A stretch of DNA of 64,000 nucleotides from Prochlorococcus marinus str. MIT 9312 (GTDB taxonomy: Bacteria > Cyanobacteriota > Cyanobacteriia > PCC-6307 > Cyanobiaceae): contig NC_007577.1 in assembly GCF_000012645.1 (NCBI RefSeq), forward strand, positions 372,001 to 436,000, written 5' to 3'. This document shows, one piece after another, positions 1 to 64,000 of this stretch (within the stretch, counting starts at the first letter, position 1; each line of letters begins with the position of its first letter). The notes below the pieces were generated by a model. That model was given only the letters and a program-made list of their open reading frames with translations. It was not told the DNA's origin and did no database searches. The position numbers and the translations under genes are program-made.

Positions 1-93
1 GTTTCTCCAAAGAATACACCGCAATATAGTGTAGAAAATAATACTGCTCCGGAACCAGCTTGGGGAAATTCTAAATTAAGTGCTTTTTCATGA
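1..93 (+). CDS. C-terminal end of a probable SepF-like cell division protein (partial)
   Basis: Only the last 30 codons are present, ending in TGA at 91-93, seven bases before proC. The tail is hydrophilic and rich in proline and asparagine, ending in PEPAWGNSKLSAFS. Cyanobacterial SepF (Ycf50/Cdv2) proteins, which tether FtsZ to the membrane, have flexible tails of this kind and are often encoded next to proC. The identification therefore rests on tail composition and position, not on a visible domain. The reading frame is open from the window edge. Confidence 0.45.
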   Translation, partial: VSPKNTPQYSVENNTAPEPAWGNSKLSAFS

Positions 94-100
94 TTAATCT

Positions 101-913
101 GTGACTGATAAAATTGCGATTATTGGGTTTGGCAATATTGCAAATGCTATTATTACTCCTTTATTCGATAAGAATTTAATACAGCCAGAGAGAGTTTATT
201 GTGTTGTAAATTCAGAAAAGAGTTTAGAAAATATAAAAAAAAATTATAAATACAATATAAATGTTTATAAATCAGGTTCTAAAGAGTCAGAAATAATTTG
301 GGATTGTCAATTTAAACTTCTTTCAATAAAACCCCAACATCTTAAAGATATAACTGAGGGAGATATTATAAAAAACAAGAACAATTTATTAGTATCAATT
401 CTTGCAGGAGTTTCAATAAATAAACTTCATCAAAAATTTCCTAACCATAAATGCGTAAGGGTTGTTACAAATATCCCAATAACTGTTGGAAAGGGTTTAA
501 CAGGCATTGCTTGGGGTGAAAATCTTACAGAAGATCAGAAAGAATTTACAAAAAAATTGTTTGAAAATACTAGTAAGATTTATGAATTTACTGAAGAATA
601 TCTTGATATTTTTTTAGCTTTAACCTCATCAGGGCCTGCAATTATTGCTTTAATTATAGAATCATTAAGTGATGGAGGGTTGAGTGGTGGATTACCAAAA
701 ATACTTTCAGAAGAACTTGTAATGGAAATGATAATAGGGACTATAAGTTTAATTAAAGAAAAAAAACTTACTACTTCAGAGCTTAAAAATTTAGTAACCT
801 CTCCCGGTGGAACAACTATTTCTGCTTTACGGGTTCTAGAAAAAAAAGGAGTAAGGTCAGCATTAATTGAATCGATTGTTTCAGCTAGTAATCGAAGTAA
901 AGAGTTTAGTTAG
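101..913 (+). CDS. proC: Pyrroline-5-carboxylate reductase
   Basis: It catalyses the NAD(P)H-dependent last step of proline synthesis in the cytoplasm. The 270-residue length is normal. The N-terminal Rossmann motif GFGNIA lies at residues 9-14. The substrate-side TSSGPA (175-180) and the SPGGTT segment of the ProC signature (234-239) are both present. The start is GTG, seven bases after the upstream gene, which suggests one transcript with the sepF-like gene. The 3' end overlaps the convergent glycosyltransferase gene by four bases. The usual MPNTP substrate-loop motif reads TNIPI here, a mild variant. Confidence 0.93.
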   Translation: MTDKIAIIGFGNIANAIITPLFDKNLIQPERVYCVVNSEKSLENIKKNYKYNINVYKSGSKESEIIWDCQFKLLSIKPQHLKDITEGDIIKNKNNLLVSILAGVSINKLHQKFPNHKCVRVVTNIPITVGKGLTGIAWGENLTEDQKEFTKKLFENTSKIYEFTEEYLDIFLALTSSGPAIIALIIESLSDGGLSGGLPKILSEELVMEMIIGTISLIKEKKLTTSELKNLVTSPGGTTISALRVLEKKGVRSALIESIVSASNRSKEFS

Positions 914-2076
914 GTTTTGAAATTATCTTTTAATTTTATATAAACTTTCTCAAGAGAATTTATATTTTTAGTAATTGTATATCTTTCAATTATTCGTTCT
1001 CTAGCTTTTTTCCCAAGATTTTTTGTAAATGAAGGATGTTCAACCAGAATAGGGATAATAGTTTTTAGTTGAGCAGCAACATTATCTGTTGAAATCACTA
1101 TTCCTGCTCCATTATCTAAAACTTCACCATCAGCCCCAGCATCTGTGGCTATACATGCAGTGCCAGAAGACATTGCCTCTAAAAGTGATAATGACAAACC
1201 TTCTACTAGGCTTGGTAAGAAAAATACTTCTGCTATTTGCATTATCGCTACTCTTGTTTCTAAATCTATTTCGGCACCCCACCAAATTAATTTCTTTTTA
1301 CTTAGGTTAGAAAAACTATTTTCAAGTGTTGGCTTCATTGGTCCATCTCCAACAATAACTAATTTACAATTTTTCTTTTTTGTTTGGCGCCAAGAACGTA
1401 AAAGTGCTTGGATATTTTTCTCATTGGCAATCCTTCCCATATATAAAAAGATTCTTTCATTTCCTAGTTTATTTTTTACCTGATCAAATTTTTTGCTTTT
1501 TTCGCAAAAAGGTTTCCAAATATTTTCATCAACTCCGTTTGGAATAATTATTTGTTTTTCTTTAGGTACTCCTAATTTCTCAAGAACATTTCTTTGAGTT
1601 TCAGAAAAAATGATTATTTTATCGAACTTTGCTAAAGAGGGAGCATAAAGTTGATAAGTTAATTGTTGAGTACTTGCAGTTAAATTTCTATTTTTTGCAT
1701 CAAATGGTGGATGAAATGTACCTATAAGTGGAACATTAATTTCATTACAAAGTTCTGGAAGTCTAAAGTCTAAAGGAGATAAAGTTAGGCTTGCATGTAC
1801 TATGTCAGGTTTTAATCTTTCCAATGATAGCCTTAGCTCTTTTTCTGCTCTTGGCGAAGGTATTGTATAAATTTGAGACTTAATTAAATATGGAAGGCTT
1901 ACATCAGGATCATTTGCAAGAAATAATGGTTTTGATGAATTTGAATTAGAAGGATTGTCGAAATGGATGAAACTAATTTTATGTCCTCTGGCCTTCAATT
2001 CCTTAGTAGTTGAATTACCATAAGTTACATTTCCGCAAAAAGGCGATTTTTTACCCAGCCAGGCAATATGAACCAC
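910..2076 (-). CDS. GT4-family glycosyltransferase, possibly a glycolipid (DGDG-type) synthase
   Basis: A 388-residue retaining GT-B glycosyltransferase of family GT4. The N-terminal domain opens with HIAWLGKKSPFCGNVTYG and has FHPPFDAK near 121-128. The C-terminal domain carries GRIANEK (214-220) and the E-x7-E nucleotide-sugar motif, with the two glutamates at 292 and 300. From memory the N-terminus resembles the cyanobacterial digalactosyldiacylglycerol synthase DgdA; that specific role is an inference. No signal peptide or membrane span is visible, consistent with a peripheral membrane enzyme. It converges on proC with a four-base overlap. Confidence 0.8.
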   Translation of the reverse strand: MVHIAWLGKKSPFCGNVTYGNSTTKELKARGHKISFIHFDNPSNSNSSKPLFLANDPDVSLPYLIKSQIYTIPSPRAEKELRLSLERLKPDIVHASLTLSPLDFRLPELCNEINVPLIGTFHPPFDAKNRNLTASTQQLTYQLYAPSLAKFDKIIIFSETQRNVLEKLGVPKEKQIIIPNGVDENIWKPFCEKSKKFDQVKNKLGNERIFLYMGRIANEKNIQALLRSWRQTKKKNCKLVIVGDGPMKPTLENSFSNLSKKKLIWWGAEIDLETRVAIMQIAEVFFLPSLVEGLSLSLLEAMSSGTACIATDAGADGEVLDNGAGIVISTDNVAAQLKTIIPILVEHPSFTKNLGKKARERIIERYTITKNINSLEKVYIKLKDNFKT

Positions 2077-2160
2077 ATTAATTGAATTAGCTATTTATAA
2101 AGTTAACAGTCAGACCCGCCATGATCATAATTTTTAAATTTATTAATGTTCATAAAAATG

Positions 2161-2946
2161 CTAACTATATATTTCCCTCAACATTTTTAGTGAAGATAGA
2201 TCCTTCTCTAATTGAGTAGAGATCCAAGTCTCAATAATAAATAATATTTTAAGCCAGACTTTTTTAGGTCCCAATAACTCTCCATTAGATTTTATTGGTA
2301 ATTCGGGGAAAAGAAGTCTTTGTAATAAAGCAACCTCAGATGCATTTATTTTTAGATTACTTTGAGGATCTTCTATTGATGAAAAACCTTCATTTGGCAA
2401 ATAATAACAATTCCATTCCCAATTTCCTAAAGGAGGAATTATTGGTTCTCCAGTTTTACAGCAATGATGAATTGGTAAATTAATTCCTCCGATGGCTAAT
2501 AGATGGATTAAAGATTGAATACTAATACAGAGCATTTTAATATCCTCTTCTTTAGAAACTTCATATAAATAAATCCTATCTAAATGAGCAAGAACACAAG
2601 ATAAATAGTTTTGTTGCTCGTCATCATTACCAACTAATAAAAATGTTAATTCTGTTATTGCTTGCGCGGCTGCAAGACATTCAATATTTTTCCCTAGACC
2701 GGCATAGCTTTTTAATATTTTAATTTGCCGTACAGATTTAAGATTTCTTTTTCCAAAAATCTGCAAACTTAAATAATTTAAGGGAGTGGCTGCTGCAAGA
2801 CTACTTTTTGGACGTCTAGCACCAGGTACTGCTAATCGCACAATCCCCCGCTCATCTGTGAGGATAGTAATTAATCTATCATTCTCGCCTAGCGGAGAAG
2901 CTTTAATACAGAGACCCTTTAATCTGCACTCACCAGAACCGGACAT
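2161..2946 (-). CDS. recO: DNA repair protein RecO
   Basis: RecO loads RecA onto SSB-coated single strands in the RecFOR gap-repair pathway and anneals complementary strands. The 261-residue protein has the N-terminal OB-fold segment with GLCIKASPLGENDRLITILTDERG near residues 11-34, followed by PGARRPKSSL (41-50), both typical of RecO. A helical domain follows. A Cys-Cys pair (HCCKTG) sits where some RecO proteins bind zinc, but the full four-cysteine set is absent. The ATG directly abuts the stop codon of the deoC-like gene, so the two are almost certainly co-transcribed and translationally coupled. Confidence 0.9.
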   Translation of the reverse strand: MSGSGECRLKGLCIKASPLGENDRLITILTDERGIVRLAVPGARRPKSSLAAATPLNYLSLQIFGKRNLKSVRQIKILKSYAGLGKNIECLAAAQAITELTFLLVGNDDEQQNYLSCVLAHLDRIYLYEVSKEEDIKMLCISIQSLIHLLAIGGINLPIHHCCKTGEPIIPPLGNWEWNCYYLPNEGFSSIEDPQSNLKINASEVALLQRLLFPELPIKSNGELLGPKKVWLKILFIIETWISTQLEKDLSSLKMLREIYS

Positions 2947-3606
2947 TTAAATAACTTTTACTTCTTCGAATATCTCACGAAAATTAGAAGTCCCTATGAA
3001 ATTAATTCCAGCATCCAACAAATCAATAACTTGATTTAGTTTTCTAAAACCACCTACAATTTTAATTTGATTTTGGTTGCCAGTTATTTTTAAAATTTCT
3101 GCTACATCATTAAATGTAGTTGGAGGACCAAATCCGTCTCCGAATTGAAAATTTTTTATTCCTAATTCTAGAAATATGTCTATAGCATTATACAAAATTT
3201 TTTCTTCTAGTTTTGATTTATTTATGATTAATGTAACTGGTAATCCGGATAATTTAACTTGCTCAATTTCAGCAGCAAAAGTTTCTGAATTTTTCTTGGA
3301 TAAATTGATAAAGTTTGGGATATACTCAATTCCGTTTGCCCCTTTATCTTTTGCAAAACAAACTAATTCTTCAATAAATGAAACTGGCATATCTGCTAAA
3401 GGATAAGAAATGAGCGCGTTTATATTTGCGCTGTAATTACTTAAACAGTTTTTTAAATCAGATAAATAATTAAGAGAAGTAGAAATATTCTTGATATTAT
3501 ATTTTTTTATTAAATCGCAATTTGCACAGAAATCATCCCATGTGAGGTATGGGTTAATAATAATCGCATGAATTTTCTCGTTTAATTCATATTCAATATT
3601 GGGCAT
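2947..3606 (-). CDS. deoC: DeoC/aldolase-fold protein lacking the Schiff-base lysine
   Basis: Overall it matches deoxyribose-phosphate aldolase (TIM barrel, 219 residues, C-terminal VGGFRKL and FIGTSN segments that contact phosphate). The key positions have changed. The KTSTGFGP motif bearing the Schiff-base lysine reads QFGDGFGP, with Gln154 in the lysine position. The Asp that normally precedes MVIN is Glu94 in EYIPN. The other conserved lysine survives as Lys182. The codon for Gln154 is CAA, read at 3145-3147 on the complement. Classical aldolase activity is therefore doubtful. It sits between lrtA (12-base gap) and recO (no gap), so it is expressed with them. Confidence 0.72.
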   Translation of the reverse strand: MPNIEYELNEKIHAIIINPYLTWDDFCANCDLIKKYNIKNISTSLNYLSDLKNCLSNYSANINALISYPLADMPVSFIEELVCFAKDKGANGIEYIPNFINLSKKNSETFAAEIEQVKLSGLPVTLIINKSKLEEKILYNAIDIFLELGIKNFQFGDGFGPPTTFNDVAEILKITGNQNQIKIVGGFRKLNQVIDLLDAGINFIGTSNFREIFEEVKVI

Positions 3607-3618
3607 TTAAATTTAAAG

Positions 3619-4203
3619 TTATTTAGATTGAATGAGTCCATAACCTCCATGATTTCTTTTATATATAACTTGAAGTTCATTGTTTTTCTTATTTCGAAAA
3701 ACATAAAAATCATGATCAATTAGATCTAATTGTTTTCTTGCTTCTTCTGATGAAATTGGGTTCATTTCAAAGTATTTATTTTTAATAGATGGCTCAGGCA
3801 GACTAGCTTCCCTTCCTTGTTTAAATAAAGTTTTATCTAAAACGTTTGAATCCGCACTTTCAATTGGGAAAGACTCATTATTTTTAAATTGATTAATATA
3901 GTTTGTTTTATAGTTTCTTTCTTTGTATTTACGCAATTTTCTACAAAGTTTATTCGAAACTAAATCAATGCTTGAGTAAAGATTTTCAGTTTTTTCTTCA
4001 GCTCTAATTACAGTACCATTTGCAAAAATAGTAACTTCTGCAGTTTGCAATGAGACACTTGGGTTCTTTTCTATTGAAAGGTGTATGTCTGCTTCTTTCA
4101 CGATATCCTTATAGTGATGTGTTGCTTTTTCTATCTTTGCCTGAGTATATTCTTTTAATGCTCCAGTGAGCTCAAGATTCTTTCCATGGATTAAAATTTT
4201 CAT
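3619..4203 (-). CDS. lrtA: Long-form ribosome hibernation promoting factor (light-repressed protein A)
   Basis: The protein binds idle 30S subunits and drives formation of inactive 100S ribosome dimers in darkness or starvation. The 194 residues show the N-terminal HPF/YfiA domain (about 1-100, with TAEVTIFANGTVIRAEE), a poorly conserved linker, and the C-terminal dimerisation domain (about 140-190, with ISSEEARKQLDLIDHDFYVFRN) that marks the long form. lrtA is the name used for the light-repressed cyanobacterial member. It diverges from lipB across 44 bases and leads the lrtA-deoC-recO group. Confidence 0.9.
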   Translation of the reverse strand: MKILIHGKNLELTGALKEYTQAKIEKATHHYKDIVKEADIHLSIEKNPSVSLQTAEVTIFANGTVIRAEEKTENLYSSIDLVSNKLCRKLRKYKERNYKTNYINQFKNNESFPIESADSNVLDKTLFKQGREASLPEPSIKNKYFEMNPISSEEARKQLDLIDHDFYVFRNKKNNELQVIYKRNHGGYGLIQSK

Positions 4204-4247
4204 AACAAATCTAAAAATATTTACTTACTTTCTAAATCTACTTAAAT

Positions 4248-4898
4248 ATGGTTAATAGAACAGCAATAATTAAACAACCTGATAATATTTCTTGTTTCAA
4301 TGATGTTTATAAATTGCAAAAAGAATATCAGGAGGCATTAATTTTAGATAACTCAAACCCTGATTTTATTTGGATAGGTGAGCACCAACTCTGTTATACC
4401 TTGGGTAGGGGATCTAATTACGATAATTTACTATTTTCGTTGAATGATGAAAAATATGATGTTTTTAAAATTGATAGAGGCGGTGAGGTTACTTGTCATA
4501 TGCCTGGCCAATTAGTAACTTACTTAATTTTAGATTTGAAAAATTTTAATAAAGATTTAAATTGGTATTTAAGAAAAATTGAAAAAATCATTATAAAAAT
4601 TCTTGGAAATTTTAATATAGATTGTCACTTAAAAAAGGGTTTTACCGGTGTTTGGATAGAAAATAAGAAAATTGCTTCAATTGGAATTGGGTGTAGAAGA
4701 TGGATTACGATAAATGGATTTTCAATTAATTTTAACTGCGAATTAGAAAATTTTAATAAAATTGTTCCTTGCGGAATTGAGAATTGTTTAATGGCAAATA
4801 TGATAGATTACAATAAAAATTTAAATATTAAAGAAGTCAAGAAAATTGTTAAAAAAATCATTCAGGAAGAATTTAATTTTGATTTTGTATCAAAATAG
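4248..4898 (+). CDS. lipB: Octanoyltransferase LipB
   Basis: It transfers octanoyl groups from acyl carrier protein to lipoyl domains, the first step of lipoate synthesis. The 216-residue length is usual. The family motif [12 protein letters not shown] is at 77-88. The catalytic pair is visible as Lys141 in KKIASIG and Cys175 in VPCGI. One obvious client, the E2 subunit of pyruvate dehydrogenase (pdhC), lies about 3 kb downstream on the same strand. The acyl-activating enzyme gene follows after 27 bases, probably in the same transcript. Confidence 0.93.
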
Positions 4899-4925
4899 AA
4901 ATCAAAATTCCTAAATAAATTTAAT

Positions 4926-6869
4926 ATGGGTAATTTTGCGTATTGGCCTTCAGCTAAATCTTTTTATGAAAAAGATAAATTTGCTAAAAATAGAGATTAT
5001 ATTGAGAATATTAATCATATAGATCAAATTTGGGAAAATTTAAAATTCAAATGTGGCGATACTCTAGCTGTTTATGATTTAAGAGGAAAATACAAAGAAA
5101 AATTCTCTTATTCTGAGCTAGCTGATTTAATAACAAAAGCCTCTTTTTCTTTTAAAAATTATGGGTTAGTAAAAGGTGATGTAGTTACTTTAATATCTGA
5201 AAATTCTCCAAGATGGCTCATAGCAGATCAGGGCTTAATGCGTTTAGGAGCTATTAATGCAGTAAGAGGTATTAATTCTCCTTCAATAGAACTTGACTAT
5301 ATTTTGGAGCACTCTAATTCAGTAGGACTAATAGTTCAATCTAAGGAGACTTGGCTAAAGTTAAATAAAAAAGAAGAACTAAAAAAAAGACTGAAATTCA
5401 TCATAAATTTAGAAGATGAACAATTTGAAAGTTTAATAAGTTGGAGTCAATTTATAAGTGAAGGAGAAAAAGAATATTCTCAAAATAAAATTACTGAAAA
5501 ATGTAATTTAAGCATTGATGACGTTGCTACTATTCTTTATACCTCTGGGACAACAGGAAAACCCAAAGGTGTGCCCTTAACACATGCAAATTTTTTACAT
5601 CAAATAATTAATTTAGCCCATATCGCTGATCCAGGGCCTGGCACTTCTGTATTAAGCGTTTTACCTATTTGGCATTCTTATGAAAGAAGCGCTGAATACT
5701 TCTTCTTTTCATGTGGTTGTACTCAATACTATACAATCCCAAAATTTCTTAAGGATGATATTACACAAATCAAACCTGTTGTAATGGCCACTGTACCAAG
5801 ACTATGGGAGGCGATTCATGATGGTTTTTTTCAGGCTCTAAAAAAAATGCCGTCTAAGAAGCAAAAACTTATTAAGTTCTTGATAAGTAATAGTTCTGTT
5901 TTTAAAATAAGTCTTAGAAAGATAAGAAATTTGGATATCTTTCAAACAACTTTCATAGCAAAAATCCCCTTACTGTTTTCTGTGCTTGGTAGATATCCTC
6001 TTCATAAGTTGTCTAGTGTGTTTTTATGGCCAAATATTCTAAGACAACTATGTGGGGAAAAACTGAAATTTCCTATTAATGGAGGAGGCGCTTTGCCAGA
6101 ACATGTGGATCTCTTTTTTGAATCTTTAGGTATAGATGTTTTAGTTGGATACGGACTGACAGAAACCAGTCCAGTATTAACTTGTAGGAGAAGAGAATTA
6201 AATGTTAGAGGATCATCTGGTCAGCCTTTAGCATTTACAGAAATAAAAATAGTGAATGAGGATAAAAAAAAGATTTTGAAGTTTAGAGAAGTTGGAAAGA
6301 TCCTTGTAAAGGGACCACAAGTAATGAAAGGTTATCTTAATAATGATTTAGCTACAAAAGATGTTTTATCAAAAGATGGTTGGTTTGATACTGGTGATTT
6401 AGGTTTTCTTATACCAAATGGTTCTCTTTTTATAACAGGAAGAGCTAAGGATACAATCGTGCTTTCCAGTGGTGAAAATATAGAACCTAATCCTCTAGAG
6501 ACCGAAATCCTTAGTTCTGAATTTATTAATCAGGTTCAACTAGTGGGGCAAGATAAGAAATGTTTAACAGCCCTAGTAGTTCCTAATGTTGAATTGGTTA
6601 AAAATAAGTTTTTGGAAGAAGACCTATCAAAATTAAACTTGAATAAGAATATTGGTATATTTTTTAAATCGCAAATTAATAATTTGCTTAAAGGTCGATT
6701 AGGAGCAAGAACAGAAGAACAAATATTAGATTGTTATTTTGTAGATCCTTTTACTTTGGAAAATGGTTTGTTAACGCAAACTCTTAAACAAAAGAGAAAA
6801 GAAATAGAAAAACAGTATTCATCACAAATAGAAAATATGTATGAAAACAAATTTAGTAAGAAAATTTGA
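4926..6869 (+). CDS. Long-chain acyl-ACP/acyl-CoA synthetase (AMP-forming)
   Basis: A 647-residue ANL-superfamily acyl-activating enzyme. The ATP/AMP signature ILYTSGTTGKPKG is at 203-215, the adenylate motif GYGLTET at 408-414 and the hinge-region GWFDTGD at 485-491. Cyanobacterial members of this size, often annotated fadD, act as acyl-ACP synthetases that recycle free fatty acids released from membrane lipids rather than feeding beta-oxidation. That role is inherited from the family and not shown here. The gene follows lipB by 27 bases. Confidence 0.87.
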   Translation: MGNFAYWPSAKSFYEKDKFAKNRDYIENINHIDQIWENLKFKCGDTLAVYDLRGKYKEKFSYSELADLITKASFSFKNYGLVKGDVVTLISENSPRWLIADQGLMRLGAINAVRGINSPSIELDYILEHSNSVGLIVQSKETWLKLNKKEELKKRLKFIINLEDEQFESLISWSQFISEGEKEYSQNKITEKCNLSIDDVATILYTSGTTGKPKGVPLTHANFLHQIINLAHIADPGPGTSVLSVLPIWHSYERSAEYFFFSCGCTQYYTIPKFLKDDITQIKPVVMATVPRLWEAIHDGFFQALKKMPSKKQKLIKFLISNSSVFKISLRKIRNLDIFQTTFIAKIPLLFSVLGRYPLHKLSSVFLWPNILRQLCGEKLKFPINGGGALPEHVDLFFESLGIDVLVGYGLTETSPVLTCRRRELNVRGSSGQPLAFTEIKIVNEDKKKILKFREVGKILVKGPQVMKGYLNNDLATKDVLSKDGWFDTGDLGFLIPNGSLFITGRAKDTIVLSSGENIEPNPLETEILSSEFINQVQLVGQDKKCLTALVVPNVELVKNKFLEEDLSKLNLNKNIGIFFKSQINNLLKGRLGARTEEQILDCYFVDPFTLENGLLTQTLKQKRKEIEKQYSSQIENMYENKFSKKI

Positions 6870-6907
6870 TCTGTTCTATCTATATTTAGAAAGTAAGTTT
6901 ATTTTTT

Positions 6908-7351
6908 ATGGAAACAAAAAACTCAATATCGATAAAACGCTCCATAGCTATTAAAGCTATTGTTACGCCAACTTGGAAGGAGGATGCTGAAAAAGAATTA
7001 AGCAAAGCAATTTCAAACATTGACCAGCAATTGTCACAACTTGAGCAGGAGGGGCAGCAAATAGTAAACAATATTAGATCCCAGTCGGTTAATCCTTTAG
7101 ATCCAAGGGTTCAAGAACAGGTTGGTCAGGTGCAACAACAAGTAGCAGCAAAACGAAATGAAATTGAAGAACAGAAAAGAAATCTTCTTCAACAACAGAG
7201 TCAAGTTCGCGAATTAAAGATGGATGAAATTGTTGATCAAGGACAAGTTGATAGTTTCTGTGATGTCACTGTGGGCGACAATCTTATTGAAAAAATGCAA
7301 GTCTCAATTACTGTTAAAGACGGAGTTATTCAATCTATAGATAATAATTAG
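6908..7351 (+). CDS. YlqD-family conserved protein
   Basis: A 147-residue soluble protein with a short N-terminal beta segment (SIKRSIAIKAIVTPTWKEDAEKE), a long glutamine- and glutamate-rich coiled coil (about residues 35-105), and a C-terminal beta portion ending in VTVKDGVIQSID-like sequence. This matches the YlqD family of Firmicutes and cyanobacteria, which has no established function. There is no signal peptide or membrane segment. It lies 38 bases after the acyl-ACP synthetase gene and may be the last gene of the lipB transcript. Confidence 0.75.
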   Translation: METKNSISIKRSIAIKAIVTPTWKEDAEKELSKAISNIDQQLSQLEQEGQQIVNNIRSQSVNPLDPRVQEQVGQVQQQVAAKRNEIEEQKRNLLQQQSQVRELKMDEIVDQGQVDSFCDVTVGDNLIEKMQVSITVKDGVIQSIDNN

Positions 7352-7470
7352 GGAAAAGAATTAGTATCTCTAATAAAAATAAATCCTCATTAAGATAATT
7401 GTAAATTTATATACGATCTAAATTATTACTTTCTTAAGTTTTAAGAGTTCCCACTGTGATCATGATTTCG

Positions 7471-7476
7471 TATAAT
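7471..7476 (+). promoter_or_regulatory. Candidate -10 element for pdhC
   Basis: The hexamer TATAAT stands alone in the 214-base gap between the YlqD-like gene and pdhC, about 90 bases before the pdhC start. No convincing -35 hexamer is seen at 16-18 bases upstream. The rest of the gap is AT-rich with no gene, tRNA or strong hairpin. With about 30% GC, such hexamers arise often by chance. Confidence 0.3.
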
Positions 7477-7565
7477 TAAATCAAGAGTTTAAAGGGTTTT
7501 AAATCATAAAAACTTTAGAAAGTTTGATAGAAATCTTTTAAAACTTATGCAATAACAATTTTCTT

Positions 7566-8933
7566 ATGTCTCACGAAATATTCATGCCTGCCTTGAGTTC
7601 TACCATGACAGAGGGCAAGATTGTGGAATGGTTGAAAAATCCTGGAGATAAGGTTGAAAGGGGTGAATCTGTCCTAGTTGTTGAATCTGATAAGGCAGAT
7701 ATGGATGTTGAATCTTTTCAAGATGGATATCTTGCAGCAGTTTTAATGCCTGCTGGTAGCACTGCACCAGTAGGGGAAACTATAGGTCTTATTGTAGAAA
7801 ATGAGGATGAGATAGCTTCTGTTAAAGAACAAAATAAAGGAAATCAACCCGAAGTTTCTAGTTCGGATAAACTTGAATTGGTAAGCAATAAAACCGAAGA
7901 AAAACCGGAAGTACATAATGAAAATGTTAAAAAAGAAGAAAAAGAAGTCGTCTTAAAGAGTGAAAAGTCAGCCCCATCTTTTAATAGTGATCAAATTAAT
8001 GCTGCTACAAGTAATGTTTCTTCAAGGGTAATTGCATCTCCAAGAGCTAAAAAACTTGCCTCTCAAATGGGTGTTGACTTAGCAAAAGTTCACGGATCTG
8101 GACCTCACGGAAGAATTCAAGCAGATGATATTTTAAAAGCTAATGGTCAACCTGTATCTATTCCATGGATAGGAGAGGGTAGTTCTCCTGCAAGTATTCC
8201 TGGTGCAAATTTACAAGTTGAAAGTAAACCAGAAACATCAGGAAATAGTTTTGGTAATCCTGGAGAAACAGTGCAATTTAATACTCTTCAAAAAGCGGTA
8301 AATAAAAATATGGAGTCTAGTTTGGATATTCCATGTTTTAGGGTGGGATACTCTATAAACACAGATAAATTAGATAATTTCTACAAAAAGGTAAAACAAA
8401 ATGGAGTCACTATGACTGCTTTACTAGTAAAGGCAGTTGCAAAGACAATTAAGAAACATCCTCAAGTTAACTCAAGTTTTTCAGAAAATGGAATTTCTTA
8501 TCCAGAAAATATTAATATTGCTGTTGCCGTCGCAATGGAAGATGGCGGATTAATAACTCCAGTTTTAAAAGAACCTTGCAATACTGATTTATTTGAATTA
8601 TCTAGGGAATGGAAAGATTTGGTAAAAAGATCAAGATCAAAACAATTAGAACCTGATGAGTACTCAACAGGAACCTTTACTTTATCTAACCTTGGTATGT
8701 TTGGAGTTGATAGATTTGACGCAATTCTACCCCCAGGTACTGGTGCTATTTTAGCGATAGCATCATCGAAACCAACTGTTGTTGCTAATAGTGATGGCTC
8801 AATATCTGTTAAAAAAATTATGCAAGTAAATCTAACCGCTGATCACAGAGTGATCTATGGAGCTGATGGTGCTTCATTCTTAAAAGATTTGGCTTCCCTG
8901 ATAGAAAATGAGCCAGAGACACTTGTATCTTAA
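7566..8933 (+). CDS. pdhC: Dihydrolipoamide acetyltransferase, E2 of pyruvate dehydrogenase
   Basis: E2 transfers acetyl groups from the lipoyl arm to CoA in the pyruvate dehydrogenase complex. The order of domains is lipoyl domain (about 1-77, lipoylated lysine K43 within ESDKADMDVE), a Lys/Glu-rich linker, a peripheral-subunit-binding domain (about 152-192, SPRAKKLASQMGVD), a second linker rich in Pro and Gly, and the acyltransferase domain with the catalytic DHRVIYG motif beginning at residue 426. Only one lipoyl domain is present, as is usual in cyanobacteria. queA follows seven bases later. Confidence 0.93.
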   Translation: MSHEIFMPALSSTMTEGKIVEWLKNPGDKVERGESVLVVESDKADMDVESFQDGYLAAVLMPAGSTAPVGETIGLIVENEDEIASVKEQNKGNQPEVSSSDKLELVSNKTEEKPEVHNENVKKEEKEVVLKSEKSAPSFNSDQINAATSNVSSRVIASPRAKKLASQMGVDLAKVHGSGPHGRIQADDILKANGQPVSIPWIGEGSSPASIPGANLQVESKPETSGNSFGNPGETVQFNTLQKAVNKNMESSLDIPCFRVGYSINTDKLDNFYKKVKQNGVTMTALLVKAVAKTIKKHPQVNSSFSENGISYPENINIAVAVAMEDGGLITPVLKEPCNTDLFELSREWKDLVKRSRSKQLEPDEYSTGTFTLSNLGMFGVDRFDAILPPGTGAILAIASSKPTVVANSDGSISVKKIMQVNLTADHRVIYGADGASFLKDLASLIENEPETLVS

Positions 8934-8939
8934 ATTTAA

Positions 8940-10076
8940 TTGATTTCTCAAATTAATAATGAAGAAAGAGATTATAAGCTTGAAGCTTATGATTACTTTC
9001 TTGATCCTTCATTAATTGCTAGTAAACCTTCTGCAATAAGGCATGAATCAAGATTGATGATAGTTAGAAATAGTGTTTTAGAAGAGGACTGCTTAACTAA
9101 TAAATTTACCAAGAATCTTTTAGATGAATTTAGAGAAGGCGATCTTGTGGTTGTAAATAATACTAAAGTAATGAAGGCAAGGTTAAAGGTTGAATTAGAA
9201 AATAGGACGTTAGTCGAATTATTAGTTTTAGAAAGATCCGATGAATGTGTTTGGTTATGTTTAGCAAAGCCTGCAAAAAAGTTAAAAATAAATAGAAAAT
9301 TAAAATTAAAATCCCCTTCTGAACAAGATATTAATTTGATGGTTGATGGGGTTGATGAAGAAACTGGAGGGAGATTTATTAAATTTCCGGAAAACATAAC
9401 TGATCTCAATTCAATGAATAACCTTCTTGATAAATACGGGGAAATTCCTCTCCCTCCTTATATAAAAAATTCCGAGGAAGAATCTTTTCACGAGAACAGT
9501 TATCAAACTGAGTATGCAATTAATCCAGGGGCAGTTGCTGCCCCAACAGCTGGTTTACACTTAAGCAAAAGTCTTATTTCCAATCTAAAAAAAAAAGGTG
9601 TAATAATCTTGCCGATTACTTTGCACGTGGGTTATGGAACATTTAAACCAATTGATCAAGAAGATTTAACTAACTTAAAACTTCATAAAGAATGGGTAAG
9701 TGTTAATAAGGAAGTAGTGGAGGAAATAAAAAGAATAAAGAAAACAGATAGAAGAATAATTGCTATTGGGACAACTAGCGTAAGAGCTCTTGAAAGTTGT
9801 TATTCTCACGAAATTAATGACTTTATTCCCATAGCAAAGTATGTAGATTTAGTAATTAAGCCAGGTTATAAATTTAGGGTAGTTGATGGATTATTAACTA
9901 ATTTTCATCTTCCTAAAAGTTCGTTATTACTATTAGTAAGTGCAATGATTGGTAGAGAAAGATTATTAGATTTGTATAAAAAAGCCATAAAAGAAAAATT
10001 TAGATTCTTCTCTTATGGCGATGCTATGTATATTTCACCAGATTCATTACTGGAGAAAAATAGATTTAAGCTTTGA
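8940..10076 (+). CDS. queA: S-adenosylmethionine:tRNA ribosyltransferase-isomerase
   Basis: It transfers the ribosyl part of SAM to 7-aminomethyl-7-deazaguanine in tRNA during queuosine synthesis. The 378 residues contain the family sequences [34 protein letters not shown] and [20 protein letters not shown]. The chosen start is TTG, six bases after pdhC. It gives an N-terminal extension of about ten residues before the conserved [11 protein letters not shown], and no ATG lies between. The 3' end overlaps the convergent cysK by 11 bases. Confidence 0.93.
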
Positions 10077-11052
10077 CTGGTTCTTGAATGATTCCGCTTG
10101 GAACTTCATTAAACATAATTGATGATAAATATCTCTCTGCTAAATCAGGTAGAACAACTACAATAATTTTTCCTGCATATTTATCTTGTTCAGCTAATCT
10201 AACAGCAGCAGCAGCAGCAGCTCCACAAGATATTCCAACTAATAGACCTTCTTCTTTTGCTAATCTAAGAGCCATCTCAATTGACTCGTCATTTGTTACC
10301 TGTTCAACCTTATCAACAATTGATAAGTCTAGGTTCTTAGGAATAAATCCTGCTCCTATTCCTTGGATTTTATGTGGTCCAGATTTAACCTCTTCCCCAT
10401 TCATTGTCTGTGTAATAACAGGACTATGCGATGGTTCTACAGCTACAGAAGTAATATTTTTACCCTTCTCTTGCTTAATATATCTTGAAACCCCTGTAAT
10501 TGTTCCGCCAGTTCCAACCCCTGCAACTAAAACATCAATTTCACCATCGCAATCATCCCAGATTTCTGGTCCAGTTGTTTTGAAATGAATTTCAGGGTTT
10601 GCTGGATTATCAAATTGACCAGGCATGAAATATTGAGAAGGATTACTTTCTGCAATTTCTTTGGCTTTAGCTATTGCTCCAGGCATACCTTTAGAAGCCT
10701 CTGTTAAAACAATTTCAGCCCCCAACACTGCCATAACCCTTCTTCTTTCAATTGACATAGATTCTGGCATTGTAAGGATGAGTTTATAACCTCTTGCTGA
10801 AGCAGTAAAAGCTAGAGCAATTCCTGTATTTCCAGAAGTTGGCTCAACAATCGTTTTATCTTTTGTAAGCTTCCCACTTTTCTCTGCATCCCAGATCATG
10901 TTTGCGCCAATCCTACATTTGACACTATAAGCAGGGTTTCTACCTTCAATTTTTGCAAGTACTGTAGCTTTTGCGTTTTTAGTAACTGATTTTAATTTTA
11001 CTAATGGAGTGTTTCCAATAGCAAAACTGTTGTCCTCATAAATTCTTGCCAT
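10066..11052 (-). CDS. cysK: Cysteine synthase A (O-acetylserine sulfhydrylase)
   Basis: A PLP enzyme that makes cysteine from O-acetylserine and sulfide. The 328 residues are closely like enterobacterial CysK. The PLP lysine is Lys45 in [11 protein letters not shown]. The substrate loop TSGNTG is at 72-77. A glycine-rich GVGTGGT phosphate loop and [13 protein letters not shown] follow. The gene is last in a leftward sulfur amino-acid group, 84 bases after the 489-residue PLP enzyme. An inverted repeat (11103-11120) lies in that gap, so cysK may also have its own control. Confidence 0.94.
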
Positions 11053-11102
11053 TTATATATTGAGAAAATATATTTTAATACTAACTATTATTCAGAAAAA
11101 GA

Positions 11103-11120
11103 GTATATAAGTTTCTATAC
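11103..11120. promoter_or_regulatory. Inverted repeat GTATA-N8-TATAC upstream of cysK
   Basis: The two 5-base arms are perfect and separated by eight bases, a geometry typical of dimeric regulator sites. It lies 51-68 bases upstream of the cysK start, on the gene's promoter side. It does not fit the NtcA consensus (GTA-N8-TAC) because the spacing between GTA and TAC is 12. It could be chance in AT-rich DNA. Confidence 0.25.
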
Positions 11121-11136
11121 GGTAAATACTAGGAAT

Positions 11137-12606
11137 TTAGAAATTATTTAGTGCTTCAGAAAAGGTTTCCCATAATTGATCTTGGTCCTCTAATCCAACT
11201 GATACTCTAATAAGGTGCGGGGGTATACCAAAACTTTCAGCCCAATCCAACTCATCATAATGAGCAAGTAAAACATAAGGACAAACAAGAGTAAATTTTG
11301 TTCCTAAACTAGGCCCTTTGGAGATTTGTAGAGAATCATAAAAATTTTTAGCTTTGTTCAATCCTCCATTTAATTCAAATGATAATAAGCAGCCGTATCC
11401 TCCATCCGAAGTAAGTAAAGAATTAAAATTTGGACAATTTTCAGGATGGAAAATATTTTTAATCTCACTGTGGTTCTCTAATCTTTTTTTTAATTCTAAA
11501 CATGCTTTATTTTGTTCAAAAACTCTTTGATTTACATCTCTACTAACTTTCTCAAGATAAACTATATCTCCATCTGAAAGTATTGGAAGATTAATTTCCT
11601 TTAATGCATTTCTAAACTGATAAATCCATTTGCTTTTTGGATTTAGTATTAATGATCCAGCAAGAATATCACCACTACCTGAAAAAATTTTTGTAAGTGA
11701 AGTAAAAACTATATCTGCATGTTCTAGGGAATTTATATTTATATTTGAACCAATTGTATCGTCAACGATTAAAGGAATATTTAATCTTTTTGCTATTTTT
11801 GAAATTTTTTTAATGTTTACACATTTGAGCATTGGATTACTTGGTAGTTCAATAATTAATGCTGATGGATTTATTCTTTTGATTTCTAATTCAATATCGG
11901 TGCAATTTTCTTCTGTAATTAACTTGGCTCCATAAAAGATATTCATTGGTAATTTAAGTACATCTACATATGGAAAACCAATTTGGAGTGTTGGTTTAGC
12001 TGGAAATAATTTATATATGATTTCTAATGATGTATGCAATGCAGACATTCCAGATGAAGTTAAGTGAATATCATTAGAGTTTATTTTTGTAGATTTAGAG
12101 ATTCTATTTTTTATTCTTTGATAACATTCATTTACGTAAGATTTTGGAGGTCTATATTCAAGGCCTAGTTCTACCGCAGCATATCTTGAAGATATACCAA
12201 GACCAGTATGTTGCCAAAAATATTTTGCATAAATACTTCCTTCCTTTTCAGTTATTAAAAAAGCTAAATTATGTCTTTTTTCTATAAATGAGTATTGTTC
12301 AGAAGTATTCCTATCAATGTATTTTTTAGCTTTAAAAGCTATGCTTTCATTCGGATATGGCCAGATACTTTTATTATTGTAGTAATTTTCTTTTTTTACT
12401 TTTTCGCATAATCTTTTCACTATGGGGTTTAGCCCGAAACGTGGGTAGATGGACTTCAATAATTTTATGCATTCTTGATTTTTTTCCTCATAATTTATTA
12501 CATCATTCCAAGTTGGTAATGCTACAGAAACGGCATGAATACTATCAGGAATAGAATATCCTAACTCTAAATTTTTCCATATAGGGTTTTTAAGTAAATC
12601 TCTCAA
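11137..12606 (-). CDS. Cystathionine gamma-synthase-like PLP enzyme with N-terminal extension
   Basis: A 489-residue member of the Cys/Met metabolism PLP family, about 100 residues longer than bacterial MetB. The C-terminal 340 residues hold the fold-type I core: LTSSGMSALH, the cofactor aspartate in LIVDDT, and the PLP lysine in VFTSLTKIFSGSGD. The first 130 or so residues are not typical of MetB; extended eukaryotic-type cystathionine gamma-synthases have a comparable layout. It lies three bases after the 387-residue paralogue and so belongs to the same operon. Whether it makes cystathionine or degrades a sulfur amino acid cannot be told from sequence. Confidence 0.72.
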   Translation of the reverse strand: MRDLLKNPIWKNLELGYSIPDSIHAVSVALPTWNDVINYEEKNQECIKLLKSIYPRFGLNPIVKRLCEKVKKENYYNNKSIWPYPNESIAFKAKKYIDRNTSEQYSFIEKRHNLAFLITEKEGSIYAKYFWQHTGLGISSRYAAVELGLEYRPPKSYVNECYQRIKNRISKSTKINSNDIHLTSSGMSALHTSLEIIYKLFPAKPTLQIGFPYVDVLKLPMNIFYGAKLITEENCTDIELEIKRINPSALIIELPSNPMLKCVNIKKISKIAKRLNIPLIVDDTIGSNININSLEHADIVFTSLTKIFSGSGDILAGSLILNPKSKWIYQFRNALKEINLPILSDGDIVYLEKVSRDVNQRVFEQNKACLELKKRLENHSEIKNIFHPENCPNFNSLLTSDGGYGCLLSFELNGGLNKAKNFYDSLQISKGPSLGTKFTLVCPYVLLAHYDELDWAESFGIPPHLIRVSVGLEDQDQLWETFSEALNNF

Positions 12607-12609
12607 TTT

Positions 12610-13773
12610 TCAAAATTTATTTAAAGCAAATAAAATATCCGAGATTAAATCGTTTGCATCTTCACATCCAATTGATAATCTGACAAGGGCATCATCTATC
12701 CCTAGTAGATTTTTCGTTTTATCATCCACAGAAGCATGAGTCATTGTTGCCGGGTGACAAATTAAACTTTCAACTCCTCCAAGGCTTTCAGCTAGCGAGA
12801 AATATTTGAGAGACTTGCATAATTTAAAAGTATCCTCTTTATTTAAATTTAATTTTAGGGTGATCATCGAACCTCCAGATATCATTTGAGATTTTGCTAA
12901 ATTAAATTGCGGGTGTTTTTGATTAAAAGGATAAATTACTTTACTAATTATTTTATGATTCTCTAATTCTTCAGAAATTAATTCTGCACTTCGAGTTTGT
13001 TGTTCGATTCTTAAAGGAAGGGTTTTTACTCCTCTAGTAATGAGCCAACTATCAAAAGGAGATGGTTGAAGCCCCAGGGCTTTTTGAGAGAAAAGCATCT
13101 TACTATTCCATATCTCATTATTTGTAAGTACTGCTCCACCAAGTGCATCACTATGTCCATTAATGAATTTTGTTGTGCTTACAAGCGATAGTGTTGCGCC
13201 AAGTTCCAAAGGTTTTTGAATAAGGGCTGTAGAAAAGGTGTTGTCCACAACTACGGGTATTTGCAATTTATTCGCTTCATCACAAATCGCCTTAATATCA
13301 AGCACCTTTAAAAGTGGATTAGTTGGACTTTCTAGCCATATCAAAGTTGGCGCGAAGTTTGAAATCTTTTTAATATTATTTTTATTTGTAAAATCTGTGT
13401 ATAAAACTTCTACCCCAAATTTCTTGAAAATTTTTTCGAACATCCTCACTGTACAACCATAAAGATTTGATTCGCAGAGTATCTTATCGCCTGATTTTAG
13501 TGTTGATGTAATTGCAGTTACCGCGCTAATTCCAGATCCAAAAACTGTACAGTATTTAGAATCTTCTATTGATTTAAGTATGTTTTCTAGAATTTTAAAG
13601 TTGGGATTTCCTGATCTGGTGTAGTCGAAACTTTCTTTATTGCCATGCTTGAAAGTAGATGTAGAAAAAATAGGAGGCATAATGCATCCCGTGTCTTCTG
13701 CAAATGTTTCCCCATGGTGAATAGATAAGGTCTTAACACCTGGCTTTTTGATATTATTTGTCTTATTTCCCAT
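12610..13773 (-). CDS. Cystathionine gamma-synthase / beta-lyase (Cys/Met metabolism PLP enzyme)
   Basis: A 387-residue enzyme of normal MetB/MetC length. It has YTRSGNPN near 51-58, the cofactor aspartate in VVVDNTF, and the PLP lysine in SLVSTTKFINGHSDALGG. MetB (cystathionine formation) and MetC (cystathionine cleavage) cannot be told apart reliably by eye, so no symbol is given. It is first in the leftward group with the 489-residue paralogue (three-base gap) and cysK. The 76 bases before it hold two hairpins at the end of rpsD. Confidence 0.85.
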   Translation of the reverse strand: MGNKTNNIKKPGVKTLSIHHGETFAEDTGCIMPPIFSTSTFKHGNKESFDYTRSGNPNFKILENILKSIEDSKYCTVFGSGISAVTAITSTLKSGDKILCESNLYGCTVRMFEKIFKKFGVEVLYTDFTNKNNIKKISNFAPTLIWLESPTNPLLKVLDIKAICDEANKLQIPVVVDNTFSTALIQKPLELGATLSLVSTTKFINGHSDALGGAVLTNNEIWNSKMLFSQKALGLQPSPFDSWLITRGVKTLPLRIEQQTRSAELISEELENHKIISKVIYPFNQKHPQFNLAKSQMISGGSMITLKLNLNKEDTFKLCKSLKYFSLAESLGGVESLICHPATMTHASVDDKTKNLLGIDDALVRLSIGCEDANDLISDILFALNKF

Positions 13774-13798
13774 TATTTTTAAAAATAAGAATTAAGTT

Positions 13799-13827
13799 AA
13801 ATCTCTCATTTTTTAAACGAGAGATTT
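13799..13827 (-). terminator. Perfect 9-bp hairpin downstream of rpsD
   Basis: AAATCTCTC at 13799-13807 pairs with GAGAGATTT at 13819-13827 around an 11-base loop. It lies between the rpsD stop and the next leftward gene. The T-run that follows on the minus strand is weak, so it may be an attenuating or RNA-stabilising hairpin rather than a strong intrinsic terminator. Confidence 0.5.
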
Positions 13828-13836
13828 AATAATCCA

Positions 13837-13862
13837 AAGAAAAGTTGTATTAAACTTTTCTT
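13837..13862 (-). terminator. Perfect 10-bp hairpin overlapping the rpsD stop codon
   Basis: AAGAAAAGTT at 13837-13846 pairs with AACTTTTCTT at 13853-13862 around a six-base loop. The rpsD stop codon (13850-13852) lies in the loop. With the hairpin at 13799-13827 it makes a tandem structure at the 3' end of the rpsD message, likely to stop transcription or protect the RNA end. Confidence 0.5.
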
Positions 13863-14458
13863 GAATAATATTCAACAACTAATAGTTCGTTTATTTCAAG
13901 AGCAACCCACTCTCTATCGCATTTTCCAGTTATTTTTCCTGTTAATTTAGGTTTGTCTAAATCAAGATGTGGAGGAACATTTGCTAAACCAGGGAATTCT
14001 ATATTACCTTCTACAAGTTTTTTGCTTGCTTTGTTTTCTTTAATTCCGATTACATCGCCTGATTTGCATTGATAACCAGCAATATCAAGAACTTTACCAT
14101 TAACAGTTACATGGCCATGATTTACTAATTGTCTTGAGCCTGGAATAGTACCTCCAAAACCTAATCTAAAACAAACATTATCTAGTCTGTTTTCTAAAAG
14201 TCTTAGTAGGTTTGTTCCTGTAGATCCTTCTTGCGCTCTGGCTTTTTTTACATAACGTACTAGTTGTTTTTCAGAAACTCCATAATTAAACCTGAGTTTC
14301 TGCTTTTCTTCTAAACGAATTGCATATTCTGATCGCTTGCGACGGGCTTGGCCGTGCTGACCTGGAGGATTAGACTTCTTTGAAGCTTTCCTAGTGAGAC
14401 CTGGTAGTTCTCCCAAGCGACGCGTAACCCTTAACCTGGGGCCGCGGTATCTTGACAT
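13850..14458 (-). CDS. rpsD: 30S ribosomal protein S4
   Basis: S4 binds 16S rRNA early in assembly of the small subunit. The 202-residue length is normal. The N-terminus [20 protein letters not shown] is the cyanobacterial/plastid form. The S4 RNA-binding domain contains [31 protein letters not shown]. It is transcribed alone leftward, and two hairpins follow it before the sulfur amino-acid genes. It diverges from yidD across 95 bases. Confidence 0.97.
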
Positions 14459-14553
14459 AATTTTAAATTAAATAGAAATTTGCAATAAATTGGATAATTG
14501 ATTAAATTCAATTAAACTAATTACTACTGGAAATAGTATTTTACATCATTAAA

Positions 14554-14790
14554 GTGTTCAAAACCATTAATAAATCAATTACTTCTATACTTCTTTTTAT
14601 GATTTCTTTTTATCAAAAGTGGTTTTCACCTTTTTTCGGACCAAGATGCAGATTTATTCCAAGTTGCAGCTCTTATGGATATGAGGCAATTACTAGACAT
14701 GGTCCTTGGAAGGGAGGGTGGTTAACTTTAAGAAGATTAAGCAGATGTCATCCTTTAACTCCCTGTGGATGTGACCCTGTTCCTGACTAA
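14554..14790 (+). CDS. yidD: Membrane protein insertion efficiency factor YidD
   Basis: A 78-residue protein of the YidD family, which associates with the inner membrane and assists YidC-dependent insertion. It has an N-terminal amphipathic or hydrophobic segment (ITSILLFMISFYQKWFSPFFGPRC) followed by the conserved CRFIPSCSSYGYEAI and GGWLTLRRLSRCHP segments with the usual cysteines, and ends CGCDPVPD. The start is GTG. The glutaredoxin-like gene begins four bases after the stop. Confidence 0.93.
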   Translation: MFKTINKSITSILLFMISFYQKWFSPFFGPRCRFIPSCSSYGYEAITRHGPWKGGWLTLRRLSRCHPLTPCGCDPVPD

Positions 14791-14794
14791 ATGA

Positions 14795-15097
14795 ATGAAA
14801 ATATTTATTTTTGTTAGGCAGGGATGTTGCCTTTGTGATTCATTAAAAAACAAACTGGCAAAAATAAATCTTAATGAGTTATTCCCCAATCTAGAGGAGC
14901 TTAAAGAAATTGATATTGATAGGGTCGATTTATATAAAGATAAATATAAAAAATATGATTATGAAGTACCTGTTATTGCTGTTGAAAGAATTAGGTCCGA
15001 GGAGATTATAGAATTGCCTCGCATTTCTCCAAGATTAAAAGATGATCAATTAAAGAATTGGTTTCAAAAAAATATTAGTACCATCCTGGAGAAATAA
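14795..15097 (+). CDS. Glutaredoxin-like protein (DUF836 family)
   Basis: A 100-residue thioredoxin-fold protein. It starts with the beta strand MKIFIFVRQG and then the CxxC site CCLC near residues 11-15. A helix follows, then the cis-proline strand EVPVIAVE. This is the short glutaredoxin-like family seen in cyanobacteria; no substrate is known. An overlapping ATG in another frame at 14791 was rejected. It is packed between yidD (four bases) and murE (nine bases), so all three are likely co-transcribed. Confidence 0.8.
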   Translation: MKIFIFVRQGCCLCDSLKNKLAKINLNELFPNLEELKEIDIDRVDLYKDKYKKYDYEVPVIAVERIRSEEIIELPRISPRLKDDQLKNWFQKNISTILEK

Positions 15098-15106
15098 TTT
15101 TTTTAT

Positions 15107-16642
15107 ATGAGATCTATAAAATTACATAAACTTTTAGATTTGGTAGGAATTATTCCTTCATTAGATTTAATCGATCATGAAATAAATAATATTTCTTTTA
15201 ACTCTAAAGAAGTACAAAAAGGAACTTTATTTTTAGGTATGCCTGGTTTAAATGTTGATGGAGGAAAATATTGTATTGAGGCAATTGAAAATGGTGCAGA
15301 GGCTGCCATTATTGGGTCTGCTGCAAAAGAGAAAATTGGATCTATTGATCGAGAAAGGATTTTGGTTATAGAGGATAATTTAGATTATATTTTTGGTCAA
15401 ATAGTCGCTGAGTTTTGGAATAGGCCTTCAAGAAAACTTAAACTTATTGGTGTTACGGGTACAAATGGAAAAACGACAATTACTTTTTTATTGGAATATC
15501 TTTTAAAAAAATTAGGGAAAAAGACTGCATTATTTGGGACCTTGCTCAATAGATGGCCTGGCTTTTCAGAAGTGGCTCTTCATACAACTGATTTCGCCGA
15601 TAAACTCCAAAAGAAATTAAATGCTGCTGTTGAGGCAGAATCTGAATTCGCGATATTAGAGGTAAGTTCTCATTCTATTGCTCAAAACAGGATATCAGGA
15701 TGCGAATTTGAGGCGGCTATTTTTACTAATTTAACTCAAGATCATCTTGATTATCACTCAGATATGGAATCATATTTTCAAACAAAAAGAAAATTATTTT
15801 TCCCACCTTACTTAAATGAAAAAGATGGCATTTGTGTATTAAATCATGATGACCATTGGATATCTAAATTATCATCTGATCTTGAAAAAAGATCTTTATT
15901 AGTCTCTACAAAGATTACTGAAAGTGAATTTGAAAGTGATGATTTTTTTTTCGTAACAGATAAGAAATTTACTGAAATTGGTTCCACCTGTATTTTTCAT
16001 ACACCTAGGGAAAAAATTCAACTTTTTGTTCCACTTGTCGGTGAATTTAATTTAATGAATGCGATTCAAGCAATAACAATTTTGTATAAACTTAATTTTT
16101 CTTTAAAAGATCTATCAAAATTAATACAATCTTTCCCTGGTGCTCCTGGGAGAATGGAGAAAATACAAATTGATAATAATGACGTTTCAAGATCTCTTCC
16201 AACAGTAATTGTTGATTATGCCCACACTCCTGATGGATTAAAAAAAGTTTTGCAATCAATTAAAAAACTTTGTGAAGGGAAACTCATAACTGTTTTTGGC
16301 TGTGGCGGAGATCGTGATCGTAGTAAAAGGCCTTTAATGGGATCAATAGCTGAAGAGTTTTCTGATCAACTTTTTATAACTTCAGATAATCCAAGATCAG
16401 AAGAACCCCAAAAGATAGTAAATGATATTTTGATGGGCATAAAAAAAAGAGAAAAAATAACAATTGAAATTGATAGATTTAAAGCAATAAATGAATCTAT
16501 TAAATTTGCTAAAAAAAAAGATATTGTTTTAATTGCAGGAAAAGGACATGAAGACTACCAAATTCTCAATGATAAAGTTATTAATTTTGATGATAGAAAA
16601 ATAGCTTATAAATTATTAAAAGAAAAAAATAAATCTCAATAA
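15107..16642 (+). CDS. murE: UDP-N-acetylmuramoyl-tripeptide synthetase
   Basis: This cytoplasmic Mur ligase adds the third amino acid of the peptidoglycan stem. The 511 residues show the N-terminal UDP-binding domain, the ATP loop GVTGTNGKTT (115-124) and a C-terminal ligase domain. The DNPR motif at 427-430 is the signature for meso-diaminopimelate as substrate, as expected for a Gram-negative wall. It follows the glutaredoxin-like gene by nine bases. Confidence 0.95.
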   Translation: MRSIKLHKLLDLVGIIPSLDLIDHEINNISFNSKEVQKGTLFLGMPGLNVDGGKYCIEAIENGAEAAIIGSAAKEKIGSIDRERILVIEDNLDYIFGQIVAEFWNRPSRKLKLIGVTGTNGKTTITFLLEYLLKKLGKKTALFGTLLNRWPGFSEVALHTTDFADKLQKKLNAAVEAESEFAILEVSSHSIAQNRISGCEFEAAIFTNLTQDHLDYHSDMESYFQTKRKLFFPPYLNEKDGICVLNHDDHWISKLSSDLEKRSLLVSTKITESEFESDDFFFVTDKKFTEIGSTCIFHTPREKIQLFVPLVGEFNLMNAIQAITILYKLNFSLKDLSKLIQSFPGAPGRMEKIQIDNNDVSRSLPTVIVDYAHTPDGLKKVLQSIKKLCEGKLITVFGCGGDRDRSKRPLMGSIAEEFSDQLFITSDNPRSEEPQKIVNDILMGIKKREKITIEIDRFKAINESIKFAKKKDIVLIAGKGHEDYQILNDKVINFDDRKIAYKLLKEKNKSQ

Positions 16643-16723
16643 AATTTCCTTATCAAATAAGAAAGATCTTTACGCAAATCACAAGAAAATTTTCTTAGAA
16701 TCACTGGAGTTATTTTTAATAAA

Positions 16724-17428
16724 ATGAAAGGCTTAGCCTTAGTTGTAGGCGCAGGTGGAATTGGAACACAACTAGCTAAAGATTTGAATGAAAGTGAAAA
16801 AGATTTAGATGTTGTTTTGTGTGGAAGAAAAAGTGAATTTAATCCTTTTTGGGCATTAGATATAGAGGATTCTCAATCCCTTTTGCAGTTGAAAAATAAA
16901 ATATCAAATCATCCTTCAAAATTAAGGTTAGTTGTTAATGCTACAGGTAGACTTCATAGTAATTCTCTTCAACCAGAAAAAAGATTACAACATCTTGATA
17001 TAAAAAATATGATGGAAAGTTTTTCAATAAATGCCTTTTCTCCTATTTTATTAGCTAAAGCGATTGAAGAATTTATACCAAAAGATTTTGATTTTAATTT
17101 TGCAAGTATAAGTGCAAGAGTGGGAAGCATTGGAGATAATCAAACCGGAGGTTGGTATTCATATAGAGCTGCAAAATCTGCCCAAAATCAGTTTTTTAAA
17201 TCTTTAAGTATTGAGTGGGAAAGACGTTTCCCAAAGGCTACTATTACATTACTTCATCCAGGAACAGTAGATACAAATTTATCTAGACCTTTTCATAAAT
17301 TTGTTCCAGAGCATAAATTATTTAGTAAAGAAAAATCTTCCCAATTTTTGATCAATATTATTAAAAATCAAACTCCAGCATCTTCTGGAAAATTTATTGC
17401 ATGGGACAGCTCGGATATACCTTGGTAA
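16724..17428 (+). CDS. Short-chain dehydrogenase/reductase, substrate unknown
   Basis: A 234-residue SDR with a Rossmann motif VGAGGIGTQ (8-16), a variant of the classical TGxxxGIG, then NATG near 72-75. The catalytic serine is probably Ser130, and the YxxxK motif is YRAAK at 147-151. The family resembles the CsgA-like or cell-cell signalling group of SDRs. No neighbour reveals the substrate. It lies 81 bases after murE and converges on the class-V aminotransferase. Confidence 0.8.
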   Translation: MKGLALVVGAGGIGTQLAKDLNESEKDLDVVLCGRKSEFNPFWALDIEDSQSLLQLKNKISNHPSKLRLVVNATGRLHSNSLQPEKRLQHLDIKNMMESFSINAFSPILLAKAIEEFIPKDFDFNFASISARVGSIGDNQTGGWYSYRAAKSAQNQFFKSLSIEWERRFPKATITLLHPGTVDTNLSRPFHKFVPEHKLFSKEKSSQFLINIIKNQTPASSGKFIAWDSSDIPW

Positions 17429-17458
17429 ACTAAATTTTTTCTTTATATCAATAGATAT

Positions 17459-18634
17459 TTAAGTCAATATTTTTTTTACTTCTTTAGCAAGCAAATCAAT
17501 CTCAGCTTCTGTAGTCATTTGATGTACACATGCTCTAAACCATTTTGGATCTTCTAAAACTCTAATCCAAATTTTTTTTTCTCCAAGTTTCTTTACAAAT
17601 TCATATTTATTTTCAAGATTTTCGATATTAAAACTAACTATCCCATTTAAGTATTTTTTGTCTAAAATTAATTCAATTTCTTTTAATTGATTTAATTCAT
17701 CCCAAAGTTTTTCACTTAACCTTTTAATATGTTCGCTTTTTTCTTTTTCAGGGTATTCTTCATCCAAAAGATTTAAAGAAGTGCGCAGCCCTGCAAGTAA
17801 AGGAATACAAGAGGTGGCCACTTCAAACTTTCGTGCATCATCATGAAAAAGATTATCTGAAGGCTCATAAATTCCTTGTTCTTTTTTTAATGACTTCCAA
17901 CCAATTATTGTTGGATCTGTTTCATGAATAAATCTATCTGAGACATAAATGGCTCCAAGTCCTTCTGGACCACATGCCCATTTGTGAGAAGTTATTGAAT
18001 ATAAATCAGAATAAAAAACTTCTTCTTCGATTTTTATGTGCCCAAAGGTTTGAGCACCATCAACAAGTAGATAAGAGTTTTCTCGATTATTTTTTAATTC
18101 GATAGAAATTTGTTTTAAAGGAATTTTATATCCAAAGTTCCATAAAATATGTGAAATAATTAGGATCTTAGTCTGACTATTTAGATTTTTTAAAATCTCT
18201 AGAATTATATTTTCGTCATTTAGATTTTTAATTTTTTGGATTGGTAAAATTTTGAATATTAATTTATTTCTTCTGCAAAATTCTCGACTTGCAGCTACTA
18301 CTCCAGGATGTTCACAGTCACTTATTAACAACTCCTCTCCCTCTTCTACTTTTATTCCCCAAAAGGGCAAAATCATACCGGAAGAGATATTCTCGGTTAA
18401 AGCTACATTCTTTGAATTGACACCTAATTTTTGTGCAATGATTCTTTTTGTGGTCAATATTTCTTTGTAAATAAAAGGCCACATATCATTGGTAAATGGT
18501 CCTAAATCTTGGATAATTTCCCAAGTTTTAACCATTGCTTCTAGAGAAGATTTTGGTAATGGTCCTTGACCACCATAGTTGAAATAATACTTATTTTTTA
18601 ATGCTGGTATTTGATCTCTTAGATTATTTTTCAT
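17459..18634 (-). CDS. Class-V aminotransferase / cysteine desulfurase-like protein
   Basis: A 391-residue fold-type I PLP enzyme. The cofactor aspartate lies in LVDGAQ (191-196), and the PLP lysine is Lys218 in SITSHKWACGPEG. The family includes cysteine desulfurases and isopenicillin-N-epimerase-like enzymes. The cysteine loop typical of IscS is absent, so a housekeeping role in Fe-S assembly is unlikely by sequence. It is encoded 36 bases downstream of the ArsM-like methyltransferase on the same strand, so the pair may be co-transcribed. Confidence 0.78.
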   Translation of the reverse strand: MKNNLRDQIPALKNKYYFNYGGQGPLPKSSLEAMVKTWEIIQDLGPFTNDMWPFIYKEILTTKRIIAQKLGVNSKNVALTENISSGMILPFWGIKVEEGEELLISDCEHPGVVAASREFCRRNKLIFKILPIQKIKNLNDENIILEILKNLNSQTKILIISHILWNFGYKIPLKQISIELKNNRENSYLLVDGAQTFGHIKIEEEVFYSDLYSITSHKWACGPEGLGAIYVSDRFIHETDPTIIGWKSLKKEQGIYEPSDNLFHDDARKFEVATSCIPLLAGLRTSLNLLDEEYPEKEKSEHIKRLSEKLWDELNQLKEIELILDKKYLNGIVSFNIENLENKYEFVKKLGEKKIWIRVLEDPKWFRACVHQMTTEAEIDLLAKEVKKILT

Positions 18635-18670
18635 AGGAATTTAAATTATATTTTTAAACTCTTGAATTTT

Positions 18671-19465
18671 TTAAATATTGCCTACTAAAGTTACTGTTCT
18701 AAATTCAATATCCTCAATTACTTTCCAAGGTTCAGTGCTCCTTTCTACAAATTCTAAATTTTTAAAACCAAGTTCTTTAAAATTACTTATAAACTCTGGC
18801 TCATACCATGCTCCACTAATACATCCTGTCCATAGATCATGATCATTTTGCAATCTTAAAGGAACTTTTTTGTTAGAAACAATATCGCTAATTGCAATTC
18901 TCCCATTTTCGTTTAAAACTCTTTTTATATTTCTTAGAAGGTTATTTCTAGATTTTGGACTTACCAAGTTTAAAACGCAATTACTTAAGATAATATCAAC
19001 TGATTTGTCGGCGATTAATGGATTTAAATCTTTATCTAATTTATCAAGTTTTTCAATTGATCCTTCAAGAAATTCTGTATTGTTGAAACCTATATTTTTT
19101 GTAACTTCTTTAGAGGCTGATCTAGATAAAGAAAGCATGTCATGATTCTGATCAACTCCAATAACTTTCCCTTCTTCCCCAACAATTTGGGCACAAATGA
19201 AAGCATTTTTGCCGCTACCACTTCCAAGATCCAAGACAATATCATTTTTTTGAACATATTTTGTTGGATCACCACATCCATAGTCTCTTTCAATAACTTC
19301 TTGAGGAATTGCTTCAAGTAAAATGGGATTAAACCCAACTGGTGTACAAAGGCAACTCTCTTTTTTTAGTGCAGCTGAACCATATCTTTCTTGAATCGCA
19401 TCTTTATGATCGAATTGATTAGGTGCTTTATTTGATGTGTTTGGATTACAGCAACTTTCAGACAT
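18671..19465 (-). CDS. ArsM-like SAM-dependent methyltransferase
   Basis: Read from the ATG at 19465 it has 264 residues. A TTG 33 bases further upstream lies in the T-run of a terminator and is unlikely to be the start. The SAM motif VLDLGSGSGKNAF is near 77-89. Cysteines 38/40, 64, 163 and 215 have nearly the spacing of the four arsenic-binding cysteines of characterised ArsM enzymes. The segments SNCVLNLV and GCISGAW are hallmarks of that family. ArsM methylates As(III) to volatile or less toxic species; activity here is inferred. A Cys-Cys pair at 5-6 resembles the N-termini of metalloid-binding relatives. Confidence 0.75.
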   Translation of the reverse strand: MSESCCNPNTSNKAPNQFDHKDAIQERYGSAALKKESCLCTPVGFNPILLEAIPQEVIERDYGCGDPTKYVQKNDIVLDLGSGSGKNAFICAQIVGEEGKVIGVDQNHDMLSLSRSASKEVTKNIGFNNTEFLEGSIEKLDKLDKDLNPLIADKSVDIILSNCVLNLVSPKSRNNLLRNIKRVLNENGRIAISDIVSNKKVPLRLQNDHDLWTGCISGAWYEPEFISNFKELGFKNLEFVERSTEPWKVIEDIEFRTVTLVGNI

Positions 19466-19496
19466 ATTTTTTAAAGGACTCTCGATAAATATAGCC

Positions 19497-19522
19497 AAAA
19501 AAAAAGCCCCTGAAAAAGGGGC
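19497..19522 (-). terminator. Intrinsic terminator of the DUF4278 gene
   Basis: A 6-bp GC-rich stem (19506-19511 with 19517-19522, loop of five) is followed on the minus strand by nine T residues. It lies 20 bases past the DUF4278 stop and separates that gene from the ArsM-like gene. It is the clearest rho-independent terminator in the window. Confidence 0.88.
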
Positions 19523-19541
19523 ATATTATTTATAAATTAAA

Positions 19542-19715
19542 TTATTTAGTGTAATTTACACCTCTGTAATTTAATTCTGCTTTTTCATTACTTGAAGAAG
19601 CGTCATCCATTCTGTTGGTGTATACGTTTCTTCTGTAGGTAAGTTCAACAAGTTGCTTTTTAGCAGCTTCTTTGTTTTGAACGTAGTTTTTACCTCTGTA
19701 AGTTAAAGTAGTCAT
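19542..19715 (-). CDS. DUF4278 micro-protein
   Basis: A 57-residue basic peptide, starting at the ATG at 19715, just before the repeat TLTYRGKNY. Three copies of a tyrosine-arginine motif are visible: TYRGKNY, TYRRNVY and NYRGVNY. This is the DUF4278 pattern common in marine picocyanobacteria; function unknown. In-frame ATGs at 19739 and 19751 would extend it into a structured leader, and the one at 19751 lies inside a predicted helix, so they are disfavoured. It has its own promoter, leader and terminator and is thus a monocistronic regulated unit. Confidence 0.75.
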   Translation of the reverse strand: MTTLTYRGKNYVQNKEAAKKQLVELTYRRNVYTNRMDDASSSNEKAELNYRGVNYTK

Positions 19716-19734
19716 GTTTCGATGTGACAACACG

Positions 19735-19808
19735 GCCATCCCCCGTTCCATGGTATGACTCGAACTGCGCCCTCAAGAGAGGGTGAACGAAAAAGTAGCT
19801 ATTGCTAC
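19735..19808 (-). promoter_or_regulatory. Structured leader RNA, candidate glutamine-riboswitch-like (glnA / Downstream-peptide class)
   Basis: On the minus strand CGTTC (19785-19789) can pair with GAACG (19744-19748) to enclose a second perfect helix, CCCTC (19779-19783) with GAGGG (19770-19774), with the unpaired CGCAG just after it. The segment GGGGATGG follows the outer helix. Another small hairpin (19795-19808) lies at the 5' end. This nested layout before a short peptide gene, in a marine cyanobacterium, resembles the Downstream-peptide/glnA RNA class, which senses L-glutamine. The match is from memory, not from a model search. Confidence 0.5.
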
Positions 19809-19814
19809 AAAATT

Positions 19815-19844
19815 ATTATAAGCGTATTTTTAACTGCATGTCTA
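19815..19844 (-). promoter_or_regulatory. Sigma-70 type promoter of the DUF4278 leader
   Basis: A perfect -10 TATAAT is read on the minus strand at 19815-19820. A -35 TAGACA (five of six bases of TTGACA) lies at 19839-19844, with an 18-base spacer. Transcription would begin near 19805-19808, exactly at the base of the structured leader, which supports the call. Confidence 0.65.
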
Positions 19845-19970
19845 GCTTTTACAAATAGAAACGAAGATTTAATGTTTTTTTAATTATTATCTTAGGTAAA
19901 TTTTTTTATAAAAAGTCTCTAAAAAGGATTATGTTTATATTTGGTTTAATCTTCATGTAACTATTTTTTT

Positions 19971-20228
19971 ATGACAGGTTTTTTATATTTCTTGGGAAAT
20001 ACTTTAAGGTGGCCGGTCCTAAAGCCAAAAGAATTTTTTTCCCTACATGCGTATTTTTCAATTATTTATTTGATAACTTTTACTTTGAGTAAATATGATG
20101 TAAGCCAATCAAATTTAGTTTTTACTCTAGGAATTCTTGCACCTCTTTTAATCGCTATTGGGCAAGGACTTCCAATTGATTGCCTTGATATGGAATCTTC
20201 TTTGTTGAAGGAATTAAAAACTAAATAA
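19971..20228 (+). CDS. Small membrane protein, function unknown
   Basis: An 85-residue protein with a start at MTGFLYFLGN, a hydrophobic helix at about 27-43 (HAYFSIIYLITFTLSKY) and a second at about 49-68 (LVFTLGILAPLLIAIGQGLP), ending in a charged tail. I do not recognise a named family. It stands alone and converges on nfu, with 21 bases between the stops. Confidence 0.6.
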   Translation: MTGFLYFLGNTLRWPVLKPKEFFSLHAYFSIIYLITFTLSKYDVSQSNLVFTLGILAPLLIAIGQGLPIDCLDMESSLLKELKTK

Positions 20229-20249
20229 TATTTTTTCAGTTAAAAATTT

Positions 20250-20495
20250 TTATAAAACCTGGACAACTTCGCTTATTTCAGGAATCATTTCTTTTAACTT
20301 TCTTTCAATACCCATTTTTAGAGTCATAGTACTACTTGGGCAACTACCACATGCACCTTGGAGTCTGACTTTGACAATTGGACCATCTATTTCTGCAATT
20401 TCTACATTACCTCCATCAGATATTAAAAAAGGTCTGAGCTCGTCAAGGACTTTTTCTACATTTTCATTTGTCAACGAGAGTGTTTCAGTACTCAT
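20250..20495 (-). CDS. NifU-like Fe-S scaffold protein (Nfu)
   Basis: An 81-residue NifU C-terminal domain protein, of the short cyanobacterial type called NifU or NfuA. It carries the cluster-binding CxxC in [18 protein letters not shown] near residues 53-70, preceded by [14 protein letters not shown]. In cyanobacteria this protein is the main scaffold that delivers [4Fe-4S] clusters, for example to photosystem I. That is family knowledge. It diverges from mqo across 70 bases. Confidence 0.9.
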
Positions 20496-20565
20496 AATTT
20501 TGGATTAACTTTATAATAAGCCTAGAAAGAAATCTGATTAATTGCAAAAAAGATAATTTTCTGTT

Positions 20566-22062
20566 GTGACTTCATCTAAAAATCCCACTAATGACAATAG
20601 CTACTTTGATGCAGTCTTAGTAGGAGCAGGGATAATGAGTAGTACTTTAGCCCTCCTAATTTCAGAAGTTTTACCAGATATAAAATTTCTTATTATAGAA
20701 AAATTAAAAGCTCCAGGAAGTGAAAGTACTGGCGCTTTTAATAATGCAGGTACAGGACATGCGGCTAATTGCGAATTAAACTATACCCCTTTAGATGAAA
20801 AAGGAAATCTAAAAATAGATAAAGCGCTCTCAATAAATCGTTCTTTTGAAAGATCCATGTCTTTATGGGCCTCATTGTATGAATCAGGGAAAATTGATAT
20901 TAAGAAGTTTCTAAAATTTATTCCTCATATTAGCTTTGTGTCTGGTCAGGATAATATTTCTTTTTTAAAAAAAAGATTTCAGAAAATGACCGATAATCCT
21001 GAATTTATCGATATGGAATTTTCTACATCTTTTGATGAAATTTCATCATGGGCTCCTCTAATAACAAAAGATAGAAATCCATCTACTCAAATTGCTGCTA
21101 CCAGAATAGGTAGAGGAACTGATATTAATTTTGAGGCTTTAACTAAAGAGTATTTGTCATTAGTTTCCTTAAACAAAAATGTTGAAATTAGATACAAAAC
21201 AGAATTAGTAGATTTAAAGAAAATTGATAAAAAACAATGGGAACTAGAAATCAGTTCTGAAGGTAGAAAAACTTCAATTAGAACTGGCTACGTTTTTCTT
21301 GGTGCTGGTGGAAAAACAATTAATTATTTACAAAAATCAAAAATTCCAGAAGCAAAAAGTTATGGTGGATTTCCTGTTAGTGGGAAATGGCTTATTTGCG
21401 AGAAAAAAGATCTAACAGAAAAACATAACTCAAAAGTTTATGGTAAAGCTGATATTGGATCGCCACCAATGTCTGTGCCTCATTTAGATACAAGATGGAT
21501 TGATAATAAAAAACTTCTTTTATATGGCCCTTTTGCTGGATTTACAACAAAATTTCTTAAGCAAAGTTCATACTTTGACTTATTTAGTTCAATAAAAAAG
21601 AATAATATTTTTTCTATGTTAGACGTTGGTTTCAAGAACAATGATTTAATTAATTACCTAATATCACAATCTTTAAAGAACCATAACTCAAGAGTTGATA
21701 ATTTAAAGAATATGATGCCATCAGCTAATCCCTCTGATTGGTATTTAAAAAATGCTGGGCAAAGAGTTCAAATAATTAAAAAAACTGAAGGTGGTGGTTC
21801 TTTGAAATTTGGAACGGAGATTGTGAATTCATCTGATGGATCACTATCTGCTTTGTTAGGAGCATCACCCGGAGCAAGTACTGCGGTTTCAATTATGGTT
21901 GAGGTTCTAGAAAAATCTGTTTTATTACTAAACGACAAGCATAATCTTCAGAAAAAAATAAATGACTTAATTTATCCCGAACTATCGGACTCTGAAAATA
22001 AAAGTATCTACATAAAAGACATCAAAAAAAGAAATAATTCCATTTTTGGTTTCCATCCATAA
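20566..22062 (+). CDS. mqo: Malate:quinone oxidoreductase
   Basis: A peripheral membrane FAD enzyme that oxidises malate to oxaloacetate and reduces quinone. The 498-residue length is normal. The FAD-binding segment [17 protein letters not shown] is near the N-terminus, then [27 protein letters not shown] and the C-terminal [13 protein letters not shown], all characteristic of Mqo. The start is GTG. lepA follows after 55 bases. Confidence 0.93.
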
Positions 22063-22117
22063 TTCTTATTAGCTAGTATTAATCAAGAGGCAATAAGAGG
22101 AGAATTTTTATTTCTAT

Positions 22118-23926
22118 ATGACTGATATATTGGTTTCAAAAATTAGAAATTTCTGCATAATCGCTCATATTGACCATGGTAAATCTACCCTTGCAGATAG
22201 GTTGCTCCAAGATACTGGTACTGTGCAGCAAAGGGATATGCAAGAACAATTTTTGGACAGTATGGATCTTGAAAGAGAGAGAGGAATTACTATCAAGTTA
22301 CAGGCCGCTAGGATGAAATATAAAGCTGACGATTCTCAAGAATATGTTTTGAACTTAATAGATACTCCAGGGCATGTTGATTTCTCTTATGAGGTCAGTA
22401 GATCTCTGCAAGCTTGTGAAGGCGCTTTACTAGTTGTTGATGCAAGTCAAGGAGTAGAAGCTCAAACATTAGCTAATGTTTATCTTGCCTTAGAAAATAA
22501 TCTTGAAATAATTCCTGTTTTAAATAAAGTTGATTTACCAGGTGCTGATGCTGAAAAAATAAAACAAGAAATAGAGGAAATTATTGGACTTGATACATCT
22601 AATGCAATAAATTGTTCAGCAAAAACTGGAGTTGGTATTAAAGATATTTTGGAAGCAATCGTAAGAAGAGTACCTGCTCCTCAGGATGAAATAAAACTAC
22701 CTACAAAGGCACTTATTTTTGATTCTTATTATGATCCCTACCGAGGAGTTATTGTTTATTTCAGGGTGATATCTGGGTCTCTTAATAAGAGAGAAAAGAT
22801 ATTATTAATGGCGAGTAAAAAAAATTATGAACTGGATGAGATAGGAATAATGGCACCTGATCAGCAGCAAGTTGATGAATTACATGCAGGCGAAGTTGGT
22901 TATTTAGCTGCTTCTATAAAATCAGTTGCTGATGCGAGAGTGGGAGATACTATTACTCTTTTAAATTCACCTGCAAATGATCCTTTGCCTGGTTATAAGA
23001 CAGCAAATCCCATGGTTTTTTGTGGCTTATTCCCGACTGATGCTGATCAATTCCCAGATTTAAGAGTATCTCTTGAAAAATTACAATTATCTGATGCAGC
23101 TTTAAAATATGAGCCCGAAACTAGTAGCGCAATGGGCTTCGGATTTAGGTGCGGATTCCTAGGACTTCTTCATATGGAGATTGTTCAAGAAAGATTAGAA
23201 AGAGAATATGACTTGGATCTAATCGTAACGGCACCATCAGTTATTTATAAGGTTAATTTAAATCAGCAGGAACATATCTTTATTGATAATCCTTCTACAA
23301 TTCCGGATCCACAACTGAGAGAATCAATAGAAGAGCCTTATGTGAAAATGGAAATTTATGCTCCCAATGAATTTAATGGAACATTAATGGGTTTATGTCA
23401 GGAAAGAAGGGGAGTATTTATAGATATGAAATACATAACAACAGATCGAGTTACCTTGATTTATGAAATTCCATTAGCAGAAGTAGTTACAGATTTCTTT
23501 GATCAAATGAAAAGTAGAACCCAAGGTTATGCATCAATGGAATATCATTTGATTGGCTATAGAAAGAATGACCTTGTTAGATTAGATGTCCTAATAAATT
23601 CAGAAAGAGCAGATCCATTAACTTCTATTGTTCATAAAGATAAGGCTTATGGAATTGGCAGAAGTTTAGTTGAGAAATTAAAAGAACTTATTCCAAAACA
23701 ACAATTTAAAATACCCATTCAAGCATCAATCGGTAGCAGGATTATTGCAAGTGAAAGTATTAGTGCTTTGCGAAAAGATGTTTTATCTAAATGTTATGGA
23801 GGAGATATTTCTAGGAAAAAGAAACTTTTAAAGAAACAAGCCAAAGGTAAAAAAAGGATGAAGGCAATGGGTAAAGTTGAAGTCCCTCAAGAAGCTTTTA
23901 TGGCAGTATTGAAATTAAACCAGTAG
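22118..23926 (+). CDS. lepA: Elongation factor 4 (LepA)
   Basis: A ribosome-associated GTPase of 602 residues. The P-loop AHIDHGKST is at 16-24, the G3 motif DTPGHVDF follows, and NKVD appears in [10 protein letters not shown]. The C-terminal LepA-specific domain ends with [27 protein letters not shown], the diagnostic tail. Length and domain order are as expected. A plausible Shine-Dalgarno AAGAGGAG lies about 15-20 bases before the ATG. Confidence 0.97.
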
Positions 23927-24005
23927 TTTTTTTTAATTTTAAATTAACTGCTATTTTTTTTTAAAAGAATTGGGTATATTTCAGTCATATCTGTAAAAAA
24001 AGATT

Positions 24006-24851
24006 TTGGATATTAACTCATTTAATCGTGTGGGCACAAATATCAGAAAAGCTGGATTTCTAATTGTACTTTTTTATCTGCTTGTTGTTTTAATAATGAA
24101 ATTTTTAGAGGCCAATAATTTTTTTGGTTATTCATTTTCAATGTTAAGCAATGATATCTTTGCCCCTCCTTCGCTTAATCATTTTTGTGGGACAGATAGA
24201 TTAGGAAGAGATGTTTGCTTAAGAACTTTGCAAGGATCATCCTTAGCGATAGAAGTTGTATTCTTAGCTATTCTTTTTTCATTAAGTTTGGGTTTGCCAT
24301 TGGGATTATTAAGTGGATATTTTGGTGGTTTTTTTGATAAATGCTTATCACTAATAATGGATACTATTTTTTCAATACCTGTAATTTTGCTTTCAGTTGT
24401 TGTGGCTTTTGTATTGGGTAAGGGTATCCTTAACGCAGCTTTGGCATTGTGTATTGTTTACTCTCCTCAATATTTTAGATTAATCAGAAATCAGACAATA
24501 TTGGTTAAATCCGAAACTTATGTGGAGGCAGCTCAAGTTTCAGGAGCTGATGTTAAAACAATTATTTTTAAATATATTCTTCCAAATGTAATAACACCTT
24601 TGCCTATCCTGCTTACCCTAAATGCTGCGGATGCTGTTTTGGTATTGGGAAGTTTAGGATTTTTAGGCCTTGGTGTTCCTGCAGATGTTCCTGAATGGGG
24701 CAGTGATTTAAATCTTGCTCTTGCAGCTTTACCTACAGGTATATGGTGGACGGCTTTGTTCCCAGGTTTGGCAATGTTTTTTTTAGTTTTAGGCCTTTCT
24801 TTTATAGGGGAGGATCTTGAAGAGATTTTTGATAGTCAAAATTCCGAATAA
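24006..24851 (+). CDS. ABC transporter permease, DppC/OppC type
   Basis: A 281-residue inner-membrane permease with about five to six hydrophobic segments. The DppC-like periplasmic sequence FAPPSLNHFCGTDRLGRDVCLRTLQGS is followed by the coupling-loop motif EAAQVSGADVKTIIFKYILPN (EAA motif). It would pair with a DppB-type permease, an ATPase and a binding protein for peptides, nickel or similar, but none of these is nearby. The start is TTG, and no ATG is found before the first membrane span. Confidence 0.85.
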   Translation: MDINSFNRVGTNIRKAGFLIVLFYLLVVLIMKFLEANNFFGYSFSMLSNDIFAPPSLNHFCGTDRLGRDVCLRTLQGSSLAIEVVFLAILFSLSLGLPLGLLSGYFGGFFDKCLSLIMDTIFSIPVILLSVVVAFVLGKGILNAALALCIVYSPQYFRLIRNQTILVKSETYVEAAQVSGADVKTIIFKYILPNVITPLPILLTLNAADAVLVLGSLGFLGLGVPADVPEWGSDLNLALAALPTGIWWTALFPGLAMFFLVLGLSFIGEDLEEIFDSQNSE

Positions 24852-24853
24852 AT

Positions 24854-25525
24854 TTAGTTTTCTTTAATAGGATCAAAATTTCCTTGATCATTCAACGTTG
24901 GATATTCTTTAGCTGATTTTTTATAAATAGTAGCTAATTCTGGGTAACACCACTCAAACAAGGTCTTTCGATATTCATCCATATTTAAACCTTCGCCATT
25001 TGTTGGCAATTTCCCTTTATTTTTTCTCTGACGAATAGCTTCAAATAATAATATGGAGGCAGCAACTGATACATTCAAGGATTGAACCATACCTCTCATA
25101 GGTATGAAAATTGATTGATCAACCATAGATATAATTTCTTTACTTAATCCCCATTTTTCTGCTCCTAAAACAAAACATGTATTTTGAGAATAATCAAAAT
25201 TTCTATAATCGACGGATTCACTATTGAGAGTTGTTCCATATAATTTAAAACCCTTATTCTTTAAATCAGATATTGCAGTAATAGTGTTTTCATGATTATT
25301 TAATTTGACCCATTTCTGACTGCCTTGCGCAGTACTATTAAAAGTCTTAACGGCATTCGTTTTGCTAATAAAATTTGCTTCGAAAACTCCAGCTGCATCA
25401 CAGGTTCTTAATATAGCTGATAGATTATGCGGCTTATTGACATCCTCAACTAAAACAGTCAAGTTTTGCATTCTGCAATCTAAAACACTTTTGATTCGCT
25501 CAAATCTTCTTGGCAAAATTGACAT
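24854..25525 (-). CDS. trmH: tRNA (guanosine(18)-2'-O)-methyltransferase
   Basis: A SpoU/TrmH-type SPOUT methyltransferase of 223 residues that methylates the ribose of G18 in tRNA. The three SpoU motifs are visible: VEDVNKPHNLSAILRTCDAAGV, FVLGAEKWGLS, and IPMRGMVQSLNVSVAASILLFE, which form the trefoil knot. It converges on the permease gene with two bases between stops. Confidence 0.9.
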   Translation of the reverse strand: MSILPRRFERIKSVLDCRMQNLTVLVEDVNKPHNLSAILRTCDAAGVFEANFISKTNAVKTFNSTAQGSQKWVKLNNHENTITAISDLKNKGFKLYGTTLNSESVDYRNFDYSQNTCFVLGAEKWGLSKEIISMVDQSIFIPMRGMVQSLNVSVAASILLFEAIRQRKNKGKLPTNGEGLNMDEYRKTLFEWCYPELATIYKKSAKEYPTLNDQGNFDPIKEN

Positions 25526-25592
25526 TTATAATTTTTTCGCACTTTTTAAATTATATTCAAAAAATATTGATTACCTATAAAATCTCTTGGTT

Positions 25593-25598
25593 TATAAT
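25593..25598 (+). promoter_or_regulatory. Candidate -10 element for the 67-residue gene
   Basis: TATAAT is centred about 28 bases before the ATG at 25623, in the divergent gap from trmH. TTGATT at 25567-25572 could be a -35, but the 20-base spacer is longer than normal. Moderate to weak support. Confidence 0.35.
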
Positions 25599-25622
25599 AT
25601 TTGAGTAGTTTGAATTAACTAA

Positions 25623-25826
25623 ATGGCATACATAGAATGGGACTATACAGTTATCACTAGCATGGTAGAAAAACAAGGATGGAATTTACCTGAACGAGAA
25701 TCTGAAGAATGGAATAAATTTAACGATGAATTAGGAGAAAAAATGAGAGGAGTTGGAATCGTTTTTGAAAAATATTGTAAATTTATTCCTGATGTAGGAG
25801 AAGGAGTTCATCTTTTAGATGAATAA
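25623..25826 (+). CDS. Small soluble protein, function unknown
   Basis: A 67-residue acidic protein (MAYIEWDYTVITSMVEKQGWNLPERESEEWNKF...), without signal peptide or membrane segment. I do not recognise a family. The ATG has a candidate promoter just upstream and a hairpin follows at 25844-25869, so it looks like a monocistronic gene. Codon use matches its neighbours. Confidence 0.6.
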   Translation: MAYIEWDYTVITSMVEKQGWNLPERESEEWNKFNDELGEKMRGVGIVFEKYCKFIPDVGEGVHLLDE

Positions 25827-25843
25827 TCAAAGAAAGTTTTAAA

Positions 25844-25869
25844 CCATTGATGTATCCCTTAATCAATGG
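25844..25869 (+). terminator. 8-bp hairpin after the 67-residue gene
   Basis: CCATTGAT at 25844-25851 pairs perfectly with ATCAATGG at 25862-25869 around a ten-base loop, 18 bases after the stop codon. The T-run that would complete an intrinsic terminator is poor. The remaining bases up to the next gene hold nothing I can name. Confidence 0.4.
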
Positions 25870-26022
25870 CTTATTAATAAATAAGATAATACAATTTCAT
25901 TAAATTAGAACTGGTAATTATTAAGGCTTTATAAAGCTTGTACTTTTAAAAGTTTCTTCGCAGTAGATAATTTTTTTTAATCCCACAGAAAAGTTATTTA
26001 AACTCTATATTTGTATAAAAAT

Positions 26023-26415
26023 ATGAAAAATAAATTAACCTTTTTATTCGATGGTGGATGTCCACTTTGTTTGAGAGAAACGAATTTTTTAAAAAAAAGA
26101 GATATCTTAAATCAAATTTCATTTATAGATATTAATAGTAAAGATTATGACCAAAGCCTATTTAATGACATCTCATATTCAGAAGCCATGTCAAACCTGC
26201 ATGGGATTATGGAAAATGGTGCAATTATTAGGGGACTAGACGTACTTGCATATTCTTATGAATTAGTTGGTTTAGGCTGGGTTTATTATCCTTTGAAGAT
26301 TAAATTCTTATCTCCCATGTTAAGGCTGGTTTACAGATATTGGGCAAAATATAGACTTCAAATTACGGGTCGATCCGATATTGAAAAAATTTGTACCTCT
26401 CAATGTGAACAATAA
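26023..26415 (+). CDS. DCC-family thiol-disulfide oxidoreductase-like protein (DUF393)
   Basis: Read from the ATG at 26023 it has 130 residues; a TTG 12 bases upstream is less likely. The DCC hallmark FLFDGGCPLCLRE is at the N-terminus and has an Asp followed by a CxxC pair, in a thioredoxin-like fold. The next segments, MENGAIIRGLDVLAYSYELVGLGWVYYPL, are typical of DUF393. The stop is two bases before the DUF2805 gene, which makes it the first gene of the photolyase group. Confidence 0.82.
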   Translation: MKNKLTFLFDGGCPLCLRETNFLKKRDILNQISFIDINSKDYDQSLFNDISYSEAMSNLHGIMENGAIIRGLDVLAYSYELVGLGWVYYPLKIKFLSPMLRLVYRYWAKYRLQITGRSDIEKICTSQCEQ

Positions 26416-26417
26416 AT

Positions 26418-26654
26418 ATGGACAATATCGACATAGACAGAATAATAGAAATGTGTTGGGAAGATAGAACACCCTTTGAAGCTATTGAGTATCAATTTGG
26501 TTTAAAAGAGGAAGATGCGATAAAAATTATGCGACAAAATCTTAAACCTAAATCCTTTAAAGTTTGGAGAAAGAGAGTTTCGGGAAGAAATACAAAACAT
26601 ATGTTGCTTAAAGATTCAACTAGATTTAAATCTACTCATAAAAGAAAATTATAA
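26418..26654 (+). CDS. TIGR03643 / DUF2805 family small protein
   Basis: A 78-residue basic protein, MDNIDIDRIIEMCWEDRTPFEAIEYQFGLKEEDAIKIMRQNL then KPKSFKVWRKRVSGRNTKH. This matches the DUF2805/TIGR03643 family, which has a helix-turn-helix-like first half and a basic second half, and is often encoded next to cryptochrome/photolyase-related genes. Function is unknown. It is tightly packed between the DCC gene (2 bases) and the DUF2256 gene (3 bases). Confidence 0.82.
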   Translation: MDNIDIDRIIEMCWEDRTPFEAIEYQFGLKEEDAIKIMRQNLKPKSFKVWRKRVSGRNTKHMLLKDSTRFKSTHKRKL

Positions 26655-26657
26655 ATT

Positions 26658-26783
26658 TTGAAAAATCTTTCTACTAAAACTTGTCCTGTTTGCAATAGGC
26701 CGTTCGAGTGGCGTAAAAAATGGAAAAACTGTTGGGATGATGTTATTTACTGTTCAAAAAGATGTAGTAAGAGGAAGTCATAA
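26658..26783 (+). CDS. DUF2256 zinc-ribbon micro-protein
   Basis: A 41-residue protein starting with TTG at 26658. It has the DUF2256 pattern [14 protein letters not shown] followed by [18 protein letters not shown], with two CxxC-like cysteine pairs that probably bind zinc. The family has no established function and commonly neighbours photolyase/cryptochrome genes. The stop codon ends two bases before the ATG of the photolyase gene, so the two are surely co-translated. Confidence 0.82.
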
Positions 26784-26785
26784 AG

Positions 26786-28276
26786 ATGAAACAAGTATCA
26801 ATTATTTTCCCGAATCAACTTTTTAGAGAAAGCCCAATCTTAAAAATAAGTTGTGATATTTTAATTTTGGAAGACTCATTATTTTTTGGAAATGATAAAT
26901 TTCATAAATTAATTAACCATAAAAACAAGTTAGTTTTTCATAGAGCATCTATGCTCGCTTATAAAAAATATTTAGAAATATCTGGCTTTAAAGTTTTATA
27001 TATCGAAAACAAGAATAATATTTCTACAGTTGACTATTTATCAGAATTTATTAAAGATAAATATCAGAAAATAAATCTCATAGAACCGCATGATTTTTTA
27101 ATAATGAAGAGGATAAATCATTTTGTTGAAAGTAATAATTTAGCTTTAAATGTTTTGCCTTCTCCTATGTTTATGAGCAGTGAAGATTTAAAAGAGTTAT
27201 TTGCATTAAATACAAAAAAACCTCTTATGAGGAGATTTTATGAGAATCAAAGGAAAAGCCAAAAGATATTAGTTAATCCGGATGATACACCTGAAGGTGG
27301 CAAATGGAGTTTCGATGAAATGAATAGAAAAAAATTACCAAAAAAAATAACCATACCTGATATACCCAAGTTACTAAAAAATAACTTTGTAGTTTATGCC
27401 GAAGAGTCATTAGCTAATTTTGATATTGAGTTTATTGGAGAAAGCAATAACTTTTTATATCCGACTAATTTTGATGAGGCAGATGAATGGTTAAATGATT
27501 TTTTTAAACATAGATTTTTTTTATTTGGAGATTACGAAGATGCTATTTCTAAAGAAAATTCTTTTTTATGGCATAGTTTACTTTCTCCTCTTTTAAATAG
27601 TGGTTTATTGACTCCAGATGAAGTTGTAAATAAAGCATTACTTTTTGCCAAAATTAATAATGTTTCCATTAACTCTTTAGAGGGTTTTATTCGTCAAATT
27701 ATTGGATGGAGAGAATTTATTTGCCTTGTTTATAAGAAGTATGGAACAAAGATGAGAAATAGTAATTTTTGGAATTTTGAAAATAAACCAATTCCAGAAT
27801 CTTTTTATAAGGGAAATACAGGAATTGAACCAGTAGACGTTGTTATAAAAAATATTATTAAATTTGGTTATTGTCATCATATTGAGAGGCTAATGATTAT
27901 TGGTAACTTTATGCTTCTATGTAGAATTCACCCTAATCAAGTTTATAAATGGTTTATGGGAATGTTTATTGATTCTTATGATTGGGTGATGGTTCCTAAT
28001 GTTTATGGAATGAGTCAGTTTAGTGACGGAGGTATTTTCTCAACTAAACCATATATATCAAGCTCTAATTATGTAAAAAAAATGTCAAATTTTAAAAGTG
28101 GACCTTGGTGTTCAATATGGGATAGCTTATTTTGGAAATTTATTAAAGATAATGAAAGTTTTTTTAGAAAGCAATATCGACTGTCTATGTTAACGAGAAA
28201 TCTTGACAAAATGTCAGATGAAAAATTAAATAATCACTTAAGAACAGCTGATAAATTCTTAAGAGATATTCAATAA
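26786..28276 (+). CDS. Cryptochrome/photolyase of the prokaryotic FeS-BCP (6-4) class, cluster ligands apparently lost
   Basis: A 496-residue protein homologous throughout to bacterial (6-4) photolyase PhrB/CryB: FPNQLF at the N-terminus, RRFYENQRK, GWREFI (307-312), YCHHIERLMIIGNF (362-375) and VPNVYGMSQFSDGG (403-416). Relatives bind [4Fe-4S] with four cysteines. Here the first position is Pro349 in TGIEPVD, and the CxxC-x(about 13)-C segment after KMS is shortened to NFKSGPWCSIWD, leaving one cysteine (Cys442). A cluster is thus unlikely. FAD-binding and repair of UV photoproducts are inferred from the family. It ends the DCC-DUF2805-DUF2256-photolyase cluster. Confidence 0.85.
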   Translation: MKQVSIIFPNQLFRESPILKISCDILILEDSLFFGNDKFHKLINHKNKLVFHRASMLAYKKYLEISGFKVLYIENKNNISTVDYLSEFIKDKYQKINLIEPHDFLIMKRINHFVESNNLALNVLPSPMFMSSEDLKELFALNTKKPLMRRFYENQRKSQKILVNPDDTPEGGKWSFDEMNRKKLPKKITIPDIPKLLKNNFVVYAEESLANFDIEFIGESNNFLYPTNFDEADEWLNDFFKHRFFLFGDYEDAISKENSFLWHSLLSPLLNSGLLTPDEVVNKALLFAKINNVSINSLEGFIRQIIGWREFICLVYKKYGTKMRNSNFWNFENKPIPESFYKGNTGIEPVDVVIKNIIKFGYCHHIERLMIIGNFMLLCRIHPNQVYKWFMGMFIDSYDWVMVPNVYGMSQFSDGGIFSTKPYISSSNYVKKMSNFKSGPWCSIWDSLFWKFIKDNESFFRKQYRLSMLTRNLDKMSDEKLNNHLRTADKFLRDIQ

Positions 28277-28380
28277 ATTAAGAGTAATATCCTAAAGTTA
28301 CTTTTGAAAAATTAAAAAAATATTATATTATTACGAAATATTACAGGCCGATGTTAAATTAAAAAAAAATTAGGCTAAAC

Positions 28381-28560
28381 ATGAATATTGGGATTCTTTT
28401 TTTGAAAAGTAATTTGACTGGAATTATCACTTTTTCTGAATTAGATTGGATAACTAACCATCAATCTAATTTCACAAGGTTGGAGGAATCTATAGCAATT
28501 AAATTAGGAAGAATGCTTGATGCAGGATCTATCAATATAGGTTGCCGTTTGAATTCCTAA
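28381..28560 (+). CDS. Small conserved-looking protein, function unknown
   Basis: A 59-residue open frame with ATG start: an N-terminal hydrophobic stretch, then GIITFSELDWITNHQSNFTRLEESIAIKLGRMLDAGSINIGCRLNS. The composition is that of a folded, coding peptide, not random AT-rich sequence, and it fills part of the 497-base gap between the photolyase gene and rsmB. From memory, similar short proteins occur in other picocyanobacteria; a family name is not known to me. Confidence 0.6.
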   Translation: MNIGILFLKSNLTGIITFSELDWITNHQSNFTRLEESIAIKLGRMLDAGSINIGCRLNS

Positions 28561-28579
28561 TTAAGTTTTTATTTTATTA

Positions 28580-28723
28580 ATGAAGTATCAAGAAGAGAAA
28601 AAATTATTTTTTCGGGAAAGAATTCATTCTTTAAATATCTTTCTTTTTTTAGGATTTAATCTGACACTGATTTCTATCTTAGGTTTTATTTGGTTCAATT
28701 CATCAATTGAGAAAGTAGTCTAA
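28580..28723 (+). CDS. Small single-span membrane protein, function unknown
   Basis: A 47-residue open frame (MKYQEEKKLFFRERIHSL...) with a charged, basic N-terminus and one hydrophobic span (about 18-40, NIFLFLGFNLTLISILGFIWF). This is the layout of small thylakoid or plasma-membrane subunits. It is not a subunit I can name. It begins 19 bases after the 59-residue gene. The rest of the gap to rsmB holds nothing else I recognise. Confidence 0.45.
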   Translation: MKYQEEKKLFFRERIHSLNIFLFLGFNLTLISILGFIWFNSSIEKVV

Positions 28724-28773
28724 ATTTTTAAATCTTTTGTATATTAAAGTTATATTTAAAAATAAATTATATT

Positions 28774-30090
28774 TTGAGCATAGGATATTTACAAAGGAAA
28801 GCAGCATGGGAAATTTTATTAAAAGTTAGTCATGGTGATTTTTCTGATCATGCCCTTGAGAAGGTTTTAAGAAATTATCAATTTAATCCTTTAGATATAG
28901 CCTTCATCACAGAATTATCTTTTGGATGCATAAGGTATAGAAAATTTCTTGATCTTTGGACGGATCATACATCAAAAATTACTCATAAAAAGCAGCCTCC
29001 AAAGTTAAGATGGCTTCTACATATAGGTTTATATCAACTATTGAAAATGGATAAAATTCCATTTCCTGCGGCTATTTCTACCACTGTAGAAGTAGCTAAA
29101 AAAACAGATTTAAATGGGTTAGCGGGAACTGTAAATGCGATATTGAGAAATGCATCAAGAAAATTAGAACAAAAAATTTTACCGGAATTATCTTCTGATA
29201 GAAAAGAAAGAATTTCATATCTTGAATCATTTCCATTATGGCTTTTGAAGGATCTTTATAAATGGGTCGGCAATAGCGAGGGTGAAAATATCATTAAGGC
29301 ATTTAATAAAAAACCATCAATTGATTTGAGAATTAACCAACTAAAAACTAATTTAGATAACTTTTTGAAAGTACTTCATGAAAATAATATTGATGCTGAA
29401 ATTATTAAAGATTTACATAATGGAATTACTTTAAAATCTAATCCAAGATCTATAAAAAATTTACCAGGATATAGTGATGGACTTTGGACAATTCAAGATA
29501 GATCTTCTCAGTGGATAGCACCGCTCTTAAATCCAAAAGAAGGTGAAAAGATTTTAGATGCTTGTGCAGCTCCAGGAAGTAAGTCTACCCACCTAGCAGA
29601 ATTAACAAATGATAGTGCAGAAATCATTGCCGTAGATAGATCAGCAAAAAGATTGAAAATACTGCAATCAAATTTAGAAAGGTTAAATTTGAAATCTGTT
29701 AATACTCTTAAGGCTGATGCTACGAGTTTGATTGAATTAAATCCTAAGTTTATATCTTATTTTGATAAGATTTTATTAGATGCTCCATGCTCAGGCATTG
29801 GAACTCTTTCCAGGAATCCAGATTCTAGATGGTCTTTAAGTAAAGAAAAAATAAAATCTTTAACTTTATTACAGGAAAAACTTTTGGAGAGTATTTTTCC
29901 TCTTTTGAAAAAAGAGGGCACTTTAGTTTATTCAACTTGTACTATTTGTCCCGATGAAAATAATCTATTAATTGAACGATTTATTGAAAAAAACAAAACT
30001 TTAAAATTGGTTGGCCAAAAGCAAATTTTACCTAGCTTGGATTATCCTGGTGATGGATTTTATTCTGCAATAATTTCTTATAAATCTTAA
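28774..30090 (+). CDS. rsmB: 16S rRNA (cytosine(967)-C5)-methyltransferase
   Basis: A 438-residue Fmu/Sun protein. It has an N-terminal NusB-like RNA-binding domain (about 1-130), then a Rossmann methyltransferase domain with SAM motif LDACAAPGSKSTHLAEL. The two cysteines of the m5C mechanism lie in DAPCSGIGT and STCTICPDEN. The start is TTG, giving MSIGYLQRKAAWEIL, which is the usual N-terminus. It converges on the penicillin-binding protein gene. Confidence 0.92.
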   Translation: MSIGYLQRKAAWEILLKVSHGDFSDHALEKVLRNYQFNPLDIAFITELSFGCIRYRKFLDLWTDHTSKITHKKQPPKLRWLLHIGLYQLLKMDKIPFPAAISTTVEVAKKTDLNGLAGTVNAILRNASRKLEQKILPELSSDRKERISYLESFPLWLLKDLYKWVGNSEGENIIKAFNKKPSIDLRINQLKTNLDNFLKVLHENNIDAEIIKDLHNGITLKSNPRSIKNLPGYSDGLWTIQDRSSQWIAPLLNPKEGEKILDACAAPGSKSTHLAELTNDSAEIIAVDRSAKRLKILQSNLERLNLKSVNTLKADATSLIELNPKFISYFDKILLDAPCSGIGTLSRNPDSRWSLSKEKIKSLTLLQEKLLESIFPLLKKEGTLVYSTCTICPDENNLLIERFIEKNKTLKLVGQKQILPSLDYPGDGFYSAIISYKS

Positions 30091-30099
30091 AAATATAAT

Positions 30100-31878
30100 T
30101 TATTTTTTAATTGGAATTTTATAAATTTCAGATATGAACTTCTTCCATAAATAAGCCGCATTCCCACTAGATAATTCAGATTCCTTGTTATCGTCGTAAC
30201 CTATCCAGATCCCTGTTGTAAGGTTATTAATGGAACCAATAAACCAGAGATCTTTATTTCCATCAGATGTTCCTGTTTTGCCATAAATTTTCTTTCCTTT
30301 TATAGAGGCTGCTTTTGAAGTCCCTTCTTTTACAGATTTTTCAAGAAGTTTATTTATTTTCTTGTTTATTTTTAAATCTAATATTTTCGTGGAAATAGAT
30401 TTGTTTTCCCAAATAGGTTGTTTTTTAAATGATTCTATTTTTTCTATGATTTCAGGGCTTTGAATCTTCCCATTATTGTTAATTGCAGAATATGCATTTG
30501 TGATGTTTAAAAGATTATCTCCGTAGGAGCCAATAGCTAACGATGGGAATTCCTCAAACTCTTGCTCGTAACCTAGTCCAAATGAATTTGCTAAATTAAT
30601 AATATTTTTTAAGCCGATTTTTTTTGTTATTGATATTGGAACGATATTTGATGAACTTTTAAATGATTCAATCAAAGATATTGAACCTCTATAGTCTTCT
30701 GAAAAATTTTTTGGGCAATAACTTTCCCAGCATATTGGTAAGTCTTCAAATTTATCGCTTAATTTTATTCCTTCTATTAATGCAGCAGCATAAGGGATTA
30801 TTTTAAATGTAGAACCTAAAGGTCTTACAGATGAAATCACTCTATTGTATTCATTAATTGATGGATTTTTGCTGGTTATCATTGTCCTGATTAGTCCTGT
30901 GTTTGATTCGATAGATAACAGAGCAAATTCAAGTTCTTTAGGCCCTGCATATCTTGATATTTTTTGACCTTTTTCTTGCCAATCTTTGTTGATAGAAGAT
31001 TTAATTCTTAAAAACTCATAATCATTTTTACTTCCAATTTTTTTATCTGTTTCCTCAAGAATAAAATTTATTAATAATTTATCATCTAAAAAATTATCAG
31101 CTGTTTGATAATTTAATTTGATTTTTTCTTTAATAGCCTTATTCTTATTTGCAAGAGAAATATATCCATCAACATACATTGATTCAAGAACTTTATTTCT
31201 ATTTTTAATAGCTAGTTCTAAATTTTGATAAGGTGAATAAATTGATGGAGCTGGAGCTAATCCTGTAATTAATGCGATCTCTGATAATGTCAATTCTTCT
31301 ATGAATTTTCCAAAATAAACTTTGGCAGCCTCGTCTACCCCGTATGCTCCTGATCCTAGATAAATATTATTTAAATATAATTTTAAAATTTGATTTTTGT
31401 TATATCTAAATTCAAGTATGAGTGATATAAATATTTCTTTGAGTTTTCTTTGAAAACTTAAATCATTATTTAGAAAAAGTAATCTAGCAACTTGTTGTGT
31501 AATCGTACTTCCTCCCTCTTTAACATAACCACTTCTAATATTTTGAATAAGGGCACGTGAAATACTTTTTAAATCTATTCCATTATGGATATAAAATCTT
31601 TTATCCTCAGAAGATATAAAAGAATGTTTGAGGAAAATTGGAATTTTATGATAACTATTATCTATTTCAAATTTGCGGCTTAATTTGCTTAGTATCTTAT
31701 TATCAGAAGATGATATTACATAAGAATATTTGGTTACGTTAGATCTTTGATTTTTAGAGTTGTCAAATTTTAACGTACTAGATATTAGACTAAAAAAATA
31801 AAAAGATATTCCAGAAAAAATTAATATTGGAATTATTAAAACAAAAGATTTGAATTTAATCTTTTGCACCTTAAGCAA
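30100..31878 (-). CDS. Class A penicillin-binding protein (glycosyltransferase-transpeptidase)
   Basis: A bifunctional peptidoglycan synthase of 592 residues, anchored by one membrane span (about 11-33). The GT51 domain shows SSEDKRFY (89-96, catalytic Glu91) and GGSTITQQ (122-129). The transpeptidase domain shows STFK (nucleophile Ser356), SSN (409-411) and KTGT (534-537). It is shorter than the common PBP1 and has little beyond the two domains. The start overlaps the end of chlG by eight bases, so the two are co-transcribed. Confidence 0.92.
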   Translation of the reverse strand: MLKVQKIKFKSFVLIIPILIFSGISFYFFSLISSTLKFDNSKNQRSNVTKYSYVISSSDNKILSKLSRKFEIDNSYHKIPIFLKHSFISSEDKRFYIHNGIDLKSISRALIQNIRSGYVKEGGSTITQQVARLLFLNNDLSFQRKLKEIFISLILEFRYNKNQILKLYLNNIYLGSGAYGVDEAAKVYFGKFIEELTLSEIALITGLAPAPSIYSPYQNLELAIKNRNKVLESMYVDGYISLANKNKAIKEKIKLNYQTADNFLDDKLLINFILEETDKKIGSKNDYEFLRIKSSINKDWQEKGQKISRYAGPKELEFALLSIESNTGLIRTMITSKNPSINEYNRVISSVRPLGSTFKIIPYAAALIEGIKLSDKFEDLPICWESYCPKNFSEDYRGSISLIESFKSSSNIVPISITKKIGLKNIINLANSFGLGYEQEFEEFPSLAIGSYGDNLLNITNAYSAINNNGKIQSPEIIEKIESFKKQPIWENKSISTKILDLKINKKINKLLEKSVKEGTSKAASIKGKKIYGKTGTSDGNKDLWFIGSINNLTTGIWIGYDDNKESELSSGNAAYLWKKFISEIYKIPIKK

Positions 31879-32818
31879 CTAAAAAACTATGTCCTATCGC
31901 TAAAGCTGTAACTAACATTCCAGTTATAAGGAACGGTTGGGCACTTGCTTGATATTTGACATCAAACTTTAGAGGATCTCTTAGTAACCACATATCTTGG
32001 AATGTAATTTGTGGAATTACCAATAAAACCAAAATTACAGAGGCTAAATGTTGACCAATAATGACTAATACAACCACCATTGCTAATTGAAAAATGTCAA
32101 TTAGTCCTGCACTTATCCTACTTGCATTTTTAATTCCAAATACTACTGGTAGAGAATTTAAGCCTAGCTTTGAGTCTCCTTCAACACTTTTGAAATCATT
32201 AATCACAGCAATTCCAAGTCCTGAGAGACTATATGCAAGTGTTAGTAACGCCGTTACGATAGTTAATTTACCAAACAAGGCTTGTCCTGCCCACCAAGGT
32301 AAAGCTATATAAGATGCTCCTAATGCATAATTTCCAAGCCAACCATTCTGTTTTAATTTGAGTGGTGGAGCAGAATATATATAACTAACAAAGGAACCTC
32401 CTAATGCCAAAAGTAAGACGGAGGGGAAGCTGTGCTTAGCATATAAATCTAATAGAAAAGCAACTATTAAACCCGCTATAAGTAATACCCAGATTTGTAT
32501 TTTTACATCTTTAATTGAAATTTTCCCAGAAGGAATTGGTCTATTTGGTTCATTAATTGCATCAATTTCTTTATCAAAAAAATCATTTATGGTTTGGGTA
32601 TAACCAGCCAGAAGTGGTCCACTCATCAACATACATGCTAATGAAGCTAGAACATTACTAAATGTCCATTCAAAATTCCCACTTGCAGCTGCTCCACAAA
32701 TAACTCCCCATATCAAAGGGATCCATGTGATTGGCTTCATTAACTGTATACGGAGTTTCCATATACTTGATGTTTCAGAGGCACCCTTAATTCCTAATAG
32801 TTGTTTTGGATCATTCAC
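31871..32818 (-). CDS. chlG: Chlorophyll synthase
   Basis: An integral-membrane UbiA-superfamily prenyltransferase that esterifies chlorophyllide with phytyl or geranylgeranyl diphosphate. The 315 residues have the first Asp-rich site TINDFFDKEIDAINEPNRPIPSG and a second, INDFKSVEGDSKLGLNSLPV, as in ChlG. About eight or nine hydrophobic segments are visible. This is a strong indicator of an oxygenic phototroph. It is encoded between the DUF2862 gene (eight-base gap) and the class A PBP (eight-base overlap). Confidence 0.95.
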   Translation of the reverse strand: MNDPKQLLGIKGASETSSIWKLRIQLMKPITWIPLIWGVICGAAASGNFEWTFSNVLASLACMLMSGPLLAGYTQTINDFFDKEIDAINEPNRPIPSGKISIKDVKIQIWVLLIAGLIVAFLLDLYAKHSFPSVLLLALGGSFVSYIYSAPPLKLKQNGWLGNYALGASYIALPWWAGQALFGKLTIVTALLTLAYSLSGLGIAVINDFKSVEGDSKLGLNSLPVVFGIKNASRISAGLIDIFQLAMVVVLVIIGQHLASVILVLLVIPQITFQDMWLLRDPLKFDVKYQASAQPFLITGMLVTALAIGHSFLVA

Positions 32819-32826
32819 TATACTCT

Positions 32827-33051
32827 TTAACCTTTCTCAATTTCTTCTGGGAAAAACCAATTTTGCTCACCATTCTGAAATTTTGCGGTGATTCCAATAC
32901 TTCTGCCGTCTGTCATTTTATAGCCTGTTATTACGGCTTTAGGATTCGAGGATATTTGATCGATTAATTTAGCTGGTAGTCTATCTTTTACTTTGTTAAT
33001 GTTAATTTTGATTTTACTACCGATTTTGGGTAATAATTTTGTTTCAGCCAT
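32827..33051 (-). CDS. DUF2862 small cyanobacterial protein
   Basis: A 74-residue basic protein, MAETKLLPKIGSKIKININKVKDRLP followed by AVITGYKMTDGRSIGITAKFQNGEQNWFFPEEI. It is a compact beta-rich fold of the DUF2862 family found in cyanobacteria and plastid lineages; function unknown. It heads the leftward group with chlG and the PBP, and diverges from hisF across 59 bases. Confidence 0.8.
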   Translation of the reverse strand: MAETKLLPKIGSKIKININKVKDRLPAKLIDQISSNPKAVITGYKMTDGRSIGITAKFQNGEQNWFFPEEIEKG

Positions 33052-33110
33052 AAGAGGTAAAATGGAAGCTATTATGCAAGATTAACAGCATTTGGACAAT
33101 TTTTACTAAA

Positions 33111-33881
33111 ATGGTAGCTCTTCGTTTAATTCCTTGTTTAGATGTCGCTCATGGCAGAGTGGTTAAAGGTGTAAATTTTGTTAACTTGAGAGACTCAGGC
33201 GATCCTGTTGAATTGGCTTGTAGGTATTCTGATGAGGGCGCAGATGAATTAGTATTCTTAGATATTAGAGCTAGTGTAGAAAATAGAAATACATTAGTTG
33301 ACCTTGTCTCTAGGACCGCAAAATCAGTAAAAATCCCATTTACAGTAGGTGGAGGAATAGATTCTGTTTCTTCAATTAATGATCTTTTAAGAGCTGGAGC
33401 GGACAAAGTGAGTTTGAATTCTTCTGCTGTTAGAAATCCAGATTTAATTTCTAAAAGTTCTAGAGAATTTGGTAATCAATGTATCGTGATAGCAATTGAT
33501 GCTAAAAGAAAAGTGAATAAAACTGATGAATGGGAGGTATATGTAAAAGGGGGTAGAGAAAATACTGGAATAGATGTATTAAGTTGGGCAAAGAAAGTTG
33601 AGGAGTTAGGCGCAGGGGAAATTTTGCTTACTTCAATGGATGGTGATGGCACGCAGAATGGATATGATTTACATCTGACTGAATCTGTTGCCAATATTGT
33701 TAATATTCCAGTGATTGCTTCTGGAGGAGCAGGTTGTTTAGAAGATATCTATGATGTTTTCAATGAAGGCAGGGCATCTGCCGCACTTTTAGCATCATTA
33801 CTTCATGATAAGAAACTTTCTTTAAGAGAAATAAAGACTTTCCTCCTCGAAAGAAAACTTCCAATTAGACCATATGAATAA
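33111..33881 (+). CDS. hisF: Imidazole glycerol phosphate synthase, cyclase subunit
   Basis: The cyclase half of the glutamine-dependent enzyme in histidine synthesis. The 256 residues form a TIM barrel with the catalytic aspartates Asp11 ([14 protein letters not shown]) and Asp130 (VIAIDAKRK). The phosphate loops GGGIDS and ASGGAG are intact, and [13 protein letters not shown] is conserved. The partner HisH is not in this window. It is followed 40 bases later by menG/ubiE. Confidence 0.96.
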
Positions 33882-33921
33882 AAAATTTAATACCAAAAAG
33901 AAATAAGTTAAAAATTTAAAA

Positions 33922-34623
33922 ATGAAATTCACAAAAACTATCGAAGTCAAAAATATATTTAATAAAATTTCTTATAAATATGACTTTTTAAATAATCTAT
34001 TAAGTTTTGGGCTGCACAGATTATGGAAAAGGAAATTAGTTGATTTATTGGAACCTTTAAATGGTGAAGATTGGGCAGATTTATGCTGTGGAACTGGAGA
34101 TTTAGCATTCTTAATTTCTGAGAGAGTTAGTCCAAGGGGTTCAATTACTGGGATTGACAGTGCAGAGGATATCTTAAATATTGCAAAAAAAAAATCAGAG
34201 CTAAAAAAAAATAAATTTATTAAGTGGGAAATTAAAGATGTATTAGAAATTAATGATTATTCAAAAAATTTTGATGGAATTTGCATGTCATATGGACTTA
34301 GAAACTTGAATAATGTTGAAGGAGGAATAAAAAAAGTTTTTGATCTTTTGAAGGATAAGGGAAGGGCAGGATTTTTGGATTTTAATCACTCAACAAGAAA
34401 TTCTTTATCCAATATTTTTCAGAAAATTTATTTGAGATTAATTGTAGTAACCATTTCGCGGCTTTTTAATTTAGGTCCTGAGTACGCATATATTGAAAAA
34501 AGTATTAGTAATTTTCCAAAGAAAAATGTGCTTATAAATATTGCTAAGGAAGTTGGATTTAAAAAAGCTGAATATAGGACTATTTTGGGGGGGCAAATGG
34601 GGATACTAATTTTAACTAAATAA
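33922..34623 (+). CDS. menG: Demethyl-phylloquinone/ubiquinone-type C-methyltransferase
   Basis: A 233-residue UbiE/MenG family SAM methyltransferase. The N-terminal IFNKISYKYDFLNNLLSFGLHRLWKR is diagnostic, followed by the SAM motif WADLCCGTGDLAF and SYGLRNLNNVEGGI. In cyanobacteria the protein performs the last methylation of phylloquinone for photosystem I, so menG is preferred over ubiE. It converges on the DciA-like gene with 12 bases between stops. Confidence 0.88.
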   Translation: MKFTKTIEVKNIFNKISYKYDFLNNLLSFGLHRLWKRKLVDLLEPLNGEDWADLCCGTGDLAFLISERVSPRGSITGIDSAEDILNIAKKKSELKKNKFIKWEIKDVLEINDYSKNFDGICMSYGLRNLNNVEGGIKKVFDLLKDKGRAGFLDFNHSTRNSLSNIFQKIYLRLIVVTISRLFNLGPEYAYIEKSISNFPKKNVLINIAKEVGFKKAEYRTILGGQMGILILTK

Positions 34624-34635
34624 AGAATTTAGTTT

Positions 34636-35118
34636 TTAATTATTTTTTCTCCAACAAAAAGAACACTTTCCCCATCTTTTGATTTCGCCCTCAGGAGTAG
34701 GGGAATTACAAAGAGTACAAATGCACATATTATTTTGATTGATTCTGCTTGGATGCTTTGCCCAAACTATCTTTGCATTAGTAGCTTTGATATTTTTATT
34801 TTTAATTTCATAATTTTGTATTATTTTTATTTCATTCAAAGTTATTCCAATTTTCTCAATTCTCTCTTTTAATTTATGCTTGTTATAGATTAAAGCTTGG
34901 CGCCACTGTGGATGATTTACTGCAATAGTAAGTATTTTTTTTTCAATATTTAATGGTTTACATTCTTGAAATAGTTCTAAGCCGATTAAGTTCTTCCAGT
35001 TTGCGTTGATTTTAGTGAGTTTATCTAAGTCTCCGCAGGATTTTTTGAAATTATCAAGACAATTTTTTAATGGATGTGGATTCCTTCTATTCACTATTGG
35101 CAAATACTTTTTGTCCAA
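34636..35118 (-). CDS. DciA-like (DUF721) protein with C-terminal zinc ribbon
   Basis: A 160-residue protein. The first about 100 residues match DUF721: WKNLIGLELFQECKPLNIEKKILTIAVNHPQWRQAL is the KH-like DciA core. DciA proteins are replicative-helicase loaders or operators in bacteria that lack DnaC. The C-terminus adds a probable zinc ribbon: C134-x2-C137 then C152-x2-C155, with another Cys132. This extension is seen in cyanobacterial members and not in the short DUF721 form. It diverges from birA across 75 bases. Confidence 0.75.
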   Translation of the reverse strand: MDKKYLPIVNRRNPHPLKNCLDNFKKSCGDLDKLTKINANWKNLIGLELFQECKPLNIEKKILTIAVNHPQWRQALIYNKHKLKERIEKIGITLNEIKIIQNYEIKNKNIKATNAKIVWAKHPSRINQNNMCICTLCNSPTPEGEIKRWGKCSFCWRKNN

Positions 35119-35193
35119 TTTGTAATATTTACTTATTAAGACTAAAGTTAATCTAATCTTTAAAAAGATGCTCGTTGTTTTAATAAAGAATTT

Positions 35194-35943
35194 GTGAAAT
35201 TTATTGGACCTGCAGCTAAGACAGTTTTTTATTTAAAAAAAATTCAGGGTCAATATCCAACTTGGACACTTCATTACAAAATAAAATGTAAAAGTACCGA
35301 AAATGAGCTAACAAACTTGCTTGAATATTCTCAAATAAAGAGAAACCAGCCAATAGCGATAATAGCAAGAGAACAGTCCTCAGGTTTTGGCCAAAACTCA
35401 AAAACTTGGGTTTCTCCAAAAGGCGGGATTTGGTTAAGTGCAGCTTATCCAATATTTTCAAAAGAATTTACAAGCCAAATATTTAATTTGTCTTTAGGAA
35501 TTAAGATATGTGAAATGCTTAGAGAAGAAAATATAAATGTTTTTTTGAAATGGCCAAATGATATTTTTGTTGGTTCAAAAAAGTTAATTGGATTTTTACC
35601 AAGGGTGATAACAAGAGGTAAGGAAATTATTTATGTAAGAATAGGTATTGGAATGAATGTTTTAAATCAAACTCCATTAGAAGGTATTTCATTATCAAAA
35701 GTACTTAAAACTAAGAATATTAATCAACATTATTGGACAGCTAAAGTTCTTAAAGCTTTTCATGATTCAATTGAATGTAATAACAAAAAAGAATATGTGA
35801 TCAAATCGGCAAATAAGTACCTTACTAAAAGGTTTTTACCTAGTGGTTTTTGTCCTCATACATGGAAAATTAAAGATATTGATTCGAATGGGAATTTAAG
35901 AATTCAAAATGAAACTCAACTTAAGGTAATTAGAAGGTTCTGA
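35194..35943 (+). CDS. birA: Biotin--[acetyl-CoA-carboxylase] ligase (short, no HTH)
   Basis: A 249-residue biotin protein ligase of the monofunctional kind, without the DNA-binding domain of E. coli BirA. The biotinoyl-AMP site that usually reads GRGRxGRxW here reads SSGFGQNSKTWVSPKGGIWLS, a divergent but recognisable version. KWPNDIFVGSKKLIGFLPRV and VRIGIGMNV follow, both typical. The start is GTG. It converges on the ABC ATPase gene with two bases between stops. Confidence 0.85.
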   Translation: MKFIGPAAKTVFYLKKIQGQYPTWTLHYKIKCKSTENELTNLLEYSQIKRNQPIAIIAREQSSGFGQNSKTWVSPKGGIWLSAAYPIFSKEFTSQIFNLSLGIKICEMLREENINVFLKWPNDIFVGSKKLIGFLPRVITRGKEIIYVRIGIGMNVLNQTPLEGISLSKVLKTKNINQHYWTAKVLKAFHDSIECNNKKEYVIKSANKYLTKRFLPSGFCPHTWKIKDIDSNGNLRIQNETQLKVIRRF

Positions 35944-35945
35944 AT

Positions 35946-36632
35946 TTATTTAACTTTTAATTCAACTATTCTTCCATCTTTAAATTTGGCTATTTTTTTT
36001 GCACGATTGGCTACTTCATCTTCGTGCGTAACTAAAACTATTGTTATTCCAGATTCATGAAGTTTGTCAAAAAGATCTAGTACATCTTCAGTTGTTTTTG
36101 AATCTAGTGCTCCAGTAGGTTCGTCTGCTAGTAATATTGCAGGGTTATTGATAATAGCCCTAGCAATAGCTACTCGTTGTTGTTGACCTCCTGATAATTG
36201 ATTAGGGCGATTATTCATTCTTTCAGAAAGGCCAACTTTTTTTAAGGCATTCTTGCCTCGCTCTAATCTTTGCTCGGGTTCAATTCCAGCATAAATCATC
36301 GGTAAAATTACGTTCTCAAGTGCGGTTGCGTCTGAGAGTAGATGAAATTGTTGAAAAACGAAGCCTAATTTTTGGTTACGTATCTCCGCTAGCTCATCAT
36401 CAGATAAATTCTCAACAGGAATACCATTTAATTTATAAACACCTTCAGATGGTCTATCTAGACATCCAATGATATTCATAGCTGTACTTTTACCTGAGCC
36501 ACTTGCTCCCATTACAGCTAAATAGTCACCTTTATAAATTTCTAAGTTTATGCTGTCTAAGGCTTTAACAGTTAGATCATCTTTCCCATATTTTTTAGAT
36601 ATTCTCTCTAAACTTGCGACTTTCTTAGACAT
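35946..36632 (-). CDS. ABC transporter ATPase, LolD/MacB/DevA type
   Basis: A 228-residue nucleotide-binding protein with Walker A GASGSGKST, Q-loop FQQFHLL, signature LSGGQQQR and Walker B LLADEPTGALDS. The extra helix region AEIRNQKLGFVFQQFHLLSDATALENV is typical of the MacB/LolD/DevA family that powers export of lipoproteins, macrolides or glycolipids by a mechanotransmission mechanism. No permease or adaptor is beside it, so its partner lies elsewhere. It follows ndhB on the minus strand after 19 bases. Confidence 0.9.
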   Translation of the reverse strand: MSKKVASLERISKKYGKDDLTVKALDSINLEIYKGDYLAVMGASGSGKSTAMNIIGCLDRPSEGVYKLNGIPVENLSDDELAEIRNQKLGFVFQQFHLLSDATALENVILPMIYAGIEPEQRLERGKNALKKVGLSERMNNRPNQLSGGQQQRVAIARAIINNPAILLADEPTGALDSKTTEDVLDLFDKLHESGITIVLVTHEDEVANRAKKIAKFKDGRIVELKVK

Positions 36633-36651
36633 TTTTTATTGAGGAATTCTT

Positions 36652-38172
36652 CTAGGAAATATTGTTTGCCATAGCAATAATTTCTTGTAAAAAAGGAGTT
36701 TCTGAAACTGCTGTGTTAGCTAATTTAAAAAGAGGGTTAGATAGAATTCCTCCAAGAGCTGTTACCGCCACGCAGGTATAAAGTGCAACTCTCAAAGGGG
36801 GCATTCCTACAATCCCCCAATTAATCTCAGGATATGATTTAACTATTTCAGAAGCTTCTTGTGGTTCTTTAACTACCATCATTTTTATAACCGAAATGTA
36901 GTAATAAATAGATATGACTGAAGTTACTAATCCAATGATTACTAATAAATATTGATGATTAGCCCAACCTGCAAAGAACAAATATATCTTTCCAAAAAAT
37001 CCTAACATTGGAGGTAAACCTCCAAGAGAAAGAAGACAAAGGCTTAAGCCTAATGTAATGAGAGGATCCTTTTGGTAAAGTCCTGAGTAATCGAGAATTC
37101 TGTCAGATCCAGTTCTTAATGAGAAAAGTATTACACATGAAAATGCACCCAAATTCATAAATAAATATGCAGCTAAGTATAAAACAGTAGCTGATAAACC
37201 ATCTTGTGTTCCAGATACTATTCCAATCATTACAAATCCCGCTTGACCAATAGAACTGTAAGCCAACATCCTTTTCATTGAGGTTTGAGCAAGGGCTACA
37301 ACATTTCCTAGAGCCATACTCAAGATGGCCAAAATAGTAAATAAAAGTTTCCATTCTTCATCGAAAGAAGAGAAAGTAGTGCTTAATATTCTTATCGCAA
37401 ATGCAAATCCTGCTGTTTTTGAGCCAACAGATAAAAAAGCTACTACAGGTGTAGGTGAACCCTCATATACATCAGGAGTCCATTGATGAAAGGGTACTGC
37501 AGCAATTTTAAATGCAACAGTTGATAAAACAAATACAAGAGCTAGAGAAGTAATGAATGATGGCTTGTTGATTATCTCTAAACCAATTGTTGCTAAGTTT
37601 GTTGAACCACTTAATCCATAAAGAAAAGAGGAGCCATACAAATAGACAGCAGCAGCAGCTGAACCAACAAGTAGATATTTTAAAGCGGCCTCTGAACTTC
37701 TTGGATCTCTCTTGAGGTAACCAGAAAGTAAATAGCTTGCTACCGACAAAGTCTCAAGAGATATAAATATACTAATAAGGTCAGTAGATCCACACAAAAG
37801 CATTGCTCCAAGAGTTGCCGAAAGAACTATAGCTGCGAACTCCCCAATTGGGCTTCCACTTTGTTCTGTATAACGCCAGCTTATAAGTAAAGAAACTAAA
37901 GTTGATAAAGCTATTATTGCTCTAAATGCGATTGCCAAATTATCTGAATTAAAGGAACCAAGAAATGCACTATTTACTGGATTACTCCATTGCAAGGCTA
38001 AACTAAAAAGTGAACTACCAATTGATAAATAGCAAATTATTGGTGCCCATTTTGATGCAGTTTTTTCTCCTGCTAAATCTACAAGAAGAGTCCCAACAAT
38101 ACCTAGTAAGATAAAAGCCTCTGGAATAATGGCTTGAGCATTTAAGTTAATTGTAAAGATTTCGTTGGGCAC
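36652..38172 (-). CDS. ndhB: NAD(P)H-quinone oxidoreductase subunit 2 (NdhB)
   Basis: A proton-pumping membrane subunit of the photosynthetic NDH-1 complex, which supports cyclic electron flow and respiration. The 506 residues hold about 14 membrane helices and the proton-translocating family sequences [31 protein letters not shown] and [19 protein letters not shown]. It is transcribed leftward and diverges from topA across 175 bases. Confidence 0.96.
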
Positions 38173-38218
38173 TTTATTAAATTGGATTAAATTAGATGTT
38201 TGATTGTAAGGGTCAAAG

Positions 38219-38242
38219 AGTTAATCTTAACTTGATTATAAT
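38219..38242 (+). promoter_or_regulatory. Candidate topA promoter with small palindrome
   Basis: TATAAT stands at 38237-38242, about 105 bases before the topA start. Just upstream is the palindrome AGTTAA-TC-TTAACT at 38219-38232, which overlaps where a -35 element would be, so a repressor could act there. No good -35 consensus is present. The remaining bases of the 175-base divergent gap show nothing else. Confidence 0.25.
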
Positions 38243-38347
38243 TTGTGGGTATGATTTTTGAAATTTTCAGGAGAAATTACTTGAAAAAGTTTCAAATAAT
38301 CATAATATGCCCTAACTGAACAAAAACACCAATTTTTGAAATAAACC

Positions 38348-40954
38348 TTGGATCACACACTAGTTATTGTTGAAAGTCCCACTAAAGCAAAAACTATAAG
38401 AAAGTTTTTGCCTTCTAATTATGAAGTTCTTGCTTCAATGGGCCACGTAAGAGATCTTCCAAAAGGGGCGGCTGAAATCCCTGCTGCAGTTAAAAAGGAA
38501 AAATGGTCAAGGATAGGAGTAAATACAACAGAAGATTTTGAACCACTTTATATAGTTCCAAAAGACAAGAAAAAGGTTGTTAAAGAGTTGAAAAATGCAT
38601 TAAAAGGTGCGACCCAACTACTATTGGCAACTGATGAAGACAGAGAGGGAGAGAGTATTAGCTGGCATCTTTTGCAAATACTTAAGCCTAAAATACCTAC
38701 TAAGAGAATGGTTTTTCACGAAATTACAAAAAAGGCAATTAATAAAGCGTTAGATCAAACTAGAGAAATTGACATGGAACTTGTTCAAGCTCAAGAAACT
38801 AGAAGAATCTTGGATAGGCTTTTTGGATATGAATTATCTCCACTACTTTGGAAGAAAGTAGCTCCCAGATTATCTGCTGGTCGCGTTCAATCAGTATCTG
38901 TAAGACTTCTTGTTAGAAGAGAGAGAGAAAGAAGATCCTTTAAAAAAGCTAGTTACTGGGGGATTAAAGCTTCTTTAGAGAAAGATAATATTACTTTCGA
39001 AACTAGATTATTTAGTTTGAAAGGGCAAAGAATTTCCAATGGTTCAGATTTTGATGAACAGACTGGCAAATTAAAACGAGGAAATAAATCATTGATAATT
39101 AGAGAAGAAAAGGTAAATGAATTGTTAAAGGATTTTTCTTCTGAGGATTGGTTAGTGTCAAAAATTGAAAAAAAACCATCCATTCGTAAGCCAGTACCTC
39201 CATTTACAACTAGTACATTGCAACAAGAAGCAAACAGGAAACTTCGCTTGTCTGCAAGAGAAACCATGAGATGTGCACAAGGTCTATATGAGAGAGGTTT
39301 CATAACATATATGAGAACTGATTCAGTGCATCTTTCCGAACAAGCTACAAGAGCTGCTAGAGAATGTGTAAGTTCCATGTATGGGAAAGAATACTTATCT
39401 AATTCACCAAGACAATTTAATTCAACTGCAAGAAACGCTCAAGAAGCACACGAAGCTATTAGGCCGGCAGGTGAGGTATTTAAAACACCAAAGGAAACTA
39501 ATTTAACTGGTAGAGACTTATCTCTTTACGATTTAGTTTGGAAAAGAACTGTAGCTAGTCAAATGGCTGAAGCTAGGCTAACAATGATTAATGCTGAAAT
39601 CAGTGTAGGGGATGGCTTATTTAAATCGAGCGGGAAAAGTATTGATTTTGCAGGATTCTTCAGAGCTTATGTGGAGGGAAGTGATGACCCGAGTTCATCC
39701 CTTGAACAACAAGAAATAATTCTTCCAAACTTAACAACTGGAACATGTCTTGAAGTTACTGATAAGGAACCTACTTTTCATGAAACTAAACCACCTGCAA
39801 GATATACAGAGGCTGCATTAGTTAAAGTCCTTGAAAAAGAGGGGATTGGAAGACCTTCTACCTATGCAAGCATTATTGGGACAATTGTGGATAGAGGTTA
39901 TGCAAATATATCTTCCAATACTTTGGCTCCAACGTTTACAGCTTTTGCCGTTACCGCTCTCTTAGAAGAACATTTCCCTGATCTAGTTGATACTACTTTT
40001 ACTGCAAAAATGGAATCTTCATTGGATGAAATATCCTCAGGTAATCTTGAGTGGCTACCATACTTAGAGACTTTTTATAAAGGTAAAAATGGTCTGGAGG
40101 TGAAAGTTCAGAAAACAGAGGGTGACATTGATGGTAAAGCTTATAGACAAGTTGATTTCGAAGACCTCCCTTGCGTAGTTAGAATAGGTTCTAACGGACC
40201 TTGGCTTGAGGGTATAAAAATTGATGAATCTGGTAATGAAATCCAGGCGAAAGGGAATCTTCCAATGGATATTACTCCTGGAGATTTAGATAAAAAGCAA
40301 GTTGATCAAATTTTAAGTGGCCCATCAGATCTTGGAACTGATCCAAAAACTGGGGAAAAAGTATTTTTAAGATTTGGACCTTATGGACCTTACGTCCAAT
40401 TGGGAAATAATGATCAGGATAAAGCTAAACCAAGAAGAGCTTCATTACCCAAAGAGTTGAAAACTGATGATTTAACTCTAGATGAGGCTCTAGTACTTTT
40501 AAGTTTGCCTAGATTACTAGGAGTTCATCCTGAAGGAGGTATTGTTGAGGCAGATAGGGGAAGATTTGGACCTTATATTAAATGGATTAAAAATGAAAAT
40601 GAGTCTGAAAATAGATCATTAAAAAAAGAGGATGATGTTTTTACAGTTGATTTAAAACGAGCATTAGAAATCCTTGCGATGCCAAAAATGGGAAGAGGTG
40701 GTCAAGAGGTACTTAAAGACTTTGGAAAACCAAAAGAATTTAAAGATAAAATCCAAATATTAAATGGAAGATATGGAGTCTATTTAAAATGTGGCAAAAC
40801 TAATGTTTCGCTTGCAAAAGATACTGATTTAGAGAAAATCTCAATAGATGATGCTGTATTGCTTCTGGATGAAAAACTAAAAGATAAAAAAGGATCTATT
40901 TCAAAAAAAATAAAAATAAGTAATAAAAAAATTGCAAGAAAAAAGAAAAGTTAA
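38348..40954 (+). CDS. topA: DNA topoisomerase I
   Basis: A type IA topoisomerase that relaxes negative supercoils. The 868 residues begin with the Toprim domain (VIVESPTKAKTIRKFLP, acidic triad in ATDEDREGESISWHL). The nucleophile tyrosine is in GFITYMRTDS. The C-terminus has several GRFGPY(I/V) repeats, the cyanobacterial replacement of the zinc fingers found in E. coli TopA, ending in a lysine-rich tail. The start is TTG. A lipoprotein gene follows four bases after the stop. Confidence 0.96.
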   Translation: MDHTLVIVESPTKAKTIRKFLPSNYEVLASMGHVRDLPKGAAEIPAAVKKEKWSRIGVNTTEDFEPLYIVPKDKKKVVKELKNALKGATQLLLATDEDREGESISWHLLQILKPKIPTKRMVFHEITKKAINKALDQTREIDMELVQAQETRRILDRLFGYELSPLLWKKVAPRLSAGRVQSVSVRLLVRRERERRSFKKASYWGIKASLEKDNITFETRLFSLKGQRISNGSDFDEQTGKLKRGNKSLIIREEKVNELLKDFSSEDWLVSKIEKKPSIRKPVPPFTTSTLQQEANRKLRLSARETMRCAQGLYERGFITYMRTDSVHLSEQATRAARECVSSMYGKEYLSNSPRQFNSTARNAQEAHEAIRPAGEVFKTPKETNLTGRDLSLYDLVWKRTVASQMAEARLTMINAEISVGDGLFKSSGKSIDFAGFFRAYVEGSDDPSSSLEQQEIILPNLTTGTCLEVTDKEPTFHETKPPARYTEAALVKVLEKEGIGRPSTYASIIGTIVDRGYANISSNTLAPTFTAFAVTALLEEHFPDLVDTTFTAKMESSLDEISSGNLEWLPYLETFYKGKNGLEVKVQKTEGDIDGKAYRQVDFEDLPCVVRIGSNGPWLEGIKIDESGNEIQAKGNLPMDITPGDLDKKQVDQILSGPSDLGTDPKTGEKVFLRFGPYGPYVQLGNNDQDKAKPRRASLPKELKTDDLTLDEALVLLSLPRLLGVHPEGGIVEADRGRFGPYIKWIKNENESENRSLKKEDDVFTVDLKRALEILAMPKMGRGGQEVLKDFGKPKEFKDKIQILNGRYGVYLKCGKTNVSLAKDTDLEKISIDDAVLLLDEKLKDKKGSISKKIKISNKKIARKKKS

Positions 40955-40958
40955 AAAT

Positions 40959-41579
40959 ATGATTTTAAAAAAAAAAGAATTTTTTTTATTAATTTTTTTA
41001 ATTTTAATGCAATCATGCTCAGGAGGGAGAATTGGGAATTTTCTTGAAAGTAGTTTTAATGATTTAGAAAAAATAAGCCAAGATGAAGATTTTCAAAAGA
41101 ATTTAGAAAAACCAAAATCTGTTCTTGAAAATAAAAAGATTAATGAAAAAAATAATGAAAAAAGAAAAAAAATAGAAAAATCAAAATCTGTTCTTGAAAA
41201 TAAAAAGATTAATGAAAAAAATAATGAAAAAAGAAAAAAAATAGAAAAACCAAAATCTGTTCTTGAAAATAAAAAGATTAATGAAAAAAATAATGAAAAA
41301 AGAAAAAAAATAGAAAAATCAAAATCTGTTCTTGAAAATAAAAAAGAAATAAATTCTGAAAAAATACAAAAACAAAAAAATAACAAAATTAAGAATTCTT
41401 CAAAAAAAAGAAAAATTGAGCTTCAATCTTACAAAATAATTTTCATACTGAAAGATGTAGATCCTAAAGATCCTACTGAAGAGTTAAGTACCATATTGAG
41501 TGATTCTGAGGTAAATTTTGAAATAGAAAAGATTGAACGTATTTTAGATTCAAAAAATAAAATTATGAATAAAAATTAA
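40959..41579 (+). CDS. Predicted lipoprotein with charged tandem repeats
   Basis: From the ATG at 40959 it has 206 residues; a TTG inside topA would add nine more and is unlikely. The N-terminus is a lipoprotein signal, MILKKKEFFLLIFLILMQSC, with Cys20 as the lipidation site. Then come three full and one partial copy of a 23-residue Lys/Glu/Asn repeat (SVLENKKINEKNNEKRKK) and a non-repeat C-terminal domain (SYKIIFILKDVDPKDPTEELSTIL...). I do not recognise the family. Sequence composition of the repeat suggests a helical or extended spacer across the periplasm. It is probably co-transcribed with topA and the DUF2232 gene. Confidence 0.72.
   Translation: MILKKKEFFLLIFLILMQSCSGGRIGNFLESSFNDLEKISQDEDFQKNLEKPKSVLENKKINEKNNEKRKKIEKSKSVLENKKINEKNNEKRKKIEKPKSVLENKKINEKNNEKRKKIEKSKSVLENKKEINSEKIQKQKNNKIKNSSKKRKIELQSYKIIFILKDVDPKDPTEELSTILSDSEVNFEIEKIERILDSKNKIMNKN
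41112..41345 (+). repeat. 69-bp in-frame tandem repeat
   Basis: Units start at 41112, 41181, 41250 and 41319, each 69 bases (23 codons) apart; the fourth is cut off after about 27 bases. The copies are nearly identical. Odd copies begin with Pro codons (CCA) and even copies with Ser codons (TCA), so the array also has a 138-base period, suggesting duplication of a two-unit block. Confidence 0.92.
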
Positions 41580-41601
41580 CTCAAAATATTCAATAAAAAA
41601 A

Positions 41602-42240
41602 ATGAGAATAAAAACAAAAAATGAAGCATTAAATATTGTCGAGACATCATATCTGGCATCACTTTCGTCATTATTATGGGTTGCTTTATATTATTTGCCA
41701 ATTGGGGGAGCTTTATTGAGGTTAATTTTACCTCTTCCAATGATCTTATTGCATTTGAGAAGAGGAACTAAAACTGCATTGGAAGGACTCCTAATACAAT
41801 TTTTACTTCTATTTATAATTATGGGCCCTGTTAGAGGAACCTTATTTTTATTCCCCTATGGGATTTTGGCTTTTTGGTTAGGTTGGTGTTGGTTTAAAGA
41901 AAAAAGTTGGAGACTAAGTTTAACCATTGGAGTTATTATTGGAACTCTAGGGTTCTTCTTACGCGTAATAGCATTATCTACGTTAGTTGGAGATAATCTT
42001 TGGCTGTTAATTACTAGAGCAAGTTTTGGACTAATAGAAAAGTTTATTGGATTATTTAATTTACCTTTTTCGCCATCAATTTTAAGTATCCAATTAGTTG
42101 CAATTTTATTAATAATTTTTCAAGAAATAGTTTATGTTTTAACAGTTTATATAGTTGCCTATTCTCTTTTCCCAAGATTAAAATTAACTATCCCAGATCC
42201 TCCAAGATTATTAAATACTCTAGTTGATTTAAATCATTGA
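41602..42240 (+). CDS. DUF2232 membrane protein
   Basis: A 212-residue polytopic membrane protein with about six hydrophobic segments and few charged residues between them. The pattern is that of the DUF2232 family (YybS-like), predicted to be an integral transporter or S-component-like protein with unknown substrate. The next gene, cobT, starts 13 bases later, so a link to corrinoid or metal handling is possible but unproven. It begins 22 bases after the lipoprotein gene. Confidence 0.75.
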   Translation: MRIKTKNEALNIVETSYLASLSSLLWVALYYLPIGGALLRLILPLPMILLHLRRGTKTALEGLLIQFLLLFIIMGPVRGTLFLFPYGILAFWLGWCWFKEKSWRLSLTIGVIIGTLGFFLRVIALSTLVGDNLWLLITRASFGLIEKFIGLFNLPFSPSILSIQLVAILLIIFQEIVYVLTVYIVAYSLFPRLKLTIPDPPRLLNTLVDLNH

Positions 42241-42253
42241 TAAAGAAATAAGA

Positions 42254-43411
42254 ATGTATAGTACAGAATTAGGGATAAATCTTTTTGGAAGTGAATCCAA
42301 TAAAAAAATACAACTCAACAGAATAAAGATACTCCAAAAGAAAATAAATAATTTCAAAATATTTCTTGTAATTGCAGGCACTAATACATCTCAAATTAAA
42401 GGAATTTCTGCTGCAGGTATTAATGCAAAATCTAGGAGAATAACTGCGCTGGCAGATGCCGAATTTTTGCTTAAGGGTGCTTCAAAAGATCATAAATATA
42501 AATTACCTCGTCTTAATGCAGGAGTAACTCCGGCCCTAATAAGTCATGTTTGTTCAAAGCTTATAAATGTTTATCCAGTTATTGTTCCTTTGGGAATAGG
42601 AGTAAGGCCTTACTTTAATCATTTGGTTGTAGAAGATAGGGATTTGGGACCATCAAATTGTCTTACTACTGGTAAATCTATGACTAAAGAGAGAGTTTTA
42701 AATCTCTATGAGAAAGGTCTTGCGATAGGAAAATCTTCAAAACAACCCATTTTAATTTCTGAATCTGTCCCAGGGGGTACCACAACTGCTCAGGCAGTAA
42801 TGGAAGCTTTTGGTTTGCGGGTATCTAATTTAGTAGGAAGTAGTTTATTTAAAGCCCCAAGAGAACTGAGAAGAAAAGTAGTTCAAAAAGGACTTTTAAA
42901 TGCAAATCTCAAGACTGATTTTGACTCTTTTGATGTTGTCGCATCAGTGGGAGATCCTTTTCAAGCTTTCTCAATGGGTTTATTAATTGGTGCCAGGTTG
43001 GCGAACCAACCTGTCATATTATCTGGTGGAAGTCAAATGCTAGCTGTCATTTTGCTTGTATTAGAATTCTTAGGTGAAAAAAATAAAGATGACTTTATTG
43101 AGGATGTTTTTATTGCAACAACTGGGTGGCTTGTAAAAGATAATTCTCTAAATGATTTATTAAATTTAATAAATGAGAAATATGATGCCAACTTATTAGG
43201 TTTAGCAAGCCCTTTAAATTTCCAATCGTCAATATACAAAGAATTGATGGATTATGAATTGGGTCATGTAAAAGAAGGTGTTGGCGCTGGTGGAATATCA
43301 ATTCTTGCTTTCCTAAATGGATTTAAAAATAAAGAAATAGTTTCATTGTGTCAACAAAATCTGGAAATAATGAAGGGTCTAGGTCAAATTTCTTTAGAGA
43401 AGGATTGCTGA
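42254..43411 (+). CDS. cobT: CobT-like nicotinate-nucleotide-dimethylbenzimidazole phosphoribosyltransferase
   Basis: A 385-residue protein of the cyanobacterial/archaeal CobT-like family (TIGR00303), which activates the lower ligand of cobamides. It contains VIAGTNTSQIKGISAAGINAKSRR, ESVPGGTTTAQAVMEAFGL and a VGDPFQAFSMGLLIGARL segment. Picocyanobacteria make pseudocobalamin with adenine as lower base, so the ligand here may be adenine; that is family knowledge. The stop codon abuts the ATG of the next gene. Confidence 0.88.
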   Translation: MYSTELGINLFGSESNKKIQLNRIKILQKKINNFKIFLVIAGTNTSQIKGISAAGINAKSRRITALADAEFLLKGASKDHKYKLPRLNAGVTPALISHVCSKLINVYPVIVPLGIGVRPYFNHLVVEDRDLGPSNCLTTGKSMTKERVLNLYEKGLAIGKSSKQPILISESVPGGTTTAQAVMEAFGLRVSNLVGSSLFKAPRELRRKVVQKGLLNANLKTDFDSFDVVASVGDPFQAFSMGLLIGARLANQPVILSGGSQMLAVILLVLEFLGEKNKDDFIEDVFIATTGWLVKDNSLNDLLNLINEKYDANLLGLASPLNFQSSIYKELMDYELGHVKEGVGAGGISILAFLNGFKNKEIVSLCQQNLEIMKGLGQISLEKDC

Positions 43412-44410
43412 ATGTTATCAAAATTTGCAACCAGAAGAGAATTTTTAAATTGTGGTAAGCTTTCGCTTTTATTTCTCTTAAACTCTTGCAGTAATCTTCC
43501 TAATAAAGTAAAGATTGCACTACAAAATTCTTTTTATCCACAATCTTTTAAAGATACGATTCCAAAAGAATGGAAAAAGGAAAAAATTAATTTTGAAACT
43601 ATCCAGCTACATAAAAATAGAAACACAATTTTCAACTCTGACTTTACCTTAATAAACGATGGATGGATTAATAGTATAGATTTTGCGCTATTTGAAAAAA
43701 TAAATGAATATCCATTGAGCGAAAATTTGGATAAGAGATCAATAGATTTTTTAGGAAGTTTTAATGAAAATCAAAGAAGTAAATTATTTCCTATTGGCGT
43801 AGTACCTTACACAATTATTATTAAAAATAATAAAGAACTAATAAATTCAGCAAGAACTTCTTGGGATTTTCTTCTGTCTAAAAAATTAACGGGGAAAATT
43901 ATTTTTCCACAAAGTCCCAGAATAATATTATCAATTGCAAAAAAAATTAATTCGTCTAACTCTTTAAAAAAACTCAAAAGCCAAGCAATGTTATTTGATG
44001 ATAAAAATATGCTCAACTGGTTAATTAATTCCGATGCTTGCGTCGCCATAGTTCCTTATAGTCTATGCTCAAAATATTTAAAAATAGATCCCAGACTTTC
44101 TTTGGTTTTCCCAAGCCAAGGAGTACCTTTGATGTGGCATTTTCTCCTTAGTCGATCAAATCTAAATAATGCAGTATTAATTAAATGGATTAAATCTTTA
44201 GAAAATAAATCAGTAGTAGATAAATTAGTAAGTAAAGGTTGGTATCTACCATTTAATAGTGATTATTTACAAAGTAAATACAAATCTGAGATGTTACCTA
44301 TCACAGGCCCTTCTCAGAAATGTTGGGATAATAGTTGGTCTTTCCCTGTCTTAACAAATGAACAAAAAATTAATCTTAAAAATTCCTGGAATGAATCTTT
44401 AACCCCATAA
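43412..44410 (+). CDS. Predicted periplasmic substrate-binding lipoprotein, twin-arginine signal
   Basis: A 332-residue protein. The N-terminus has a twin-arginine motif (RREFLNCGKLSLLFLLNSCSN) with a lipobox-like cysteine after it. The body shows the fold pattern of a solute-binding protein, with IGVVPYTIIIKNNKELI, SWDFLLSKKLTGKIIFPQSPR and MWHFLLSRSNLNNAVLIKWI, like polyamine or thiamine/iron-type binding proteins. No transporter genes are adjacent. It starts directly at the cobT stop, so the two are co-translated. The end overlaps the convergent aldo/keto reductase by 12 bases. Confidence 0.75.
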   Translation: MLSKFATRREFLNCGKLSLLFLLNSCSNLPNKVKIALQNSFYPQSFKDTIPKEWKKEKINFETIQLHKNRNTIFNSDFTLINDGWINSIDFALFEKINEYPLSENLDKRSIDFLGSFNENQRSKLFPIGVVPYTIIIKNNKELINSARTSWDFLLSKKLTGKIIFPQSPRIILSIAKKINSSNSLKKLKSQAMLFDDKNMLNWLINSDACVAIVPYSLCSKYLKIDPRLSLVFPSQGVPLMWHFLLSRSNLNNAVLIKWIKSLENKSVVDKLVSKGWYLPFNSDYLQSKYKSEMLPITGPSQKCWDNSWSFPVLTNEQKINLKNSWNESLTP

Positions 44411-45541
44411 TCTTTTTCTTGGAGTTTCAATTAATAAGTTATGAGTTTGTTTTAATAAATTTGGTATATCTAATTTACTAGGACATTTAGGAACACATTC
44501 ATTGCATTCTTGACAAAATGAGGAATTTTTCTCTTCCCACCAGTGGCCTGCTTTTCCTATTAAATTGTATCTTTCTTTTGAAAATTCTAATTGGCCATAA
44601 CCAATAGATATATTCCTTAAACGAAGTATCTCTGGAATAGGTATTTCATTTGGGCATGGTAGACAGCATCTGCATTGCTCACATTTTGTTGAGTTTAATC
44701 TTTCATTAGCTACTTCCTCAATTTTATTTAGGGCGCTTTTTTCAAGTATTGTAAGCCTCTCGCAAGAGTTTCTAAGTTTATTCGCAAACTCAAAATCCTT
44801 TTTATTTGTTGCTCCCAAGGACAAAGTTGTAATCCCTTTTGCCAACAAAAATCTATATGCTAATTCTAATGGATGAAAAGGCTTAGAGGCTTCTAACAAA
44901 ATATCACTTGGAGAATATAATCTTCCGCCTTTATCAGCAGGCGATATTGCTATTACTCCCATACCTTTTTTTATAGCTTGCTCCGCCAAAGTAATTTTAG
45001 ATTGATCTAAATAATGTAAATGAAGACTACAAAAACTAAAAACTTCACTGTTAATTGCTTCATTAATAAGTGAATAACTTCCGTGAGAACTAAAACCAAC
45101 TTGTTCAACTAGTTCCTTCTCAAGTATCCATGATATGAATTTCTTACCCTCTCCAGCCAGAACCCAATCTAGATGTTGTTTTAAGTTTATTCCATGAACT
45201 GCAAGATTATTAATTTTCTTAAGATTTAACTTCTTAAGAGAATTTTGAAAATTATTTTTTAGAAATTCAAAATCACCCTTTGGTAAAACTTTGGTAGTAA
45301 TCACCCAATTTTTTTCAGATATGTTCTCTTCTATTGCTAGTTTTTTTATTGAATTTCCAACAAGTAATTCTGAATCACCATAAGAAGGAGCTGTTTCGAT
45401 GTGGTTAATTCCGACATAGTATGCATTTTTTATTATGCTATACATTTTTTCGACACTTTCAGTTGCGCGCATTGTCCCTAAAGTGAATAAGCTCACTTTT
45501 GCCCCTTTACCAAATGATCTTTTCTGTGAATTAATAATCAT
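44399..45541 (-). CDS. Aldo/keto reductase with C-terminal ferredoxin-type domain
   Basis: A 380-residue fusion. Residues 1-280 form the aldo/keto reductase TIM barrel: Tyr54 in ETAPSYGDSE, Lys84 in TTKVLP and His116 in LAVHGIN make up three of the tetrad. The fourth, normally aspartate, is glutamate (Glu49). Residues 290-365 hold two 4Fe-4S motifs, CEQCRCCLPCP and CQECNECVPKCP, which suggest electron exchange with ferredoxin-like partners. The physiological substrate is unknown. It diverges from ribE across 112 bases. Confidence 0.87.
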   Translation of the reverse strand: MIINSQKRSFGKGAKVSLFTLGTMRATESVEKMYSIIKNAYYVGINHIETAPSYGDSELLVGNSIKKLAIEENISEKNWVITTKVLPKGDFEFLKNNFQNSLKKLNLKKINNLAVHGINLKQHLDWVLAGEGKKFISWILEKELVEQVGFSSHGSYSLINEAINSEVFSFCSLHLHYLDQSKITLAEQAIKKGMGVIAISPADKGGRLYSPSDILLEASKPFHPLELAYRFLLAKGITTLSLGATNKKDFEFANKLRNSCERLTILEKSALNKIEEVANERLNSTKCEQCRCCLPCPNEIPIPEILRLRNISIGYGQLEFSKERYNLIGKAGHWWEEKNSSFCQECNECVPKCPSKLDIPNLLKQTHNLLIETPRKRLWG

Positions 45542-45558
45542 CTAAATATGATCAATTT

Positions 45559-45626
45559 TTTTGTATTTACTCTTTAATTTATTTATAGTTGCAAATGCTT
45601 TAAAGTAAATTAAAGTAAATACAAAA
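45559..45626. promoter_or_regulatory. Long interrupted inverted repeat in the aldo/keto reductase-ribE gap
   Basis: Twelve bases at 45559-45570 (TTTTGTATTTAC) are perfectly complementary to 45615-45626. After a two-base bulge, nine more bases (45573-45581) match 45606-45614, leaving a 24-base loop. The right arm also contains a 10-base tandem duplicate (TAAAGTAAAT twice, 45601-45620). It could be a twofold operator or a transcript hairpin. It is not an FMN riboswitch. AT-richness lowers confidence. Confidence 0.4.
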
Positions 45627-45653
45627 TTTTGTAAAAATATTTTTCTTAAATCG

Positions 45654-46307
45654 ATGTTCACAGGAATAATTCAAACAATTGGAAAACTAAAACAGGAAAA
45701 AAATATTTTAGAAATTGAAATTATAGACAACTTTTTTGATATGGCAATTGGTGACAGCATAGCTGTTGATGGAATTTGTTTGACAGTTAAAGAAATTATT
45801 CAAAATAAATTTACTGTTGACGTTAGTGAGGAAACATTAAAAAGAACAACTTTAGGAATAAAGTCCAAACTTAATCAGATTGTTAATTTGGAGCCTGCTC
45901 TTAGGATATCTGACCGTCTAGGAGGGCATATAGTCAGTGGACATATTGATGGCCTTGGAATAGTTGAGAATATTCAAAAATTAGAGAAATCTTGGCTCTT
46001 AACAATAAAGTGGAAAAATAAGAATTTTTCAAAATATGTAGTTAATAAAGGCAGTATTTGTGTAAATGGTATTAGTCTTACAATTGCAAAATATGAGAAG
46101 GAAGGAGAAATATTTACTATTGCGATAATTCCTCACACTTGGCATAATACAAATCTGAATAAATTAAATGTCGGGGAAAGCGTCAATCTTGAGGCAGATG
46201 CACTAATTAAATATGTAGAGAAATTACTTTTGTTTAATAAGAATAATAAAGAAGATTTTTCTACTAATAATATTTCTTCGAAGTGGCTTAAAGAAAACGG
46301 TTGGTAA
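45654..46307 (+). CDS. ribE: Riboflavin synthase alpha subunit
   Basis: It converts two molecules of 6,7-dimethyl-8-ribityllumazine to riboflavin. The 217 residues have two homologous lumazine-binding repeats: MFTGIIQTIG and GDSIAVDGICLTV in the first, GGHIVSGHIDGLG and GSICVNGISLTI in the second. The length is normal. The start is ATG after the inverted repeat at 45559-45626. It converges on the cyAbrB gene with ten bases between stops. Confidence 0.95.
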   Translation: MFTGIIQTIGKLKQEKNILEIEIIDNFFDMAIGDSIAVDGICLTVKEIIQNKFTVDVSEETLKRTTLGIKSKLNQIVNLEPALRISDRLGGHIVSGHIDGLGIVENIQKLEKSWLLTIKWKNKNFSKYVVNKGSICVNGISLTIAKYEKEGEIFTIAIIPHTWHNTNLNKLNVGESVNLEADALIKYVEKLLLFNKNNKEDFSTNNISSKWLKENGW

Positions 46308-46317
46308 AATATATTTT

Positions 46318-46671
46318 TTAATTTAATGGAATCAGATAAATTGTTTTTGAATCTTTTTTTAGATCAATTTTAAATTCCTGACCTGGTTCTAGACCTAATT
46401 TTTTGGTGTAGGCATGACCTATTAATAGGTTCCCATTGCCATGAACCTTAGTTTTAAATTCTGCCTGTCTGCCTCTTGACGCTCTATTACCATTTTTGCC
46501 TTGACGACCATTTCCTATTTTATAACCCTTGGCTTCGATAAGCGCCCTGTAAAAACTTTTTTTTAAGACTCTTCCGCTAGGACCTACGTACCCACAACCT
46601 TTCGCTATCTCATCTTCAGATTGTTTACTTAATAATTTTGCTTTTTCAAGAAGTTCTTTTCCTTCTAGCAT
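46318..46671 (-). CDS. Cyanobacterial AbrB-type transcription regulator
   Basis: A 117-residue cyAbrB. It has the N-terminal cyanobacterial domain (MLEGKELLEKAKLLSKQSEDEIAKGCGYVGPSGRVLKKSFYRALIEAKG) and the C-terminal AbrB swapped-hairpin region (GNGNLLIGHAYTKKLGLEPGQEFKIDL). In other cyanobacteria cyAbrB proteins control nitrogen, carbon and photosynthesis genes and may shape the nucleoid. It lies 100 bases downstream of the cytochrome oxidase operon on the same strand. Confidence 0.88.
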   Translation of the reverse strand: MLEGKELLEKAKLLSKQSEDEIAKGCGYVGPSGRVLKKSFYRALIEAKGYKIGNGRQGKNGNRASRGRQAEFKTKVHGNGNLLIGHAYTKKLGLEPGQEFKIDLKKDSKTIYLIPLN

Positions 46672-46771
46672 TATCTGACAAATTTCTAATTATATATTCT
46701 TACTAAAAACTAGAGATGTGGCAATATAAATTAATAAAAAATATATTTAATTTTTTATTAATTTATTTTTC

Positions 46772-47374
46772 TCATAAAAGATACAAAATAATAAATAATA
46801 TAACCCATATTCCATCTACAAAATGCCAGTACAATTCAACAGCTTCTAATGGAAACATATTTTGACTAGTTACTCTTCCGCCATTTATTCTCGATTGCCA
46901 AGCAATAATTAAAATCATTAAAGTACCTAAAGTTACATGTAATCCATGAAAACCAGTAAGAGCATAAAAAGTACTTGCAAATAAATTGTCGGTTAATCCA
47001 AAAGGTAAATGAAAATATTCAAATAACTGACATATTAAAAAAATTATTCCAAGAAAAGCAGTACAAAATAACCATTTTTGAGCATCAGGGTTTTTATCTT
47101 TCAAAAGTGCTTTACCTGCTTTATGAAAAGTTGCACTACTAACAAGTAATAAAATTGTATTGAGTGTAGGTATTGGAAGCTCTAATTCATAGATAGCACC
47201 ATCAGGTAATGGATTTACTGCTTTATAAGTTAGATAAGCAGCGAAGAATCCAGCAAAAGTCATCCCGTCCGCAATTAAGAAAGTTATAAGACCAAACATT
47301 CTAAAGTCATCATGTTTTTCATTAACTTCAGAATTATTTTTTTGAATTTCTTTTGAACTATTTATAGTAGTCAT
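46772..47374 (-). CDS. ctaE: Cytochrome c oxidase subunit III
   Basis: A 200-residue integral-membrane subunit with five hydrophobic segments, as in the short cyanobacterial CoxC. FGLITFLIADGMTFAGFFAAYLTYK and GFHGLHVTLGTLMILIIAW are typical, and the end EAVELYWHFVDGIWVILFIILYLL is the conserved subunit III C-terminus. It is last in the leftward ctaC-ctaD-ctaE operon, six bases after ctaD. Confidence 0.94.
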   Translation of the reverse strand: MTTINSSKEIQKNNSEVNEKHDDFRMFGLITFLIADGMTFAGFFAAYLTYKAVNPLPDGAIYELELPIPTLNTILLLVSSATFHKAGKALLKDKNPDAQKWLFCTAFLGIIFLICQLFEYFHLPFGLTDNLFASTFYALTGFHGLHVTLGTLMILIIAWQSRINGGRVTSQNMFPLEAVELYWHFVDGIWVILFIILYLL

Positions 47375-47380
47375 ATATTT

Positions 47381-49006
47381 TTATTTTTGTTCAGAAAATT
47401 GTTTGCCATAACCATAAGGTTCTTCCACTAATGGAGCCTCTCCTTCCCAATTTTCAACTGGAGGAGGAGAAGATGTTAACCATTCAGGTGTTAGAGCTTT
47501 CCAAGGGTTATCTCCAGAAACTTGACCGTTTCTCATACTAAGAAATATGTTAATTAAAAAAGGGATTGTACTTATAGCCATCAATAATGCACCTAAACTA
47601 CTAATCTGATTAACGAATTGGAATTGAGGATCATATTCTGCCACTCTTCTTGGCATTCCATTTAAACCGAGCCAATGTTGAGGAGCAAAGCACAAGTTAA
47701 ATCCAATAAAGGTAATGATAAAATGTAAAATTCCCAACTTTTCATTGAGCATTTTGCCAGTTACTTTGGGGAACCAATGATATATGGATGAGAAAATAAT
47801 AAAAACAGTACCTCCATAAACTATGTAATGAAAATGGGCTACAACGAAATAGGTATCATGCACGTGAATATCGAAAGGGACCTGTGCTAAAGCAACTCCA
47901 GTAATACCTCCAAAAACAAAATTTATAATAAATCCACAAGAGAATAACATCGCACTATTTATGGATATCTTGCCGCCCCATAATGTCGCAACCCAATTGA
48001 AAAATTTTATGCCTGTTGGAACAGCAATAAATGCTGTAGCGATAGTAAAGAACAATCTCATCCAAGGGGGAGTTCCACTAGTAAACATGTGATGCGCCCA
48101 AACAACTAAACCTAAAACCACTATCCCCATTATTGAAAAAACCATTGTTGTATATCCAAAAAGTGGTTTTCTAGCATGTACGGGGAGTATTTCACTAACT
48201 AATCCAAAGGCAGGAAGGACCATAATATAAACAGCTGGATGAGAATAAAACCAAAATAAATGCTGATAAACTACGACATTGCCTCCTAAAACAGGATTAA
48301 AAAAACCTGTATTAGCGATGATATCAAAGCTAAGTAGAATTAAAGTGCCTGCCAAAACTGGAGTTGACAAAACAACTAATATACTTGTCCCAAGCATTGC
48401 CCAACAATACATTGGCAATTGCATAAGTTTTAATCCAGGCCTTCTTAATTTGATAATAGTCGCAATAAAGTTTATTCCACCAAAGATAGAACTGCCTCCA
48501 AGTAATAGAACGCTCATAATCCAAATTATTTGTCCCGATTGAGGAGTAGTTATGCTCAAGGGTGGATAAGCGGTCCATCCAGCCTGAGCAGCACCTTCAA
48601 CAAAATAGCTTGCTACCAGCATCAAACCAGAAGGAGGAATTAGCCAAAAAGCTACAGCATTTAATCTTGGGAATGCCATATCTCTTGCTCCCACATAAAA
48701 TGGAATTAAATAATTTCCAAAAGCACCGTTAACTACAGGCACTATCCAAAGGAATATCATTATTGTTCCATGTAAGGTTAAAACTTGGTTATATACATCT
48801 CTTGGCATAAAGTCAGACATTGGACTAGCTAGTTCAATTCTTATAGCGCTCGCTAAAGTTCCTCCAATTAAATAGAAAAGAAAACCGCAAACCAAGTATT
48901 GTATTCCAATTACTTTATGATCAAGACTAAAGCTAAAGTATCTAAGCCAGCCTTTAGGTTGAAGACTTTCATTATTAGTTTTTTGTGGATCAATTGATAT
49001 TGTCAT
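47381..49006 (-). CDS. ctaD: Cytochrome c oxidase subunit I
   Basis: The catalytic subunit of the aa3-type oxidase, 541 residues with 12 membrane helices. Heme and CuB ligands are visible: LHGTIMIFLW (heme a His), FWFYSHPAVYIMVLPAFG with the conserved His and cross-linked Tyr, WAHHMF and VHDTYFVVAHFHYIVYG. The order, size and four-base overlap with ctaC are as expected for the operon. A likely role is terminal respiration in the thylakoid or plasma membrane. Confidence 0.97.
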   Translation of the reverse strand: MTISIDPQKTNNESLQPKGWLRYFSFSLDHKVIGIQYLVCGFLFYLIGGTLASAIRIELASPMSDFMPRDVYNQVLTLHGTIMIFLWIVPVVNGAFGNYLIPFYVGARDMAFPRLNAVAFWLIPPSGLMLVASYFVEGAAQAGWTAYPPLSITTPQSGQIIWIMSVLLLGGSSIFGGINFIATIIKLRRPGLKLMQLPMYCWAMLGTSILVVLSTPVLAGTLILLSFDIIANTGFFNPVLGGNVVVYQHLFWFYSHPAVYIMVLPAFGLVSEILPVHARKPLFGYTTMVFSIMGIVVLGLVVWAHHMFTSGTPPWMRLFFTIATAFIAVPTGIKFFNWVATLWGGKISINSAMLFSCGFIINFVFGGITGVALAQVPFDIHVHDTYFVVAHFHYIVYGGTVFIIFSSIYHWFPKVTGKMLNEKLGILHFIITFIGFNLCFAPQHWLGLNGMPRRVAEYDPQFQFVNQISSLGALLMAISTIPFLINIFLSMRNGQVSGDNPWKALTPEWLTSSPPPVENWEGEAPLVEEPYGYGKQFSEQK

Positions 49007-49806
49007 AAATTTACCTCTGTTTTTTTATTTTTGTTAAACCAATCGTTGTAATCAGATTCTTCTTCAACAATTATTGAGGCTCTCATTCCTCCATGATATG
49101 GGCCACATAATTCTGCGCAAATTATCGGATATTTCCCTACTTTTGTAGGAGTGAAATTTAGAATAGTTGGTTGACCAGGAATAATATCCTGTTTAATTCT
49201 GAACTCAGGCACCCAGAAAGCATGAATGACATCTTTAGATTCCATTTTCATCGATACTTTTTGATCAACAGGAACGTGTAGTTCTCCTGATATAAAATTA
49301 CCTTTGGGATAATTGAATAGAAACGCAAATTGCATAGCCGAAACTTCAATTGATAAATTATTGTTTGATATTTCATTATCAGAAGTTTGACTAATTCCAG
49401 CCCATATCTTTTCAGGATTTGAACGCATCATTTCGTGATTGTGGTTTAGTTCCTTCATTCCTCCCATTCGGTCGTAGATGTTGTAGCTATATAATCCTAT
49501 TAATAAAACAATTATTGAAGGGATAATTGTCCATAAAATTTCTAAGCTTAAGTTTCCCTCTAAAGCTATACCATCGCCTATCTGATCATTTCTTTTCCTA
49601 AATTTAAATAAGCTATAAATAACTGCTATTGTCATTCCTATAAAAATAATTAAGCCAATGATGAAAAGAATTTTAAAAAGTTCATCGTAAATTGGTGCAT
49701 TAATACTTGCTTCAATTGGGAGCAAATTGACATTAAATCCAATCCAAAAAGATATAGCAAAAACGAGTGAAATAATTAGTATTAAATAAATGTTTTTATT
49801 TAACAA
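49003..49806 (-). CDS. ctaC: Cytochrome c oxidase subunit II
   Basis: A 267-residue subunit with an N-terminal membrane anchor (about 5-25) and a second span (about 45-66), then a cupredoxin domain facing the periplasm or lumen. The CuA ligands are in FWVPEFRIKQDIIPGQ and CAELCGPYHGGMRASIIV, the two cysteines being four apart. It is first in the ctaCDE operon. It diverges from ctaA across 220 bases. Confidence 0.96.
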   Translation of the reverse strand: MLNKNIYLILIISLVFAISFWIGFNVNLLPIEASINAPIYDELFKILFIIGLIIFIGMTIAVIYSLFKFRKRNDQIGDGIALEGNLSLEILWTIIPSIIVLLIGLYSYNIYDRMGGMKELNHNHEMMRSNPEKIWAGISQTSDNEISNNNLSIEVSAMQFAFLFNYPKGNFISGELHVPVDQKVSMKMESKDVIHAFWVPEFRIKQDIIPGQPTILNFTPTKVGKYPIICAELCGPYHGGMRASIIVEEESDYNDWFNKNKKTEVNL

Positions 49807-50026
49807 TTGATGTCTAAATTTTGTATTTATATTTTAAAGATATTCAATTTTTTAAATTCTGCATCCTTTGTTAAAAGAAAATCATTTAAATTTACAACTT
49901 CTTAAGATTTATGAAATAAAAGGAGTATTATTAATAACTTTTTAGAGTTAAATGTCAGGGAAAAAAGATTAAATTAATAAATTTTTTTTAAATTAAACAT
50001 ATTAATTTTTAATTAATGTTTAGTTT
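49807..50026. other. Divergent control region between ctaC and ctaA
   Basis: This 220-base AT-rich gap must hold the promoters for both oxidase structural genes and heme A biosynthesis genes. An imperfect palindrome (AAACAT-AT-TAAT against ATTAATGTTT, about 49995-50022) lies directly before the ctaA start. I see no protein-coding frame, tRNA or strong promoter consensus. Confidence 0.35.
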
Positions 50027-50995
50027 TTGAATCTAAATTATTATGCAAAATATATAGGTTTTATCCATGTGATTAATAACCAATCTTATCAATCAAAATA
50101 TCTGCCAATTTTTAAAAGGTTAGGAAGTCATAGTGTATTTGCGCTTATAGCACTAATCGTAATTGGAGGTGCTACGAGAGTCATGGAGGCTGGCCTTGCC
50201 TGCCCAGATTGGCCATTATGTTATGGATCTTTTTTGCCCTTTAGTCATATGAACTTAAGAGTTTTTCTAGAGTGGTTCCATCGTCTAGATGCTTTTCTGG
50301 TTGGATTGTTAATTCTTTTTAAATTTGTACTCTCAATTATCTGGAAAAAAGAAATTCCAAATTGGTTACCTAAAACTTATTCATTATTACTCTTTCTTGT
50401 GATTGTCCAAGGATCTTTTGGAGCTTTAACGGTAATAAACCTGCTCGATTCATATACTGTTACGGGCCATCTTTTAATAGCATTTCTACTTCTCATTACA
50501 ACGATTTCAATAAATCAAAATTTAGTAAATGAAGAAATTAAAGAGCCATTAATTTGGTGGAGATTATTATTGCTTTTTCCTCTTCTACTTACTTTGATTC
50601 AATCTTTTATTGGAGTAAGGATTTCATCAACCTGGTCAGCACATATTTGCTTATCTTTTAATAAACAATGCCTAATTCTAGATACTCATAAATTATTTGC
50701 TTTTCCAATTACTTTTTCAATTTTATTCATTATTGCTACTTCAATTTATAAGAGAAGTTTGTTTATGAAAAATTGGAAATATCTCTCAGCACTTTTTTTT
50801 CTCTTGATTTCCCAAATTGTTCTGGGAGTTTTAAGTCTTAAAACAAATTTGAATGAACCTATTTTTATTATCGGTCATCAACTTAACGCCTCTTTATTTA
50901 TTGCGATATTAACAACATTAATTTTTAGAAATCCTTTTGCCAAAAAAAACCTAAACCACTCACTAAATTCTCAAATGGTTGGTATTAATTCATGA
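50027..50995 (+). CDS. ctaA: Heme A synthase
   Basis: A CtaA/Cox15 membrane protein of 322 residues that oxidises the heme O methyl group to make heme A. About eight membrane segments are seen, with the conserved [30 protein letters not shown] (heme-ligand His) and later DTHKLFAF and GHQLNASLF histidines. The TTG start gives a short N-terminal extension; there is no nearer ATG. It overlaps ctaB by four bases (ATGA), so the two are translationally coupled. Confidence 0.93.
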
Positions 50996-51993
50996 ATAGT
51001 AGTAACTTGGAAAACTTTAACTATAAATCTTCAATTAGGGATGAAGTTGTTCCTTCAAGAAAAAGATTAACTTTGCCACCTTGGCTTGAAGTAGCAAAAC
51101 CAAGATTGATTCCACTTTTACTTGCAACAACTTTGGGCGGAATGGCTTTAACAGAGGAATGGCCTTTGTCATCACCAAAACTTATCTGTACTTTAGGTGG
51201 AGGAGCTTTGGCAGCAGCGGCAGCAGGAGCACTTAATTGCTTGTGGGAAATGGAATTAGACAAAAGGATGATAAGAACTAGCAAAAGAGCTTTGCCATCA
51301 GGTAAGTTATCATCTGAGACTGTATTTTTAGCTGCAGTATCATGTACTTTGGCAGCTTCGATGCTTTTAATAAGTGGTGTAAATTATTTAGCTGCGGGAC
51401 TTACACTTCTTGGTTTATGTAGCTACGTAATTTTATATACCGTGATTTTGAAGCCACGTACAACTAAAAATATTGTTTTTGGAGGAGTGGCTGGTGCGAT
51501 ACCCCCTTTGGTCGGAGCATCTGCTGCTACAGGACATGTAGGACTTAGTGGTTGGTGGTTGTTTGGTTTAGTAATGTTGTGGACTCCAGCTCATTTTTGG
51601 GCACTTGCAATTTTGTTAAAGGATGATTATGCATCTGTTGGTATTCCTATGCTCCCTTCTGTTAAAGGATCTCTTTTTACTGCTAAAGCGATTTCTCGTT
51701 ATGGATTGGCAACTGTTCTAATGAGTATTATGGGAGTTTTTGCTTTGCCTGAAGGCGGTCTTCTATACGGAATTATGTTATTGCCATTTAATGGAAGACT
51801 TTTGCAATTAATAAATAAATTAAAGAAATCACCTGATGATCTTTTAAGAGCAAAGTCCCTTTTTAGGTGGTCAATTCTATATATGTTTGGTATTTGTCTC
51901 TTATTATTAATTTCTAGAACCCAACTATCAGTGGAATTTGAGCAGCAATCTATGCAAATATTTTTCTCTATAGGATCTCTCCTTAGTAATTAA
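50992..51993 (+). CDS. ctaB: Protoheme IX farnesyltransferase (heme O synthase)
   Basis: A UbiA-superfamily membrane enzyme of 333 residues that adds farnesyl to heme B to make heme O, the precursor of heme A. The Asp-rich motif [23 protein letters not shown] and the second, [26 protein letters not shown], are diagnostic for CyoE/CtaB. About nine membrane segments are present. It is in the operon ctaA-ctaB followed by an ABC exporter pair. Confidence 0.95.
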
Positions 51994-52030
51994 ATTAGAT
52001 GTAAAATGTTTTTAGAAAATAGTATGTTTG

Positions 52031-53047
52031 ATGAATTATATAAAAGTTAAAGAGCTCTCAAAATCATATTCAGATATTGAGGCATTAAAAAATTTATCGA
52101 TGGAAATTGAAGCTGGCACATTATTTGGAATTCTAGGTCCAAATGGTGCAGGTAAATCAACATTAATAAAAATACTAGCTACTTTAATTGAACCTGATAG
52201 TGGAGAAGTTTTTATAAATGATATTAATTTGATAAAAAATTCAAGGAAAATTAGAGAATTAATTGGTTATGTCGCTCAGGACATTGCACTTGATAAAATA
52301 TTAACTGGACGTGAGCTTTTGGATTTTCAATCAGATTTATATCACATCAATAAAAACAAAAAAAATGAAAGGATACAAAAATTAGTAGATCAATTAGAAA
52401 TGAATGATTGGATTGATCGTAAGTGCGGAACTTATTCAGGGGGAATGAAAAGAAGAATTGATCTGGCAGCTGGACTTTTACATTTGCCCCAAGTATTAAT
52501 TTTGGATGAACCTACTGTTGGTTTAGATATTGAAAGTAGAAATATTATATGGCAACTTTTGAAAGATTTGAGAAATAATGGAATGACTATTATTTTAAGC
52601 AGTCACTTTCTCGATGAAATAGATAAATTAGCAGACAGATTAGTGATAATTGATAATGGAAGAGTTATAGCACAAGGTAATCCTGCAGAACTTAAAAATA
52701 AATTAGGAGGAGATAGAATAACTTTGAAAGTTCAAGAATTTAGTAATCAAGAAGAAGCAGAAAATATATGTCAGATTTTATCTTCAATAGATGGAATTAG
52801 TCAGATTATCATTAATGAAGCACAGGGTTTTTCAATAAATTTTGTGGCAGATAAGGAAAAAGATTTACTTACGAAGCTCAAAGTGGAATTAGCCTTTTCA
52901 AAGTTTGAGATTTTTTCTCTTACCCAAAGTCAGCCAAGCTTGGATGATGTATATCTTCAGGCAACTGGGAAAACATTATTAGATGCCGAAATTTCAATGG
53001 CAGGTAAAAGAGACCTTAAAAAAGAATCCAAGCAATCAATGCGGTAA
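52031..53047 (+). CDS. ABC transporter ATPase, DrrA/CcmA-like
   Basis: From the ATG at 52031 it has 338 residues; a TTG immediately upstream is the only alternative. It has Walker A GPNGAGKST, signature YSGGMKRR, Walker B LILDEPTVGLD and a C-terminal domain of about 100 residues as in DrrA-type exporters. The ABC-2 permease follows, so the pair forms an exporter. Its position after ctaA-ctaB suggests a possible link to oxidase or heme metabolism, which is inferred and untested. Confidence 0.87.
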   Translation: MNYIKVKELSKSYSDIEALKNLSMEIEAGTLFGILGPNGAGKSTLIKILATLIEPDSGEVFINDINLIKNSRKIRELIGYVAQDIALDKILTGRELLDFQSDLYHINKNKKNERIQKLVDQLEMNDWIDRKCGTYSGGMKRRIDLAAGLLHLPQVLILDEPTVGLDIESRNIIWQLLKDLRNNGMTIILSSHFLDEIDKLADRLVIIDNGRVIAQGNPAELKNKLGGDRITLKVQEFSNQEEAENICQILSSIDGISQIIINEAQGFSINFVADKEKDLLTKLKVELAFSKFEIFSLTQSQPSLDDVYLQATGKTLLDAEISMAGKRDLKKESKQSMR

Positions 53048-53095
53048 AAAAACTTTTGGATAACTAACTATAATGAATACTAACTAGTGCTAATT

Positions 53096-53920
53096 ATGGA
53101 ATTAAACAAGTATAATTTATTTTTTTTATATCAAGAAACATTTGCCTTAACTAAGAGATTATTTATCCAACTAAAAAGAAGGCCATCAACTCTTTTGGCT
53201 GGAATATTACAACCCATAATTTGGCTATTTTTATTTGGAGCCTTATTCTCTAATGCTCCTGAAGGTTTTTTACCAGGAGTTGATTCTTATGGAAATTTTT
53301 TAGGAGCCGGACTTATTGTTTTTACTGCTTTTAGCGGAGCCCTAAACTCTGGTCTACCTTTAATGTTTGATAGGGAGTTTGGATTTCTTAATAGATTACT
53401 TGTAGCTCCTTTAACCAGTAGATTATCTATAGTTTTATCCTCTTTCTTTTACATAACAATCCTGAGTTTTGTTCAGAGCATTGTAATAATGATTGTTTCA
53501 TACATTTTGGGTTATGGATGGCCAAATTTATATGGTTTAGGAATTGTGTTTACCACACTAATTCTATTAGTACTTTTCGTGACATCAATAAGTTTAAGTT
53601 TGGCATTTGTTTTGCCTGGCCATATTGAATTAATCGCTCTAATATTTGTAATAAACTTACCTCTTCTTTTTGCTAGCACTGCTTTAGCTCCAATCTCTTT
53701 TATGCCAAATTGGCTGGGGTGGCTAGCTTCATTAAATCCATTGACTTTTGCCATTGAACCTATTAGGACTGCCTATACACAAACTATGGATTTAGAATTA
53801 GTGGCTTTACATGCCCCATATGGTGATTTAACTTGTAAGAGTTGTATCTCAATTTTATTTTCTTTAACAGTTTGCTCCTTGATTATTATAAGACCTCTGT
53901 TAAATAGAAAGTTAAATTAA
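53096..53920 (+). CDS. ABC-2 type permease
   Basis: From the ATG at 53096 it has 274 residues (a GTG nine bases earlier is possible). Six membrane segments are visible with the ABC-2 signature region FVLPGHIELIALIFVINLPLLFASTALAPISFMPNWLGWLASLNPLTFAIEPIR. It is the partner of the ATPase encoded just upstream. The substrate is unknown; DrrB-like proteins export drugs, lipids or polysaccharides. Confidence 0.86.
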   Translation: MELNKYNLFFLYQETFALTKRLFIQLKRRPSTLLAGILQPIIWLFLFGALFSNAPEGFLPGVDSYGNFLGAGLIVFTAFSGALNSGLPLMFDREFGFLNRLLVAPLTSRLSIVLSSFFYITILSFVQSIVIMIVSYILGYGWPNLYGLGIVFTTLILLVLFVTSISLSLAFVLPGHIELIALIFVINLPLLFASTALAPISFMPNWLGWLASLNPLTFAIEPIRTAYTQTMDLELVALHAPYGDLTCKSCISILFSLTVCSLIIIRPLLNRKLN

Positions 53921-53927
53921 AAAATTT

Positions 53928-54317
53928 ATGCTTTTAAAAAATCATTTAATAGAAGTTTTTAAACAAGCCTCTTTAGAAAATAATTTTTTGCTTAAAGAAA
54001 ATGTGGTTCTTAAGTGGGTCCATAGATTTGGGATTGATTCTTTAAATGATTTATTAATCAATAGTCCAGTACAACAGGAAAATCAGCATGAAGAAGAGAA
54101 TCAAGAACAAATTAGGCTTGAATCGTTAAAAATCTTAGAAAATCTAGAAGAAACACAGTTTGAATCAAAAGACTTAGAAATTTCTATCAATAATGAAATA
54201 TTTAGCACTAATAAATATTCTAATAAAACAAATCAATATACTAAAACCCCAAAATTACCCCTACCTTATATTAATAATTTAAGAAAGTGGATTAATAAAG
54301 ATAAAAAAGCTAGTTAG
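53928..54317 (+). CDS. Hypothetical protein, function unknown
   Basis: A 129-residue hydrophilic protein, rich in Glu, Gln, Asn and Lys, with no membrane segment. It begins LLKNHLIEVFKQASLENNFLLKENVVLKWVHRFGIDSLNDLL and ends INNLRKWINKDKKAS. The middle is low-complexity and probably disordered. I recognise no family. It is seven bases after the permease and may be co-transcribed with the exporter. Its stop codon lies in the bidirectional terminator shared with groEL. Confidence 0.55.
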   Translation: MLLKNHLIEVFKQASLENNFLLKENVVLKWVHRFGIDSLNDLLINSPVQQENQHEEENQEQIRLESLKILENLEETQFESKDLEISINNEIFSTNKYSNKTNQYTKTPKLPLPYINNLRKWINKDKKAS

Positions 54318-54323
54318 CTTTTT
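54304..54323. terminator. Bidirectional terminator between the hypothetical gene and groEL
   Basis: AAAAAGC (54304-54310) pairs with GCTTTTT (54317-54323) around a six-base loop. It is flanked by A-runs on one side and T-runs on the other, so it works on both strands. It overlaps both stop codons, that of the hypothetical gene at 54315-54317 and that of groEL at 54322-54324. Confidence 0.6.
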
Positions 54324-56076
54324 ACATCATACCTGGCATGCCCATTCCTCCCATACCTGGCATGCCCATGCCTCCCATACCTGGCATGCCCATGCCTCCC
54401 ATACCTGGCATGCCCATGCCTCCCATACCTGGCATGCCCATGCCTCCCATACCTCCCATACCTCCCATAGGATCTCCACCTGGTCCTCCAGGGGCGGCAG
54501 CTTCAGGTTCTGGAATGTCAGCAATCGCAACTTCTGTTGTCAGGAGCATAGCTGCAATAGATACTGAATCTTGAAGAGCTAATCTTATTACTTTAGTTGG
54601 GTCTAATATCCCTGATTCCTTTAAATTCTCATATTTTCCTGAATTAGCATTAAAGCCTTTGTTAAGCCTCTTAATTTCAGCGACAACTACATCGCCATTA
54701 AAACCAGCATTTTTTGCTATTTGTTTAGTAGGTTCTAAAAGTGCTTCTTTTACTATATTTATCCCTGTTCTCAAATCATCGGATGATTTTTGACTTAAAT
54801 TTAAAAGTTCATCTGATATTTCAATTAAAGTTTGACCACCTCCAGAAACAACACCTTCTTCGATAGCAGCTTTTGTAGCATTAAGGGAATCTTCTATTCT
54901 CAATTTTTTGTACTTCATCTCTGTTTCTGTTGCAGCTCCTACTTTTATAAGAGCCACACCTCCAGCAAGTTTAGCGATCCTTTCATTAATTTTATCCTGA
55001 TCATATTCTGATTCTGTCATCTCGACTTCTCTCTTTAATTTCTCTACTCGCGCTTTAACTAAATCTTTAGTGTCTTCGAACGCAACGATAGTAGTCTTAT
55101 CCTTTGTGATAGTTATTTTTTTTGCTTTACCTAAATCATTAATTGATACTTGATCTAGTGTCATTGATTTATCTTCGCTAATTAACTTAGCCCCTGTAAG
55201 AATTGCAATATCTTCAAGGGCAGCTTTTCTTCTCTCACCAAATAATGGAGCTCTCACGGAAGCTACATTCAAAACTCCACTATTCTTATTCAAGACAAGA
55301 GTTGTTAATGCTTCTCCTTCTATATCTTCAGCGAGAATTAGAAAAGGTGATCCTGATTTCTGAATTTCTTCTAATATTGGAACTAAATTAGCTAACGTAG
55401 AAATCTTCTGGTCAGTTATTAAAATTTTTGGGTTTTCAAGTTCACAAACTTGCCTTTCTTGGTCTGTTACAAAATACGGAGAACTATATCCTCTATCAAA
55501 AGACATTCCTTCGGTTATATCTAATTCTGTATCTAATGATTGAGATTCTTCAACAGTTATTACACCATCCGAAGTAACAATATCCATGGCCTTTGAAATT
55601 ATAGATCCAATTTCTTGATCACCTCCCGCACTAACTGTTGCAACTTTTTGGATATCAGAACCACTTAATGAAATACTTTTAGAACTTAATTTTTCTAAAA
55701 CAAAAGCTAAGCCTACCTCCATACCTTTTTTTAACTCCATGGGACTAGCACCTGAAGCAATATTTTTTAATCCTTCCTGAACCATCTTCTGAGTCAAAAT
55801 GGTTGCAGTTGTTGTTCCATCACCAGCACTCTCTTTTGTCTTGGATGCAACTTGCTCTATTAACTTCGCTCCTAAATTAGAAATAGGGTTTTCAATCTCA
55901 ATCTCTTTAGCAACTGTAGATCCATCTCTTACTACATCTGGAGAACCAAATTTTCTTTCTATTACTACGTTTTTCGCCTTCGGACCAATAGTAACCTTTA
56001 CTGCATTAGCTACAAAATTTACACCTTTTTCTAATGCATCTCTTGATTCATTAGAAAAACTTAACTGTTTAGCCAT
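54322..56076 (-). CDS. groEL: Chaperonin GroEL, with extended Gly-Met-Pro tail
   Basis: A 60-kDa chaperonin of 584 residues, longer than the usual about 545. The ATP site DGTTTATIL and [21 protein letters not shown] are conserved. The C-terminal tail after [17 protein letters not shown] has five copies of GGMGMPGM. Marine picocyanobacteria usually carry two groEL genes, one with groES. No groES is adjacent here and no CIRCE-type repeat is seen upstream, so this may be the unlinked copy; that is an inference. Start is ATG. Confidence 0.95.
54328..54447 (-). repeat. 24-bp tandem repeat in the groEL tail
   Basis: Five consecutive 24-base units, starting at 54328, 54352, 54376, 54400 and 54424, each encode eight residues (GGMGMPGM). 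Units 2-5 are identical in base sequence and the first differs at one base. The shorter unit (9 bases, two copies, 54448-54465) continues as GGM. Such identity suggests recent expansion or strong homogenisation. Confidence 0.95.
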
Positions 56077-56207
56077 GTTTACTCGTTCTTTATTCTTATT
56101 CTAATCTCCCATAGAATCATTTTTAAGGGATATTTAATTAAGTGGGGAAAGCCGAATTTCTTTTAATGAGACATACAAATTAATTCAAATAAGAGTATCT
56201 TTAAGGT

Positions 56208-56387
56208 ATGGATGAAACAAATAATCTTATTTTTACACTTACTGCGATCCTCGCGATTGCTATGACACTAATATACTTTCCTCTAAGATTTTTCTTGACA
56301 TTAACTGCTAGAAGTCGAAGACTAAAATTATTACAAAAAATTAGAAGGTTAAGAGATGAATTGGGCCAGCCTTACGAAAGTACATAA
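56208..56387 (+). CDS. Small single-span membrane protein, function unknown
   Basis: A 59-residue protein in an otherwise empty gap between groEL and fabG, with an AAGGT just before the ATG. It has an N-terminal hydrophobic segment (LIFTLTAILAIAMTLIYFPLRFFLTL, about 7-32), then a basic helix (ARSRRLKLLQKIRRLRDELGQPYEST). The layout fits a small membrane-anchored protein. I know of similar short cyanobacterial sequences but cannot name a family. Its stop directly abuts the stop of fabG on the other strand. Confidence 0.6.
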   Translation: MDETNNLIFTLTAILAIAMTLIYFPLRFFLTLTARSRRLKLLQKIRRLRDELGQPYEST

Positions 56388-57137
56388 TTAAATACTCATA
56401 CCTCCGTCAATACTAATTGTTTGTCCTGTAATGTAACTTCCTGCATTACTTGAAACTAAGAATGAAACTAAGTTTGCAATTTGAGTACAACTTCCTAATT
56501 TCCCTAAAGGAATAACTTTAAGAATCTCTTCAGTATTAAGTTTTTCAGTCATCTCTGTTTCTATGAAACCTGGAGCTATTGCATTTACGTTTATACCTCT
56601 TGAAGCAAATTCTTTGGCGCAAGTTTTTGTGAATCCAATAACTCCAGCTTTGGCTGCAGAATAATTTGCTTGACCGGGATTACCAATTATTCCAACAACA
56701 GATGAAATATTTACGATACTACCACTTCTTTTTTTCATCATAAATTTTGAAGCATATTTTGTACAAAGAAAAACTCCTTTTAAGTTTGTATTTAATACGT
56801 CATCCCATTGTTCCGACTTCATTCTCATCAATAGTCCATCTCTAGTAATACCAGCATTGTTAATGAGGATATCAATGGAGCCATTAATTTTTATGATTTC
56901 TTCAAAAGCTGAACTGACAGAATCCTCTTTTGAAACATCAAATTTTAATTTATGAGCTTTACCTCCCGAATTTTTTATTGAATTTATGACTTCTTCAGCT
57001 TTTTCATCGGATGAAGAGTAATTAATAAAAACTTCTGCTCCCAAGCGGCTTAATTCTAAAGCAATTTCTTTACCAATTCCTCTGCTAGCTCCAGTGATTA
57101 AAGCAACTTTGCCAGATAATAAAGCTGTATTGGACAT
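56388..57137 (-). CDS. fabG: 3-oxoacyl-[acyl-carrier-protein] reductase
   Basis: The NADPH-dependent reductase of fatty-acid elongation, a classical SDR of 249 residues. The cofactor motif TGASRGIGKE and NNAG (INNAGITRDG) are conserved. The catalytic serine and YxxxK lie in ISSVVGIIGNPGQANYSAAKAG, and the end ITGQTISIDGGM is typical. It diverges from ispD across 92 bases and converges on the 59-residue gene. Confidence 0.96.
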   Translation of the reverse strand: MSNTALLSGKVALITGASRGIGKEIALELSRLGAEVFINYSSSDEKAEEVINSIKNSGGKAHKLKFDVSKEDSVSSAFEEIIKINGSIDILINNAGITRDGLLMRMKSEQWDDVLNTNLKGVFLCTKYASKFMMKKRSGSIVNISSVVGIIGNPGQANYSAAKAGVIGFTKTCAKEFASRGINVNAIAPGFIETEMTEKLNTEEILKVIPLGKLGSCTQIANLVSFLVSSNAGSYITGQTISIDGGMSI

Positions 57138-57229
57138 TGTGAAATTTTATAATTTTCAATCGTAGTACAATTTGTGTAAAGATATTGTTTTTATTTATAA
57201 TTGTCTAGAAAATATTAAGACCTTTTATC

Positions 57230-57910
57230 GTGCACTTTTTAATACCAGCTGCAGGCAGTGGTAGCAGAATGAAAGCTGGGAAAAATAAATTACTTATTGA
57301 TTTAGAGGGAGAGTCTTTGATTTATTGGACACTTAAATCTGTATTTTCTGCAAGCTCAACAAACTGGGTTGGAATAATAGGGCAACCAAAAGATAAAGAA
57401 TTATTATTAAATTCAGCAAAGAACTTTGCCCATAAAGTTCATTGGATTAATGGTGGAGATACCCGACAAGAGTCAGTTTTTAATGGTTTAAAGGCACTGC
57501 CCAAAGATGCTGAAAAAGTTTTAATTCATGATGGTGCTCGATGTCTAATTAATCCTGAATTGATAGACCAATGCGCAAACCAATTAGATCAAAATGAAGC
57601 TGTTATTTTGGCTACTAAGGTAACTGACACAATAAAGATTGTTGATAATGAAGGTTTTATTAAAGAAACACCAGATAGAAATTACTTATGGGCAGCGCAA
57701 ACTCCTCAGGGATTTTTAGTAGATAGATTAAAAAAAGCTCATACTATGGCAATTGATAAAAACTGGAAAGTCACAGATGATGCCTCACTATTCGAAATGC
57801 TTAATTGGAAAGTAAAAATCATTGAAGGAACTTATTCAAATATAAAAATTACGTCCCCTATAGATTTGAAAATAGCAAAACTTTTTGTGAAGAACTCAAC
57901 TCCTAGTTAA
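57230..57910 (+). CDS. ispD: 2-C-methyl-D-erythritol 4-phosphate cytidylyltransferase
   Basis: It makes CDP-methylerythritol in the MEP pathway to isoprenoids. The 226-residue protein has the nucleotide loop PAAGSGSRM near the N-terminus and then [17 protein letters not shown] and the later VTDDASLFE. The start is GTG. The 3' end overlaps the convergent LD-carboxypeptidase gene by four bases. Confidence 0.95.
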
Positions 57911-58776
57911 AAAGGTTTATTGATACTAAGAATGCCGTTATCGCCATTTAAGGTTGCTTCATACCCTAAAGGGATGCATGCATTCCCTGATATGTGGCCT
58001 ATGGGGAGGTCAAAAAGAATAGGAAAATCAAACTCTTGGAGTCTTTCCATAATGCAGTTTTTTAGTAAATCTTTCCATTCAAGGTCGAAGGAATTATTAG
58101 AAAAACTCCCGAATCCAATACCCGCAATTTCAGTAAGTGTTTTAGTCATCTTGAGGTAAGTCAACATGCGATCAATTTTATAAATATCTTCATTAATATC
58201 TTCAAAAATTATTATTTTCCCTCTGAAATCTGGGAAGTGATTAGTACCAATTAAAAAAGTAGCAATAGTTAAGTTAGAAACTATAATATCTCCTTTCGCT
58301 TTTCCACCTCTTAAAGGAATTCCTCTAATGTCCTCAACATATCCCTCAAAAAGTAAATTTCTTAATCTCTCAAGACTCCACTCTGGCTCCCTGAAAAGGC
58401 TTGTAACCATGGGCCCATGAATAGAACCAAGAAATCCTTGAGAATATTTAGATAGTAATAAAGAACATGTATCTGAGAATCCAAGCATTAAACCATGCTG
58501 CCAAGAAGGTTCTTTTTCTAATAGTCTTGCTGAACCCCATCCTCCTTTTGCAAAAATGATTAGATTACTATTTTGTGCTTTTTCCAGTTCTTCAAATCTA
58601 GTTAGATCATCACCTGCAAAATAACCAAATTTTTTTGATAGAGAATTATTCTCATTAATTTCTAAGCCCCAGTTTTTTATGATTTCTATGCCTTTTTGAA
58701 AATTTTCTTCTTCATCAATAAAGGAGCCTGGAGCTACAATATCGATTAGATCACCTTTTTTTAATCTAAAAACCAT
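57907..58776 (-). CDS. Muramoyltetrapeptide (LD-) carboxypeptidase, S66 family
   Basis: A 289-residue S66 peptidase that cleaves the L,D bond of tetrapeptides during murein recycling. The Ser-His-Glu triad fits Ser101 in GFSDTCSLL, Glu192 in [15 protein letters not shown] and His261 in LPIGHISGN. The N-terminal [10 protein letters not shown] is typical. No signal peptide is seen, so the protein is cytoplasmic. It is encoded nine bases downstream of ubiA on the minus strand. Confidence 0.9.
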
Positions 58777-58785
58777 ATTTAGAAT

Positions 58786-59694
58786 TTATGAGGCAATAAT
58801 GATTCCTAATAAAAGGACTCCTCCATAAATTGATTGATTTTTGAAGTGATTCCCAATATTTTTTATTGATTGCTTTTCCTCAGGAAATACCTTTAGTATA
58901 TCTCTCTGCATTAAGATTGACGTTGTAAGCCAAATTGGCCAAAAAATAAAATCCATTTGATTAATAAATCCGCATAATGCGAGAAAACTAGAAGTTAAAA
59001 AATAACAAATTTGAATAGTTATTCTTGTATTGTTCTGGAGGTTAACAGCGGAACTATTTATTCCAATTTTGATATCATATTTTTTATCTGCTAAAGCATA
59101 AATCGTGTCAAAGCCAAAAGTCCAAAAAATAGTAGCTAGCCAGCAAAACAATAAAACAATACTATTCAAATTGCCTTCATTTGCTGCCCAGGGAATTAAG
59201 ACAGCAAAACCCCAGCATATGGATAAAATTAATTGAGGATATTTAAACCATCTTTTGGCAGAAGGATAAATTAAAATAATAGGTAAAGCTAAAAAAGCAA
59301 GTGAAATGGAAAGGAGCCTTCCAGGTTGAGGTAGTGACAAAGTTAAAAAGAAACTACATAAAATTAAAAAGAAAAGAATTAAATAAGCCGCTTTAAGACC
59401 GATTTTATTTGCAGCTAGAGGTCTATTTTTTGTCCTAAAAACTCTTTGATCAATTTTTTTATCCCAAATATCATTAACCACGCAGCCTAATCCACTTACT
59501 AGTAGTCCTCCTAGGATTATTCTTAACAACATTAATAATGTTGGATTAGCATCTGGTGTTAAATATAAACTCCATCCAGCAGGAATAAGTAAGATCATTC
59601 TCCCAGTCGGCTTATTCCATCTTAATAATTCAAAAAAAGTACTTAATTTAATTTCTCGATTTTTATTTTGCATATAACCTATTGTATATTTCAT
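58786..59694 (-). CDS. ubiA: 4-hydroxybenzoate polyprenyltransferase-like enzyme
   Basis: A UbiA-superfamily membrane prenyltransferase of 302 residues with about eight hydrophobic segments. The first Asp-rich site is NDIWDKKIDQRVFRTKNRPLA, the second is FDTIYALADKKYDIKIGINS. In cyanobacteria this gene supplies the plastoquinone head-group prenylation. The start used is the ATG at 59694; an in-frame ATG seven codons later is also possible. Confidence 0.9.
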   Translation of the reverse strand: MKYTIGYMQNKNREIKLSTFFELLRWNKPTGRMILLIPAGWSLYLTPDANPTLLMLLRIILGGLLVSGLGCVVNDIWDKKIDQRVFRTKNRPLAANKIGLKAAYLILFFLILCSFFLTLSLPQPGRLLSISLAFLALPIILIYPSAKRWFKYPQLILSICWGFAVLIPWAANEGNLNSIVLLFCWLATIFWTFGFDTIYALADKKYDIKIGINSSAVNLQNNTRITIQICYFLTSSFLALCGFINQMDFIFWPIWLTTSILMQRDILKVFPEEKQSIKNIGNHFKNQSIYGGVLLLGIIIAS

Positions 59695-59798
59695 AACTTT
59701 AAATAATCTTACTAGGATTAAGTGATTCCTATTATTTAATAATCAATCTTGAGTATATTTATTAATGGATTCAAGATATCTGCATCTTATAAACAGAA

Positions 59799-61394
59799 AT
59801 GATACAGAAACAAGATTTAAGATATTTTCAAGAAAAGCAAATTTTAGTAGCTTCTATCGATATTGGAACTAACTCTACACATCTCTTGGTAGCAGAAATT
59901 AATCTAGAATTAAAATCATTTTCAATAAAATTCACTGATAAATCAACCACTCGTCTTGGAGAAAGAAATGAAGAGGGTAATCTTACTGAAGAATCAATCC
60001 AAAGAGCATTAGTTACTCTTAAGCGATTTAAGGAATATTGTAAAAGTAATGGAGTAAAACAAATAGTAACAGCAGCAACAAGTGCAGTTAGGGAAGCTCC
60101 AAACGGTCAAGATTTTATTAGAAGAGTTCTTGATGAGACTGAGATTCAAATAGAATTGATAAGTGGTTCTGAGGAAGCCAGATTAATTTACCTTGGTGTT
60201 CTTTCTGGTATGGCTTTTGAAGACCAATCTTATGTAATCATAGATATTGGTGGAGGATCTACAGAATTAATACTTGCAGATAAAAAAGATGCAATAGCTC
60301 TTACCAGCTCGAGAGTTGGTGCGGTAAGACTTAAGAATGATTTTTTAAATAAAGAGCCTATAAATGTAGAAAGATCAAAGTTTCTAACAACTTTTATTCA
60401 AGGTTCTTTAGAACCATCCGTTCGAAAAATAAAGAGTAGATCTAAGGGAGATAAGCCTTTATCTATGATTGCAACAAGTGGCACTGCCACTTCATTAGGA
60501 AATTTGATTTCAGATGATTTAGGAGAATCTAAACAAAAGTTGCATGGTTATAAATTTAAAAGGGAAAATTTACAGAATGTATTGGAAAAATTAATTAAAA
60601 TGCCAGTTTCGGAAATTAAGAAAATACCTTCATTAAGTGAGAGAAGAGCAGAAATAATTATTCCAGGCGCATTGATATTAAATACCGCAATGGGTATGTT
60701 GAACTTTAATGAATTAGCTATAAGTGAGAGGGCGCTTAGAGAGGGTTTAGTTGTTGATTGGATGCTTCGTAAAGGGATAATAAAAAACGAGTTCAATATA
60801 CAAAGCAATATTAGAAAAACAACTATAGTTCATCAGGCCAGAAAGTTTGGAGTAGATAATACAAGGGCTGAGAAAGTTATCGATATTGCTTTTCAAATCT
60901 ATGATCAGACTAAAAATATCTTTCATAACAATAATGACTCTAAAGCTAAAGAACTTCTTTGGGCAGCTTCTAATCTTTATAATTGCGGGAAATACGTAAA
61001 TGTTGGTTCATATCACAAACACTCTTGGTACTTAATAAAAAATTGTGAGTTGTTGGGATATTCTGAAGCAGAAACAAATATTATTGCTTCGATAGCTAGA
61101 TACCATAGAAAGACTCTACCCAAGAAAAGACATGAGTCTTGGCAAAATTTAATATCCAAAGAAGATAAAACATTAGTTCTTGAAATGTCATTAATATTAA
61201 GACTAGCAGCATCTCTTGATCAAAGACCTGATAATGTAATTTCTTCAGTTCAAATAAAATTGCAGGAAAATATTCTTACATTTGAACTTTTACCTTTAAA
61301 TAGAAACCATGATCTTCTACTTGAAAAATGGAACTTAGGATTATGCCGTAATGTAATAAAAGAACTAAAGAATTTGGATTTAAAAGTTATTTAG
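59799..61394 (+). CDS. ppx: Exopolyphosphatase
   Basis: A Ppx/GppA phosphatase of 531 residues that releases phosphate from polyphosphate. The N-terminal ASKHA domain has VASIDIGTNSTHLLVAEI and the second phosphate loop IDIGGGSTELIL. The C-terminal HD-like domain has VHQARKFGVDNTRAE and YHRKTLPKKRHESW. In oligotrophic picocyanobacteria it matters for phosphorus storage. The stop overlaps the stop of the HTH gene by four bases. Confidence 0.92.
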   Translation: MIQKQDLRYFQEKQILVASIDIGTNSTHLLVAEINLELKSFSIKFTDKSTTRLGERNEEGNLTEESIQRALVTLKRFKEYCKSNGVKQIVTAATSAVREAPNGQDFIRRVLDETEIQIELISGSEEARLIYLGVLSGMAFEDQSYVIIDIGGGSTELILADKKDAIALTSSRVGAVRLKNDFLNKEPINVERSKFLTTFIQGSLEPSVRKIKSRSKGDKPLSMIATSGTATSLGNLISDDLGESKQKLHGYKFKRENLQNVLEKLIKMPVSEIKKIPSLSERRAEIIIPGALILNTAMGMLNFNELAISERALREGLVVDWMLRKGIIKNEFNIQSNIRKTTIVHQARKFGVDNTRAEKVIDIAFQIYDQTKNIFHNNNDSKAKELLWAASNLYNCGKYVNVGSYHKHSWYLIKNCELLGYSEAETNIIASIARYHRKTLPKKRHESWQNLISKEDKTLVLEMSLILRLAASLDQRPDNVISSVQIKLQENILTFELLPLNRNHDLLLEKWNLGLCRNVIKELKNLDLKVI

Positions 61395-61891
61395 TTTTTT
61401 TTAATAACTTCTTGTTTTGGAGTTTGATTCTGAAAAGACTCTGAAAATAAATTGAAAATTAAGGATGAGGCGACTAGTCCGAGAAAGCCTGAAATTAAAA
61501 TAGATATCAAGAACCCTACAGGACTTAGACCCTTAGATTGTCTGGTTTTATTAGTTTTTTTAGCCACTTCTTCTACTATTTCTTGTATTTTTATCTCTTG
61601 CCTCTCGGTCTTGAATTCATTCATTATAAATTCTGTATCAAGGTTCAGTTTCTGTGAAATTCTACGAACCATTGCTTTGACAAATACTTTTTCAGGTAGC
61701 TTTTCTTCATTACCTTCTTCAATGGCTTTAAGTTGATGAGATCCAATTTTTAAATCAGAAGCCAGTTCTTCAACAGATTGATCTCTACTTAACCTTGCCT
61801 CTTTAATAAAATTTCCAATTCTTTTTAAAGAGAATTGTTCTTTTTTGGTATTGTCTTCTGAATTAGATTTTATTTCTTTCAAAGCAAACAA
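61391..61891 (-). CDS. RodZ-like HTH protein with a C-terminal membrane segment
   Basis: A 166-residue protein. It has an N-terminal Xre/Cro-type helix-turn-helix (IGNFIKEARLSRDQSVEELASDLKIGSHQLKAIEEGNEEKLPEKVFVKAMVRRI, about 25-78), then a charged linker and one membrane helix (LSPVGFLISILISGFLGLVASSLIFNLF, about 121-148). This is the arrangement of RodZ, a shape-determining protein, but the periplasmic domain is almost absent. The start read is TTG. It follows cobM by 46 bases. Confidence 0.75.
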   Translation of the reverse strand: MFALKEIKSNSEDNTKKEQFSLKRIGNFIKEARLSRDQSVEELASDLKIGSHQLKAIEEGNEEKLPEKVFVKAMVRRISQKLNLDTEFIMNEFKTERQEIKIQEIVEEVAKKTNKTRQSKGLSPVGFLISILISGFLGLVASSLIFNLFSESFQNQTPKQEVIKKN

Positions 61892-61937
61892 ATTTTTACT
61901 AATTATAGTGATTAATATTTTTCTATCAACTTTACGA

Positions 61938-62693
61938 TTATTTATTTCTAAAGAGATGTCTATATGATGGATTGTATAGATTAGACCTCTTTTGAGAATT
62001 ATTAATTGCTGGGCTAATTATATAAATAGTTGTTCTAATTAATTTTTTTTCAATAGAAAAATCTTCCATATCTTTTAATTCTATTAATGATGTCCAACCA
62101 TCATCCCAAGATACTCTGTATCCAACAATAACTTTAGTCTCTGAGGGATAAAACTCTAGTAAAGTTTCTTGAGACCTTTTTACATGCCTAGCACTTAGAT
62201 AAAGGCATAAAGAGGAATTGTGTTTCGCAAGATCTTTCAGAGATTCTTTCTCGGGCATCCCAGTTCTTCCTCCTGCTCTTGTTAAAATTATTGTTTGCGT
62301 TACGTCAGGGATAGTTAACTCAGCCTCATGATATGCTGCTGCGACTTGAAAAGCACTTACACCTGGAATAACTTCGATTTCAATTTTTTCTTTTTTTAAA
62401 ATTTCTATTTGTTCTCTAATCGCGCCAAAAAGACAAGGGTCTCCATCATGCAATCTTATAACAGTTTTCCCTTCCTGAAATTTTTTTATCATAATTGAGG
62501 TGATTTGCTCTAAGTTGAGCGAACTCGTTTTTATATTTTCAGAACCTTCTTTAGAAAAATCTAAAATCTTTTCAGGAATTAGAGAATCAGTCCAAATAAT
62601 GACATCTGCAATTTTTATCTTTTTTAAAGCTTTTAGTGTTAATAAATCGGGATCGCCAGGACCAACTCCAATAAAGGATATTTTTTTATCCAT
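61938..62693 (-). CDS. cobM: Precorrin-4 C11-methyltransferase
   Basis: A SAM-dependent tetrapyrrole methylase of 251 residues in corrin-ring synthesis. It has the N-terminal [29 protein letters not shown] and [13 protein letters not shown] segments of the family, and an LSARH segment near 168. Together with cobT it shows de novo corrinoid synthesis. It overlaps lgt by eight bases. Confidence 0.92.
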
Positions 62694-63579
62694 TCTTTCT
62701 GTTTTTACAACTATATGTTCTTAATCTTAAAAAAAATATTCCAATTAATCCAGAAGAAAATAGAAAAATACTTATAAATTGAGCCATTCTTATACCTCCA
62801 CTACAGAAAGGCGGAAGCCCACCAATACATAGTGGGTCAGTTCTTAAACCCTCAATCCAGAATCTCCCAAAGCTATAACTTATTAAATAAAGACAGCTAA
62901 TAAAGCCAGGCCTAAAAAAATCTGTTTTATTCTGTTTATTAAAGACAAAAATAAGAAGGATGAATATTAAAAAATTCCACAGTGACTCATAGAGAAAAGT
63001 AGGATGAAAGAATTCGTAATTAATAAATTCTAAAGGCCTATTTTGGATAGGTATAAATAATTTCCAAGGCAAATTTGTAGGCACCCCAAAGGCTTCATTA
63101 TTGAAAAAATTCCCCCACCTTCCTATAGATTGTCCAAGAATAATCGAGGGTATTAATATATCTATGAAAGTTTTTAAATGAATGTTTTTCGACTTACAAA
63201 AATAGATAATAGATAATAATCCTCCAATTAGACCTCCATGGATTGCTATGCCTCCTTCCCAAACTGCCAGAAAAGAAGGTATTTGAATGGTGTTATTGAA
63301 TAGTTCTAAAGAAGTAAATAAGTTCTCTCCGCTATATTGCCTCCACTCAAAAATTACGTAATAAGCTCTAGCTCCAATTATTGAAAAGATTATTAATGAT
63401 GGAAGTATTTCACTAATGTACAGTGGGTTAATATTCCTTGCCTTTGCAAGTTTTTTAGAGACAAATAGGCCTATTATAACTGAAACTGAAATCAGAAATC
63501 CATACCATCGAATTGTAAGAAATCCTAAATTTAAAAATGTTTCACCTGGAGATTGTATAAAAGCTTGAAATATAAGCAT
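62686..63579 (-). CDS. lgt: Prolipoprotein diacylglyceryl transferase
   Basis: A seven-helix inner-membrane enzyme of 297 residues that puts diacylglycerol on the lipobox cysteine. The signature [13 protein letters not shown] is present, with HGGLIGG and the later FHPTFLYES and [12 protein letters not shown] segments. It lies 12 bases downstream of petA on the same strand, so these are one transcript with cobM and the HTH gene. The lipoproteins predicted at 40959 and 43412 would be its substrates. Confidence 0.95.
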
Positions 63580-63591
63580 TGAGAAAGAAAG

Positions 63592-64000
63592 TTAAATACC
63601 CTCTGCTGCCTGCACTTTTTCTACTTGTTTTTTCTTTAATACTAAAAGTATTTGTGTTAAACCTACACCAATAAAGAATGCAATTAATCCAATTACTCTG
63701 TAAGGGCTTTGTAGTACAACTTCAGCATCTAATTGCCCAAAGCCGCCAACATTGGGATCATTAGTAAGTGGATCACCTGCATTGATTTTGTCTTGTGCTT
63801 TTACGATAAGTTGAGGACCAACAGGGACTGCTTCAGTAGTTATTTCACCATTCTCGTTTTCTATATTGACCTTATAGCTACCATCTTCAATTGTATCTAT
63901 TGAATTAATAGTTCCTGAGGTGGAAGAGGTGAAAACTACATTATTGCTTTTGTCTCCAGTTGGGTATACTTGACCTCTACCTCTATTGCCTCCGATATGT
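63592..64000 (-). CDS. petA: Cytochrome f, C-terminal part (partial at window edge)
   Basis: The C-terminal 136 or so residues of apocytochrome f of the b6f complex are present; the heme-binding N-terminal part lies beyond the window. [20 protein letters not shown] is the conserved stretch of the large domain, followed by the small domain with [11 protein letters not shown]. Then comes the membrane anchor [33 protein letters not shown]. It heads the leftward petA-lgt-cobM-HTH group. Confidence 0.95.

Follow-up and report, generated by a model that had tools for sequence, protein, structure and literature searches.

The [4Fe-4S] cluster of the prokaryotic (6-4) photolyases has a role that is still called elusive in the available text of PMC12082625. 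A photolyase gene of this class in Prochlorococcus marinus str. MIT 9312, for which loss of the cluster had been predicted, raises the questions of whether the ligands are truly gone, how old the change is and which lesion the enzyme repairs. The gene lies on the forward strand at 26786-28276 of the window, the 64,000-nucleotide stretch of DNA analyzed here, in a genome that consists of a single contig of 1,709,204 bases; all features described below lie on the same strand. We conclude that it is very probably the Prochlorococcus phr2 (PromaPL) gene, belonging to an ancient cluster-free branch of the class and most likely encoding a (6-4)-repairing enzyme.

An intact gene and a PhrB-like fold

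As the original prediction held, the protein is full length. The open reading frame is intact and encodes 496 residues, and Pfam detects both the N-terminal domain (DPRP, PF04244, 1e-41) and the FAD domain (FAD_binding_7, 9.4e-7), while NCBIfam returned no match for the protein. Its best solved relatives include 8ijy, 9hnk, 7ykn, 5kcm/4dja and 3zxs. The AlphaFold2 model (mean pLDDT of 96, no residue below 70) has the PhrB structure 4dja as its top solved match (Z of 48.7, rmsd of 2.1 for 485 aligned residues), far above the Z of about 29 reached by the best class II and class I photolyases among the matches listed, so that the fold is PhrB-like. Residues 2-496 of the model align on residues 2-507 of 4dja from end to end, leaving no extra signalling part. 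This bears on the possibility that the protein is a cryptochrome-like light sensor and not a repair enzyme, a role for which the related CryB, described as a regulator of genes, offers a precedent; given the end-to-end match to PhrB and the retention of the repair residues described below, we consider a sensor highly unlikely and continue with the reading as a repair enzyme.

A promoter and terminator scan gave no informative signal (19 promoter-like sites, compared with 21.9 after shuffling), and a search of 50,697 phage records found no homologue of the photolyase. The host genome has only three FAD_binding_7 matches, namely the window gene, a class I-type gene and a Phr7-type gene, and no Phr1-type gene was found among them; Phr1 is also reported missing from two HLI strains in the available text of PMC9426592.

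The iron-sulfur ligand positions

Alignment with PhrB places no cysteine of the window protein at any of the four ligand positions (PhrB 350, 438, 441 and 454), the set that marks the FeS-BCP subtype. The column of the first ligand, PhrB Cys350, is occupied by Pro349 (codon at 27830-27832), and proline is found here in all 147 cluster-free homologues of the survey described below, where all 72 four-cysteine homologues have cysteine. The loop following the KMS motif, which houses C438 and C441 in PhrB, is shortened by about 10 residues to NFKSGPW (residues 435-441; 28088-28108), so that no residues are left for this pair. Ser443, and not the preceding Cys442 (28109-28114 for the two codons), is the counterpart of PhrB Cys454, the fourth ligand, whose column holds cysteine in 72/72 four-cysteine and 0/147 cluster-free sequences. 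Three of the four ligand positions had been predicted to be changed, with Cys442 remaining nearby; the proline and the deleted CxxC loop stand, but the fourth position has changed as well, and Cys442 is one residue off. The column of Cys442 is Ala in 69 of the 72 four-cysteine homologues, and among the 147 cluster-free sequences it varies, with another residue in 40 (Cys 107, Gln 29, Thr 4, Ala 3, Asp 2, His 1, Glu 1). Because it aligns with the Ala of ACPFN and gives way to Gln in 29 relatives, Cys442 was ruled out as a surviving or relict ligand. The proposal of a PhrB/CryB-class member without the cluster ligands is supported.

A cluster might still be bound through cysteines elsewhere, for which Cys442, Cys363 and Cys379 are the obvious candidates, since they recur in 107, 106 and 142 of the 147 cluster-free sequences, respectively. 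However, none of the three falls in a ligand column, the CxxC loop is gone, and Cys442 and Cys363 are each replaced in about a quarter of the cluster-free group. We regard a bound cluster as extremely improbable and take the site to be cluster-free.

The cluster-free site has conserved residues of its own. Trp441 and Trp445 are invariant in 147/147 cluster-free sequences and Asp446 is present in 146/147, with Trp441 positioned near the start of a helix that spans residues 440-455 in the model. For PhrB, the available text reports that every cluster-removing mutant tried was either unexpressed or insoluble, and therefore the cluster-free branch must have compensated for the missing cluster. Pro349, together with Trp441 and Trp445 on the helix right after the shortened loop, would occupy the space of the cluster, and we infer that these residues fill the former cavity and let the protein fold without a cluster, perhaps as a packing substitute.

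Two forms among the homologues

Across 219 homologues, 147 lack all four ligands and 72 have all four, with none mixed. The count leaves out the window's own gene and a Prochlorococcus-type phr2 on a contig filed as the Rhodobacteraceae MAG DT_101, which is probably misbinned. One share of the survey came from a contig scan with the patterns HHIERLM[VIL] and WVM[VG]PNVY (the best 80 of 590 confirmed matches), and as these patterns favour cluster-free sequences, the lack of mixed sites within that share is not an unbiased count. The PF04244 samples of genus, family and phylum genomes carry no such pattern bias; they cover Cyanobacteria only, with part of the matches read.

Comparison with other Prochlorococcus homologues gave a single form. 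Each of the other 44 Prochlorococcus rows in the survey is cluster-free like the window protein, and so are 20 of 20 further Prochlorococcus loci at the loop, with the qualification that some of the Prochlorococcus loci may come from the same genomes as others. A later set of forty loci keeps the same split, with 34 cluster-free and 6 four-cysteine sequences, one of the latter (L267) repeating another (L044); for two of the forty (L266 and L287) the reading covered just the loop, and in-frame stops interrupt a third (L284).

Within the family, 84 genomes of other genera have a PF04244 match, which is of the four-cysteine form in 35, of the cluster-free form in 48 (both sites were read in 47 and just the loop in one) and an N-terminal fragment in 1. 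None of the 84 showed both forms, a second match in genome G126, a fragment with a stop, being left outside this count. In each of four genera (g4, g16, g20 and g24) both forms are represented, divided between different genomes. This pattern, in which the two forms were not seen together in a genome and both are found within single genera, makes it seem that one replaces the other within the family, probably by horizontal transfer, and the replacement in turn suggests that both do the same job. Further afield, two very large Persicobacter plasmids (NZ_AP025293.1 and CP012852.1) carry homologues with 46% and 43% identity at places where no gene is annotated, and the homologue on NZ_AP025293.1 is cluster-free.

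Age of the cluster-free state

In a tree of 73 of the 219 homologues (56 cluster-free versus 17 four-cysteine rows) a single branch divides the two forms (support of 100 in the quick tree and 100/100 in the careful tree), with the window photolyase on the cluster-free side. The separating branch is retained after removal of the ligand-region columns (100) and with the N-terminal domain alone (99), the two longest rows having been removed in both controls. By record label the cluster-free side comprises at least seven phyla (Bacteroidota, Verrucomicrobiota, Planctomycetota, Pseudomonadota, Ignavibacteriota, Balneolota and Cyanobacteria), in addition to two MAGs labelled Thermodesulfobacteriota and Lokiarchaeota that may be misbinned. 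The window gene groups with sequences from a second Cyanobiaceae genus (100/99), within a set of other Cyanobiaceae and Verrucomicrobiota (95/86), and the cluster-free genes of the family occupy at least two well separated positions in the tree. The spread of one cluster-free branch over at least seven phyla indicates that the change long predates Prochlorococcus.

The original prediction had put forward, as a possible reason for the loss, adaptation to surface water that is poor in iron and exposed to UV. Prochlorococcus does live in a habitat low in iron, and the abstract of the 2019 FEBS J paper by Ma et al. reportedly suggests that PromaPL lost its cluster under iron limitation. A recent loss in this genus, driven by scarcity of iron at the surface, is difficult to reconcile, however, with a single deep clade that crosses many phyla, with 147 homologues that share the Pro349/Trp441/Trp445 form, or with the many carriers that, judged from their names only, do not belong to open-ocean genera. 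No four-cysteine sister sequence was seen inside the marine clade in either the 219-homologue survey or the 73-row tree. A loss specific to Prochlorococcus is ruled out by the trees, which speak against low surface-ocean iron as its cause there, and we consider the iron-driven scenario very improbable. The older change shared by the whole cluster-free branch remains the preferred reading.

In a tree rooted on class I and Phr4/Phr7 photolyases the two forms are each other's sister groups (81 and 93; long branches were flagged), and this topology does not itself decide between loss and primitive absence. In the Phr4 photolyases of the outgroup the first cysteine falls in the corresponding column and the sequence shows a CxxC...CPF end, and the available text of PMC3204975 likens the cysteine set of PhrB to that of the primase PriL. 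On these matching cysteines the cluster looks ancestral, and we would favour loss over primitive absence. The Phr7 photolyases present an apparent second, separate loss of the site: two Phr7-type sequences of genus g32 keep the first cysteine (GIDCFDTW and GLDCFDTW) with the CxxC loop gone, and the Phr7-type sequence of the window's genome has lost even the first cysteine.

Catalytic residues and likely function

His365, Arg368, Leu369, Trp389, Tyr423, Tyr429, Asp177 and Asp252 are present in all 147 cluster-free sequences and Met409 in 146 of them; Asp177, Asp252 and Trp389 extend unchanged to all 219 homologues, and Tyr423 and Tyr429 are Tyr in 147/147 and 72/72. The pair His364-His365 (27875-27880; His364 in 146/147 cluster-free sequences) corresponds to PhrB His365-His366, of which His366 is needed for (6-4) repair (PMC4619345). 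Tyr423 and Tyr429 (28052-28072) correspond to PhrB Tyr424, which binds the lesion (PMC4619345), and Tyr430. Asp177 (27314-27316; PhrB Asp179, CcPL Asp178) and Asp252 (27539-27541; PhrB Asp254, CcPL Asp253) form a predicted Mg2+ site, the two Asp residues of CcPL having been predicted as Mg2+ ligands (PMC12082625). Trp389 (27950-27952) is the counterpart of the electron-transfer residue Trp390 of PhrB, and Tyr341 (27806-27808) takes the place of a second one, Trp342 (PMC4619345); among the 147 cluster-free sequences this position is Tyr in 109 and Trp in 21.

Because the His, Tyr and Asp residues linked to (6-4) repair in PhrB are invariant, (6-4) repair would be favoured over CPD repair. In the proposed mechanism FAD would be bound in the usual pocket, and under blue light the excited FADH- would give an electron to the (6-4) lesion; Tyr423 would hold the lesion, His365 would supply the proton and Mg2+ at Asp177/Asp252 would assist.

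The published opinion on picocyanobacterial Phr2 differs, in that PMC9426592 infers from the missing cysteines that it is a probable CPD photolyase and states in its Discussion that, of the four family members in Prochlorococcus, none seems to be a gene for a (6-4) photolyase. On such an account the cluster and the (6-4) specificity would both have been lost. The Tyr at the position of the electron-transfer Trp342 likewise speaks against our overall reading. The inference from the cysteines seems weak to us, since the lesion-site residues stay the same when the cluster is missing: the equivalents of PhrB His366, Tyr424, Tyr430 and the two Asp are invariant in this group. Among the family genomes read, none was found with the cluster-free and four-cysteine forms together, and PMC9178010, in the text available, lists PromaPL among the prokaryotic 6-4 photolyases. 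A CPD photolyase is on balance unlikely, and (6-4) repair is retained as the probable function.

Neighbouring genes and DUF2256

The photolyase gene is the last of four genes on the same strand, separated by gaps of 2, 3 and 2 nt. The first encodes a DCC1-like (PF04134) thiol-disulfide oxidoreductase family protein (26011-26415), the second a DUF2805/TIGR03643 protein of 78 residues (26418-26654), and the third, 2 nt upstream of phr2, a DUF2256 protein of 41 residues with a TTG start and four cysteines arranged as CxxC...CxxxC (26658-26783; PF10013, 4.9e-18). Among genes flanked by 300 nt or more on each side, DUF2256 occurs no farther than 400 nt from 59/139 cluster-free genes (44/44 Prochlorococcus-like and 15/95 others) and from 2/71 four-cysteine genes, a contrast that is only suggestive because taxon sampling differs between the two sets. 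Bacteroidota and a Cyanobiaceae genus other than Prochlorococcus also have DUF2256 next to cluster-free photolyases.

At the level of whole genomes DUF2256 is present in 77/79 genus genomes with PF04244 and 0/22 without (genomes off the non-match lists being placed by elimination), in 85/93 and 1/28 family genomes, and in 55/58 phylum genomes with PF04244, yet also in 34/136 without; the three sets of counts are not independent, because the genomes are related and the samples overlap. The 34/136 do not uphold DUF2256 as a strict partner of the photolyase class at phylum scale. The literature searched for DUF2256, DUF2805 and TIGR03643, a scope from which subscription papers mostly fell out, contained no link between DUF2256 and photolyases. 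It is a doubtful extension of our reading that the cluster was anciently swapped for a core of one proline and two tryptophans with DUF2256 as a dedicated partner, for example a metal-binding clamp or a maturation factor.

Comparison with known systems

A cluster-free Prochlorococcus photolyase and a cluster-free subgroup are already known, and the initial guess that such members had been described in the genus was right. The PromaPL/Phr2 naming is said to go back to the 2019 FEBS J paper by Ma et al. The available text of PMC9178010 describes PromaPL of P. marinus as a prokaryotic 6-4 photolyase that contains no cluster and sorts 110 sequences into subgroups, all of which have the four cysteines except M (20 members, including PromaPL); Phr2 corresponds to PromaPL and is likewise without a cluster (PMC9426592). 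Elsewhere, 7% of 464 members are reported without cluster cysteines (PMC4619345), and several CcPL orthologues miss them (PMC12082625). We take the window gene as the PromaPL orthologue on the basis of class, genus and the single PF04244 match per genome, which holds for 78/79 same-genus genomes that have one, the exception (G023) having it in two pieces. The gene looks broken in that genome, its pieces being separate, and in a second one of the genus (G077), where it has three in-frame TAA codons. In the features compared, namely genus, class and lack of cluster cysteines, no difference was seen between the window protein and PromaPL/Phr2, and subgroup M is presumably the clade delimited here, with 20 of 110 sequences there versus 147 here with tree controls. 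No mention of the Pro349/Trp441/Trp445 signature was found in the available text of PMC9178010 or in the other literature searched, subscription papers lying mostly outside that scope.

A large natural branch without the cluster is a ready control for the role of the cluster, and it fits a mainly structural one; its conserved replacement signature names the residues to test. The FAD-domain relatives Phr7 and Phr4/5/6 of picocyanobacteria (Phr4 with four cysteines, Phr7 without the full set) differ from the window protein in their reversed domain order (PMC9426592) and form separate clades. The closest structural comparison is with PhrB (4DJA), CryB (3ZXS), CcPL (9HNK) and SePhrB (8IJY), all FeS-BCP proteins, which resemble the window protein in the fold over about 485 residues and in the catalytic His, Tyr and Asp. 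They differ from it in carrying four cysteines and a cluster where the window protein has none, and PhrB additionally in having Trp342 in place of Tyr341.
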